DNA of 48,763 bases from Candidatus Poseidoniia archaeon. Lineage in GTDB: Archaea > Thermoplasmatota > Poseidoniia > MGIII > CG-Epi1. The DNA is taken from NCBI GenBank assembly GCA_030748895.1, contig JASMLC010000010.1, positions 1 to 48,763 on the forward strand, given 5' to 3'. The position numbers and the translations under genes were made by a program. This document shows positions 1 to 48,763 of the stretch, one piece after another; the stretch's first letter is position 1, and every line of letters starts with the position of its first letter. The notes beneath the pieces were generated by a model. The model saw only the letters and a list, made by a program, of their open reading frames with translations. It did no database searches and was not told where the DNA came from.

Positions 1-93
1 AAAGAAGCGGAGGAACTCGAGGCGCAGCTGCGCCTGATGCGCGACCAGGCGCCCTCCGAGGCGCGGTCGGAATCACCACGGTACATCGGCTAA
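1..93 (+). CDS. C-terminal end of an unidentified protein (partial)
   Basis: Frame 1 is open from the window edge to a TAA at 91-93 and gives 30 residues (KEAEELEAQLRLMRDQAP... ending SPRYIG). The visible part is charged and helix-forming, with a heptad-like LEAQLRL stretch, so it may be the end of a coiled coil. It lies 30 nt upstream of argS on the same strand. The family cannot be judged from this fragment. Codon use matches the GC-rich neighbours, so I treat it as a real gene end. Confidence 0.6.
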   Translation, partial: KEAEELEAQLRLMRDQAPSEARSESPRYIG

Positions 94-95
94 CC

Positions 96-103
96 GTTTT
101 ACC
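96..103 (+). promoter_or_regulatory. TATA-like box of argS
   Basis: GTTTTACC is centred about 24.5 nt upstream of the argS GTG, the spacing seen at most lead genes of this window. It supports a leaderless argS-recJ transcript starting at or next to the GTG. Confidence 0.4.
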
Positions 104-123
104 ACCGTCGGAATGGGGGCCGC

Positions 124-1794
124 GTGACCCACGCAAAAGCGCTCGCTGCGGCCGAAGAAACGGTCGCTACCGCGCTACAGGAACTGGACTGGCCGGCGCT
201 ACCGCTCGACCGCCGCCCGCAGCAGGGCGACCTGGCGGTTATCTGCTTCCCCGCTGCGAAACAGCTGCGGCAGCCACCCGATGCGCTGGCGGCAGAGCTG
301 GCGGCTGCGCTCGCCGACCGTGGACTGCGCGCGACGGCCGACGGCGGCTACTGCAACATCACGCTCGACTGGCGTCCGCTGGCTGCGCCGTTGCTGGCCG
401 AAATCAGCGCTGGCGATTTCGGCACCCGCACCCCGACTGGCCGCCGCGTGCTGATTGAGCACACTTCGGCCAATGCCACCGGCCCGTTCCACATGGGGCG
501 CGCGCGTAACCCGATTATCGGCGATACGCTGGCGCGACTGCTGCGCTACGCGGGCGACGAGGTCGCGACCGAGTACTACGTCAACGACATGGGCCGGCAG
601 GCGGCCACGCTCGCGTACGGTCTGCGCCACTTCGCGCCGGGCGACGCGCCGAAGGTCGACCACGCGCTGGTCGAATGCTATCGGCAGGCGAACGCCGCGC
701 TCGAGGAGGACCCCGCCGCGAAGGAGGCGATTTACGCGCTGATGGAGCGCTGCGAGGAGGGCGACGCGGAAGCGGTCGCCGAGGTCGCCGGCGCCGCCGA
801 AAAGATGCTGGCGGGCATGCGCGAATCGCTGGCGCGGCTGGGCGCCGAGGCCGACACGTATTTCCACGAGTCGGCGCTCGTTGCCGGTGGAGCCGTCAAC
901 GACGTTATCGAACGGCTGGCGCAGTCCGCGCTCTGCGGCGACGATGACGGGGCGAAATTCCTCGACCTGGCAGGGCACGGCATCGCCGGCCGCAACCAGC
1001 GCTTCTTCTTCACGCGTAAGAGCGGATTGAGCCTCTACACGACGCGCGACGTCGCCTACCATCTCGACAAGTTCGGCCGCTGCGACATGGCGCTGAACGT
1101 CCTCGGTGAGGACCACAAACTGCAGTCGCAGCTGCTGGGCATCGCGCTGGGCGAACTCGGCGCCCCAGTGCCTGAAGCGGTGTTTTACGCCTTCGTCAAC
1201 CTGCCGGGCGGCAAGATGTCGACCCGCGCCGGACGCGTCGTCTACCTCGACGACATGCTCGACGAAGCGCAGCAGCGCGCGCTGGCGGAACTCGTGCAGC
1301 GCCGCCCCGACATGGCTTCCGCGCAGCGGCAGGCGCTGGCGACCGCCATCGGAACGGGGGCATTGCGCTACAACATCCTGCGCGTGCAGGCCGAAAAGGG
1401 CTTCACTTTCCGCTGGCAGGACGCGCTGAGCTTCGAGGGAGACTCGGCGCCGTTCGCGATGTATTCGCACGCGCGCTGCTGCGCCATCCTGCGCCGCGCC
1501 GACGGGACGCCGGGTGGCGAGCCACCCGGCGAGCTGCACCCGACCGAGGAGGCGCTGCTGCGGCAGCTCGCACGCTGGCCGGCGACGGTCGCACGCGCTG
1601 CCGGCGAGCGCAAGCTGCACCTGCTGCCGCCCTGCGCGCATGGCCTGGCGGGGGCGCTGAACGGCTTCTACCGCGACTGCCCGGTGATTGGCTCCGACGC
1701 CGAGGAGTTCCGGCTGGCGCTGGTCGACGCAACGCGACGCGTGCTGGCGGATGTGCTGGGGCTGCTGGGCGTAGTCGCGCCGGAGGAGATGTAG
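124..1794 (+). CDS. argS: Arginyl-tRNA synthetase
   Basis: A 556-residue class I aminoacyl-tRNA synthetase that charges tRNA-Arg with arginine in the cytoplasm. The N-terminal part looks like the ArgRS-specific tRNA-binding domain. The HIGH signature appears as HMGRARN near residue 122, preceded by the ANATGPF context typical of ArgRS. The KMSKS loop is KMSTR near residue 364. The C-terminal third fits the anticodon-binding domain. The start is a GTG with a TATA-like box about 25 nt upstream and no in-frame alternative nearby. The next gene (RecJ-like) starts one base after the TAG, so the two are probably co-transcribed and translationally coupled. Length is normal for archaeal ArgRS and no key residue seems missing. 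Confidence 0.96.
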   Translation: MTHAKALAAAEETVATALQELDWPALPLDRRPQQGDLAVICFPAAKQLRQPPDALAAELAAALADRGLRATADGGYCNITLDWRPLAAPLLAEISAGDFGTRTPTGRRVLIEHTSANATGPFHMGRARNPIIGDTLARLLRYAGDEVATEYYVNDMGRQAATLAYGLRHFAPGDAPKVDHALVECYRQANAALEEDPAAKEAIYALMERCEEGDAEAVAEVAGAAEKMLAGMRESLARLGAEADTYFHESALVAGGAVNDVIERLAQSALCGDDDGAKFLDLAGHGIAGRNQRFFFTRKSGLSLYTTRDVAYHLDKFGRCDMALNVLGEDHKLQSQLLGIALGELGAPVPEAVFYAFVNLPGGKMSTRAGRVVYLDDMLDEAQQRALAELVQRRPDMASAQRQALATAIGTGALRYNILRVQAEKGFTFRWQDALSFEGDSAPFAMYSHARCCAILRRADGTPGGEPPGELHPTEEALLRQLARWPATVARAAGERKLHLLPPCAHGLAGALNGFYRDCPVIGSDAEEFRLALVDATRRVLADVLGLLGVVAPEEM

Positions 1795-1795
1795 G

Positions 1796-3454
1796 GTGCC
1801 GCGGCTGCAGTGGCGCTTCCTGAGCGAAGAGCCGCCGGCCGACGTGGTCGAGCTGCTGCTGGCGCAGCGTGGCCTGACGGGGGCGGAGCGCGATGCATTC
1901 CTGCATCCATCGCTCGACCAGCTGCATGACCCGTTTCTGCTTTCCGCCATGGAGGCGGCGGTCGAAAAACTGGAGTGGGCACGGACCTGGCAACAGCCCG
2001 TTACCGTCTTCGGCGATTACGACTGCGACGGTGTGACGTCGACCGTGCTGCTCTACAGCTTGCTGAAGCAGGCGGGGATGCAGGTCGACTACCACGTGCC
2101 GCATCGCATTGACGATGGCTACGGGCTGACCGAGGCAGGCGTCGAGAAGGTACACACGCGCGGCAGCCGGCTCATCGTAACCGTCGATAACGGCATCAGC
2201 GCCAATGCGGCGGTCGCGCGAGCCAATGCTCTGGGAATGGAGGTCGTGATTACCGACCATCACAAGCAGGAGGGCGAGCTCCCCCCGGCAGCCGCGGTCG
2301 TCAACCCTAACCGCAAGGACAACGAGTACCCGTTCCGCGCCATCGCCGGCGTCGGCGTCGCCTACAAGCTCTGCTGCGCGCTCGCGCCGCGTATCCTGCC
2401 CGCAGGCGATGCGACCACTTTTCTGGCCGAGGCGCTCGACCTAGTGACGCTCGGAACTGTAGCGGACATGATGCCGCTAGTCGATGAGAACCGCGCACTG
2501 GTGGCGCATGGGCTTGCGCGTGTCGCTGCGACAAAACGGGCCGGAATCCAGGCTCTCATCGAGCAGGCGCGCGCCAAACGCGAGCTTGACCCGGCTGACA
2601 TCGGCTTCAAACTGGCGCCGCGTATCAACGCCGCTGGACGCATGGAGGGCGCCGACATCGCACTCGAGCTGCTGCTGGCACCCGACCTGGCAGCGGCGCG
2701 GCCGCTGGCAGAGAAGCTCACCGGGCTCAACGCCAAGCGGCAGGCGGAAACCGCGCGCTGCGAGGAGCTGGCGCTTGACCTTGCCGAAGCGCAGGCGGGG
2801 AATGACTTCATCGTCGTCTGGCATCCCGGGATGCACGCTGGCGTAATGGGGCTGGTCGCGTCGCACATCATGCGTCGCTACCACCGGCCGACGCTGGTAC
2901 TGCGGCTTGACGGCGACGCTGCGGGCGGCTCGGCGCGCTCGATTCCGGGCTATGACCTGAGCGCCGCGTTCGACCGCTACAAGGCACTGCTCGACGGCGG
3001 CGGCGGCCACGCCATGGCGGCCGGCTGCCACCTGCCGGCCGCCAACCTCGAACCGTTGCGCGAAGCGCTAATGGCCGATGCAACAGAGCGGCTGACTGAC
3101 GAGATGCGGCAGCCGTTGCTCGAGATTGTCACCCCACTCGAGGCAGGGCGGCTCGACCTGCAATTCATGGCGCAGCTGGAGCGGCTGGCGCCGTTCGGGC
3201 AGGGAAACCTGGCACCGACCTTCGCGCTGCTCGACTGCGAAGTGCAGTCCGTGCGCACGATGGGGCGCGACAGCGACCACCTGCGGCTTTCGCTGGCGCG
3301 CTGCCCCGACGCCATCGGCTGGGGCATGGGCGACCGCGCCGAGACGCTCATGCCGGGCGACCGGGTCGACGTCGCGTTCCGGCTCGAGCGCAACCGCTAC
3401 AAGGGGCGCGAAACTCTGCAACTGCTATTGCAGGACCTCAGGCCTTCAGGATAG
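1796..3454 (+). CDS. RecJ-like DHH/DHHA1 single-strand nuclease
   Basis: A 552-residue DHH-superfamily phosphoesterase related to bacterial RecJ and archaeal GAN/RecJ-like proteins, which degrade single-stranded DNA or RNA and associate with the replisome in euryarchaea. Visible metal-binding motifs are GDYDCDG (D74, D76, D78), TVDNG (D130) and TDHH (D154, H155, H156). The DHHA1 substrate motif GGGGHAMAAG lies near residue 400, followed by an OB-like C-terminal region. The GTG start follows the argS stop by one base. The TAG stop abuts the 3' CCA of a tRNA gene on the other strand, so the two transcripts converge with no spacer. Whether it acts in repair, replication or RNA decay cannot be told from sequence. 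Confidence 0.9.
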   Translation: MPRLQWRFLSEEPPADVVELLLAQRGLTGAERDAFLHPSLDQLHDPFLLSAMEAAVEKLEWARTWQQPVTVFGDYDCDGVTSTVLLYSLLKQAGMQVDYHVPHRIDDGYGLTEAGVEKVHTRGSRLIVTVDNGISANAAVARANALGMEVVITDHHKQEGELPPAAAVVNPNRKDNEYPFRAIAGVGVAYKLCCALAPRILPAGDATTFLAEALDLVTLGTVADMMPLVDENRALVAHGLARVAATKRAGIQALIEQARAKRELDPADIGFKLAPRINAAGRMEGADIALELLLAPDLAAARPLAEKLTGLNAKRQAETARCEELALDLAEAQAGNDFIVVWHPGMHAGVMGLVASHIMRRYHRPTLVLRLDGDAAGGSARSIPGYDLSAAFDRYKALLDGGGGHAMAAGCHLPAANLEPLREALMADATERLTDEMRQPLLEIVTPLEAGRLDLQFMAQLERLAPFGQGNLAPTFALLDCEVQSVRTMGRDSDHLRLSLARCPDAIGWGMGDRAETLMPGDRVDVAFRLERNRYKGRETLQLLLQDLRPSG

Positions 3455-3529
3455 TGGTGGTGAGGGCCGAATTCGAATCGACGTAGATACGCTCTGCAGG
3501 CGTACGCATAGCCTCTCTGCCACCTCACC
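3455..3529 (-). tRNA. tRNA-Cys (anticodon GCA), CCA encoded
   Basis: On the minus strand a complete cloverleaf folds. The acceptor stem GGTGAGG/CCTCACC has 7 perfect pairs. The D arm has G10-C25, C11-G24, A12-T23 and a non-Watson-Crick 13:22. The anticodon stem TACGC/GCGTA closes the loop CTGCAGA, giving anticodon GCA. The variable loop is TCTAC. The T stem GTCGA/TCGGC closes the loop TTCGAAT. The body is 72 nt and genomic CCA follows at 3457-3455. No intron is seen. Base 73 is A, whereas tRNA-Cys normally has U73. It is the last element of the minus-strand proteasome beta - aCPSF1 - coiled-coil cluster. Confidence 0.93.
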
Positions 3530-3554
3530 ACGGCTGCGCCACTTGCCAGCGCGT

Positions 3555-3779
3555 TTAAGGATTTCCGGTTCGCGCAATCGTACGCGAGACATCGCTGCTA
3601 CCGAGGCTTTCGCGCTTCATATCCGCCAGCAGTCGCTCGTAATGGGTAACCTGCTCCTCGATGCGCTCCAGCTCCGAAGCGTCGCCGTCGCCCTGCTCGA
3701 TACGGGCGCGGACGCGTTCGCGACGCGCTTCCCATTTCTCGAGTTCCGCGATTGCCTGCAGGATTCGTTCCTCGTCCAT
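3555..3779 (-). CDS. Small coiled-coil protein, unknown function
   Basis: A 74-residue acidic/basic helical protein. Residues about 3-55 carry heptad-type spacing (ILQAIAELEKW, LERIEEQVTHYERLLADM), so a two-helix coiled-coil hairpin is likely. The tail (residues 57-74) is polar and probably disordered. It starts 2 nt after the aCPSF1 stop on the same strand and ends 25 nt before tRNA-Cys, so it is probably translated from the same mRNA as aCPSF1. I do not recognise a family. Prefoldin-like or helicase-tether roles are possible but not shown. Confidence 0.65.
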   Translation of the reverse strand: MDEERILQAIAELEKWEARRERVRARIEQGDGDASELERIEEQVTHYERLLADMKRESLGSSDVSRTIARTGNP

Positions 3780-3781
3780 CT

Positions 3782-5704
3782 CTATATAAGTCGGGTAGTC
3801 TCCAGATTGTGCGGTGATTCGACCTTCAAGCGTGCCTTGCGCCGGATGTCGGTCGCAAACTGGTCACACTTCTGCGGGTCACCGTGGTTGAGCAGTACCA
3901 GCTTGGGCCGCGGGCGGATTGTGCGCACGTAGCGCATCAGCTGCCGCTTGTCGCTATGCCCCGAGAAGCCTTCGCAGGTTTCGATATTCATATTGACCGG
4001 GACCGACACCATCCCGCCGTTGTCGCGGTCATGCAGGCTGATTTCGCGGGCCCCCTGCTGGATGCGCTGCCCCAGCGTACCCGAGGCCTGGTAGCCGACG
4101 AAGACCATGCTGTTGTTCTTGTCAGGCGCCCAGTGGCGCAGGTATTCCATCACCGGCCCGCCGTTGACCATGCCGGAGGTGGCGAGCACGATAGCGGGCT
4201 CGTCGCGCGAGCAGATTTCCTGCCGCATGTCGACCGAGTCTACCTTCTGGAACATATCGTCACGGAATGGGTTGCCGCGGTTCTGGTAAATCTTGTTGCG
4301 CAGATTGTTGTTCAGGTACTCCGGGTAGGCCGCGTGGAGCGCGGTCGCCTCCCATATCATCCCGTCCAGGAACACATCCATGTCCTGCAGCATACCTTCG
4401 CGGTGCGCCTTTTCGAGAACGAGCATCACCTCCTGCGAACGGCCGACGGCGAATACCGGAATCAGGATTTTACCGCGTCGTTCAACAGTACGATTGATAA
4501 TCTCGGTCAGCTTGCGCATCCCCTCCTCGCGCGACGGCTGGAAGTCCTTGAAGCCGCCATAGGTTGCCTCCAGCACCAGCGCCTCCATGCGCGGGAACCG
4601 GTTGACGGCACGGTCGAAAAGCCAGGTATTCTCGAACTTGATGTCACCCGAGAAAACAACATTGTGCTGGCCGTCGCCGACGTGGAAGTGGGCGCTCGCT
4701 GAGCCGAGGATATGGCCCGAGTTATGGAATGTCAGTTTCAGGTCGGGAGCAATATCGGTCGTGTCGCCGAAATTGAGTGGGATGCAGTTGCGCACCTGCT
4801 GCCGGATCTGCTCGCTGTTGTAGGGTACCTTCTTGGCTTCAGCATTCTGTATCTTGATGTAGTCAGTCTGCAACAGCGCCGCCAGGTCGCGCGTAGGCGG
4901 GGTGCAGTAGACCGGACCGTCGAAGCCGTAGACGAAGAGCATCGGCAGTAGTGCCGAGTGGTCGAGATGCGCGTGCGTCAGCACGACCGCATCGAGCCCT
5001 TCGAGCGGCGTCACCTCCGGAGCGTTCAGGAACGGGCTCGGCTCCTTGTCATTGCCGGGGTTGAAGCCGCAATCAATCAGCACTTTGCTGTCCTTGGTCA
5101 TCAGCAAATGGCAGGAGCGTCCCACTTCGCGGTAGCCGCCCAGCGCAGTGATGCGTACGAACTGTTCACCCTCAATAGTGTCGCGGAAAACCTTGCGGCC
5201 AACACGCTTCATGAAGTCCTTGCGCTTCTGCGCCACCTTCGGCTCGAGGATGTAGTTACGGATTTCGCGCAGCGTGGTTGATTCCATCGGCGCGTCACGG
5301 ATAACTATCGGGTTCCAGCCGATGCCGCGTCGCACGTCGTTGAGCACCGCACCGAACTTGCCGATAGCGCGGCCGGGGTTAACCGCCTCGATGTAGACGT
5401 CACCATTAATCTCGTCGAAGCGGATGCTGCTAACCTCTGCCTCGGCGGGGATGATTTCACCCAGTTTTTCCTCCGCCTCTTTCATCGGCAGCCGCACAGC
5501 CGGGTCAGCCCGGATGATGATGCGCTTGCGCACTTTCTGCGCCAGCTTGCGCACGATATCGTTGCTGCCGGCGAAGGCTTCCATATTTCTGGTATAGAGA
5601 ACTACACTGGAGCCCTCTACGCGCACGTCGGTGAACTCGACGGTGTCAGGTATGACACTCTGCGCAACTTCGCGAACCTCCTTGATGATGCTCTCTACAG
5701 CCAT
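3782..5704 (-). CDS. aCPSF1/FttA, KH-domain beta-CASP ribonuclease
   Basis: A 640-residue archaeal CPSF1-type metallo-beta-lactamase/beta-CASP RNase, the usual length for the family. Family members (FttA) cleave nascent RNA 3' ends and drive transcription termination in archaea. The N-terminal KH-type region (residues about 1-150) includes GRAIGKFG at 111-118. The zinc-site motif HAHLDH is at 244-249. Later motifs include SGHILGSAS, VFAVGRSQE, FVGYQASGT, GFSGHSDKRQL and LNHGDPQKC, the last carrying the C-terminal His of the active site. It lies 33 nt downstream of the proteasome beta gene. It may also have its own promoter, a TATA-like CTTTACAC at 5724-5731, about 24 nt before the ATG. Confidence 0.96.
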   Translation of the reverse strand: MAVESIIKEVREVAQSVIPDTVEFTDVRVEGSSVVLYTRNMEAFAGSNDIVRKLAQKVRKRIIIRADPAVRLPMKEAEEKLGEIIPAEAEVSSIRFDEINGDVYIEAVNPGRAIGKFGAVLNDVRRGIGWNPIVIRDAPMESTTLREIRNYILEPKVAQKRKDFMKRVGRKVFRDTIEGEQFVRITALGGYREVGRSCHLLMTKDSKVLIDCGFNPGNDKEPSPFLNAPEVTPLEGLDAVVLTHAHLDHSALLPMLFVYGFDGPVYCTPPTRDLAALLQTDYIKIQNAEAKKVPYNSEQIRQQVRNCIPLNFGDTTDIAPDLKLTFHNSGHILGSASAHFHVGDGQHNVVFSGDIKFENTWLFDRAVNRFPRMEALVLEATYGGFKDFQPSREEGMRKLTEIINRTVERRGKILIPVFAVGRSQEVMLVLEKAHREGMLQDMDVFLDGMIWEATALHAAYPEYLNNNLRNKIYQNRGNPFRDDMFQKVDSVDMRQEICSRDEPAIVLATSGMVNGGPVMEYLRHWAPDKNNSMVFVGYQASGTLGQRIQQGAREISLHDRDNGGMVSVPVNMNIETCEGFSGHSDKRQLMRYVRTIRPRPKLVLLNHGDPQKCDQFATDIRRKARLKVESPHNLETTRLI

Positions 5705-5723
5705 GAGACCTGTTTCCCAGCGT

Positions 5724-5731
5724 GTGTAAAG
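5724..5731 (-). promoter_or_regulatory. Possible internal TATA box for aCPSF1
   Basis: Read on the minus strand the box is CTTTACAC, centred about 23.5 nt upstream of the aCPSF1 ATG. It touches the hairpin at 5731-5747, so promoter and hairpin overlap by one base. Confidence 0.35.
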
Positions 5732-5747
5732 GCTGCCTCAGGCAGCC
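5731..5747. repeat. Perfect 7-bp inverted repeat over the proteasome beta stop codon
   Basis: GGCTGCC TCA GGCAGCC: two perfect 7-bp arms around a 3-nt loop, and the loop is the TGA stop codon of the proteasome beta gene on the minus strand. It could be an RNA hairpin for processing or attenuation between psmB and aCPSF1, or a protein-binding palindrome. The C-terminal codons (Ala-Ala) contribute to it, so chance is possible. Confidence 0.5.
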
Positions 5748-6436
5748 AGCTTAGCCTGAATTTCCATGACGGCCGCCGCTTCCATCGCAGTGTAGCCGCT
5801 TGAATCGATTGTGCAGAGCGAGATGCCGTCGCCTGAAGCCGAGTCGCGCTTCATCGCCACAGTCAGCGCCCGAATGGCAAGTTCCCTGCCCTCGGCCACA
5901 CTCAGCCCCTCACGGAAGTGGTCCTCAAGCACGCCATAAACAAAGGGCGAGCCGGAACCGGTAGTGGTAAATGTATCTGGAATCGAGCCGCCCGCCGCGT
6001 CCAGCGAGTAGACATGGCCGCCGTCTGTATCGACACCGCCGATCAGCAGCTGGACCCAGAACGGCATGTAGCGCCGACCGTTCATGATGTTAGCCATCAG
6101 CGTCGAGGCTGAAAGAATAGACATCTTCTGGCCGCGCTTCAGCTCGAAAAGCTTCACTTCGGCCGCGAGCCAGCGCGCCAGCATCTGCGCGTCGCCGACC
6201 AGTCCCGCTACCGTCAGGCCGATATGGTCGCTGATACGGAACAGCTTCTGTGTGTTCTTGTGCGCTATGAGATGCCCCATCGTGGCACGCATCTCGGTCG
6301 CCATGACCACACCATCGCGGCACACCAGCCCTACGGTGGTGGTGCCCTTCTTGAGTTCTTTCTCGGACAAAGTCAACTCCCAAACCGAGGAAAAGCGGCG
6401 CTTCATTCTAAGGGGGGTATATGATAGTTCCGTCAT
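5738..6436 (-). CDS. psmB: 20S proteasome beta subunit
   Basis: A 232-residue precursor of the catalytic beta subunit of the archaeal 20S proteasome. The propeptide is residues 1-31, with autocleavage expected between G31 and T32 (KKG/TTTVG), leaving a mature Thr1. In mature numbering Lys33 is present and position 17 is Glu in ATEMRATM, as I recall it also is in the Thermoplasma enzyme. GSGSPFVYGVLE and the RDSASG segment around the catalytic Ser129/Asp166 region are typical. The ATG at 6436 sits about 25 nt from the shared AT-rich box at 6458-6465, so the mRNA is probably leaderless. The alpha subunit is not in this window. Confidence 0.96.
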   Translation of the reverse strand: MTELSYTPLRMKRRFSSVWELTLSEKELKKGTTTVGLVCRDGVVMATEMRATMGHLIAHKNTQKLFRISDHIGLTVAGLVGDAQMLARWLAAEVKLFELKRGQKMSILSASTLMANIMNGRRYMPFWVQLLIGGVDTDGGHVYSLDAAGGSIPDTFTTTGSGSPFVYGVLEDHFREGLSVAEGRELAIRALTVAMKRDSASGDGISLCTIDSSGYTAMEAAAVMEIQAKLAA

Positions 6437-6457
6437 CAGGCTGGACGCCGACGAATG

Positions 6458-6465
6458 ATTAAATA
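6458..6465. promoter_or_regulatory. Bidirectional TATA box between psmB and PCNA
   Basis: ATTAAATA on plus reads TATTTAAT on minus. It is the only AT-rich box between the divergent psmB and PCNA genes. It is centred about 25.5 nt from the psmB ATG (leaderless) and 35.5 nt from the PCNA GTG (leader of about 10 nt). Confidence 0.6.
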
Positions 6466-6496
6466 CGGTTCACCAATGCGCCGGCGGTGCAATCCC

Positions 6497-7252
6497 GTGA
6501 TTAAGGCCCGTATCTCTGCAGAGCATCTCAAGGAGTTCGTCGGTACCGTCGGCGCGCTGGTTGATGAAGCCAAGCTCAGCGTCGCCAAAGGCGACCTGAC
6601 CGTGAAGGCGGTCGACCCCTCCCATGTAGCGATGATTGAGGCCCGCCTCGACAAGGCAGCCTTCGATTCCTACGAGGCTGCTGAAGCCGAACTGGGTATC
6701 GATGTGGACAAGTTCCGCTCAGTACTCGCTGTTGCCCGCGCGGGTGATATGGTCGACCTGGAACAGGACACCGAGCTGAACCTGCTGGTGGTCACCATCG
6801 GCAACCTGACGCGCGCGATGCCGCTGCTCGACACGGCCGGGATGCCTGACCCCAAGGTGCCAGCACTGGACCTGCCCGCCACCGTCAAAGTCGCGGTCGA
6901 AGAGGTCTCGCAGGGACTGAAGGCCTCGAAATCGGTTTCGGACCACATTGCGCTCTCGACCAGCAAGAAGGCTTTCCGGCTGGTCTGCGAAGGAGACAAC
7001 CAGAACCGGGTTGACCTTGAACTGGGCAAGAAACAGCTCGAGAAGCTCGATTCGCCCGAGGAACAGACCTCACTCTTCTCACTGGAATACTTCACGCTGA
7101 TGGTGGGCTCGCTGGCGAAGGACCGCATCCTGAAAATCTCGCTGGGCAGCGACCTGCCGGTGCGCATCACCGCCGACCTGGCGGTCGATGACCTTACCGG
7201 TGCACAGGGCGAGGTCACCTTCCTGCTCGCGCCCCGTATTGACCGGGAATAG
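6497..7252 (+). CDS. pcn: DNA polymerase sliding clamp (PCNA)
   Basis: A 251-residue clamp that encircles DNA and tethers polymerase, ligase, FEN1 and RFC clients. I start it at the GTG (VIKARISAEHLKEFVG) because PCNA N-termini normally read M-x-K/F-A at this point. The upstream ATG at 6455 lies before the TATA box itself and would add 14 residues with no counterpart. The two-fold repeated clamp fold is evident: LRISLGSDLPVRI near the C-terminus, an interdomain region around the LELGKKQLEKLDSPEE segment, and the terminal VTFLLAPRID. The next gene (ornithine carbamoyltransferase) starts at the base after the TAG. Confidence 0.93.
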   Translation: MIKARISAEHLKEFVGTVGALVDEAKLSVAKGDLTVKAVDPSHVAMIEARLDKAAFDSYEAAEAELGIDVDKFRSVLAVARAGDMVDLEQDTELNLLVVTIGNLTRAMPLLDTAGMPDPKVPALDLPATVKVAVEEVSQGLKASKSVSDHIALSTSKKAFRLVCEGDNQNRVDLELGKKQLEKLDSPEEQTSLFSLEYFTLMVGSLAKDRILKISLGSDLPVRITADLAVDDLTGAQGEVTFLLAPRIDRE

Positions 7253-9010
<1,758 letters not shown>

Positions 9011-9014
<4 letters not shown>

Positions 9015-9157
9015 CGGTCGAGCTGGTTCTGGTACCAGCGCTTGACCAGCAAGCGCACGATTTGCGACAGGTTGTAGCCCGACTCGCGGCAGAAACTGGT
9101 TATTTCGTCGAACAGCTCCGCCTCATCGTCAGGGATACGGGCATTGAGGTGCTTCAT
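9011..9157 (-). CDS. Ribbon-helix-helix (CopG/Arc-like) small regulator
   Basis: A 48-residue [18 protein letters not shown]... ending [10 protein letters not shown]. It has the ribbon-helix-helix layout: a short strand (KHLNARIP), helix A ([18 protein letters not shown]), a turn with a helix-capping Asn (GYNLS) and helix B ([15 protein letters not shown]). Such proteins are dimeric DNA-binding repressors, often of their own promoter. A TATA-like box lies about 22 nt before the ATG, and a perfect 16-nt palindrome lies directly behind it. The stop codon overlaps the stop of the dehydrogenase on the other strand. No toxin partner is seen. Confidence 0.75.
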
Positions 9158-9175
9158 ACCGGGCGATGGGATAGA

Positions 9176-9183
9176 GTATTAAT
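9176..9183 (-). promoter_or_regulatory. TATA-like box of the ribbon-helix-helix gene
   Basis: ATTAATAC on the minus strand, centred about 22.5 nt upstream of the ATG at 9157 and immediately next to the palindrome at 9184-9199. Confidence 0.5.
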
Positions 9184-9199
9184 GCGTTACAGGTAACGC
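9184..9199. promoter_or_regulatory. Perfect palindrome, candidate operator
   Basis: GCGTTAC AG GTAACGC: two 7-bp arms with a 2-nt centre. It abuts the TATA box of the 48-residue regulator on its upstream (BRE) side and lies about 36 nt from the TATA box of the rightward gene at 9264. It is a natural candidate for autoregulation by the ribbon-helix-helix protein. Confidence 0.6.
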
Positions 9200-9234
9200 G
9201 ATGTGACTAAAATAGCCGCAAATTACACCAAACA

Positions 9235-9242
9235 ATTAAATA
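9235..9242 (+). promoter_or_regulatory. TATA box of the 117-residue Gly/Ala-rich gene
   Basis: ATTAAATA centred about 25.5 nt before the ATG at 9264; leaderless spacing. Confidence 0.6.
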
Positions 9243-9263
9243 GCACCCCGTCCCGCCCTCGAT

Positions 9264-13713
<4,450 letters not shown>

Positions 13714-13746
13714 CGGAACGCTCCCGCGCGCCCACGCGGGGACCGG

Positions 13747-13754
13747 TTTTATAG
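13747..13754 (-). promoter_or_regulatory. TATA box of the RND exporter - purA operon
   Basis: CTATAAAA on the minus strand, about 37 nt from the TTG start. That leaves a short leader of about 12 nt. Confidence 0.5.
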
Positions 13755-13779
13755 CATTGACGTAACGCGAACGGGAAGC

Positions 13780-13788
13780 TTATAATAA
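13780..13788 (+). promoter_or_regulatory. TATA box of the giant surface protein
   Basis: TTATAATAA, 25-29 nt before the ATG at 13813 depending on the register chosen. The upstream GTG at 13804 would be only about 20 nt away, too close, which favours the ATG. Confidence 0.5.
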
Positions 13789-13812
13789 CGCCGGACAGCG
13801 TGAGTGAGTCCC

Positions 13813-16800
13813 ATGGCCACCCGGTTTTTGCTGCTGGTTACCGCCGCAGTCCTGCTGGCACTCGCCGTCCCCACCGACGGTGAGGTGGACCTGCAGGCGC
13901 TCTCGCTGGAATACGGTTTTGCCGGTGAGGATGAAGTTCCCGTCACGCTTGTTGAGAGCGGCAGGGACAATGCCACTCTGTACCGCTACCTTATCCTGGA
14001 TGACTACTCCGAGGCGCCGGAAAACTGGTCGCAACCCGGGTTCAATGATTCGGGCTGGTTACTTGGCGCGGCACCATTTGCTGACTCGGAAGATGACAAT
14101 GTAGTGCCCGGAACCATCTGGGACACTGAGGGTAGTTCACCGTATGAGAATGACACCCTGCTGGTCAGGCACAGGTTCGACCTGCCGGTCGGAACAATCC
14201 TCTCAGCCGAGATTAATGTTGCATTCTCTAACTACTGCACGCCGTATCTCAATGGTAACCTCATCTACAGTGGTGATGGGGAAGAAGGTGCGAACGGACA
14301 CTCTATGCAATACTGGAACTCCGACGGGACTGAAGACATCTCGCCGGCCCTGTTTGATAGTCACGATAACCTGCTCGCGATTTACGCGCGGGACTATGTC
14401 TGGTCAGTAAACCAGAACCAACAGTGGCTTGACCCACGGATAACTGCCACCCATAATCCATTCAACACGACGACGGAACCGGTAATCCTGGGTGACCAGC
14501 TGACGCTGGTGCTGGGAGTGGCAAACGGAGGCAACGCGACCGCCGAGAATGCCACTATCACGCTGCAGGCCGATGGGGAAACCGTATGGCAGCAGTTCCT
14601 TTCGACAGCCGCCGCTAACACCAACACAACGATAGGGGTGGACTGGACTCCGCACAGGCTGGGTGACATTCCACTCAACCTGAGTATCAGTAGCGAGAGC
14701 AACGAGAGCAGCTACCTCAACAATTCACTGGAGATTATGCTTCATATCCATCACTGGGGGTATGCGCTGGAATACGGTGGCGTCATTCCAGTCGTAAATT
14801 CGACCCTTGTGACGTCACTCAACATCACAGTCCGCAACACCGGGGACCTCCCCGACGTGCTGACGTTCGCTACCAGTGAACGGCCGACGGGCTGGGACAT
14901 TGACTACCTGCCTGGAAGCATGTCGCTCGCTCCTGGAGAAAGTGGTGAACTGCTAGTCAGTGTCGAGGTTTCATCTATGACAACGGATGGAGAATGGAAT
15001 TTCTCAATCGAGACGACGTCGCAGAATTCTGAGCGGCGCGTCAGCTTCCCACTAGTCCAGAGCGGGCGTACTGCCGCGACTGAATGGAGCTGGACCAACT
15101 CCACCAATACCAGCCAGCAGCTCTACGATGACCTGAACTGGACGCTGCCTGGCTTCAACGACTCCGGCTGGCGTATGGATGGTGCTGCACCATTTGGCGA
15201 TAATTCCATAAGTGGAGTGAACTATAACACCGAGTGGGATGGGGACAACTACGCCTACTTCCGCCACGCTTTCAACGTCAGTGACCTCGACATCTACACG
15301 GAAGGCGTGCTGACCCTCAGCATAGCTACCAACGGCGCCGGCGCCCACTACCTCAATGGCAACCTGATTTTTAGCGATCTCGAAGGAGGTGACCACGGCG
15401 CCGATTACTGGAACGAGCAGGAACCCGACAACACGGATGCACTGCTGGAGGGGGAGAATGTCCTTGCTTCGGTGGTCCGCAATAATCAGAATACACAGTG
15501 GTACGACGAGCGGCTCGATGCAGACATCCGGCAAGCGAACCTCTGGAACTTCCACCCGCAGCCGCTCGGCATCTCGGTGCTGCTCGACACGAAAGCGCCC
15601 ACCTCGCTGGTCGAGGACCAGGGCGGCTTCCGCAATTCCACGGAGGTCGAAATTAACTGGCGGCTGCTCGCCAACGCGACCGACCTCGCCGGCTTCCGCA
15701 TCGACTACATGCTCAACAACGGCAGCGGCTGGCCAGGTGAAGACGCATGGGAAGCGCTGGGCGAGTTCAGCGGCTACAACACCACTTTCAGCGGCGGCAG
15801 CAACGGCACCCTCTACCGCTTCCGCTCAATCTCGTTCGACACCCGCGGCAACGTCGAGAGCAAGTCCACCTACGGCACCGAATTCCTCATCGATACTCGC
15901 CCACCCGAGTCGCTACTGCGCGTGGTTGATACCACCGGCAACCCGACCAACCTGACCGGCATCTACCTCGCATGGGAACCCGCCAGCGCTGCCGACTACG
16001 ATATCGCCAGCTACCAGTTGCAACTGCGCAACGGCTCTGGCTGGGATACACTGGCGCTCTCCGGCAGCGCGGGCGAGCACTACTTCGCGCCCGCCACCGA
16101 CGGAGAATACGCGTTCCGCGTGCTCGCGACCGATTACGCCGGCAACGGCGAGGCGAAGCCGGAGGCCGATGTCATAATCAGCTTCGACCGGCAGCGCCCC
16201 GAAGTGACGCTTTCAGCGCTGCCGCAGTTCTGGGGCGAAAGCGTCCTCGCGCTGCAGCTGCTGGGCGACACCAGCGGGCTCGCCGACGTCGAATTGCAAT
16301 ACGCGCTGCTTGCCGAGGGGAGCGAGATGATGCTCGGCTGGGGCACGCTGCCGGTCGCCTGGGACAACGGCAGCGCGCTCTTCCCGGGGCTGGCCGACGG
16401 GCGTAGCTACTGGTTCCGGCTGGCGCCGGTCGACACGGCGGGCAACACCGCCAGCCGCACACCGTATGTTTTCGAGACCAGCAGCGACGGGACGGCTGGC
16501 GCCAGCGTGACGTTGCCGGTGCTTCCGCTGAAACCGGTCTACATCGGGCTGCTCGCCAACGTCGCCGTCGCGGTTGATGTGGAGGGCGACGGCAGCTTCG
16601 AGGTCGAGCTGGACGAGTATTTCGGCAGCGACCCGTCGCAGATGCTCGCCATCCAGTTCCGCGTTGATTACGCCAGCGGAACTCTCCACTTCGGCGACGG
16701 CGAGGATGGCTACCGCCCGGCGGCCAGCGCAACGCTGCGCATCAGCTACGCCGGCTACGACGCGACGACTACGATTGACCTGACGCCGCCCGGCATCGTG

Positions 16801-17475
16801 CAGAGCATGCGCGCCTACAGCGAGAATTTCACGGACGTCGAGCTACAGTGGGAATCGGCGCCCGACGTCAGCAGCTACCGCGTCGAGCGCTCGGGCAACC
16901 TCACGCTCGGCTGGGAATTGCGCGCTGAACTCGCGCCGCAGGAATTCGAGCTGAACAGCTACGCCGAGGAAAACCTCGCGGGGCAGGTGTGGTATTACCG
17001 CGTGATTGCGCTCGACCGTATGGGCTACGAATCTGTGGGAATGGAGTACCTCGGGAGCACCGTTGAGCGGGTGATGGTCGACCTGACCCCACCGACGGCG
17101 GTCGAGACTCCCACCGGCAGCAGCAGCGGCTCGGAAGCACCGGGATGGCTGCTGCCGCTGGTTGTCGGCCTCGCGCTCCTCGGTAGCGGCGTGGCGCTGT
17201 TCGCGTCACGCCGCTCTACGGGCGAAGCCGAAGTGGGGCCTTCGCTCGAGACGGTTGATGCGCTGGTCGAGCCGGTCCCGGATATCGAAGCCATCCCGGA
17301 AGAGGAGGAGCCGGAACCAGACGTTTTCCGCATGGTCTCGGGCAGCGAATACTCGCGCCGCGTGCGCTTCCACTGCCAGAGCGGCTGTGACCGCGAATTC
17401 CCCGGGCTGCGCGACGACGAAGAAATAGTCTGTCCCCACTGCGGCACGCTCGGGCCGGCACCCGAACTGCCTTAA
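13813..17475 (+). CDS. Giant secreted type I membrane protein with cytoplasmic zinc-ribbon tail
   Basis: A 1220-residue cell-surface protein. Residues 1-24 are a signal peptide (ATRFLLLVTAAVLLALAVP). Two copies of a jelly-roll-like module carry the signature GFNDSGW...GAAPF, near residues 75 and 445. Between them is a CARDB-type Ig-like domain rich in N-glycosylation sequons. The second half has several fibronectin-III-like domains (DTRPPESLLRV, DTAGNTASRTPY, DRMGYESVG). A C-terminal transmembrane helix (about 1110-1132) is followed by an acidic linker and a cytoplasmic Cys cluster (CQSGC near 1188, CPHC near 1208) that looks like a zinc ribbon. The first half is less GC-rich than the second. 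It sits directly upstream of an ABC transporter. Likely an adhesin, sensor or degradative scaffold; function unknown. Confidence 0.85.
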   Translation: MATRFLLLVTAAVLLALAVPTDGEVDLQALSLEYGFAGEDEVPVTLVESGRDNATLYRYLILDDYSEAPENWSQPGFNDSGWLLGAAPFADSEDDNVVPGTIWDTEGSSPYENDTLLVRHRFDLPVGTILSAEINVAFSNYCTPYLNGNLIYSGDGEEGANGHSMQYWNSDGTEDISPALFDSHDNLLAIYARDYVWSVNQNQQWLDPRITATHNPFNTTTEPVILGDQLTLVLGVANGGNATAENATITLQADGETVWQQFLSTAAANTNTTIGVDWTPHRLGDIPLNLSISSESNESSYLNNSLEIMLHIHHWGYALEYGGVIPVVNSTLVTSLNITVRNTGDLPDVLTFATSERPTGWDIDYLPGSMSLAPGESGELLVSVEVSSMTTDGEWNFSIETTSQNSERRVSFPLVQSGRTAATEWSWTNSTNTSQQLYDDLNWTLPGFNDSGWRMDGAAPFGDNSISGVNYNTEWDGDNYAYFRHAFNVSDLDIYTEGVLTLSIATNGAGAHYLNGNLIFSDLEGGDHGADYWNEQEPDNTDALLEGENVLASVVRNNQNTQWYDERLDADIRQANLWNFHPQPLGISVLLDTKAPTSLVEDQGGFRNSTEVEINWRLLANATDLAGFRIDYMLNNGSGWPGEDAWEALGEFSGYNTTFSGGSNGTLYRFRSISFDTRGNVESKSTYGTEFLIDTRPPESLLRVVDTTGNPTNLTGIYLAWEPASAADYDIASYQLQLRNGSGWDTLALSGSAGEHYFAPATDGEYAFRVLATDYAGNGEAKPEADVIISFDRQRPEVTLSALPQFWGESVLALQLLGDTSGLADVELQYALLAEGSEMMLGWGTLPVAWDNGSALFPGLADGRSYWFRLAPVDTAGNTASRTPYVFETSSDGTAGASVTLPVLPLKPVYIGLLANVAVAVDVEGDGSFEVELDEYFGSDPSQMLAIQFRVDYASGTLHFGDGEDGYRPAASATLRISYAGYDATTTIDLTPPGIVQSMRAYSENFTDVELQWESAPDVSSYRVERSGNLTLGWELRAELAPQEFELNSYAEENLAGQVWYYRVIALDRMGYESVGMEYLGSTVERVMVDLTPPTAVETPTGSSSGSEAPGWLLPLVVGLALLGSGVALFASRRSTGEAEVGPSLETVDALVEPVPDIEAIPEEEEPEPDVFRMVSGSEYSRRVRFHCQSGCDREFPGLRDDEEIVCPHCGTLGPAPELP

Positions 17476-17497
17476 CCGGCGGTCCGCTGGCGGCGGC

Positions 17498-18271
17498 ATG
17501 TCACTGCTCGAACTGGAGCAGGTCTCGCGCATCTACGAGACGGGGGGCGAGCGCATCCACGCGCTCGACGACTTCAGCCTCACGGTCGAGCAGGGGGCAA
17601 TCGTGCTACTGGTGGGGCCGTCCGGTTCCGGGAAAACGACGCTGCTGAACGTGATTTCGGCGCTCGACGCACCAACCAGCGGCAGCTACCACTTCGGCGG
17701 CGAGCTGGTGCCGCACGACGACGTCGAGGAGATGACCGCCTTTCGGCGCCGGAACGTCGGCTACGTCTTCCAGTTCTTCAACCTGCTCGGCGACCTGACC
17801 GCGCTGGAGAACATCCTGCTGGTGCAAGAACTCACCGACGGCCGCGACGAACCACGCGCGCGCGAGCTACTGGCACTGGTCGGCCTGACCGGCCTTGAAG
17901 AGAGATTCCCGTCCGAGATGAGCGGCGGCCAGCAGCAGCGCGTCGCGATTGCGCGCTCGCTCGCCAAGTCACCGCGGCTGCTGCTGGGCGACGAGCCGAC
18001 CGGTAACCTCGACTCGGAAACGACGCGGCAGGTGATGGAGGTGCTGGTTGACGCCTGCCGCGCCGAGAAAATCACGGCGGTGCTGGTCACTCATGACCAC
18101 GCGCTCGAGCGCTACGCGACGCGCGTCATCGCCATCGACTCCGGTAAGCTGGTCGAGGACCGGCCGGGCGAGCTGGCGACGGTGAAGGGCGCCGTCAAGG
18201 AGGCGGGGCGTTCTTCGAAAAAAGCATTGAAGTTGCTGGCAGAGAAGGCGCGCCGGCTCTCGCAGGTATGA
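17498..18271 (+). CDS. ABC transporter ATP-binding protein (MacB/LolD type)
   Basis: A 257-residue cytoplasmic ATPase powering the permease encoded immediately downstream. Walker A is GPSGSGKT (residues 39-46), the Q-loop is in VFQFFNLLG, the signature is MSGGQQQR, Walker B is LLLGDEP and the H-loop is VTHDH. The C-terminal 40 residues form a basic helical extension beyond the usual core. MacB/LolD-class transporters move lipoproteins or peptides by mechanotransmission, or act in envelope remodelling. The ATG lies 23 nt after the surface-protein stop. A CTTAAC near 17471 could act as its own promoter. The 3' end overlaps the permease gene by 4 nt (ATGA). Confidence 0.93.
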   Translation: MSLLELEQVSRIYETGGERIHALDDFSLTVEQGAIVLLVGPSGSGKTTLLNVISALDAPTSGSYHFGGELVPHDDVEEMTAFRRRNVGYVFQFFNLLGDLTALENILLVQELTDGRDEPRARELLALVGLTGLEERFPSEMSGGQQQRVAIARSLAKSPRLLLGDEPTGNLDSETTRQVMEVLVDACRAEKITAVLVTHDHALERYATRVIAIDSGKLVEDRPGELATVKGAVKEAGRSSKKALKLLAEKARRLSQV

Positions 18272-20694
18272 AGCCGCGACGCGCTGCCTCAGGGTGGTTC
18301 GGGCGGCGACTCGCGCCGCGGCTGCGCTCGCTGCTGCTGCGGCGGATGCTGCGCTCGCTGTGGCGCATCCGCTTCCGGACCGGGGTGATGCTGCTGCTAA
18401 TCCTGATTACGACGCTGACCGGCGTGACGCTCTCCGAGTTCAGCCGCAACGGCGACGCGGTCTACGAGGAGTTCTACAGCGAAACCAGCCTCGCCGACCT
18501 TATCGTCACCACCGGCGAGCAGCACCAGCCGGAGAGCAACTTCTCGGCGGCCTGCGCGGCCTTCGGTGCTGCGCAAGCGTGCGAGACGCGGCTGGCGCTC
18601 GACGGGCAGTTCCTGCGCGACGACGGCGAGTGGATTGCCGCTACGCTCTATGGCCATGCGGGGGCGTCCGCGATAAGCACGCTCTGGTTCAGCGAAGGGC
18701 GCATGGCTTCCGGCGCGGGCGAGGCGGTGGTTGACCGCCACGTGCAGGAGGAGCTGGGCGTCGGGCTGGGCGACACGGTAACGGTTTCGCTCGCGGGCAG
18801 GATGCAGAATTACACTGTCGTGGGCGTCGCCAACTCGCCGCACCACCTCTTCTATGTCGCCAGCTCCTTTACGCTCCTGCCGCAGGATGGAACCTACGCC
18901 GTGCTCTACCTGCCGGTCGGGGAACTGGCGGCCGACGCCGGCCTCGAGCCGGAGAGCAGGAACATGCTGCTGCTTGACCTGCCCGGAACGCCCGCCTACG
19001 ACCTGCAGGACACCAGCGAAGATGAAGGCATTGCGCTGCGCGAGCTGAAGCGGGAGCTCGCGTCAGCGCTGCGCGACGAAGGCGTTGACGGCGCGCTGGT
19101 GGGCGACCGCGGCTCCATCCACTCCGTCGAGTTGCTGCGGCAGGACCTCGAGGGGAGCCGCAAGTCCATCCCGATGACCATCTTCATGCTGGGGGCGGTC
19201 TCGTCGCTGGTGCTGGCGATTTCGATGGAGCGGCTGATACGGACGCAGTATCGCGAAATCGCGGTGATGCGCGCGCTCGGCTTCTCCGCCGCCGAGGTCA
19301 GGAACCACTACCTGCTGGTGCCACTGCTACTCGGCTCCGCCGGCGTCACGCTCGGCGTCGCGCTCGGCGCCTGGTTTTCGGTGGGAATGACCAGCTTCTA
19401 CTTCGACCAGTGGGGCATCCCGCTGGTCAGGGTCGCCCATTACCCCGACCTCTGGCTCGCGGTCACGGCGGGGGTGATGGCAATCGTGATGCTCTTCTCG
19501 CTGCGCCCGGCGCTCCACGCCTCGCGGCTGACGCCGCTGGAGGTGATGGGGCAGCGCGAAATCAAGCGCACGCAGGCGTGGGCGCAGCGGCTGACAGCGT
19601 GGATGCCGGTGACGATGGGGCTCGGCGTGCGCTCGACCTTCCGCAAGCCGCGGCGGCTGCTACTGACAGTCGCAGCGCTGGGGCTGGCGCTAGTCATCCT
19701 GGGCGGCTGGCTGCTGACGATGAGCTCGATGACCGGCTTCATGCGCGATTCGCTCACCGAGGTTGAGCAGTGGGACGCGCAGGCGGTCTTCATGCCGCAG
19801 CAGGAGCCGCAAATGCGCAGCTGGGCTGCTAACCACTCGGGCCTCGAGGCGGAGTGGGTCTCGGTGCTCCCAGGCTCGCCCGCTGGCGACGACCGCACCT
19901 TCATGGTGTGGGGCGTCGGGCAGTTCGGCGACAGCGGAATGCACGGCTTCCGGCTCACGGAGGGTGAATTGCCGCAGGCTGGCGCGCAGCCAGTCGAGGT
20001 GCTGGTGGACCAGGGCGTCGCCGAGTTCCTGGAATGGGAGCCGGGCGAAGTGGTAATCGTCGAGATTGCCGGCAGCGCCGTCGAAGTGCGCGTCACCGGA
20101 ATCACCCTCGAGCTGACGCGCACGCTCTGGCTGCACCGCGACGACCTCGTGGCGATTACCGGCTGGGAGATGGTCAACCTGGTGATGCTGCGTAACGTCG
20201 ATGATGCGGCGCTCGAAGAGCTGGAGCAACAGGCGCTCGTAACGCGCCACGACGACCTGGTCGCGGCGTTTGACAGCTCGATGGAGAAATACCTGGCCAT
20301 CATCTACACCTTCCTCGTCATCGGCGCCGCGATTGCCATCGCCGTCCTCGTCAACACGCTGATTATCAACCTCACCGAACGCGACGCCGAGCTGGCGACG
20401 CTGCGCGTCCTCGGCGCCTCCAAGTGGCGCCTGTCGGGGGTGCTGCTGGTAGAGCACACCATCATTGGCCTGGTGGGTGGGGTAATCGGCGTCGCGGTCG
20501 CAATTGCCGCCAGCAAGTGGATGGTCGCGGTCTTCACAACCTGGTTGTTCCACTTCCCACTCTTTATCGACTGGATGGTCGCGCTCTACCTGTTCCTCTT
20601 CATCCTCATCGCGGCGCTTGCCACCACACTCATTGGCACCTGGCGTATCCGGCGCATGGACCTGGTCAAGAGCATTCAGGAGTTTTCGCAGTAG
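18268..20694 (+). CDS. FtsX-family ABC transporter permease (MacB/LolCE-like)
   Basis: An 808-residue permease with two FtsX cores. A basic N-terminus leads into TM1 (TGVMLLLILITTLTGVTLSEF) and a MacB-like periplasmic domain (residues about 60-290). Three TMs follow, including the ALGFSAAEVRNHYLL coupling-helix motif. The repeated half begins with TM5 near residue 465, has a second extracytoplasmic domain and ends with three TMs bearing the matching RVLGASKWRLSGVLLVEH motif. This duplicated layout fits proteins that do not need a second permease subunit. It is co-translated with the ATPase (ATGA overlap). Being flanked by large surface proteins, it may handle their export, release or lipid modification. 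Confidence 0.9.
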   Translation: MKPRRAASGWFGRRLAPRLRSLLLRRMLRSLWRIRFRTGVMLLLILITTLTGVTLSEFSRNGDAVYEEFYSETSLADLIVTTGEQHQPESNFSAACAAFGAAQACETRLALDGQFLRDDGEWIAATLYGHAGASAISTLWFSEGRMASGAGEAVVDRHVQEELGVGLGDTVTVSLAGRMQNYTVVGVANSPHHLFYVASSFTLLPQDGTYAVLYLPVGELAADAGLEPESRNMLLLDLPGTPAYDLQDTSEDEGIALRELKRELASALRDEGVDGALVGDRGSIHSVELLRQDLEGSRKSIPMTIFMLGAVSSLVLAISMERLIRTQYREIAVMRALGFSAAEVRNHYLLVPLLLGSAGVTLGVALGAWFSVGMTSFYFDQWGIPLVRVAHYPDLWLAVTAGVMAIVMLFSLRPALHASRLTPLEVMGQREIKRTQAWAQRLTAWMPVTMGLGVRSTFRKPRRLLLTVAALGLALVILGGWLLTMSSMTGFMRDSLTEVEQWDAQAVFMPQQEPQMRSWAANHSGLEAEWVSVLPGSPAGDDRTFMVWGVGQFGDSGMHGFRLTEGELPQAGAQPVEVLVDQGVAEFLEWEPGEVVIVEIAGSAVEVRVTGITLELTRTLWLHRDDLVAITGWEMVNLVMLRNVDDAALEELEQQALVTRHDDLVAAFDSSMEKYLAIIYTFLVIGAAIAIAVLVNTLIINLTERDAELATLRVLGASKWRLSGVLLVEHTIIGLVGGVIGVAVAIAASKWMVAVFTTWLFHFPLFIDWMVALYLFLFILIAALATTLIGTWRIRRMDLVKSIQEFSQ

Positions 20695-20720
20695 GGCTAG
20701 ACTTCCATTTCGCCTTCGTT
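20695..20720. repeat. 26-nt copy of the 3' end of the propeller/PKD gene
   Basis: These 26 nt are identical to 22679-22704, which hold the last seven codons (NEGEMEV) and stop of the minus-strand surface gene plus two bases. On minus the copy still reads C-NEGEMEV-stop. It starts immediately after the permease stop codon. It is followed at 20730-20741 by CATTAAGTAAGG, which also occurs at 25332-25343 just beyond the 5' end of the same gene. Confidence 0.8.
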
Positions 20721-20730
20721 GCAAAAAAAC

Positions 20731-20738
20731 ATTAAGTA
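20731..20738 (+). promoter_or_regulatory. TATA box of the 604-residue membrane protein gene
   Basis: ATTAAGTA preceded by an A-run, centred about 26.5 nt before the GTG at 20761; leaderless spacing. Confidence 0.5.
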
Positions 20739-20760
20739 AGGGCCTGAGAAGGCTGGAATC

Positions 20761-22575
20761 GTGTCCGGACGACATTTGCTGCTGGCTGGGCTATCCTGCT
20801 GCCTGCTGGTCCTCCTCTTCTCGGGGCGAGGGGCTGGCGAAGAGTGGAGCGGAGAGCTGGCCGAGGACGTGACGCTCTCGGATACCACGGTGACCGTTTC
20901 CGGAAACCTGACGATTCAGGACGGCGTCACGGTCGTTCTGCGCAACTCGACGCTGGAGTTCGCTGACGGAGGCGCATGGCTTGCCGTCGGCGAAAGCGCC
21001 AGCCTGAGGCTGTGGGATGTTGAGTGCCGCAACCTGACCAGCATTGAGGTGGATGGCGGGAGCCTGTTCATGTCAAACATCACGCTGCCGGATGCCGAGC
21101 TGCAAATTACGAGCGGAAGCGCCTCGCTTGTGGCGAGCAGTTTCGGTACCTTGGTGGAAGAGAATAGTGACGTGAATTCGGGCTACTGGTTGAACGCGCG
21201 CTTTACGACACCGTTCGGAACACCAATCAACGGAGGGAGCTGGAATTTCACTTCTGGCGATAGCAGCTGGTCGGGAAGCATTGGTGAAACGGGAGAGTCT
21301 GGCTGGATAGCCATTCTGGGTGAAGGGGCAGGTACCGGACCAATCAACCTGACAGGGGCTGTGGAAGAAATTCATTTTGGAAAATGGGAAGGCAGCCTGG
21401 CACTGGAAACCAGCCAGATACTCGAAGCACAACTTGAGGTGGGGCTAATGGTCGATGGATTCCAGATTGTCGGTAGCGACTCGCGCCTGACAGACGAGCC
21501 GTTCGAGCTGGTGGTCTCGGTCAGGAACACGGGTACTGCCCACCTCAACGTCAGCGCTACGCTGAGCGTGGTTGACACGCGGTCGTTGTCGCCCCTGAGC
21601 GGGACCGATGGGGGCCAGCTGAGCACGACAGAGATACTGCAAATCCGTTACGGGGAGTCACGCACGATGTCGCTGCCGAGTTCAGGAATTGCCTCACCCG
21701 GTTCCTATCTCTGCTACTATCGCATCTTTGCGGAACAGGTCATCAGTAGCCCGGTCGATGGCGAAGCAGAAATCCTCAGGAGCCAAGTCGGCAGCCCGTT
21801 CAGTGCAGATGATGCGCTTGTGCTGGTCAGTAATGATGACGGGGTAACTACCATCCGGGCGCCCCATCAGGGCATCCAGAAGGAACTGCTTATCAGCCAG
21901 ATAGAGAATGTCACTGCAGGCCAGGAACTGATACTGGTCGAGCTTGACTTCGGTTCCAGTTCCCGCAAGATTGACATTACCAGTCCTCCTTCCGAACCGG
22001 AGAAATTCCTCGGGATAGAGTACCGCTACTGGATGTTCATTCTGCCACTTAGCGTTCTTGCGGGAGCCTATGGTCGGGAGCGCTACAGGCTCGGCAGCTA
22101 TCGTGTCGAGGAGGTCTACCTGCTCGACAGCATTGGCCGCGTCATCGCCCATTCCGGAGCCTCGGACGATTCCGGAATCGACCAGGACATCATGGGGTCG
22201 ATGCTCCAGGCCCTGTCGGACTTCGTTTCAGAGTCATTTCAGGCTGACGAAACCAGGACCCTGAAGAAGCTCGAGCATGGAGATTTACTGCTATTAATCG
22301 AGCGCGGCCGGAATGCGGTGCTGGCGCTGGTCGTCAGGGGACAGGAGAGACCTGAGATTCGTGAGCAGCTGGTGGGGGCGATAGACCTTATTGAAAATCA
22401 GTTCGGCAGCGTCCTCGAGAACTGGGACGGGGACCTGGGTCGTTTCGAGGGTGCTGGTGAAATCATAGAGTCACTCGTCGTTATCCGCGAGTCGGTTACC
22501 TGGTACGTGAACCCAATGGCAATTATCTACAGCACTCGCGACCGGTTTGTCGGCTTCTGGCACCGCTTCTTCTGA
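20761..22575 (+). CDS. Single-pass membrane protein with sensor-like cytoplasmic domain
   Basis: A 604-residue protein. Residues 1-27 are a signal peptide (LLLAGLSCCLLVLLFSGRGAG). The extracellular part (about 28-415) begins with strand-rich segments resembling a parallel beta-helix (NLTIQDGVTVVLRNSTLEF) and continues with a CARDB-like Ig domain (VGLMVDGFQIVG...VSVRNTGTAHLNVSATLSV). One TM lies at about 421-438. The cytoplasmic tail starts EEVYLLDSIGRVIAHSG, then DQDIMGSMLQALSDFVSESF and GDLLLLIERGRNAVLALVVRG. This strand-helix-strand pattern suggests a roadblock/longin- or profilin-like fold, as in archaeal signalling proteins; that is inference. The start is GTG with a TATA box 26.5 nt upstream. 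It follows the permease but probably has its own transcript. Confidence 0.8.
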   Translation: MSGRHLLLAGLSCCLLVLLFSGRGAGEEWSGELAEDVTLSDTTVTVSGNLTIQDGVTVVLRNSTLEFADGGAWLAVGESASLRLWDVECRNLTSIEVDGGSLFMSNITLPDAELQITSGSASLVASSFGTLVEENSDVNSGYWLNARFTTPFGTPINGGSWNFTSGDSSWSGSIGETGESGWIAILGEGAGTGPINLTGAVEEIHFGKWEGSLALETSQILEAQLEVGLMVDGFQIVGSDSRLTDEPFELVVSVRNTGTAHLNVSATLSVVDTRSLSPLSGTDGGQLSTTEILQIRYGESRTMSLPSSGIASPGSYLCYYRIFAEQVISSPVDGEAEILRSQVGSPFSADDALVLVSNDDGVTTIRAPHQGIQKELLISQIENVTAGQELILVELDFGSSSRKIDITSPPSEPEKFLGIEYRYWMFILPLSVLAGAYGRERYRLGSYRVEEVYLLDSIGRVIAHSGASDDSGIDQDIMGSMLQALSDFVSESFQADETRTLKKLEHGDLLLLIERGRNAVLALVVRGQERPEIREQLVGAIDLIENQFGSVLENWDGDLGRFEGAGEIIESLVVIRESVTWYVNPMAIIYSTRDRFVGFWHRFF

Positions 22576-22678
22576 CGCGATTGGCCGTCATCGCGCCGCA
22601 CCAACGGCGTTGAGAAAAACCTGAACTCACTCGGCACTGCAACCCCGATGCGCCCACAGCCCTTCCTGCTGGTATAGT
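22576..22678. other. Intergenic gap between convergent surface genes
   Basis: About 100 nt between two convergent stop codons. I see no ORF, tRNA or promoter. A loose GC-rich inverted pair (GCGCCG / CGGCGT) near 22590-22612 followed by GAGAAAAACC might aid termination, but there is no clear T-tract. Confidence 0.4.
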
Positions 22679-22680
22679 GG

Positions 22681-25278
22681 CTAGACTTCCATTTCGCCTT
22701 CGTTACCGCAGTTATCGCAAACAACCATCTGCAAGGTTCCAAGGCGCGGAACCTTCATGTGAATTCCACAGGCTGGGCAGACAACCGTAACGTCTTCTTC
22801 CTTCTTCAGCGCGAAATTCCTTTTTTGAGCTCCAAACGCTCCAGCTCCAGAGGTTGCGTATTTCCGGTAGGCGTAGTATCCCACGGCAAGCAGCAGGATA
22901 GCGGTCGGGAAGAATATCCTGAACAGGGGATTATCAAGGAAGGCAAGAGAACTGGACTCGGCGACAGTCACCAGAGTCTCATCAAACCCGGTAGCGCCAT
23001 TATTGTCCGTAACGCGTAGAATCGCCAGGTACGAACCTTCGTCATCATAGACGTGAGAAGCAACCCCGTCCGAAGCGCTGTAGTCGAAGACGCCATCGCC
23101 GTCGAAGTCCCACTCGTAGAGGGCTATGGTCCCGTCAGCATCTACCGCCGTGCCGAAGAACATCGCCTGCGAACCGGGAGTGATTTTCAGGTCCGGTCCC
23201 GCGTCGGCAACTGGGGCTGCATTGGAACCAAATACCGCGAAGACAGAGAAATTTGTGAAGTGTCCCCAGACAGTACCGTTCTCTAGGTCTATGCCGCCTG
23301 TTTCCGATGCTTCCCACCCACCCTCATCAGAATAATGGTATACCTGTAGAGTGTCAGCAATCACACCATCAGGAAGGAGTTTAATGTCAAAGTTCAGAGT
23401 TACTTTGGCATAATCCAGGGAGTCCTGGACAATCACATCCATCGATATGGAAACAAAGATTCCGACATCCTTCAAAGTACCATTATCTGGCAGGGGCGGA
23501 GTTACGTTAACGGAGGTGACTGTGACGTTTCCAGACGCAAACTTGCCAACCGCAAGCTCCAGCTGCAATCCCAGGTTCTCCCAGGCACTCAGGGTAACAG
23601 GCTTTCCGGGAGTTATGTCGACTTGCTTCTTTCGTTCATCACTGATATTGGTAGGTTCACTCTCTATCATCAGGTCCTGGTACGCGTAATCCGACCACGC
23701 GCCATCATTGTCCTGCACCCTGAAGGAAATTGTGTGGGCGCCCACGGAAAGGCCATCGGAGTCGAAGCTGTTCTTTGTACTTAGCAGGCCGTCAACATCA
23801 GAAGTCCATTCAAACGCTACAATCTCGCCATCGGTATCCTCCGAATCACTATCGAAATAGACCCGGACGTTCTCGTAGGCTGGATTGGGGCCTACGTCGA
23901 TACTCCAGATTTGCGGAGGGTCGTTCACTCCCTCTATCTCCAGGTCGTGGTACGCGTAATCCGACCACGCACCATCATCATCCTGAACCCTGAAGGAAAT
24001 TGTGTGGTTGCCCACGGAAAGGTCATCGGAGTCAAAGCTGTCGCTTGTACTCAGCAGGCCGTCAACATCCGAAGTCCATTCAAACGCTACAATCTCGCCA
24101 TCGGCATCCTCCGAATCGCTATCGAAGTAGACCCGTTCGTTCTCGTAGGCAGGATTGGGTCCTACGTCGATACTCCAGATTTGCGGAGGGTCGTTTCCTG
24201 ATGCCGTATTTTTGAAGGCGTAGACCTTGGAGTCAAAGGAGCCGGCGACGATGTACGCGCCGTCCGCCGAGATTGCAACCGTGTCCACTTCATTCCCGGT
24301 GGTGTAGCTCCAGAGCGGCGTGCTGCTGTCCTTGTCGAAGAAGAAAACATTATTTCCACCTGAAACAACAATGTACTCGCCATCGGCCGAGATAGCTGCC
24401 GAGTATACGTTACCAGCAATAGTGTGGTTCCAGAGGGGGGTGCTATTGTCACTGTTAAACAGGTATAATCCGTTACCATCGTATGTTACCGCCGCAATGT
24501 ACTCACCATCCGCCGAAATAGAAACGGAACATCCCTGGTTTCCAACTCTGTAGCTCCAGAGCGGTTGGTTGCTGTCCTTGTCAAAGAGATAAATATTGTA
24601 GTCATCCGATATGGCAGTAACATACTCGCCGTCTGCCGAGATGGAGACTGAGCGAACGACATGTTCGTCCTCAGCAGTGTAGTTCCACTGGGGCGTACTG
24701 CTGCTCCTGTGGAATAGGTCAATCTCACCGTCCCAGGAGCCGGATACAATGTACTCACCATCCGCCGAGATGGCGACCGAGTACGCACTGCTCCCCTCGA
24801 TGGTGTAGATCCATAGGGGGTCGTCGCTGTCCTTGTCGAAGAGGTAGACCTTGCTGTCCCCAGTGCTAAAGGCGATGTACTCACCGTCCGCCGAGATTGA
24901 TATTGATTGCGCATCACTCTCAGTGGAGTAGCTCCAGAGTGGCGTGCTGCTGTCCTTATCGAATAGGTGGACGTATTCATTGGAACCAGCGGCGATGTAT
25001 TCTCCGTCTGCTGAGATGGCCACCGACCGCACAGTATTCCCGGTGCTGTAGCTCCAGAGTGGCGTGCTGCTGTCCTTCTTGAAGAGATACACGTTCTCAT
25101 CATCAGAGCCAGCGACAATATATTCGCCGTCCGCCGAGATGGCAGCCGAGCGCACCCCCTCCCCGGTGGTGTAGTTCCACTCAGGGTCTATCGCCTCAGC
25201 CCCCTCGGAAACTGACAGCGCCACCACCGCAAGCAACAGCAAAACAGCGAGGGGCAGTCTTACTGAGTGTGTGTCCAC
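22681..25278 (-). CDS. Surface protein: 8-blade propeller, PKD repeats, TM and zinc-ribbon tail
   Basis: An 865-residue type I membrane protein. A signal peptide (RLPLAVLLLLAVVALSVSEG) precedes eight WD40/PQQ-like repeats of about 43 residues, each with an ISADGEYI core and an xLFDKDSSTPLWSY strand, so probably one eight-bladed beta-propeller. Two near-identical Ig/PKD-like repeats follow (PPQIWSIDVGPNPAYENxRV). Next comes a domain resembling the PGF-pre-PGF region, then a true PKD domain (YEWDFDGDGVFDYS). A TM helix (IFFPTAILLLAVGYYAY) and a cytoplasmic tail with CPAC and CDNC follow, spaced as a zinc ribbon. The start is GTG. Its 3' end is duplicated at 20695. It converges on the 604-residue gene. 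The ligand is unknown. Confidence 0.87.
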   Translation of the reverse strand: MDTHSVRLPLAVLLLLAVVALSVSEGAEAIDPEWNYTTGEGVRSAAISADGEYIVAGSDDENVYLFKKDSSTPLWSYSTGNTVRSVAISADGEYIAAGSNEYVHLFDKDSSTPLWSYSTESDAQSISISADGEYIAFSTGDSKVYLFDKDSDDPLWIYTIEGSSAYSVAISADGEYIVSGSWDGEIDLFHRSSSTPQWNYTAEDEHVVRSVSISADGEYVTAISDDYNIYLFDKDSNQPLWSYRVGNQGCSVSISADGEYIAAVTYDGNGLYLFNSDNSTPLWNHTIAGNVYSAAISADGEYIVVSGGNNVFFFDKDSSTPLWSYTTGNEVDTVAISADGAYIVAGSFDSKVYAFKNTASGNDPPQIWSIDVGPNPAYENERVYFDSDSEDADGEIVAFEWTSDVDGLLSTSDSFDSDDLSVGNHTISFRVQDDDGAWSDYAYHDLEIEGVNDPPQIWSIDVGPNPAYENVRVYFDSDSEDTDGEIVAFEWTSDVDGLLSTKNSFDSDGLSVGAHTISFRVQDNDGAWSDYAYQDLMIESEPTNISDERKKQVDITPGKPVTLSAWENLGLQLELAVGKFASGNVTVTSVNVTPPLPDNGTLKDVGIFVSISMDVIVQDSLDYAKVTLNFDIKLLPDGVIADTLQVYHYSDEGGWEASETGGIDLENGTVWGHFTNFSVFAVFGSNAAPVADAGPDLKITPGSQAMFFGTAVDADGTIALYEWDFDGDGVFDYSASDGVASHVYDDEGSYLAILRVTDNNGATGFDETLVTVAESSSLAFLDNPLFRIFFPTAILLLAVGYYAYRKYATSGAGAFGAQKRNFALKKEEDVTVVCPACGIHMKVPRLGTLQMVVCDNCGNEGEMEV
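23671..23925. repeat. PKD-like repeat unit, copy A
   Basis: A 255-nt unit matching 23941-24195 with about 21 differences by my count (about 92% identity), period 270 nt, within the surface gene. It encodes one Ig/PKD-like domain. The high nucleotide identity suggests recent duplication or gene conversion. Confidence 0.85.
23941..24195. repeat. PKD-like repeat unit, copy B
   Basis: Second copy of the 255-nt unit (see 23671-23925). The protein repeat is likewise nearly identical, differing at a few positions such as SDDLSVGNH against SDGLSVGAH. Confidence 0.85.
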
Positions 25279-25391
25279 GCACTTCAGCCGAGACGGGGCT
25301 GGCTAAAGTGTTTATGTTTCCTTGATAGAAGCATTAAGTAAGGCTCGGCAGGCAGCCCCAATCCCCTTTTAGTGGGAGACAATCCGCCCGC
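25279..25391. promoter_or_regulatory. Divergent promoter region, surface gene / HMG-CoA reductase
   Basis: Two AT-rich boxes are visible for the rightward gene. CATTAAGTAAGG (25332-25343) would give a leader of about 30 nt. CTTTTAGT (25366-25373) is centred 22.5 nt from the ATG. For the leftward gene, the CTTTAG and AACATAAACA region at 25305-25318 is 29-35 nt from the GTG. Nothing else is seen here. Confidence 0.4.
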
Positions 25392-26666
25392 ATGGCGCGC
25401 ACCTCGGCCGTCCCCGGTTTCTACAAGCTCTCGCCGGCGGAGCGGCTGCAAATCGTCTGCGATTTTGCCGGCCTTAACGACGAGGAAGCAGCGGCGCTGG
25501 GCGGCTTCGGCGCGCTCGGCGGGGAGACCGCCAACCGCATGATTGAGAACGTCGTCGGCAGCTTCCCGCTGCCGCTCGGTGTCGCCGCCAACTTCAAGGT
25601 CAACGGCGAAGAGCTGTTCGTGCCGATGGCACTGGAGGAGCCGTCGGTAGTAGCGGCCGCGAGCCACATGGCGAAAGGCACGCTGCCGGCCGGTATCGCT
25701 GCGGAGACCGACGACCCGGTGATGATCGGGCAAATCCAGCTGGTCGACCTTGAAGATGCATTCGCCGCGAAGGCAGCGGTCGAGGCGGCGGCCGATGAAA
25801 TCGTCGCACTCGCCAACGAGCAGGACCCCATACTGGTGAAGTTCGGCGGCGGCTGCCGCGGCATCGAAGTCAGAGTGCTCGACTCGGCCGCGGGGCCGAT
25901 GGTCATCACGCACCTGCTTGTCGACTGCCGCGACGCGATGGGCGCCAACGCCGTCAACACGATGGCGGAGGCGGTCGCGCCGCGGCTCGAGACGCTGACC
26001 GGCGGGCGCGTCTACCTGCGAATTATCTCCAACCTGGCGGTGCACCGCAAGGTGCGCGCCAGCGCGACCTGGCCGGCGGAGTTCCTCGGTGGCGGAGAGG
26101 TGGTTGACGGCATCATCGCCGCCTACGCCTTCGCGTGCGCCGACCCGTTCCGCGTCGCGACGCACAACAAGGGCATTATGAACGGCATCGACCCGGTGGT
26201 GATTGCGACCGGCAACGACTGGCGCGCCATCGAAGCTGGCGCGCACAGCTACGGCGCCTGGAAGGAGGGCGACGGCTCGTTCACCCGCTGGGAAAAGAAC
26301 GACGGAGGCGACCTCAACGGCAGCATCGAGCTGCCAATGGCGGTCGGCCTCGTCGGCGGCGCGACGGCGACGCACCCGACGGCGAAGGCGTGCGTCAGGA
26401 TGATGGGGCTCGAGATTCCGGGCGGCGCAGCGAAGCTGGCGGGCATCATCGCCGCGGTCGGGCTCTGCCAGAACCTCGGCGCGCTGCGCGCGCTCGCCTC
26501 GGAAGGTATCCAGCGCGGCCATATGGGGCTGCACGCGCGCAACCTCGCGGTGGCGGCCGGCGCAGAGGAGAGCGAGATAGAGGCGGTCGCCGAGCGACTC
26601 AAGCGCGAGGGGAAGGTGCGCGCCGATTTGGCGGCACAGTTCCTCGAAGAATTGCGGGCCGGCTGA
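25392..26666 (+). CDS. mvaA: HMG-CoA reductase, class II
   Basis: A 424-residue enzyme reducing HMG-CoA to mevalonate, the entry to isoprenoid (archaeal lipid) synthesis. Catalytic residues align with the Pseudomonas mevalonii enzyme: E83 (LEEPSVVAAAS), K260 (THNKGIMNG), D276 (TGNDWR) and H381 (LHARN). The ENVVGSFPLPLG and DCRDAMGANAVNTMAE motifs are also present. The class II type (bacterial-like, often NADH-using) is the form reported for Thermoplasmatales and Archaeoglobales and attributed to ancient transfer from bacteria, so it supports the taxonomic guess. It overlaps the next gene by one base (TGATG). Confidence 0.95.
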   Translation: MARTSAVPGFYKLSPAERLQIVCDFAGLNDEEAAALGGFGALGGETANRMIENVVGSFPLPLGVAANFKVNGEELFVPMALEEPSVVAAASHMAKGTLPAGIAAETDDPVMIGQIQLVDLEDAFAAKAAVEAAADEIVALANEQDPILVKFGGGCRGIEVRVLDSAAGPMVITHLLVDCRDAMGANAVNTMAEAVAPRLETLTGGRVYLRIISNLAVHRKVRASATWPAEFLGGGEVVDGIIAAYAFACADPFRVATHNKGIMNGIDPVVIATGNDWRAIEAGAHSYGAWKEGDGSFTRWEKNDGGDLNGSIELPMAVGLVGGATATHPTAKACVRMMGLEIPGGAAKLAGIIAAVGLCQNLGALRALASEGIQRGHMGLHARNLAVAAGAEESEIEAVAERLKREGKVRADLAAQFLEELRAG

Positions 26667-27136
26667 TGCCGGTCCTCAGCGACGAAGCCATCCTCGCGGC
26701 GCTCGATGTAGGACAACTCGAGATTGAACCGTTCGACGCCGAGGGGCTGACGCCGAACGGCTACGACCTGCGCATCGGCGAGATTGCGCTGGCGGGCGAG
26801 GAGCCGGTAGCGGAAGGCGCGCTCAGCGTGCCGCCGCAGGCGCGCTTCGCAGTCTCGACGCTCGAGCGCGTCGCCTGCGGCCCCGCGCTCTGCGGGCAGC
26901 TCTGGCTGCGCAGCACCTGGGCACGACGCGGCGTGCAGGCGAGCTTCGGCAAGGTGGACGCCGGCTTCGACGGGACGCTGACGCTGCCCGGGCTCAACTC
27001 GGCCGCGGAGCCGCTCACGCTCACCATCGGTGAGACCTACTGCCAGCTGGTTATCGAGGCATTGACCTCGCCCGCGTCGGGGAGCTACGGCGACCGCAGC
27101 GGCAATTACCAGCACCAGCGCGGCGTCATGTGGTGA
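26666..27136 (+). CDS. dCTP deaminase/dUTPase-family protein lacking the catalytic Glu
   Basis: A 156-residue protein of the dCTP deaminase (Dcd) family, which supplies dUTP/dUMP for dTTP synthesis. The start is the ATG overlapping the mvaA stop. Recognisable motifs are NGYDLRIG (31-38), RSTWARRG (82-89, with the Ser and second Arg used in substrate binding), KVDAGFDGTLTL (96-107) and YQHQRG (148-153). Active deaminases have Glu right after this last strand (ITLE/ITIE); here the codon is CCC, giving P108 in TLTLPGLN. The protein is also shorter than usual (about 170-200). It may be a dUTPase-like or nucleotide-binding relic, or use another residue. Confidence 0.85.
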   Translation: MPVLSDEAILAALDVGQLEIEPFDAEGLTPNGYDLRIGEIALAGEEPVAEGALSVPPQARFAVSTLERVACGPALCGQLWLRSTWARRGVQASFGKVDAGFDGTLTLPGLNSAAEPLTLTIGETYCQLVIEALTSPASGSYGDRSGNYQHQRGVMW

Positions 27137-27881
27137 CGCCGCGCGTCAGGTGCGCCACGACTTCGGCGAAGCCGGCGCCACCGTCCGAATCCGTGACATA
27201 GCGCGGCGCGTGCTCGAGCAGCTCGCCGTAATTCGTCACGGACGCGACACCGACCGAAAGCTCGAACGCCCGAAACATGGGCGCGTCGTTCGGCGAGTCG
27301 CCGACGTAGACGCACGCCTCGCGCGATAGCCCGAGCGCGTCCAGCAGCCGCTCGCTCATCGCCAGCTTGTCCCAGTCGCCGAACCAGCAGTTGACGTGGA
27401 TGCTCGAGACCGCGGCGCGCGCGCCCTGCGCGCGGGCGAACTCCGCCACCGCGCCGGCCCACGCAAGGCCAAGGTCGCACTCCTCGTCGAAATCAATCGC
27501 CAAATCATGGACGCGCCACGGCTGGTCGGCCGCCTGTTGCGCCTCCGGGAACGCCTCGCGCACAGCATTCCACAGCCCCGTCAGGCGGTCCCGCGACTCC
27601 GCGACGGGCTGCCAGTCGCTGCGCTCAAGTTTCCCGTCAACGAGCCGCATCGCGAGCGCGCCGTTCTCGCCGACCACGCCGTCGAGCAGCCACCAGCGCG
27701 CCATCAGGTCGCACCAGCCGGCGGGGCGGCCAGTGACCGCGACCGTGCGCAGCCCCGCTTCCTGCGCCTGCGCGAGAGCCGCGTACGCCTCGGGCGCCAG
27801 CCGCTCGTCAACCAGCGTCCCGTCCAGGTCAAAGAGCAGCGCCTTGGCGCCCGCGGGGGGGAGTTCGGAGAGAGGTTGCAT
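27126..27881 (-). CDS. HAD-superfamily (Cof/SPP-like) phosphatase
   Basis: A 251-residue HAD hydrolase of the IIB type, as in phosphoglycolate, sucrose-phosphate and mannosyl-3-phosphoglycerate phosphatases. Motif I is DLDGTL with nucleophile Asp near residue 18, motif II is TGRP, and motif IV is GDSPNDAPMF near the C-terminus. The cap domain lies between (WWLLDGVVGENGAL onward). I start it at the ATG at 27881 because a TATA-like CTTAAG is about 24.5 nt upstream; the open frame extends further but would include the promoter. Its end overlaps dcd by 11 nt on the other strand. The substrate is unknown. Confidence 0.87.
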   Translation of the reverse strand: MQPLSELPPAGAKALLFDLDGTLVDERLAPEAYAALAQAQEAGLRTVAVTGRPAGWCDLMARWWLLDGVVGENGALAMRLVDGKLERSDWQPVAESRDRLTGLWNAVREAFPEAQQAADQPWRVHDLAIDFDEECDLGLAWAGAVAEFARAQGARAAVSSIHVNCWFGDWDKLAMSERLLDALGLSREACVYVGDSPNDAPMFRAFELSVGVASVTNYGELLEHAPRYVTDSDGGAGFAEVVAHLTRGVTT

Positions 27882-27902
27882 CGGCTCCCGATTAGCGGCA
27901 GG

Positions 27903-27908
27903 CTTAAG
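27903..27908 (-). promoter_or_regulatory. TATA-like box of the HAD phosphatase gene
   Basis: CTTAAG, centred about 24.5 nt before the ATG at 27881. Confidence 0.4.
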
Positions 27909-27943
27909 CGGCTTCCATTCGGCAACTGCCGTTGCACGCAGTT

Positions 27944-27986
27944 TTTTATAAGGAGGGGCGGTCGAAGCGGCCCCGCTCGGACGGGG
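27944..27986 (+). promoter_or_regulatory. TATA box and leader hairpin of the squalene-synthase-like gene
   Basis: TTTTATAA at 27944-27951 is the best TATA box. The predicted start near 27973 gives a leader of about 22 nt, unusual in this window. A CCCCG (27971-27975) / CGGGG (27982-27986) hairpin with a 6-nt loop sits at the predicted 5' end of the mRNA. Confidence 0.4.
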
Positions 27987-27994
27987 TATAAAGC

Positions 27995-29014
27995 ATGACA
28001 CCCTCCCTTTATGGCGCAGTCAAGAGCCGGGCTAACGATGCCCTCGTTGAGTCGCTGGACTATTGCAAGTGGGCACTCCAGTCGGTCTCGCGCTCGTTCG
28101 CGCTGACCATCCCGCTGGTCGAGGACGCGCTGCTGGCCCCCATCATGGTGGGCTACCTCGAGGCACGCATCCTCGATACTTTCGAGGATGACATCGGCAA
28201 GCGGCACGTCTCGCTCGAAGAGCGCGTCCGCGCGATGAACGCCATCATGGAAATCCTCGAGCGGCCCGACTCCAAGATGGCAAAGCGCAAGGCCAAGGAA
28301 CTTGCGCAGGAAGCGGAGGAGTGGGTCAAGGACGAGCACTACCGCGGGCTGGTCAAGAACTTCGACAAGGTGCTGACAGTCCACCGTTCGCTCGACGAGC
28401 GCACCAAGGCGAGCATGGTCCGCTGGATGCACGAGATGAACGCCGGGATGCAGAAATACCTGCAACAGCCGGTCTACTCCTTTGAAGATTTGAACGAATA
28501 CTGCTACTTCGTCGCCGGGACGCCTTCCGGCTTCCTCACGGAGCTTATCCGCACCCGCGCCAAGCGCATCACGCCCGAGGCGTCACAGGTGTTGCACGAC
28601 AACGAGCGCGACTTCGGGCTCTTCCTGCAGAAGGTGAACATCATCCGCGACTTCCGCGAGGATATATTGCAGAACGAGAAAATATTCTGGCCCGGCTACC
28701 TCTTCGACAAGCACCAGCTCGAGCCGCAGGAACTACTGGACCCTGCTCACGAAAAACAGGCGATGCAGATGCTCAACGCGATGGTCGACAACGCCGTGAC
28801 GCACGTCACCCCCGTGCACGACTACCTGACCGCGGTCCCCGACGAGTATGCCGGCTTCCGGCAGGGTGCCGCCATCAACTTCGCGATGGGCGTTGCGACG
28901 CTCGGCGAAGTGCGCGGAAACCGCGACGTCTTCTATGGCGAGCGGCCGGTCAAGATTACCCACGAAGCGCGCGACCTTATCCTGGACGACCCACTTGGTT
29001 ACGTTGCCTCTTAG
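27995..29014 (+). CDS. Squalene/phytoene synthase family prenyltransferase, squalene-synthase-like
   Basis: A 339-residue all-helical trans-prenyltransferase that couples two isoprenyl diphosphates head to head. The first Asp-rich motif is DTFEDD (61-66). The second is NIIRDFRED (215-223). FLQKVNIIRD and KIFWP (229-233) are closer to squalene synthases than to phytoene synthases (crtB), although YCYFVAGTPSGFL departs from the usual YCHYVAG. An in-frame TAA two codons before the ATG fixes the start. With HMG-CoA reductase 1.3 kb upstream and isopentenyl phosphate kinase in the same window, it fits isoprenoid synthesis. The product could be squalene or a C30-C40 pigment precursor. Confidence 0.9.
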   Translation: MTPSLYGAVKSRANDALVESLDYCKWALQSVSRSFALTIPLVEDALLAPIMVGYLEARILDTFEDDIGKRHVSLEERVRAMNAIMEILERPDSKMAKRKAKELAQEAEEWVKDEHYRGLVKNFDKVLTVHRSLDERTKASMVRWMHEMNAGMQKYLQQPVYSFEDLNEYCYFVAGTPSGFLTELIRTRAKRITPEASQVLHDNERDFGLFLQKVNIIRDFREDILQNEKIFWPGYLFDKHQLEPQELLDPAHEKQAMQMLNAMVDNAVTHVTPVHDYLTAVPDEYAGFRQGAAINFAMGVATLGEVRGNRDVFYGERPVKITHEARDLILDDPLGYVAS

Positions 29015-29048
29015 GCCAACCGCAACCTGCTGGCAGTTTTTTGTAGCT

Positions 29049-32000
29049 ATGGCGAATCGCACGCGGATGCGGTTTCCGCCGGCGTTGCTGTTTGCGCTCT
29101 GCGCACTCGCCTTCCTTGCGCTGCCAGCGGCAGCCTCGCCCACGACCGGTACCGTCCAGGTCGCGGTCATCCTGGCTGACTTCAACGACGCCAGCTACGA
29201 CAGCGCGCACGACAGCGACTGGTTCGAGGAGCTGGCGTTCGGCAGCAGCGATTCGATGTGGGACTACTACGACGAGAATTCGCGCGGCAACCTGACCCTC
29301 GCGGGCGAAGTCTTCGGCCCCTACACGCTGGACGGCGACGCCGCGGACTGGGGCAGCGAAAATACCGATTTCGTCCGCGATACCATCGCGGCGGCCGACG
29401 ATGACATCGACTTCCGCGACTACGACGCGGTGATGGCGGTGCACACCGGCCCGGGCGAGGAGTCGAGCGGCAACAGCGATGACATCTGGTCCATCCACTG
29501 GTCCGGGCTGAGTATCAGCACCAACGACGGCAACCACCGCATCCGCGAGGTGACGCAAGTGCCCGAGTTCGAATACTCGGGCGGCGAGCGGCGGCCGCTC
29601 GGGGTCTGGGTGCACGAGTTCGGTCATGAACTGGGGCTGCCCGATTTCTACGATACTGACTACTCCTCGGAGGGCATCGGTGACTGGGGAGTTATGGCGT
29701 CCGGCTCATGGGCCGATAACGGCGAGACGCCGGTACATTACAGCGGCTTCTCCAAGGCGGAAGTGGGGTGGCTTGAGCCAGTACTGCTAACGGGCGACCT
29801 GCTCGACGTACGGCTCGAACCCGCGTCGCGCAACGGCAAAGTCCTGAAGCTGCCGGTCCCGGGCAACTGGTCCAACGCACGCGAATACTTCCTGCTCGAG
29901 AACCGGCAGCAACTCGATTACGACACCTACCTCCCCGGAGAGGGGCTGCTCATCTGGCACGTTGACGAGGACGTTTCGAACAACAACGACGAGTCGCACA
30001 AGCGGCTCGACCTCGAAGAAGCGGACGGCTACGATGACCTCGACAACGGCTGGAACTCGGGTGACAGCGGCGACCCGTACGGTGCGGGCGACGAGTTCAC
30101 CGACGAGGGATATCCTAACTCCACTGCGTATAACCTGAGTGATTCCGGCTGGCGCATCAACGACATCCGCGTGGATGGTAACGACATCCTGCTCGACATC
30201 CGCTTCCTCTCACGGCCAACTGCGGTGGCAGACGCCGCCGAAGGCGTCGTCGATGCGGGCGAGGAGCTACAGTTCTGGGGGCGCGACTCGTGGGACGATG
30301 ACGGCAGCATCACCAACTTCAGCTGGGATTTCGGCGATGGGGACTTTGCATACATCGCCGACCCGCTGCACGCTTTCGAGGAATATGGAACGTATGACGT
30401 CAGCCTCACCGTGCGGGACGACGACTGGCTCACCAGCAGCGTGGTGGTTACCATCCGGGTCAACGCGCTGCCGGTGCCGGTCATTGTCGCCGACCCGCTA
30501 GTGGTCTGGCTCGGCGAAAGCATCGCCTTCGACGGCTCGGACTCATGGGACCCCGACGGTACCGTCGCCTTCTGGTTCTGGAACTTCGACGACGGCGCGA
30601 CCTCCTCCGAGGTCGCGCTCGAGCATCTTTTCGACAGCCCCGGTTTCTACAACGTCTCGCTCAAGGTAGCGGACGACCTGAACTCGATTGCGACCGGCTA
30701 CCTCGTCGTCGAAGTGCGTAACCGGCTGCCGCACGTCAGCTTCGCCATCTCGCCCGCGGAGGGCAACACTACCGTCGAGTTCGGCTTCGTCGATTCCTCG
30801 AGTGACCCTGATGGGAGCGTCATCGCCTGGACGTGGGATTTCGGTGACGGTAATTCCAGCAGCGGCACGAGCGCGAGCCACCGCTTCGCGCTGCCGGGCA
30901 GCTACACGGTGACGCTGACAGTTACCGACAACCACGGCGGTAGCAACGCAACGACGCAGACGCTCGAGGTCGCCAACGCGCTGCCGCTGCTCGACTTTGC
31001 GATACCACAAGGCATCTGGGACGGCTCGCGCTGGGTCGTTCCGAGCAACCTGCCGCTGACGCTTGACGGCAGCGGCAGCCACGACCCGGAGGGGCTGCCG
31101 CTCGAATTCGCGTGGGACGTCGACGGCGATGCCTATTCGGGCGCGACGCCCGCAGTCACGCTCGGGGGCGGCAGCCATGCGGTCTCGCTCACGCTCACCG
31201 ACGCGCACGGCGCGACCGCCAGCGGGAGCTGGAGCGTGCTGGCCGTGGTGCAGCCGCTGCTCGAAGTCTCGCCCGCAGTAGTCGATGCGCTTACTGCTGA
31301 AGTGACCACCTTCATCGCGACCACACTGCAGGGCAATATCACGACGTTGGAATGGGAGGTCAACGACAATCCCCAGGCTGGTGCAAGGAGCCTGGACTTC
31401 ACCCCGCCCGCGCCCGGCAGCTACGAGCTGCGCGTGCGCGGGCTGACAGAGGAGGGGCTGCCGTCGGCGTGGGTGGTCGCTGCCCTCGAGGCGTATGAGC
31501 CTCCGGTCGCCAACTTCACCATCGAGGGCTCGCTGGTGGAACCGGGCTGGCTTGCCTTCAACGGCACCCATTCGCAAGGACGCGAACTGGAATACCACTG
31601 GACGCTGGATGGTGTGCCACTGCCAAACGCGACCGCGGTCGCAATGGCCCTCTTCGAGGAGGGCGGCAGCTACACCATCGCGCTCAGCGTGACGCAACAG
31701 CCGGTCGGCACCGCGCAGCTTTCACGCTCGTTCTACCTGAACCACCAGCCTGTCGCCATCATCGAGAGCCTCGAACCGGCGCGGCCCCGCATCGGGCAGG
31801 AATTCAGCTTCCGCATCGCGGCGAACGATTTCGAGGGCGCGGCGGTCGTCGAGAGCGTCGTGTGGCCTGACGGGCTGGCGCCGCTCAGCGAAAGCATCAC
31901 GGCCGGGCGCTACAGCGCCAGCGCGCTCTTCAGCGGGACCGAGCATTTCGCACTCAACGTCACGCTGAGCGACGAGGATGGCGCCAGCGGAGTGCAACAG

Positions 32001-32513
32001 GTGTGGTTCACGGTCTTCGAATGGCCTGACGGGGTCGCCTCGTCGCTGGAATGGAACGGCTCGCGCGAGCCGGGAAAGCAGGGGAAATTCGAGGCGACGG
32101 TCGCCAACGCGGGCGGTGACCTGCTCACCGGCACCGCGACACTCGAGCTGGACGGACGGCCGCTGCAGGAATGGGAGTTGCTGCTCAACCCGGGCGAGGA
32201 GGCACAGTTTTCAGCCCCGTGGGAGGCAACTCCCGGCAGCCACCGCGCGACGCTGATGGTAGCGCTAAACGAGGAAGAGCTTGAGCAGGGCAACAACCAG
32301 CTCAACCTGACCATCGGGATTGACGCCGAGTCGAACCTGCTGCCGCTGCTCGCTATCGGGATTGTCGGGCTGGGGGTAATCGCCATCGCTGCGACCTTCC
32401 TGCTTTACCGGCGGCGACCGCCGGCCGAGCCGCCCGCCTCGCCCGAAGCGCCAACGCCTGAACCGGTCGAAGCCCTCGTGGTGGACGATACCGCATGGCG
32501 GCGGCAAGACTAA
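29049..32513 (+). CDS. Secreted M6-family metalloprotease with PKD/Ig repeats and C-terminal TM
   Basis: A 1154-residue cell-surface protease related to immune inhibitor A (M6). Residues 1-29 are a signal peptide ending PAAAS. The zinc motif is HEFGH (189-193), followed by ELGLPDFYD and GDWGVMASGSW, the Met-turn region of this clan. After the catalytic domain (to about residue 385) come several PKD domains (FSWDFGDGDF, FWNFDDGATS, WTWDFGDGNS), further Ig-like domains and a CARDB-like domain. A C-terminal TM (LLPLLAIGIVGLGVIAIAATFLLY) and a short Pro/Glu tail end it. It probably hydrolyses extracellular protein for peptide uptake. The ATG is 35 nt after the previous stop. No good TATA box is seen at the usual spacing, so co-transcription is possible. 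Confidence 0.92.
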   Translation: MANRTRMRFPPALLFALCALAFLALPAAASPTTGTVQVAVILADFNDASYDSAHDSDWFEELAFGSSDSMWDYYDENSRGNLTLAGEVFGPYTLDGDAADWGSENTDFVRDTIAAADDDIDFRDYDAVMAVHTGPGEESSGNSDDIWSIHWSGLSISTNDGNHRIREVTQVPEFEYSGGERRPLGVWVHEFGHELGLPDFYDTDYSSEGIGDWGVMASGSWADNGETPVHYSGFSKAEVGWLEPVLLTGDLLDVRLEPASRNGKVLKLPVPGNWSNAREYFLLENRQQLDYDTYLPGEGLLIWHVDEDVSNNNDESHKRLDLEEADGYDDLDNGWNSGDSGDPYGAGDEFTDEGYPNSTAYNLSDSGWRINDIRVDGNDILLDIRFLSRPTAVADAAEGVVDAGEELQFWGRDSWDDDGSITNFSWDFGDGDFAYIADPLHAFEEYGTYDVSLTVRDDDWLTSSVVVTIRVNALPVPVIVADPLVVWLGESIAFDGSDSWDPDGTVAFWFWNFDDGATSSEVALEHLFDSPGFYNVSLKVADDLNSIATGYLVVEVRNRLPHVSFAISPAEGNTTVEFGFVDSSSDPDGSVIAWTWDFGDGNSSSGTSASHRFALPGSYTVTLTVTDNHGGSNATTQTLEVANALPLLDFAIPQGIWDGSRWVVPSNLPLTLDGSGSHDPEGLPLEFAWDVDGDAYSGATPAVTLGGGSHAVSLTLTDAHGATASGSWSVLAVVQPLLEVSPAVVDALTAEVTTFIATTLQGNITTLEWEVNDNPQAGARSLDFTPPAPGSYELRVRGLTEEGLPSAWVVAALEAYEPPVANFTIEGSLVEPGWLAFNGTHSQGRELEYHWTLDGVPLPNATAVAMALFEEGGSYTIALSVTQQPVGTAQLSRSFYLNHQPVAIIESLEPARPRIGQEFSFRIAANDFEGAAVVESVVWPDGLAPLSESITAGRYSASALFSGTEHFALNVTLSDEDGASGVQQVWFTVFEWPDGVASSLEWNGSREPGKQGKFEATVANAGGDLLTGTATLELDGRPLQEWELLLNPGEEAQFSAPWEATPGSHRATLMVALNEEELEQGNNQLNLTIGIDAESNLLPLLAIGIVGLGVIAIAATFLLYRRRPPAEPPASPEAPTPEPVEALVVDDTAWRRQD

Positions 32514-32517
32514 TAAC
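32510..32517 (+). promoter_or_regulatory. TATA box of sepF
   Basis: CTAATAAC, centred about 23.5 nt before the GTG at 32537. It overlaps the end of the protease gene. Confidence 0.45.
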
Positions 32518-32536
32518 GCGAGGCCGCTCGCGCCGT

Positions 32537-32893
32537 GTGAGCCTCGACCAGCCCTCGATGCGCCGTATCCCGGACGAGCAGTTTTTCGACCTGTCCGACT
32601 GGGCTTCCGAAAAGGCAGAGGACTACGGCGACAAGACCGCAATGGTGGTCCACTCAATGGTCCTCGACAGCCGCGAAAAAGTGGGCAGCATCACCGGCGC
32701 AGTCCATGACGGTAATGTTGTATTGGTCGACTTTTCGCCCATGGCGTCCGACCGGCAGGTGCTCCACAAAGTGCTCGCGGAGCTTGAACGGGCGGTCGCG
32801 GACGTTGATGGCGACCTCGTGGGCGTCTCGCGCCAGTGGCTGGTAGTCGCGCCGCGTGGCGTGAGGGTCGCGCGCAACCGCCTCGGCGAGTAG
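32537..32893 (+). CDS. sepF: SepF-like cell-division protein
   Basis: A 118-residue protein. The core (residues about 38-112) matches the archaeal SepF/DUF552 fold: a first strand TAMVVHSMVL, helix REKVGSITGAVHDG, the hallmark strand NVVLVDFSPM, helix DRQVLHKVLAELERAVADV, then GDLVGVSRQWLVVAPRGVRV. SepF anchors FtsZ to the membrane in FtsZ-based division. The N-terminal segment around MRRIPDEQFFDLSDWA could be the membrane-binding amphipathic helix plus linker. I choose the GTG because of a TATA box 23.5 nt upstream; an ATG at 32558 is the alternative. ftsZ is not in the window. The next gene starts at the base after its stop. Confidence 0.85.
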   Translation: MSLDQPSMRRIPDEQFFDLSDWASEKAEDYGDKTAMVVHSMVLDSREKVGSITGAVHDGNVVLVDFSPMASDRQVLHKVLAELERAVADVDGDLVGVSRQWLVVAPRGVRVARNRLGE

Positions 32894-33970
32894 ATGGCCC
32901 GGATTGCGGTCCTCGGCGCTGGCCTGGTTGGCGCGCTGGTGGCGACTGAACTTTCCAACGACCACTATATAAAAGTCATCGACCCTGACCGGGAAGCGTT
33001 AGCGCGTGTTTCGCAGCGTGCACCAGAAGCGGAGCTGTGTGCCGAGCGCTTCGATTCGGCAGCGCAGCTGGCGGGCTGCGACCTGGCGCTGAACTGCCTC
33101 CCCGGTAGCTTGGGACACGCTGCGCTCGAACGCATCATCGAAGCGGGTGTGGATTGCGTCGACATCTCCTTCACAGCCGAGGACCCGCGTACGCTGGACG
33201 GGGCGGCGCGCACGGCGGGCGTCACCGTAATTCCCGACGCCGGGATTGCGCCGGGATTCAGCAACCTGCTCGCCGCCGAACTGGCGGCGCAGGGACCGGC
33301 GCGGCTCGATATTTTCGTCGGCGGGCTGCCGCTACGACGCGACCCGCCGTGGGAATACGCGGCGCCCTTCTCGCCCATCGACGTCGTGGCGGAATACGAG
33401 CGGCCGGCGCGATTGAAACGCGCCGGCCGTTCCGTCGCGGAGCCAGCGCTCTCGGGCTGCCGCCCGTTCCGGCTGGCGCCGGGGCTGGTTCCCGAGCTGC
33501 CTGACGGCACCGAGCTGGAGGCGTTCCTGACCGACGGCTTGCGTAGCCTGCTCGACCTATCGGTGCCGGAAATGGCCGAGTTCACGCTGCGCTACCCCGG
33601 CCACGCTGCGCGATTCGCGGAGCTGCGCGACTCCGGCGCGCTCGTGGGCGAGGCACGCGAAGCGACGCTCGCCACGCTCTTCAGGGCGTGGCAACTGCAG
33701 CCGGGCGAAGCGGAGTTCACCCACTTGCAGGTGCTCGCGACGTTCGCCGACGGCTCGCAGCGCGGCTGGCTGGTGCACGACAACGGTTCGCAGGGCTGGA
33801 GCAGCATGGCGCGCACGACTGGCCTGACGGCGTGCGCGTTTGCGCGGCAGCTGCTTGCGGGCGCCATCACGGGGCCGGGGGTCGTGATGCCGGAGGCGTG
33901 CGCCGGGACGTTACCGGTAGTGCACGAATACCTTCAGTCGCGCGGCGTCACCGTCGAGCGCGTCGCGTAG
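32894..33970 (+). CDS. Saccharopine dehydrogenase family oxidoreductase
   Basis: A 358-residue NAD(P)-binding protein. The N-terminal Rossmann motif is AVLGAGLVGALVA (residues 5-17). The central LNCLPGSLG, CVDISF and PDAGIAPGFSNLLA segments and the later FVGGLPLRRDPPWEYA and RYPGHA motifs match the lysine-type saccharopine dehydrogenase (Lys9) superfamily, which includes L-lysine and carboxynorspermidine dehydrogenases. The substrate is not determinable. Its ATG follows the sepF stop without a gap, so the two are coupled. The 3' end overlaps the convergent MFS gene by 37 nt. Confidence 0.88.
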   Translation: MARIAVLGAGLVGALVATELSNDHYIKVIDPDREALARVSQRAPEAELCAERFDSAAQLAGCDLALNCLPGSLGHAALERIIEAGVDCVDISFTAEDPRTLDGAARTAGVTVIPDAGIAPGFSNLLAAELAAQGPARLDIFVGGLPLRRDPPWEYAAPFSPIDVVAEYERPARLKRAGRSVAEPALSGCRPFRLAPGLVPELPDGTELEAFLTDGLRSLLDLSVPEMAEFTLRYPGHAARFAELRDSGALVGEAREATLATLFRAWQLQPGEAEFTHLQVLATFADGSQRGWLVHDNGSQGWSSMARTTGLTACAFARQLLAGAITGPGVVMPEACAGTLPVVHEYLQSRGVTVERVA

Positions 33971-35151
33971 GCGGCGACCAGTGCACCGGCCAGCGTCAGC
34001 AGCGTCCCGAGCCAGAAAACTTGCGTGAACGGCAGCGAGCGATGCAACTCGCCCGCCAGCAGCGCGCCACTGCCAGCGCCGAGGAACATGCATGAATTGA
34101 GGACGCCAACGCCGCGACCGCGCAGCCGGTACGGCACACGGTCCGCGACGAGCGCCGTCGCAGAGACGTCGAACGCCATCCAGATGGGCGGCAGGAAGGC
34201 GGCGATGACCAGCAGCGGATGCGGATTGAGCGCGTAGGTCGCCATGCAGGCAACGAAGGCGAGGCTGACTAGCCGCAGCAGTTTCTCGCGCGGATGGCGG
34301 TCGGCCAGCCGGCCGAACCAGCGCGCCGTCAGCCCGTGCGCCAGCCCCGAGGCGAGCATCACCAGCCCCATGCGCGAGGTGCTGCCGGTCAGCGTGGTGA
34401 AGAAGGCAGGCGCGAAGGCGAGGAAAAAGTAGTAGCCGATGAAGAGCAGGACGGTCGCGACCCAGAGTGGCGCGAGCCGCCACAGCATCCCGGTCGCCGG
34501 CAGCGGCACTCCCCCGCCGGGGTCGCGCCCCGGCAGCGGCAGCGGCGCATCCGGTGCGGGCGTTCGCTCGCGCAGCCGCAGCAGCGCCGCCGCGGCGAAG
34601 ATGCCGAGCGCGCAGTTGACGAGGAAGGCGGCGTGCAGCACCGGGCTGGCGCTACCATATTCCGCCGCGGGGACTAGCAGCCCCCCGAGCAGGCCGCCTG
34701 TTCCCCAGCCGAGTCCGGCAGTCATCTGCAGCCGCCCCAGCTGCGCGCCGCGCGCGCCCGCATCGAGCTCGACGAAAAGCGTGTGAAGGTGAACCACGCC
34801 ACCGCGGAAGAACGACTGCAGCACGCGCAGCGCAATCAGCCCCCAAGTCCCGGCGAGCGGCATCGGCAGCGCCAGCAGCGACGAGAGCACTATCGCCAGC
34901 AGGACCACCCGCTTGCGGTTGCGCCAGCGGTCGGCCATCGCGCCCCAGAAGGCGGAGCTGCCGACCATCATGAACATCGGGACTCCGACGGCGAGCCCCA
35001 CCGCCCGCGCGCCGCCCAGCGCCTGCGCCTGTAGCAGCACCAGCGTGAACGAAAGGCCAATCGTGGCGTGGTAGGCGAGTGAGCCGGCCAGCGGCAGCGC
35101 CAATTGCTGCGCTGGCGTTGCCGTGCTCCCGGACTCCGTGCTACCGGCCAT
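33934..35151 (-). CDS. Major facilitator superfamily transporter
   Basis: A 405-residue protein with about 12 hydrophobic helices in two six-helix halves, separated by a Pro/Arg-rich cytoplasmic loop (RLRERTPAPDAPLPLPG). The MFS loop motif between TM2 and TM3 reads GAMADRWRNRKR, and the matching second-half loop is FGRLADRHPREK. TM8-9 and TM10 regions are typical of drug/sugar-type MFS proteins. The substrate is unknown. The ATG at 35151 is 23.5 nt from a CTATTAAT box that is part of a duplicated promoter element. Divergent from the DUF711 operon. Confidence 0.88.
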   Translation of the reverse strand: MAGSTESGSTATPAQQLALPLAGSLAYHATIGLSFTLVLLQAQALGGARAVGLAVGVPMFMMVGSSAFWGAMADRWRNRKRVVLLAIVLSSLLALPMPLAGTWGLIALRVLQSFFRGGVVHLHTLFVELDAGARGAQLGRLQMTAGLGWGTGGLLGGLLVPAAEYGSASPVLHAAFLVNCALGIFAAAALLRLRERTPAPDAPLPLPGRDPGGGVPLPATGMLWRLAPLWVATVLLFIGYYFFLAFAPAFFTTLTGSTSRMGLVMLASGLAHGLTARWFGRLADRHPREKLLRLVSLAFVACMATYALNPHPLLVIAAFLPPIWMAFDVSATALVADRVPYRLRGRGVGVLNSCMFLGAGSGALLAGELHRSLPFTQVFWLGTLLTLAGALVAAYATRSTVTPRD

Positions 35152-35161
35152 CGCGCGGGCA

Positions 35162-35190
35162 GCGCGCCCACTATTAATGGCGCGGGACTG
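35162..35190. promoter_or_regulatory. Duplicated promoter element, copy 1 (drives MFS leftward)
   Basis: A 29-nt element identical to 35263-35291 at 28 positions, in direct orientation. It carries a TATA-like CTATTAAT (35171-35178) between CGCGCC and GGCGCG arms. The box reads ATTAATAG on minus and is centred 23.5 nt from the MFS start. Confidence 0.7.
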
Positions 35191-35234
35191 CTGCGCCGGC
35201 TCCTTCTGGTCGCCGGCTCCGCGATGCAGCCTTT

Positions 35235-35254
35235 CTGGTGGCTAATGCCACCAG
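35235..35254. promoter_or_regulatory. Perfect 20-nt inverted repeat between the duplicated promoters
   Basis: CTGGTGGC TAAT GCCACCAG: 8-bp perfect arms and a 4-nt AT-rich centre, lying between the two TATA elements. Candidate shared operator for the divergent MFS and DUF711-IPK transcripts. Confidence 0.65.
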
Positions 35255-35262
35255 CGGCTGCG

Positions 35263-35291
35263 GCGCGCCCGCTATTAATGGCGCGGGACTG
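35263..35291. promoter_or_regulatory. Duplicated promoter element, copy 2 (drives DUF711-IPK rightward)
   Basis: Second copy of the 29-nt element. Its CTATTAAT (35272-35279) is centred 23.5 nt upstream of the DUF711 GTG at 35299, exactly the spacing copy 1 has to the MFS start on the other strand. Confidence 0.7.
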
Positions 35292-35298
35292 GACCGCC

Positions 35299-36330
35299 GT
35301 GATAATCCGCGCCGTGACCGGTTTTGCCCCGCCCGGCGAGGGGGCGCTGCGCGCGATGAAGGTCGCTGAACACTTACGTAGTTGCGGCCACGAAGTGCAG
35401 ACAGTGCGGCTCGCGACGCCGCCGTGGGAAAGCTGGTGCGCAGCCGACGCGCTGCCGGAACGCGCGCGCGAACTGGAGGCGGCAGCGGTCGCAACCGGCG
35501 TCCAGTTCCTGTCGCTCGGGCCGTGCTCCGCCGAGGGCGTCCCGGCCGTGGTCGAGGCGCTGCTCGCGACGCAGGCGACCTTCTGCGCGGCGCGGCTCGA
35601 TAACGGCGGGAGCGCAGCCGCCGCGGAGGCGATGCTGCGACTGGCGCAGGCCGACCCGCAGCACAACCTGCGCTTCGCGGCGCTGGCGCGCGTCGAAGCC
35701 GGGACGCCGTTCTTCCCGGCGGCGTTCGCGCAGCGCGAAGGCTTCGCGCTGGCGATGGAGCTGACGCCGTCATTGCTGGCTGCGGGTGGCGACGTCGCTG
35801 CGCTTGCTCCCGGGCTCGAGGCGCTGGAGCGCGACGCGCGCGCGGCGCAAATGCCGTTTCTCGGTATCGACCCCAGCCTTGCACCCGGGCTCTACGGCGA
35901 AGGCTCGGTGGCGCGGCTGATGGCACTGCGGGGCGCGCCGGTCGGTTCGACCGGCGCGCCCGCTCTCGTCGGCGAGCTAACTGCGGCGCTGCGCGCACTG
36001 CCGGTCGAGCAGGTCGGCTACCGCGGCGTCATGTTCGCCGTGATGGAGGACCCGGGACTGGTCGAGGCGCTGCGGCAGCGCGAATTCGACATCGGCGACC
36101 TGCTCGAGTATGCGAGCCGCTGCGGGACCGGGCTCGACACGGTGCCGCTGCCGGGCGACGTCGGCGTGGACCGGCTGGCGGCACTGCTCGACCGCGTCGC
36201 TGCCGTAGCTAATAAAGGCGCCAAACCACTCTCGGCGCGGCTCTTCCCGGCGCCCGGAATCGCAGCGGGCGAGACGGTCGCGACCGGGTCACCCTACCTT
36301 TTCGACTGCCCCGCCATGGAGCTGCCATGA
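35299..36330 (+). CDS. DUF711/UPF0210 family protein
   Basis: A 343-residue protein of the DUF711 family, related in fold to pyruvate formate-lyase-type domains and of unknown function. I start it at GTG (VIIRAVTGFAP), because family members begin with a short strand of the type IR-x-V/I-T and the TATA box lies 23.5 nt upstream; longer open-frame starts precede the promoter. Conserved segments are GTPFFPAAF, GYRGVMFAVMEDPGLVEAL, CGTGLDTVPLPGDVGVDRL and KPLSARLFPAPG near the C-terminus. It overlaps the isopentenyl phosphate kinase gene by 4 nt (ATGA). Confidence 0.9.
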   Translation: MIIRAVTGFAPPGEGALRAMKVAEHLRSCGHEVQTVRLATPPWESWCAADALPERARELEAAAVATGVQFLSLGPCSAEGVPAVVEALLATQATFCAARLDNGGSAAAAEAMLRLAQADPQHNLRFAALARVEAGTPFFPAAFAQREGFALAMELTPSLLAAGGDVAALAPGLEALERDARAAQMPFLGIDPSLAPGLYGEGSVARLMALRGAPVGSTGAPALVGELTAALRALPVEQVGYRGVMFAVMEDPGLVEALRQREFDIGDLLEYASRCGTGLDTVPLPGDVGVDRLAALLDRVAAVANKGAKPLSARLFPAPGIAAGETVATGSPYLFDCPAMELP

Positions 36331-37097
36331 ATCTGGTCAAGTGGGGCGGCTCGCTCATCACCGACAAAACGGCCGCGAAGCCGGCGCCGCAGCGCGAGCG
36401 TATCGCGGCGCTGGCCGCAGCGCTCGCCGCCGGGGGCGGGCCGGCGGTGCTGGTGCACGGCGCCGGTTCGTTCGGCCACCCGCTCGCCAAGCGCTTCGGG
36501 CTGGCGCAGGGGAGCGACGGCTCGCCCGAGCAGGCGGCAGCGGTGGTGCGGACGCGGCAGCAGGTGCGCACGCTCAACGCGCTGGTCTGCGAAGCGCTCG
36601 CGGCGGCCGGGCTGGAACCAGTTCCAATCCTGCCATCGCAGGCGCTGCGCACCGCTGGCCCGCAGGACATCGTGGAGTTCCCGGCCGGCAGCTTCGCGGC
36701 GGCGCTGGAGGCGGGCCGCCTGCCGGTCACCTGCGGCGACGTCACCGACGACGATGCGCAAGGTATCGCCATCCTGAGCGGCGACACGCTGATGCTGGCG
36801 CTAGCGCGCACGCTGCGGCCGCAGCGCGCGCTGTTCGTCATCAATCACCCCGGTGTGATGGACCGCGACCCGGCCGAGCCGGGAGCGCAGCTCGTCGCAC
36901 AGCTCGACGCGGACGCCCGCACGGCGATGCGCGCGCAGCGGATGGACGTGCCGGGCGCCGACGTCACCGGCGGGATGTGGGGCAAGCTCGAGGCGGCGGC
37001 CGCCATCGCCCGCGAATGCGAGTGCCGCATCGTCGGCGCAGGCGGCTTCGCAGGGGCGCTCGCGGGCGACCCGGCGGGAACGCTGGTGCTGCCGTGA
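36327..37097 (+). CDS. ipk: Isopentenyl phosphate kinase
   Basis: A 256-residue amino-acid-kinase-fold enzyme that phosphorylates isopentenyl phosphate to isopentenyl diphosphate in the archaeal mevalonate pathway. The ATP/phosphate motif KWGGSLITDK is at residues 5-14. HGAGSFGHPLAKRF carries the His that distinguishes IPK from other kinases of the fold. GDVTDDDAQGIAILSGDT and ADVTGGMWGKLEAA complete the signature. It is embedded between DUF711 and an unknown protein, with 4-nt overlaps at both ends (ATGA and GTGA), so all three are one translational unit. It is linked functionally to HMG-CoA reductase about 10 kb away. Confidence 0.93.
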   Translation: MNLVKWGGSLITDKTAAKPAPQRERIAALAAALAAGGGPAVLVHGAGSFGHPLAKRFGLAQGSDGSPEQAAAVVRTRQQVRTLNALVCEALAAAGLEPVPILPSQALRTAGPQDIVEFPAGSFAAALEAGRLPVTCGDVTDDDAQGIAILSGDTLMLALARTLRPQRALFVINHPGVMDRDPAEPGAQLVAQLDADARTAMRAQRMDVPGADVTGGMWGKLEAAAAIARECECRIVGAGGFAGALAGDPAGTLVLP

Positions 37098-37786
37098 AGG
37101 AACCCGGACGCGGCGAGGTGGCGCAGCTCTGGCTGGCGCTGCTGCCGCAGCCGCTCGAGCTCAACGCGGCTGCGACGGCGACCGGGCTCGAGCCGGCGCT
37201 GGTCGCGAAGCTGGCGACGCACCCGGAAGCGGCAGACTTCATCGCACAGGCCACCGCCGGAGAGGAACTGGAGCTGCGCGCGCGGCTGGGATGGCTGCTC
37301 GAGCGACTGCACGGCAAGATGCGGCTGCGAAAGCACGAGTGGAACCTGCTCGAGCAGCGGCTGCGCCACCAGCTTGGTCCACATGTGGCGCGCCACTGGA
37401 CCAAGGAGGGCACGGTGGTGCGCGACCTTGAGCAGCGGCCGGCGGGCGAGTGGGTGCTGAATGAATTGAGCTTCACCGGCGGCTTCGCGCTCTGGTTCCG
37501 CGAGCACGAAGAGGAGGGCGGCGCCGACCTGTCAGCGCTCGCGTCGCAGGCGGCCGGCGCGCCGGTCGAGGCGCGGGGCGAGCTGGTGTTCGACCGCAGC
37601 CGGCTGGAGCTGCTCGAGGGGCTGCCGCAGCGGCTGCTGCGCGCGCTCAGCAACATGTCGCCGGCCGGGAAGCTCGCCTACCGCAGTCTGGAGCTGGCGG
37701 TGATGAAAGGCCTTGCACAGGGCGACCGGACGCGCGAGCAGCGCATGCGCGGGGCCGCAAGGCCGTGGTGGAAAATCTGGGGCTGA
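37094..37786 (+). CDS. Unknown protein coupled to IPK
   Basis: A 230-residue soluble, mostly helical protein starting at the GTG that overlaps the IPK stop. It begins GEVAQLWLALLPQPLELNAAATATGL, which looks like a winged-helix or helix-turn-helix segment. It continues with RKHEWNLLEQRLRHQLGPHVARHW, a mixed region ELSFTGGFALWFREHEEE and a basic helical C-terminus ending WWKIWG. No TM, signal peptide or Cys cluster. The family is not recognised. A regulator or lipid-linked accessory role is only suggested by coupling to IPK. Its stop codon touches the stop codon of the convergent Nudix gene. Confidence 0.75.
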   Translation: MKEPGRGEVAQLWLALLPQPLELNAAATATGLEPALVAKLATHPEAADFIAQATAGEELELRARLGWLLERLHGKMRLRKHEWNLLEQRLRHQLGPHVARHWTKEGTVVRDLEQRPAGEWVLNELSFTGGFALWFREHEEEGGADLSALASQAAGAPVEARGELVFDRSRLELLEGLPQRLLRALSNMSPAGKLAYRSLELAVMKGLAQGDRTREQRMRGAARPWWKIWG

Positions 37787-38197
37787 CTACAGCTTCGCCA
37801 GCAATTCCGCGACCATCTCCGGCAGCCACGGTACCGTGCGGTAGTCGCGCAGCGCTTCCGGCGCGACCCACGCGAACTCGTCGTTCTCCCAGTCGAGGCG
37901 CACGCGGTCGGTCGCGCAGCGGTAGAGGAACGAGTGCACTTCGAAGACGTGCTCGGGCTTCTTGACGCGGCGGGGCGGGGCACGCGCCAGCAATTCGAGG
38001 CTGGCGCGCGGGATTCCCGTCTCTTCTTCGACTTCGCGCTGCGATGTCTCGAGCGGCTCTTCGCCCGGCTCGACGAAGCCGGAGACGCCCGACCAGTGGT
38101 GCTGGAAGCTGCCGACCGCCGCGGAGCGCTTGAGAATCAGGATGCGGTCGCCGTGCAGCAGGATGCTGGTCGCGACGCGCCTATTCGGCTTGCTCAT
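37787..38197 (-). CDS. Nudix hydrolase
   Basis: A 136-residue Nudix pyrophosphatase that cleaves nucleoside diphosphates linked to another moiety. The full Nudix box starts at the G of GFVEPGEE and ends REVEEETGI (consensus G-x5-E-x7-R-E-U-x-E-E-x-G-U), all catalytic positions present. The N-terminal RRVATSILLHGDRILILKRS strand pair and C-terminal WVAPEALRDY fit MutT/ADP-ribose-type members. The start lies inside the preceding small gene (17-nt overlap), tying it to the L10e transcript. The substrate is unknown. Confidence 0.92.
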   Translation of the reverse strand: MSKPNRRVATSILLHGDRILILKRSAAVGSFQHHWSGVSGFVEPGEEPLETSQREVEEETGIPRASLELLARAPPRRVKKPEHVFEVHSFLYRCATDRVRLDWENDEFAWVAPEALRDYRTVPWLPEMVAELLAKL

Positions 38198-38447
38198 CGG
38201 CGGCGACCTGCGTGCCGGGCCTGAAAAGCGCGTTGGTCTCGGGGTCGCGCTTCTGCGGGTCCGGTAGGCGCACGAGGTCGCCGTTCAGGTCGATGAAGTA
38301 AAGGTAGCCTTCGTCGCGCTCGAACGTTTTGGCGGAGACGCACTCCTTGGCGCTGCCCTGATGCTTCCAGACGGAGCAGTCCCGCTCGACAAAGTAGAGG
38401 AAACCTTCCAGCGGCGGCAGTCCCAGCTTGAGGACCACTTTCGCCAT
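38181..38447 (-). CDS. Small unknown protein between L10e and Nudix genes
   Basis: An 88-residue protein starting MAKVVLKLGLPPLEGFLYFV. It contains two Cys (ERDCSVWK, AKECVSAK) and two YFVE/YFID-like strands flanking a basic stretch, so probably a compact beta-rich domain with an acidic tail (AADEQAE). Its ATG overlaps the L10e TGA (ATGA) and its end overlaps the Nudix gene by 17 nt, making an L10e - unknown - Nudix operon. No family recognised. Its position suggests a translation-related role, which is inference. Confidence 0.75.
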   Translation of the reverse strand: MAKVVLKLGLPPLEGFLYFVERDCSVWKHQGSAKECVSAKTFERDEGYLYFIDLNGDLVRLPDPQKRDPETNALFRPGTQVAADEQAE

Positions 38448-38959
38448 CAGTTCGACCCGCTGACCTCGATGTGGCACGGGGTCGGGAGCTTGTGCGACGA
38501 CTTGCGCAGCGCTTCCTTGGCGTCGTCGGCGAACTTGCTCGAGGTGCGCAGCGTAATCAGCTTCTGCCCCTGGCGCACCTTGGCAGCGACGCCGACCGGC
38601 TTGCCGAACGAGAGCCGCATCCCCTGCGAGACACGGTCCGCCCCCGCTCCGGTGGCGACCTTGTTGTGCCGCAGCACCTGATGCGGGTAGACACGTATCT
38701 TGAGATGGTAGCCTTCGCGGCCCGCGGCGGTCATGATGTGCCGGTTGGCGGTGATGCGCGCCGCCTCCAGCGCGTTGTGGCGAATCAGGCATTTCTCGTC
38801 GGCGCTGAGCGTCACGATGACCTCCGGGTCGAATTTCGCCCCGGGCGCGCCGACGTCGAACTGGGTAATTCGACTGGCTGGAATGCCGCCGATATACTTG
38901 GCGCGCGTGTAGCCGGGCTTCTTGCCGCGGAACATGTGCGCCGGGTTCTTCTTCGCCAT
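38447..38959 (-). CDS. rpl10e: 50S ribosomal protein L10e (L16/uL16)
   Basis: A 170-residue large-subunit protein (uL16) near the tRNA-binding cleft. N-terminal KKPGYTRAKYIGGIPASRITQFD, central RITANRHIMTAAGREGYHLKIRVYPHQVLRHNK and RLSFGKPVGVAAKV are textbook archaeal L10e motifs. The ATG is about 25.5 nt from the TATA box TATTTAAG at 38981-38988 (CTTAAATA on the coding strand), so the mRNA is probably leaderless. It heads a three-gene operon with the 88-residue protein and the Nudix hydrolase. Confidence 0.96.
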   Translation of the reverse strand: MAKKNPAHMFRGKKPGYTRAKYIGGIPASRITQFDVGAPGAKFDPEVIVTLSADEKCLIRHNALEAARITANRHIMTAAGREGYHLKIRVYPHQVLRHNKVATGAGADRVSQGMRLSFGKPVGVAAKVRQGQKLITLRTSSKFADDAKEALRKSSHKLPTPCHIEVSGSN

Positions 38960-38980
38960 GCGCCGCCGCAGGATGAGTGA

Positions 38981-38988
38981 TATTTAAG
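38981..38988 (-). promoter_or_regulatory. TATA box of the L10e operon
   Basis: CTTAAATA on minus, centred about 25.5 nt upstream of the ATG; strong match. Confidence 0.6.
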
Positions 38989-39008
38989 TCTTAGTGCTGT
39001 CGAACGGG

Positions 39009-40601
39009 TCAGCTTCTATAATTCTTTTTCGAATGTGACCGGCTGGACCGGCGACCCCGCTTCCAGTTCTGGGGCTTTCGATTCTTTGACCAGCCGCCGC
39101 CCCTGTCAGGCGACCCGCCACCGGAATGGCTGGAACTCCCCTGTTTCCAGTTCTGTGACTTGCCATTGGTCGGCCGACCCTGTTTCCAGTTCTGTGACTT
39201 GCCGTTAGACGGGCGGCCGCCACCTTTGCGATAGCCACCACTGGAATGGCCGGGTCGCTTTCCGCCATTGGAAGCTCCTGAGTGATTCTTGCCCCCGTAT
39301 TTGTTCCGGGATTTATTCTTCCTGAAGGAAAATGCTCGTTCAACAGTCCGGTCGACCTTGTTCTGCAATGAAAATTCTTCAGTTTTTCCGGGACGGCCCC
39401 TGTGTGTCGAGTGGCCTGCCTTGCCGCTGGGCTGGGATGATGTATATTCCACCCGCTCCGGCAGCTTGCCGAATTCGGGAGACGTGAAATTTGCGTTTAT
39501 TCCAGCCTGTCGCTGGATTTTGATGAAGTCGCCTTTCTGGGGAGACTGCACGAGTGATATGACGGTCCCGTGCGCCCCGGCGCGTGCGGTCCTCCCGCTG
39601 CGGTGCTTGTACGCCTTGCCATTCTCCGGGGGGTCGTAATGAATCACGCACTGGACGCCCTCGACGTCGATACCGCGGGCGGCGACATCGGTCGCCACCA
39701 GCGCCATGCAGTCGCCGTGGATGAAGCGCTCCATCGCCCGGTCGCGCTGGTTCTGGCTGAGGCCACCGTGGATTGTGGCCACCTTCAGGTCTGTGGCTCG
39801 CAGTTCCTTGCCGACCCGGTCAACTCCCCGGCGCGTGCGGCAGAAAATCATGCTGCGCCCGCCCTGCTTCACGGCAGTACTGGCTAGCCGGGATTTGCCG
39901 GTGTTGTGGACCATCCAGAAGAAATGCTGCATGCTCTCCATGCTGACCTCCTTCGGTCCGACTTCGATTTTGAAGGGATGGTCCTGGTATTTGCGAATCA
40001 GGACTGAAACTTCATCATCGAGGGTCGCGCTGAAGAGGATTGTCTGTCGTTTCCCGGAGCAGTTGTCCAGGATATGGCACACCGGGTCGATGAATCCCAT
40101 GTCAGCCATGCGGTCAGCCTCATCGAGGACCACCGTTCCCACGTCGTCCAGCTTCAGCATTCCCTTTTCCATCAGGTCAATCAGGCGACCGGGGCAGGCG
40201 ACTACAATCTCGACGCCCTGCTCAAGCCGCTGGCGCTGCTTGGCGTATGAAGTTCCACCATATACTGCCATTACGCCTAACTTTTGCGGCTTGCCCAGGG
40301 GCTTCAGGACCTTGCAAATCTGTTCTGCCAGTTCCCGGGTGGGCGTGACAATCAACGCGGTGGGGTAACGCGGGTGTGCTGGCTTGCAGCGCGAGATGAG
40401 GGGCAGGCCGAACGCCAGAGTCTTTCCCGAGCCGGTCGGAGCCCGGCAGCAGACATCCTTCCCCTGCATCATGGCAGGTATGGCCTCGGCCTGAACTTCG
40501 AACGATTCCGTGATGCCCTGCCCTTCAAGGACTTCGACAATGGCTGGCGCTATGCCAAGTTCTGAAAAACTCATGCACGGCGACATCCCGGAAAAAACCA
40601 C
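39009..40601 (-). CDS. DEAD-box RNA helicase with low-complexity basic tail
   Basis: A 530-residue ATP-dependent RNA helicase. In order: the Q-motif region (FEVQAEAIP), Walker A APTGSGKT, PTRELAEQ, the DEAD box in VVLDEADRMADMGF, SAT, then ATIHGGLSQ, VATDVAARGIDV and HRSGRTARAG. The last ~130 residues are basic, Gly/Ser/Asn-rich and disordered, with repeats of a GKSQNWKQG unit, likely an RNA-binding tail. Start choice: the GTG at 40601 has a TATA box (CTTATAGG, 40624-40631) centred 26.5 nt upstream. ATGs at 40586 and 40574 (MSFSELG, the usual family start) are alternatives. Probably involved in ribosome assembly or RNA decay. Less GC-rich than its neighbours. Confidence 0.93.
   Translation of the reverse strand: MVFSGMSPCMSFSELGIAPAIVEVLEGQGITESFEVQAEAIPAMMQGKDVCCRAPTGSGKTLAFGLPLISRCKPAHPRYPTALIVTPTRELAEQICKVLKPLGKPQKLGVMAVYGGTSYAKQRQRLEQGVEIVVACPGRLIDLMEKGMLKLDDVGTVVLDEADRMADMGFIDPVCHILDNCSGKRQTILFSATLDDEVSVLIRKYQDHPFKIEVGPKEVSMESMQHFFWMVHNTGKSRLASTAVKQGGRSMIFCRTRRGVDRVGKELRATDLKVATIHGGLSQNQRDRAMERFIHGDCMALVATDVAARGIDVEGVQCVIHYDPPENGKAYKHRSGRTARAGAHGTVISLVQSPQKGDFIKIQRQAGINANFTSPEFGKLPERVEYTSSQPSGKAGHSTHRGRPGKTEEFSLQNKVDRTVERAFSFRKNKSRNKYGGKNHSGASNGGKRPGHSSGGYRKGGGRPSNGKSQNWKQGRPTNGKSQNWKQGSSSHSGGGSPDRGGGWSKNRKPQNWKRGRRSSRSHSKKNYRS
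39130..39210. repeat. Short tandem repeat in the helicase tail
   Basis: TTTCCAGTTCTGTGACTTGC occurs at about 39140 and again about 45 nt on, with a degenerate relative near 39060. It encodes repeated GKSQNWKQG units of the C-terminal tail. Copy number is likely variable between strains. Confidence 0.6.
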
Positions 40602-40671
40602 ATGGTGCGCGCACGAAGCGGTCCCTATAAGAGATTACACAGCGTCTTAAACACCGGCCGAATGGTGCGCC
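40602..40671. promoter_or_regulatory. Divergent promoters of the helicase and sucCD
   Basis: Leftward TATA: CTTATAGG at 40624-40631 (26.5 nt from the helicase GTG). Rightward TATA: CTTAAAC at 40646-40652, 23.5 nt before the sucC GTG. Both transcripts would be leaderless. Nothing else is seen in this 70-nt gap. Confidence 0.5.
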
Positions 40672-41838
40672 GTGAACATCCACGAGTATCAGGCCAAGGC
40701 AATTTTCCGCGACTACGGCGTCGCGACGCTGGAGGGAAGGCTGGCGCTCACGCCCGACGAGGCGGAGGCGGCCTGCGCTGCCTTGGGCGGCGAATTGTGG
40801 GTGGTCAAGGCGCAGGTGCACGCCGGCGGCCGCGGCAAGGGCGGCGGCATCCGACTCTGCCGTTCGCCCGGCGAGGCGCGCGATGCCGCGGAGGCGCTAC
40901 TCGGCTCACAGCTGGTGACGCCGCAGACCGGCCCTGAAGGCGTCGCCGTCAGGGCAGTTTACGTCGAGGCAGGGTGCGATATTGCGCGCGAGCTTTACCT
41001 CGGGATGGTGCTCGACCGCGAGCGGGAGCGGATGGTGATGATGGCTTCCACCGAGGGCGGCGTCGAAATCGAGGCGGTCGCCGCCGCGACGCCGGAGAAA
41101 ATCCTGAAGGCCGAACTCGAGCCGAGTGGCGCGCTGCCGCCCGCGGCAGCGCGCGAGCTCGCGCAGGGTCTCGCGCTGGAGGGCGGGCAGGTCGACCGCG
41201 CGGTCGAGTTCATGCTCGCGCTGGCGCGAATGGCGCAGGAGATGGACTGTTCGATTGTCGAAATCAACCCACTGGTTATCACCAGCGACGACCGCGTGAT
41301 TGCACTTGACGCCAAGGTCAATTTCGACGACTCGGCGCTCTTCCGGCACCCCCAGCTCGGCGAATTGCGCGACACTGCTGCCGAGGAGCCGCTCGAAACG
41401 CGCGCCAGCGCGGCGGGGCTCAACTACATCAAGCTCGACGGCCGCATCGGCTGCATGGTCAACGGCGCCGGCCTCGCGATGGCGACCATGGATATCATCA
41501 AGCTGCACGGTGGCGAGCCGGCCAACTTCCTCGACGTGGGTGGCGGCGCAACCGCCGAGCAGGTCACCGAGGGCTTCCGCATCATCCTCTCCGACCCGGA
41601 GGTCGAAGTCATCTTCGTCAACATCTTTGGCGGCATCATGCGCTGCGACTTCATCGCCGAGGGCATCATCGCCGCCGCGCGCGAAGTCGAAATTGGCGTG
41701 CCGCTGGTGGTGCGGCTCGAGGGGACCAACGTCGAGCTCGGACGCCAGATGCTCGACGAGTCGGGGCTGGCGCTGATTACCGCCGGCGACATGGACGACG
41801 GCGCGCGCAAGGCGATTGCCGCTGCCGGAGGCGCATAG
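40672..41838 (+). CDS. sucC: Succinyl-CoA synthetase (ADP/GDP-forming) beta subunit
   Basis: A 388-residue ATP-grasp subunit. With SucD it interconverts succinyl-CoA and succinate with substrate-level nucleotide phosphorylation in the TCA cycle. N-terminal [25 protein letters not shown] (nucleotide-binding Lys/Arg), EINPLV with metal-binding residues, [19 protein letters not shown] and [15 protein letters not shown] are classical. The start is GTG with a TATA box 23.5 nt upstream. It overlaps sucD by one base (TAGTG). The product feeds the succinate dehydrogenase encoded about 4.5 kb downstream. Confidence 0.96.
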
Positions 41839-42701
41839 TGAGCATCTGGCTCGATGGCGATTCGCGCATCGCGGTGCAGGGCCTCACGGGCCGCAACGGC
41901 CAGTTCCACGCGCGACAGATGCTCGACTACGGCACGCCGCTCGTCGGCGGCGTGACCCCCGGCAAGGGTGGCAGCGAATGCCTTGGCCTGCCGGTGTGGG
42001 ACAGTGTCGCCGAGGCGGTGGAGGCGGGCGCCAATACCAGCTGCGTCTTCGTCCCGCCGCCCTTTGCGGCCGCCGCAATTCGGGAGGCGGCCGACGCCGG
42101 CGTCGGGCTGGTGGTGGCTATTACCGAAGGCATTCCCGCGCTGGACATGGTGCGCACGAAGGCGTATCTCGCCGATACCGGCACGCGGCTAATCGGGCCG
42201 AACTGCCCCGGCATCATCACTCCCGGCATCGCCAAGGTGGGCATCATGCCGGGCCACATTCACCAGCCGGGCGACGTCGGCATCGTCTCGCGTTCCGGGA
42301 CGCTGACCTACGAGGCGGTCGACCAGGTCACCCGTATCGGCCGCGGGCAGTCAACCTGTCTCGGCATCGGCGGCGACCCCGTTATCGGCACGCCCTTCAT
42401 CGACGTGCTCGAAGCGTTCGAGGCGGACCCCGCCACGAAGGCGATGGTCATGATTGGCGAAATCGGCGGCAGCGCCGAGGAAGCTGCCGCCGAGTTCGTC
42501 CGCGAGCACGTCTCGAAGCCGGTCGTCGGCTTCATCGCCGGCAGCACCGCGCCGCCCGGCAAACGCATGGGCCACGCCGGCGCCATCATTGCCGGCGGCA
42601 AAGGCACCGCCGCGGCAAAGATGGAGGCACTGCGCAAGGCAGGCATCGCCGTCACCGAGAATCCCGCGAAATTGGGCGAGACGCTCGCGGAGCTGCTTTA
42701 G
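41838..42701 (+). CDS. sucD: Succinyl-CoA synthetase alpha subunit
   Basis: A 287-residue CoA-binding subunit. Motifs: [15 protein letters not shown] and GVTPGKGG (CoA-binding Rossmann region), [35 protein letters not shown] and [11 protein letters not shown], whose His is the phosphorylated active-site residue (near 246 in E. coli numbering). The GTG start overlaps the sucC stop by one base, so the two subunits are coupled. Length is normal. Confidence 0.96.
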
Positions 42702-42716
42702 AGGCTGCGCAGCCAG

Positions 42717-42724
42717 CTTTATTA
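42717..42724 (+). promoter_or_regulatory. TATA box of the gar1-tfb operon
   Basis: CTTTATTA, centred about 26.5 nt before the gar1 ATG at 42747. Confidence 0.55.
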
Positions 42725-42746
42725 CGCCACGCCACAGAGCGGAGCC

Positions 42747-42971
42747 ATGCACTGTATCGGCAAGGTCGCGCAACTCGGCGACCGGGGCGAGCTGCTGCTG
42801 CCGGTCGAAAAGAAAATCGAGCCCGGCACGCCTGTCAGCGACGCGCGCGGCCGCAGGGTGGGGCGCGTCAGCGACCTTTTCGGGCCAGTCTCCGAGCCGT
42901 GGGTCGCGGTGCGCGCCGCGAAGGGCGTCCGCGCGACGCAGCTGCTGGGACGGGAGCTTTTCCGTAAATGA
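42747..42971 (+). CDS. gar1: H/ACA RNP protein Gar1
   Basis: A 74-residue six-stranded beta-barrel protein, a subunit of the H/ACA guide RNP that pseudouridylates rRNA with Cbf5, Nop10 and L7Ae. Seen: [50 protein letters not shown], the last part being the Gar1 hallmark. The gar1-tfb neighbourhood is conserved in many euryarchaea, which strengthens both calls. Leaderless promoter. 4-nt overlap (ATGA) with tfb. Confidence 0.9.
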
Positions 42972-43759
42972 AGTGCCCCGGCTGCGGCGGGCGCGAGCTC
43001 AAGCCTGACGGCGAAGGGCTGCTGCGCTGCAAAGGCTGCGGCGAAATCATTGACGGTGGCCCTGAATGGGGCAGCTATGCTGCCGCTCCCGCCGCAAGCG
43101 AGGCGACGGTCGCGCCCCCTAACGGCAACGCGCCGGTAGCCGAGCACGCGCTCCAGCAGTGGCAGGCGGCGGTGCGGCTGCACGGCACCCCCGGGCGGAC
43201 ACTACTGCTCGCTTCGCAGGAAATTGACCGGCTGGCCGACGCGCTGCGGCTGCCGACACGCGCCCGCGAGTCCGCGCTCGAGCTCTTCTCCGAGGCGTTG
43301 CGACGCAAGCTGGTGCGCGGCCGCCAGACCGAGCGTGTCGCGGCGGCGCTGACCTACGCCGCCATCCGGCAGGAGCGGCTGCCGCTGACGATGGATGACA
43401 TTGCCGCCGCTTCGGGACTGGGGCGGCTCGAGCTGGGGCGACTCTATCGCACGCTTGCACGCGGGCTCGAGCTGAAAGTCGCCCCGCAGACGGCCGCCGA
43501 CTTCCTGCCGCGGTTCGCAAAGAAGCTACAGCTGGCCGACGAAACCGCCCGGCAGGCGCACCTGCTGCTGCGGCAGGCGGCCGACGCGGGCTACGGCCAG
43601 GGAATGCGCCCCGGCGCGCTGGCGGGCGCGGCGCTCTACCTGGCATGTCGCGAGGCGGGAGAGCCGCGCAGCCAGAAGCAGGTCGCGCAGGTCGCCGGCA
43701 TCACCGAGGTGACGGTGCGGACCCGCTACCAGGAACTGGCCAAAGTAATATCAGGCTAG
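42968..43759 (+). CDS. tfb: Transcription initiation factor B (divergent TFB)
   Basis: A 263-residue TFIIB homologue that bridges TBP-bound promoter and RNA polymerase. The N-terminal zinc ribbon has Cys at 3, 6, 21 and 24. Two cyclin-like repeats follow (about 62-160 and 165-262), ending [24 protein letters not shown], a typical second-repeat DNA-binding helix. Between them and the ribbon, residues 28-60 keep a GGPEW start. They then become Ala/Pro-rich ([21 protein letters not shown]) instead of the conserved R-x-G-x-P...HD-x-G-L-x-T B-reader/linker, and the protein is shorter than usual (about 300). Coupled to gar1. It may be a specialised TFB paralogue. Confidence 0.9.
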
Positions 43760-45321
43760 AAATAGCGTTCCGGCAGTTCCAGCTCGATGGCGAACATCGG
43801 GTCGCACGGCCCCCCTTCGCCAGCGCCGCAGCCGTCGGTGGTGTCGTGGTAGGCGACCACGACCCCACCGTCGGGGAGAATCGCCATCGAGGCGAAGTCG
43901 AAGCGAATATCGTTGCCGGCGCCCGAAGTGGCGTCGAGGTCGCCAAGGCCGATGAGCGTTATGGTATCCGCTTCCATGCTTTCCCTGTAATCCCTGATGT
44001 GGAATATCAGGTCCACGTCGCTTGCAGTTCCATTATTCTCGGTCTGGACCCTCACGGAAATTACGGCCAGGTCAAGGTTACCGTCAGCCTGGAAATCCCA
44101 CTCGAAGGTGTTGTCTGAAACAGACAGGGAACCTGGCCATTTGTGGGTGTAGTTTGTCCAGGTATATCCGCCATCATAGCTGATCTGGTGCGTCAGGTTG
44201 AAGGTCCCGTCGCACCCCCTGTCACTGGGGTTTGCTTCGTTACAGGAAACGCTGTGCAATGCACCGGAACTGTCGATTACCAGATTACGGGAAGGAAGCA
44301 ACAACCCTCCGGGCAGGGTCTGCTTGTGCCATTGCAGGTTCGTGTCGAGGAACAGGTTACTGCCATCACTGTACCAGCGTGGAAACAGCAAACCTCCGGA
44401 CGGGATAGGAGATGCTCGCATTTCCCTATGTGGTTGCATATAGTCCCATTCGGGTCCCAGATTCTCAAAATATAAGTCGAATTCTATGTCTGCTGGTCCT
44501 CCAGCATTACTATCAGGTATCTGTATAGGGCGATAATTCAAGCCATCCACACTAATCTGGTAACCCTGTTCATTATAACTCCAGAAATTGGATACCACCA
44601 TACTGGCCCATGGACAATTCGAAGAGCATTTGTTGGTAGCATATTCGGCGGGCGGGTTGATGGGCCCTACGACGGGCACCTGCCAGGAACGGTCATAGAA
44701 CGGTTCCTTATCAACTGAATTCCAGCACCACTCCCAGTCAATCTGGGTAGGGCTCGTCTTCTTGCCCAGGATTGCATAGAACTGGTCAACACCATCTATG
44801 CTGGGATACGGAAACCAGGTCATGGCGAGGATATCGCCGTTGGGCGCCTGGATAATCGACCCCTCGCCCAGTCCCGGGTCAAGCGTGGGGTCGAACTGGC
44901 CCTCTTCGCACCCCAGGTTGGTATTGACGGCGGGGGGCACCCACTCCTGCCAGGTCAGCCCGCGGTCAGTCGACCACCAGGGCCATTCGCCGCCGAGGTT
45001 GTAGATGATGCCATCCTGATCGGTGGCGAGGTAGTGCTCGCAGCAGTTTCCGCCGAAATTATTCTCGTCATTCTGGCCAATGTTGACGGTGCCGTAGACC
45101 GACCAGAAGCGCTCGTCGACCGCCTCCATCGTCGATGGGTAGATGACACTGAAATTGCGGACGTCGTACGGGAACTCGCCGAAGCGGTCCTCAGAGATGA
45201 CGAGCCGCACCGATTCGCTGAAGCCGTCATCGTCCGGGCCGGTACGGAAATCCTCGGGGCTGAGGCAGCCGGCAAGGCTGGTGCCCAGCACCATCAGCGC
45301 CAGCAGGGTTGCACGCAGCAT
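43756..45321 (-). CDS. Secreted lipoprotein with BNR/sialidase-like propeller repeats
   Basis: A 521-residue lipoprotein. The signal peptide ends with the lipobox LAGC (Cys19), so it is probably lipid-anchored outside. It carries Asp-box motifs of the BNR type (STDRGLTW, SYDGGYTW and a weaker SVDGLNY), spread so as to suggest a six-bladed propeller of the sialidase/photosystem-stability-factor kind, plus many Trp and several Cys pairs (NCCEH, CSSNCPW, CNEANPSDRGC). The catalytic Arg triad of sialidases is not obvious, so it may bind rather than cleave glycans. TATA box CTAAATTA (45343-45350) is 25.5 nt from the ATG. The middle of the gene is notably AT-richer. Its end overlaps the tfb stop. 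Confidence 0.8.
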   Translation of the reverse strand: MLRATLLALMVLGTSLAGCLSPEDFRTGPDDDGFSESVRLVISEDRFGEFPYDVRNFSVIYPSTMEAVDERFWSVYGTVNIGQNDENNFGGNCCEHYLATDQDGIIYNLGGEWPWWSTDRGLTWQEWVPPAVNTNLGCEEGQFDPTLDPGLGEGSIIQAPNGDILAMTWFPYPSIDGVDQFYAILGKKTSPTQIDWEWCWNSVDKEPFYDRSWQVPVVGPINPPAEYATNKCSSNCPWASMVVSNFWSYNEQGYQISVDGLNYRPIQIPDSNAGGPADIEFDLYFENLGPEWDYMQPHREMRASPIPSGGLLFPRWYSDGSNLFLDTNLQWHKQTLPGGLLLPSRNLVIDSSGALHSVSCNEANPSDRGCDGTFNLTHQISYDGGYTWTNYTHKWPGSLSVSDNTFEWDFQADGNLDLAVISVRVQTENNGTASDVDLIFHIRDYRESMEADTITLIGLGDLDATSGAGNDIRFDFASMAILPDGGVVVAYHDTTDGCGAGEGGPCDPMFAIELELPERYF

Positions 45322-45342
45322 TATCGCGCCATCCTGTCGCGT

Positions 45343-45350
45343 CTAAATTA
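45343..45350 (-). promoter_or_regulatory. TATA box of the lipoprotein gene
   Basis: TAATTTAG on minus, centred about 25.5 nt upstream of the ATG at 45321. Confidence 0.55.
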
Positions 45351-45368
45351 AGCTTGGGCGCGGGGGCA

Positions 45369-45376
45369 GTAAATAC
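45369..45376 (+). promoter_or_regulatory. TATA box of the sdh operon
   Basis: GTAAATAC, centred about 25.5 nt upstream of the ATG at 45398. It lies 20 nt from the lipoprotein TATA box on the other strand, so the two promoters are back to back. Confidence 0.55.
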
Positions 45377-45397
45377 ACCCCTCCGCTTCGCGGCGTA

Positions 45398-46252
45398 ATG
45401 GCTCCCGAGACCGCTGCCGGGGAGGCACCGCCATGCGTGATTCCCGGCGACGAAGGGCTCTTCCCGACCGCGCGCGGCGACTGGTGGTGGGCGCAGCCGC
45501 TGGCCGTCTTCCTCGGCCTGGCGACCGCGGTCGCCTACATGACCTGGGCGGCGTTCCAGGGCACTAACTACCACTTTGACGGTGGGGGCGCCAACTACCT
45601 CTCGCCGCTCTACTCGCCCGAATTCTTCGGCGATACCGGCAACGCCATCTTCGGTGAGAAGCCGGCGCTCTGGCCCGCTGAAATTTTTGGCCTGACGGTG
45701 CCGTGGTCGCCGGCGTTCCTGATTCTCTGGGCGCCGGCCGGCTTTCGGCTCACGTGCTACTACTACCGCGGCGCCTATTACAGGTCGTTCTGGGCCGACC
45801 CGCCCGCCTGCGCAGTCGGCGAGCCGCGCAGCTCCTACTGGGGCGAGAACGCGATGCCGCTGCTGCTGCAGAACCTGCACCGCTACATGCTCTACTTCGC
45901 GCTGGGATTCATCGTCATCCTGACCTGGGACGCGTGGGAAGCGCTCTGGTTCGCAACTCCGGATGGCGGCCATGAACTTGGCATTGGTGTCGGGACGCTG
46001 GTGCTGGGGCTGAACGCGTTCCTGCTTGGGGGCTACACGCTCGGCTGCCACTCACTGCGCCACCTCATCGGCGGCTACGCCGACCGCATCTCGCTGCGGT
46101 CGCAGCCGCAGCAGAAAGCGCTGGACTGCGTCTCCTGCCTGAATCGCAGCCACATGCGCTGGGCGTGGGTCTCGCTGGCGTGGGTCTGCTTCACCGACCT
46201 GTACGTGCGGCTCTGCGCAATGGGGCTGATTGACGACTGGAGGCTCTTCTGA
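45398..46252 (+). CDS. Succinate dehydrogenase membrane-anchor subunit, actinobacterial type
   Basis: A 284-residue polytopic protein with about five hydrophobic helices (near 32-53, 102-121, 161-178, 196-214, 252-272). Segments FRLTCYYYRGAYYRSFWADPP (115-135), NLHRYMLYFALG (159-170) and LGCHSLRHLIGG (215-226) resemble the large membrane protein encoded upstream of sdhA in actinobacteria and some archaea, not the small SdhC/SdhD pair. H161, H218 and H222 are candidate haem ligands. It should pass electrons from SdhB to quinone. It overlaps sdhA by one base (TGATG) and heads the operon with a leaderless promoter. Confidence 0.85.
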   Translation: MAPETAAGEAPPCVIPGDEGLFPTARGDWWWAQPLAVFLGLATAVAYMTWAAFQGTNYHFDGGGANYLSPLYSPEFFGDTGNAIFGEKPALWPAEIFGLTVPWSPAFLILWAPAGFRLTCYYYRGAYYRSFWADPPACAVGEPRSSYWGENAMPLLLQNLHRYMLYFALGFIVILTWDAWEALWFATPDGGHELGIGVGTLVLGLNAFLLGGYTLGCHSLRHLIGGYADRISLRSQPQQKALDCVSCLNRSHMRWAWVSLAWVCFTDLYVRLCAMGLIDDWRLF

Positions 46253-48039
46253 TGGAGCGGGTCGAGTGCGACGTGCTGGTCGTCGGTGCGGGCGGCGCGG
46301 GACTCCGCGCCGCCATCTCGGCCGCCGAAGCGGGGGCGAGCGTGGCGCTGGTCTCGAAATCGCTGCTCGGCAAAGCACACACGGTGATGGCCGAAGGCGG
46401 CGTCGCCGCTGCGCTCGGCAACGCTGACGAGCGCGACAGCTGGAAGGTGCACTTCCGCGACACCATCAAGGGCGGCAAGGGGCTCGGCAACTGGGAGATG
46501 GCGAAGCTGCACGCCGAGCAATCGCCCGAACGGGTGCGCGAGCTCGAGCGCTGGGGCGCTGTCTTCGACCGCACCGCTGACGGCCGCATCAGCCAGCGCA
46601 ATTTCGGCGGCCACCGCTACCCACGGCTGGCGCATGTCGGCGACCGCACCGGGCTCGAAATCATCCGCACATTGCAGGACCACGTCATCCACGTTGATGG
46701 AATCGATGTCCAGATGGAGACGACGGTGACGCAGTTGCTCCGGAGCGGCGAGCGTGTTACAGGTGCCCTGGCCTATCGGCGCACCGACGGCGAGCTGCTG
46801 CTCTTCGCTGCCGGCGCGGTGATTATCGCCACCGGCGGCATCGGCAAGGCGTACCGCGTCACGTCCAACTCGTGGGAATACACCGGCGACGGCCACGCGC
46901 TCGCCTATCTCGCGGGCGCCGACCTGGTCGACATGGAGTTCGTCCAGTTTCACCCGACCGGGATGGTCTGGCCGCCGAGCGTCAAGGGGACGCTCGTGAC
47001 GGAGGGCGTCCGCGGCGAGGGAGGCATCCTGCTCAACAACGCGGGCGAGCGGTTCATGTTCAACTACATTCCCGAAGCGTTCGCGGCCGAGACTGCCAAG
47101 GACGAAGCGGAGGCCGAGGCGTGGCTGCGCGGCGAGGAGGGCGCGATGCGGCCGCCCGAGCTACTCACCCGCGACGTTGTCGCGCGCGCCATCATGGCCG
47201 AGGTCAAGGCAGGGCGCGGTTCCCCGCAAGGCGGCGCGTTCCTCGATATCGCCAACCGGCGCGACGCCGAGTACATCAAGCGCAAGCTGCCGTCGATGTA
47301 CCACCAGTTCAAGGAGCTGGCGGGGCTCGATATCACGGAGGAGGCGATGCAGGTCGGACCCACGACGCACTACATGATGGGCGGCGTGCGCGTCGACCCT
47401 GCCACTGGCGCGGCGTCGGTCGCCGGCCTTTACGCCGCAGGCGAAGCGGCGGCCGGCATGCACGGCGCCAACCGGCTTGGCGGCAACTCGCTGAGCGACC
47501 TGCTGGTATTCGGCAACCTGTCGGGACAGGCGGCCGCCACCTTTGCGGCGTCGAGCGACCGGCTGCCACCGGCGGGCGGCGGGGTCGCGGCGGCACGCAC
47601 CGCGGCGCTGGCGCCGTTCGAGGCCGGAAGCGAAAACCCGTACCACCTGCACCAGGAATTGCAGGAAATCATGGAGGCCCACGTCGGCATCGTGCGCGAA
47701 GGCGGCGAGCTCGAGGCGGGCATCGCGCAGCTCGAGGCGCTTCAGGCGCGGCTCGGCGGGCTGCACGCCAGCGGCCCTCGCGCCTACAATCCCGGCTGGC
47801 ACCTCTGCCTCGACCTGCACAATATGCTGCTCGCCTCGCTGGCGGTCGCCCGCGCCGGGCTGGAGCGCACCGAGAGCCGCGGCGCGCACACGCGGCTTGA
47901 CTTCCCGAATTACGACGACGAGCTGGGGCGGGTAAACCTGGTCGTGCGCCGGGCGGCCGACGGGATGGTCGTCGTGCGGGCGCCGCTGGCCGAGATGCCG
48001 GGTGAGCTGGCGGAATATGTGGCGCGGGAGGTCGTGTGA
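46252..48039 (+). CDS. sdhA: Succinate dehydrogenase flavoprotein subunit
   Basis: A 595-residue FAD-containing catalytic subunit oxidising succinate to fumarate. FAD motif VVGAGGAGLRAA (residues 10-21). H43 in GKAHTVMAEGG is the expected covalent FAD His. Catalytic-core segments are FVQFHPTGM, TEGVRGEGGILLN, TTHYMMGGVRVD and AGMHGANRLGGNSLSDLLVFG. The C-terminal domain (NPYHLHQELQEIMEAHVGI) is normal. The fusion-free, about 595-residue length matches the SdhA/FrdA family. It overlaps sdhB by 4 nt. Confidence 0.96.
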   Translation: MERVECDVLVVGAGGAGLRAAISAAEAGASVALVSKSLLGKAHTVMAEGGVAAALGNADERDSWKVHFRDTIKGGKGLGNWEMAKLHAEQSPERVRELERWGAVFDRTADGRISQRNFGGHRYPRLAHVGDRTGLEIIRTLQDHVIHVDGIDVQMETTVTQLLRSGERVTGALAYRRTDGELLLFAAGAVIIATGGIGKAYRVTSNSWEYTGDGHALAYLAGADLVDMEFVQFHPTGMVWPPSVKGTLVTEGVRGEGGILLNNAGERFMFNYIPEAFAAETAKDEAEAEAWLRGEEGAMRPPELLTRDVVARAIMAEVKAGRGSPQGGAFLDIANRRDAEYIKRKLPSMYHQFKELAGLDITEEAMQVGPTTHYMMGGVRVDPATGAASVAGLYAAGEAAAGMHGANRLGGNSLSDLLVFGNLSGQAAATFAASSDRLPPAGGGVAAARTAALAPFEAGSENPYHLHQELQEIMEAHVGIVREGGELEAGIAQLEALQARLGGLHASGPRAYNPGWHLCLDLHNMLLASLAVARAGLERTESRGAHTRLDFPNYDDELGRVNLVVRRAADGMVVVRAPLAEMPGELAEYVAREVV

Positions 48040-48763
48040 AGCTGAAGGTCCAGCGCGGCACCGCAGATGCGCAGCAGCTGCAGGAGTTCGAGGTCGAGCT
48101 CGAGCCGGGGATGGTGGTGCTCGACGCACTGCACAGCATCCAGGCGCGGGCTGCGCCCGACCTGGCGGTGCGCTGGAACTGCAAGGCGGGCAAGTGCGGC
48201 TCCTGCTCTGCCGAAGTCAACGGCCAGCCGAAGCTGACCTGCATGACGCGACTGTCAGATTACCCCGACGACGAGCCACTGCTGCTCCAGCCGATGAAGA
48301 CATTCCCACTGGTGCGTGACTTAGTCTGCGACGTTTCGTGGAACTATGAAATGAACCGGCGCATCCTGCCCTACCAGCACCCCGCAGGCGATGAGCCGCG
48401 GATGGCACAGGAGGATATCGACCGGGTGCAGGAGTTCCGCAAGTGCATCGAGTGCTTCCTGTGCCAGGATACCTGCCACGTCCTGCGCGAACACGAACTG
48501 TACCAGGAGTTCGCGGGGCCTCGCTTCCTCGCCCGGCTCGCGGGACTGGAAATGCACCCGCTCGACGAGGGCGACCGGCTCGCCGCGACGCGCGGCGAGT
48601 TCGCCATCGGCTACTGCAACATCACCAAGTGCTGCACTGAGGTCTGCCCCGAAAACATCAAGCTCACCGACAACGCCATCATTCCGCTTAAAGAGAGGGT
48701 CGTCGACGAATACTACGACCCGCTGCGCTGGCTCTGGCGGAACACCGTCGGCAAGGTCTTCGA
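48036..48763 (+). CDS. sdhB: Succinate dehydrogenase iron-sulfur subunit (partial, runs off the window)
   Basis: 242 codons are visible from the GTG that overlaps the sdhA stop. The [2Fe-2S] ligands are C49, C54, C57 and C69 (NCKAGKCGSCS...TCM). The second domain has CIECFLCQDTC (C137, C140, C143, C147) and later GYCNITKCCTEVCPENI, together binding the 4Fe-4S and 3Fe-4S centres. FLCQDTCHVLREHE and KCCTEVCPENIKLTDNA are very close in style to actinobacterial SdhB. Electrons pass to the membrane anchor encoded first in the operon. Confidence 0.95.
   Translation, partial: MKLKVQRGTADAQQLQEFEVELEPGMVVLDALHSIQARAAPDLAVRWNCKAGKCGSCSAEVNGQPKLTCMTRLSDYPDDEPLLLQPMKTFPLVRDLVCDVSWNYEMNRRILPYQHPAGDEPRMAQEDIDRVQEFRKCIECFLCQDTCHVLREHELYQEFAGPRFLARLAGLEMHPLDEGDRLAATRGEFAIGYCNITKCCTEVCPENIKLTDNAIIPLKERVVDEYYDPLRWLWRNTVGKVF

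What the first reader, a model, noticed from the sequence alone, without database searches (positions are those of the whole stretch)
35162..35291. Duplicated promoter elements around a perfect 20-nt palindrome at a divergent promoter
A 29-nt element occurs twice (28/29 identical) 101 nt apart. Copy 1 places its TATA box 23.5 nt from the MFS start on minus; copy 2 places the same box 23.5 nt from the DUF711 start on plus. Because the box is nearly palindromic, one sequence works in both directions. Between them lies CTGGTGGC-TAAT-GCCACCAG, a perfect inverted repeat. This is a ready-made shared switch for an MFS transporter and a DUF711-isopentenyl-phosphate-kinase operon.
Basis: partly seen in the sequence, partly recalled or inferred. 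Interest (0 to 1): 0.62.

Follow-up and report, generated by a model that had tools for sequence, protein, structure and literature searches.

The report
Stem-loop repeat inserted in shared promoter

Summary
In detail: a 29-nt element occurs twice (28/29), 101 nt apart, with a perfect 8+8 palindrome between. The reading as a palindrome-based shared switch is not supported. Five congeneric Marine Group III genomes keep the divergent MFS / DUF711-IPK pair, but with one copy of the element, a gap of 41-48 nt, one CTATTAAT box about 24 nt from each start (18 on the DUF711 side in one), and no palindrome. The ancestral state is thus a single bidirectional TATA promoter serving two probably leaderless genes. 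Six of 98 divergent pairs in 60% of this genome have this compact single-box form; three checked in relatives are conserved. In the window species a 101-bp insertion split it: a 72-nt stem-loop repeat plus duplication of the 29-bp promoter core. The repeat belongs to a dispersed family (about 20 copies here, 1-2 in the two nearest species, none detected in other relatives) with covarying stems. Copies are often flanked by direct repeats of host DNA (15-77 nt) that abut the 3' end; all four sites testable against relatives are empty there. The palindrome is the upper stem of hairpin 2. How the family moves is unknown (no Y1 transposase). This is a REP/YPAL/RPE-like kind of element, apparently undescribed.

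The parts
33934..35151 (-). MFS transporter gene, ATG start at 35151
   Evidence: PF07690 E 1.4e-34; orthologs with the same start in five congeners
35162..35190 (.). Promoter core copy 1 (left copy of duplicated host DNA D); serves MFS on the minus strand
   Evidence: 28/29 identical to copy 2; the left context is the ancestral MFS side
35171..35178 (.). TATA-like box CTATTAAT of copy 1, centre 23.5 nt from the MFS start
   Evidence: AT boxes peak at -24 to -28 before start codons in this genome
35191..35262 (+). Inserted 72-nt stem-loop repeat element (E), ends uncertain by 1-2 nt
   Evidence: full-length homolog at C9:13562-13634, 79% identity, E 2.7e-10, score 84 versus at most 53 for shuffles; absent in five relatives
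35195..35217 (+). Hairpin 1 of the element (GCCGGC-TCCTTCTGGTC-GCCGGC)
   Evidence: covarying stem, 97.5% of cells paired; one pair has four pair types in five members
35226..35261 (+).
   Evidence: R2 hit at 35222-35263, 42.7 bits; covariation in 11 members; whole element folds with z -5.0
35235..35254 (.).
35263..35291 (.). Promoter core copy 2 (right copy of D, abutting the 3' end of the element); serves DUF711 on the plus strand
   Evidence: right context is the ancestral DUF711 side
35272..35279 (.). TATA-like box CTATTAAT of copy 2, centre 23.5 nt from the DUF711 GTG
35299..36330 (+). DUF711 gene, GTG start; an in-frame ATG at 35278 inside copy 2 is a possible alternative start not conserved in relatives
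   Evidence: PF05167 E 9.1e-42; GTG conserved in congeners
36327..37097 (+). Isopentenyl phosphate kinase gene, overlapping the DUF711 stop
   Evidence: NF040647 above its cut-off

Best explanation
The ancestor had one compact bidirectional promoter: a single near-symmetric TATA box midway in a 47-nt gap, about 24 nt from the start codon of each probably leaderless gene, so TBP/TFB could assemble facing either way (shown by comparison; use in both directions inferred from conservation and spacing). In the window lineage a 72-nt stem-loop repeat (two hairpins) was copied into that promoter, and 29 bp of target carrying the whole core promoter was duplicated on either side (shown: empty site in five relatives, homologous repeats elsewhere, direct repeat). 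MFS is now probably driven by copy 1 and DUF711-IPK by copy 2, each at the old spacing (inferred). The insertion therefore uncoupled two genes that had competed for one box, and may add inward transcripts that start near 35199 (+) and 35252 (-) and give leadered mRNAs (prediction). The repeat family has a defined 3' end, a variable 5' end and long, variable flanking duplications; it most likely spreads by copying a hairpin-forming intermediate into a staggered break or by replication template switching (inferred, weak).
For: Single-copy empty site, gap 47, 47, 48, 47, 41 nt, in all five congeners; 46 nt plus a 101-bp insertion equals the present 147 nt. Both copies lack one C that the congeners have (GGCGCGG-GACTG), so the duplication followed that deletion. 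Core conserved against 43-77% identity at fourfold sites. AT box at -24 to -28 is the usual promoter. Of 98 divergent pairs, none has a gap of 0-42 nt and six have gaps of 43-53 nt with one central AT box; the three aligned with relatives are conserved. Dispersed family: 20 copies in the own genome, 2 and 1 in the two closest species, none in 37 other genomes; covarying hairpins. Abutting flanking direct repeats: 7/22 versus 1% of control places, p about 1.5e-9. Other sites empty in relatives: C1:68320 in all five (128 bp), C1:69103-69221 in G001/G002 (about 127 bp), Hef gene in G001 (72 bp, in frame).
Against: No transcript data; direction of use is inferred. Only one genome of this species is held, a 72-contig assembly; misassembly is unlikely (copies differ at one base and the insert is unique) but not excluded. 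About half the family members have no clear flanking repeat, so the duplication may be a frequent companion rather than an obligate product. Covariation can also arise from template switching inside hairpins, and several members were found with a model that rewards pairing. No mobilising enzyme was identified.
Confidence: 0.77

Rival explanations
1. One reading: duplicated promoter elements plus a palindromic operator form a shared regulatory switch for the MFS and DUF711-IPK genes.
For: The palindrome is perfect, lies between the two boxes, and its centre is about 54 nt upstream of the DUF711 start, where archaeal activators can bind (general knowledge).
Against: Absent in five relatives that keep the gene pair; the same hairpin occurs at about 20 unrelated places; perfect 8-bp inverted repeats are common here (70 in the window).
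Confidence: 0.06
2. A plain local tandem duplication of about 101 bp (promoter plus neighbouring gene start) followed by divergence made the structure; no mobile element is involved.
For: Family members also sit in tandem arrays (C8:25620/25695 period 75, C4:106923/107001 period 78); tandem duplication needs no enzyme.
Against: The 72 nt do not match the MFS or DUF711 5' ends above background but match C9:13562-13634 over their full length.
Confidence: 0.08
3. The inserted repeat is a structured RNA element whose spread and covarying stems reflect RNA function, such as a leader or processing hairpin; its place in the promoter is adaptive.
For: Covariation in both hairpins; 16 of 17 placed copies are intergenic; predicted inward transcripts would carry it.
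Against: Mostly species-specific positions, both orientations to genes, one copy inside a coding sequence, no Rfam family above gathering score.
Confidence: 0.09

Closest known systems
Archaeal bidirectional (BRE-TATA-BRE) promoters, Pyrococcus furiosus (PMC6640164); Warman et al. 2021, seen only as cited in PMC10268837
   Same: One near-symmetric TATA box drives both strands; the in vitro start sites lie 49 bp apart, matching the 47-48-nt gap of the ancestral MFS/DUF711 promoter if both genes are leaderless.
   Different: In P. furiosus the reverse product is mostly antisense RNA; here both products would be protein-coding mRNAs with no leader, and in the window species the promoter is split in two.
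YPAL / RU-2 palindromic elements of Yersinia (reviewed in PMC2229807)
   Same: Small palindromic mobile repeats with inverted repeats inside, not A+T-rich, target duplications of variable size (3-26 bp), empty sites in relatives, no known transposase.
   Different: 168 bp versus 45-72 nt here; duplications here reach 29-77 nt; different domain of life, no tested sequence relation.
Rickettsia palindromic elements (RPE; PMC2229807)
   Same: Species-group-specific hairpin repeats found both between genes and in frame inside protein genes (here Hef).
   Different: 105-146 bp; only one in-gene case found here; no sequence relation tested.
REP / BIME repeats and REP-associated Y1 transposases (PMC2817692, PMC3733652)
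   Same: Short dispersed palindromes, mostly intergenic, some in tandem clusters.
   Different: About 20 copies rather than over 100, no Y1 transposase gene in the genome, long flanking duplications.

Membership tests
Archaeal bidirectional TATA promoter (ancestral state) | One TATA box central between two opposite start sites about 49-50 bp apart | tested here: met
   Gap 47-48 nt, one CTATTAAT 23.5-24.5 nt from each start codon in four congeners; the fifth has gap 41. Start sites themselves inferred from start codons.
Archaeal bidirectional TATA promoter (ancestral state) | BRE on both sides of the box | tested here: inconclusive
   Flanks CCG / GGC are conserved but the BRE consensus of this lineage is unknown.
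Archaeal bidirectional TATA promoter (ancestral state) | Transcription in both directions | not testable with these tools
   No RNA data.
REP / RAYT system | Y1 transposase (PF01797) in the genome | tested here: not met
   No match in the 97%-complete genome; 5 of 14 controls ring.
REP / RAYT system | More than 100 copies | tested here: not met
   20 copies at E <= 0.01.
MITE | Terminal inverted repeats | tested here: met
   Outer stem GCAGCC/GGCTGC of hairpin 2 closes the short form of the element.
MITE | Short target duplication of fixed length | tested here: not met
   Abutting duplications of about 15 to 77 nt.
YPAL/RU-2-like palindromic element | Target duplications of variable size and empty sites in relatives | tested here: met
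YPAL/RU-2-like palindromic element | Sequence homology to YPAL | not tested
   No YPAL sequence was compared; no relation is claimed.
RPE | In-frame insertion in protein genes | tested here: met
   One case: 72 nt in frame in the Hef gene linker, absent in G001.
Known Rfam RNA family | Match above gathering score | tested here: not met
   Best 21.3 bits against a gathering score of 41.2.

The most novel reading that the evidence does not exclude
A new class of archaeal mobile stem-loop element that spreads without a recognisable transposase by a copy mechanism with a fixed 3' end, variable 5' end and long variable target duplications (15-77 bp), resembling target-primed retroposition or hairpin-driven template switching, and that rewires genes by duplicating whole core promoters.
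Probability: 0.25. Interest if true: 0.75.

Novelty: new variant of a known kind. Interest (0 to 1): 0.55.

Why it matters
It shows, with before and after states in close relatives, how one shared archaeal promoter can become two in a single step: a small hairpin repeat inserts and its target duplication carries the whole core promoter. It also reveals an apparently undescribed repeat family in Marine Group III archaea whose long, variable flanking duplications fit no standard transposition signature and raise a testable question about how hairpin repeats move without a transposase. The lower limit of about 43-49 nt between divergent genes gives a simple handle on shared TATA boxes in leaderless archaea.

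Tried and rejected
1) Insert as a diverged copy of the MFS 5' end: tempting by eye, not above background. 2) First genome search for the insert found no strong copy elsewhere; a Smith-Waterman scan of held stretches then found the C9 copy, so the first search was a false negative. 3) Pattern GCTCCYTYYGGTCGC with 2 mismatches: mostly chance (62 hits for the reversed pattern); only hits with at most 1 mismatch were used. 4) R1 matches below about 30 bits not trusted (66 'hits' at E<1). 5) C2:51849/51926 as a second recent promoter duplication: both boxes are present but different in relatives, so not recent. 6) Viral-contig match to the box pattern: unrelated coding sequence. 7) Rfam: nothing above gathering score. 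8) Reverse transcriptase hunt by YxDD motif in 60% of the genome: the candidates are other protein families or match none; a weak test. 9) Undirected flank-repeat test: controls with internal coding repeats blur it; the abutting test was used instead. 10) A spike at 47-49 nt in divergent gaps: really a sharp lower edge, not a spike.

Full report
OBSERVATION. The 29-nt direct repeat (35162-35190, 35263-35291; 28/29) and the 20-nt palindrome (35235-35254) are there as described and each is unique in the 1.41-Mb genome. The CTATTAAT box lies 23.5 nt from both start codons. The palindrome alone is unremarkable, since the window has 70 perfect inverted repeats of this size class.

ORGANISM. Same-genus records in GTDB are MAGs titled Euryarchaeota archaeon (NP106, NP112, ARS43, Cayman_92) and Ca. 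Poseidoniia 'MGIII-9' from ALOHA, so the window is from a Marine Group III archaeon (inferred from these titles). Genes: MFS_1, DUF711, isopentenyl phosphate kinase. The MFS substrate and DUF711 function are unknown.

ANCESTRAL STATE. Five congeners keep the divergent pair. In all of them the gap is 47, 47, 48, 47 or 41 nt, with one box CCGCTATTAATGGC and no palindrome. The core does not vary (one N aside) while fourfold-degenerate sites of the flanking genes keep only 43-77% identity to the window, so it is under selection. In the held sequence of this genome AT-rich boxes peak 24-28 nt before start codons (on the first 450 kb), the signature of leaderless archaeal promoters. Of 98 divergent pairs in 840 kb none has a gap of 0-42 nt, and six with gaps of 43-53 nt have a single AT box in the middle. 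Three such pairs were aligned with relatives and the central box is conserved. Gene starts come from a simple coding-score caller and are not experimentally known. P. furiosus work shows bidirectional firing from one TATA box with starts 49 bp apart in vitro (PMC6640164).

WHAT HAPPENED IN THE WINDOW SPECIES. The gap is 147 nt = 46 + 101. Both copies of the core share a one-base deletion absent from the congeners, so it was there before the duplication. The 72 nt between them are not a diverged MFS or DUF711 5' end. They match C9:13562-13634 over their whole length (79%, E 2.7e-10). That copy sits in frame inside the linker of a Hef helicase-nuclease gene (NF010337), and the close relative G001 lacks 72 nt there.

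THE REPEAT FAMILY. A core found by sequence alone pointed to further copies. A five-member alignment folds into two hairpins with 91% of cells paired against 25-53% for slid controls, and one pair shows four pair types in five members. The model finds 20 copies in this genome, two in G001, one in G002, none in G003-G005 and none in the 34 other Poseidoniia genomes searched, with one weak match in 400 kb of a Marine Group II genome. 16 of 17 copies with gene context are intergenic.

FLANKING DUPLICATIONS. Host DNA is repeated directly on both sides of many copies, and in the eight best cases the right copy starts at base 0 or 1 after the element: window 28-29 nt, C1:68320 77 nt (62/77), C2:75384 25 nt (23/25), C1:129762 about 55 nt, C4:106923 15 nt, C3:102281, C1:143719, G001:C99. 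Seven of 22 reach a score that 1% of 6022 intergenic control places reach (p about 1.5e-9). The left copy ends 0-31 nt before hairpin 2, so the 3' end is fixed and the 5' end varies. Sites checked against relatives are empty there: C1:68320 in all five congeners with one copy of the duplicated DNA, C1:69103-69221 in G001 and G002, the Hef site in G001, and the window site in all five. One copy (C1:76799) is shared with G001 at the orthologous place, an older insertion.

MECHANISM. Shown: insertion of a repeat-family member, duplication of the core promoter, preserved box-to-start spacing. Inferred: each gene now uses its own box; before, both used one. Predicted: each box still has its opposite polarity, so weak inward starts near 35199 (+) and 35252 (-) may make leadered mRNAs. 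How the element moves is open. There is no Y1 transposase, a motif search for reverse transcriptase in 60% of the genome found none (weak), and the length of the duplications does not fit a standard MITE pattern. Copying of a hairpin into staggered ends, target-primed copying, or replication template switching would each leave D-E-D with variable D.

COMPARISON. The promoter is a known kind (archaeal bidirectional TATA promoter). The repeat works like YPAL/RU-2 (variable target duplications 3-26 bp) and RPE (in-frame insertions) as reviewed in PMC2229807, but homology to either was not tested and is not claimed. It fails REP/RAYT membership on copy number and transposase, and MITE membership on target-duplication length.

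VERDICT. Observation right, interpretation half right. A modest but clean case of promoter duplication by a small mobile hairpin element in an uncultured archaeon, with an unexplained mode of spread.

Noticed in passing
L095:13561-13635 (own genome C9), gene 12888-15245 minus: The Hef helicase-nuclease gene carries an in-frame 24-codon copy of the repeat in its interdomain linker, absent in relative G001.
   Followed up: yes
L081:3719-3993 (own genome C1:143719-143993): Cluster of three repeat elements beside a tRNA-His gene, with part of the tRNA 3' half duplicated next to them.
   Followed up: partly
L032:8200-8480 (own genome C1:68200-68480): A repeat insertion at the 3' end of a UppP/BacA-like gene duplicated about 77 nt, so the gene now ends in the left copy with a new stop; relatives have one copy.
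   Followed up: yes
L044:5561-5720 (C8:25561-25720) and L161 (C4:106923-107045): Tandem arrays of the repeat with periods of 75 and 78 nt.
   Followed up: partly
C8:75401-75447, C3:13459-13505, C1:67468-67516, C7:37567-37614, C7:15999-16041, C4:1193-1245 of the own genome: Other divergent gene pairs only 43-53 nt apart with a single central AT box: candidates for shared bidirectional promoters; the first three are conserved in the genus.
   Followed up: partly
window 35278-35280: The duplicated, one-base-shortened promoter copy 2 contains an ATG in frame with DUF711 (MARDWTAVIIR...), a possible new start not available in relatives.
   Followed up: no
L026 (G004:C115): In this relative the DUF711 side of the promoter is 6 nt shorter (box to GTG 17.5 nt) and the gene is split in two frames; could be a sequencing error or a decaying gene.
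   Followed up: no
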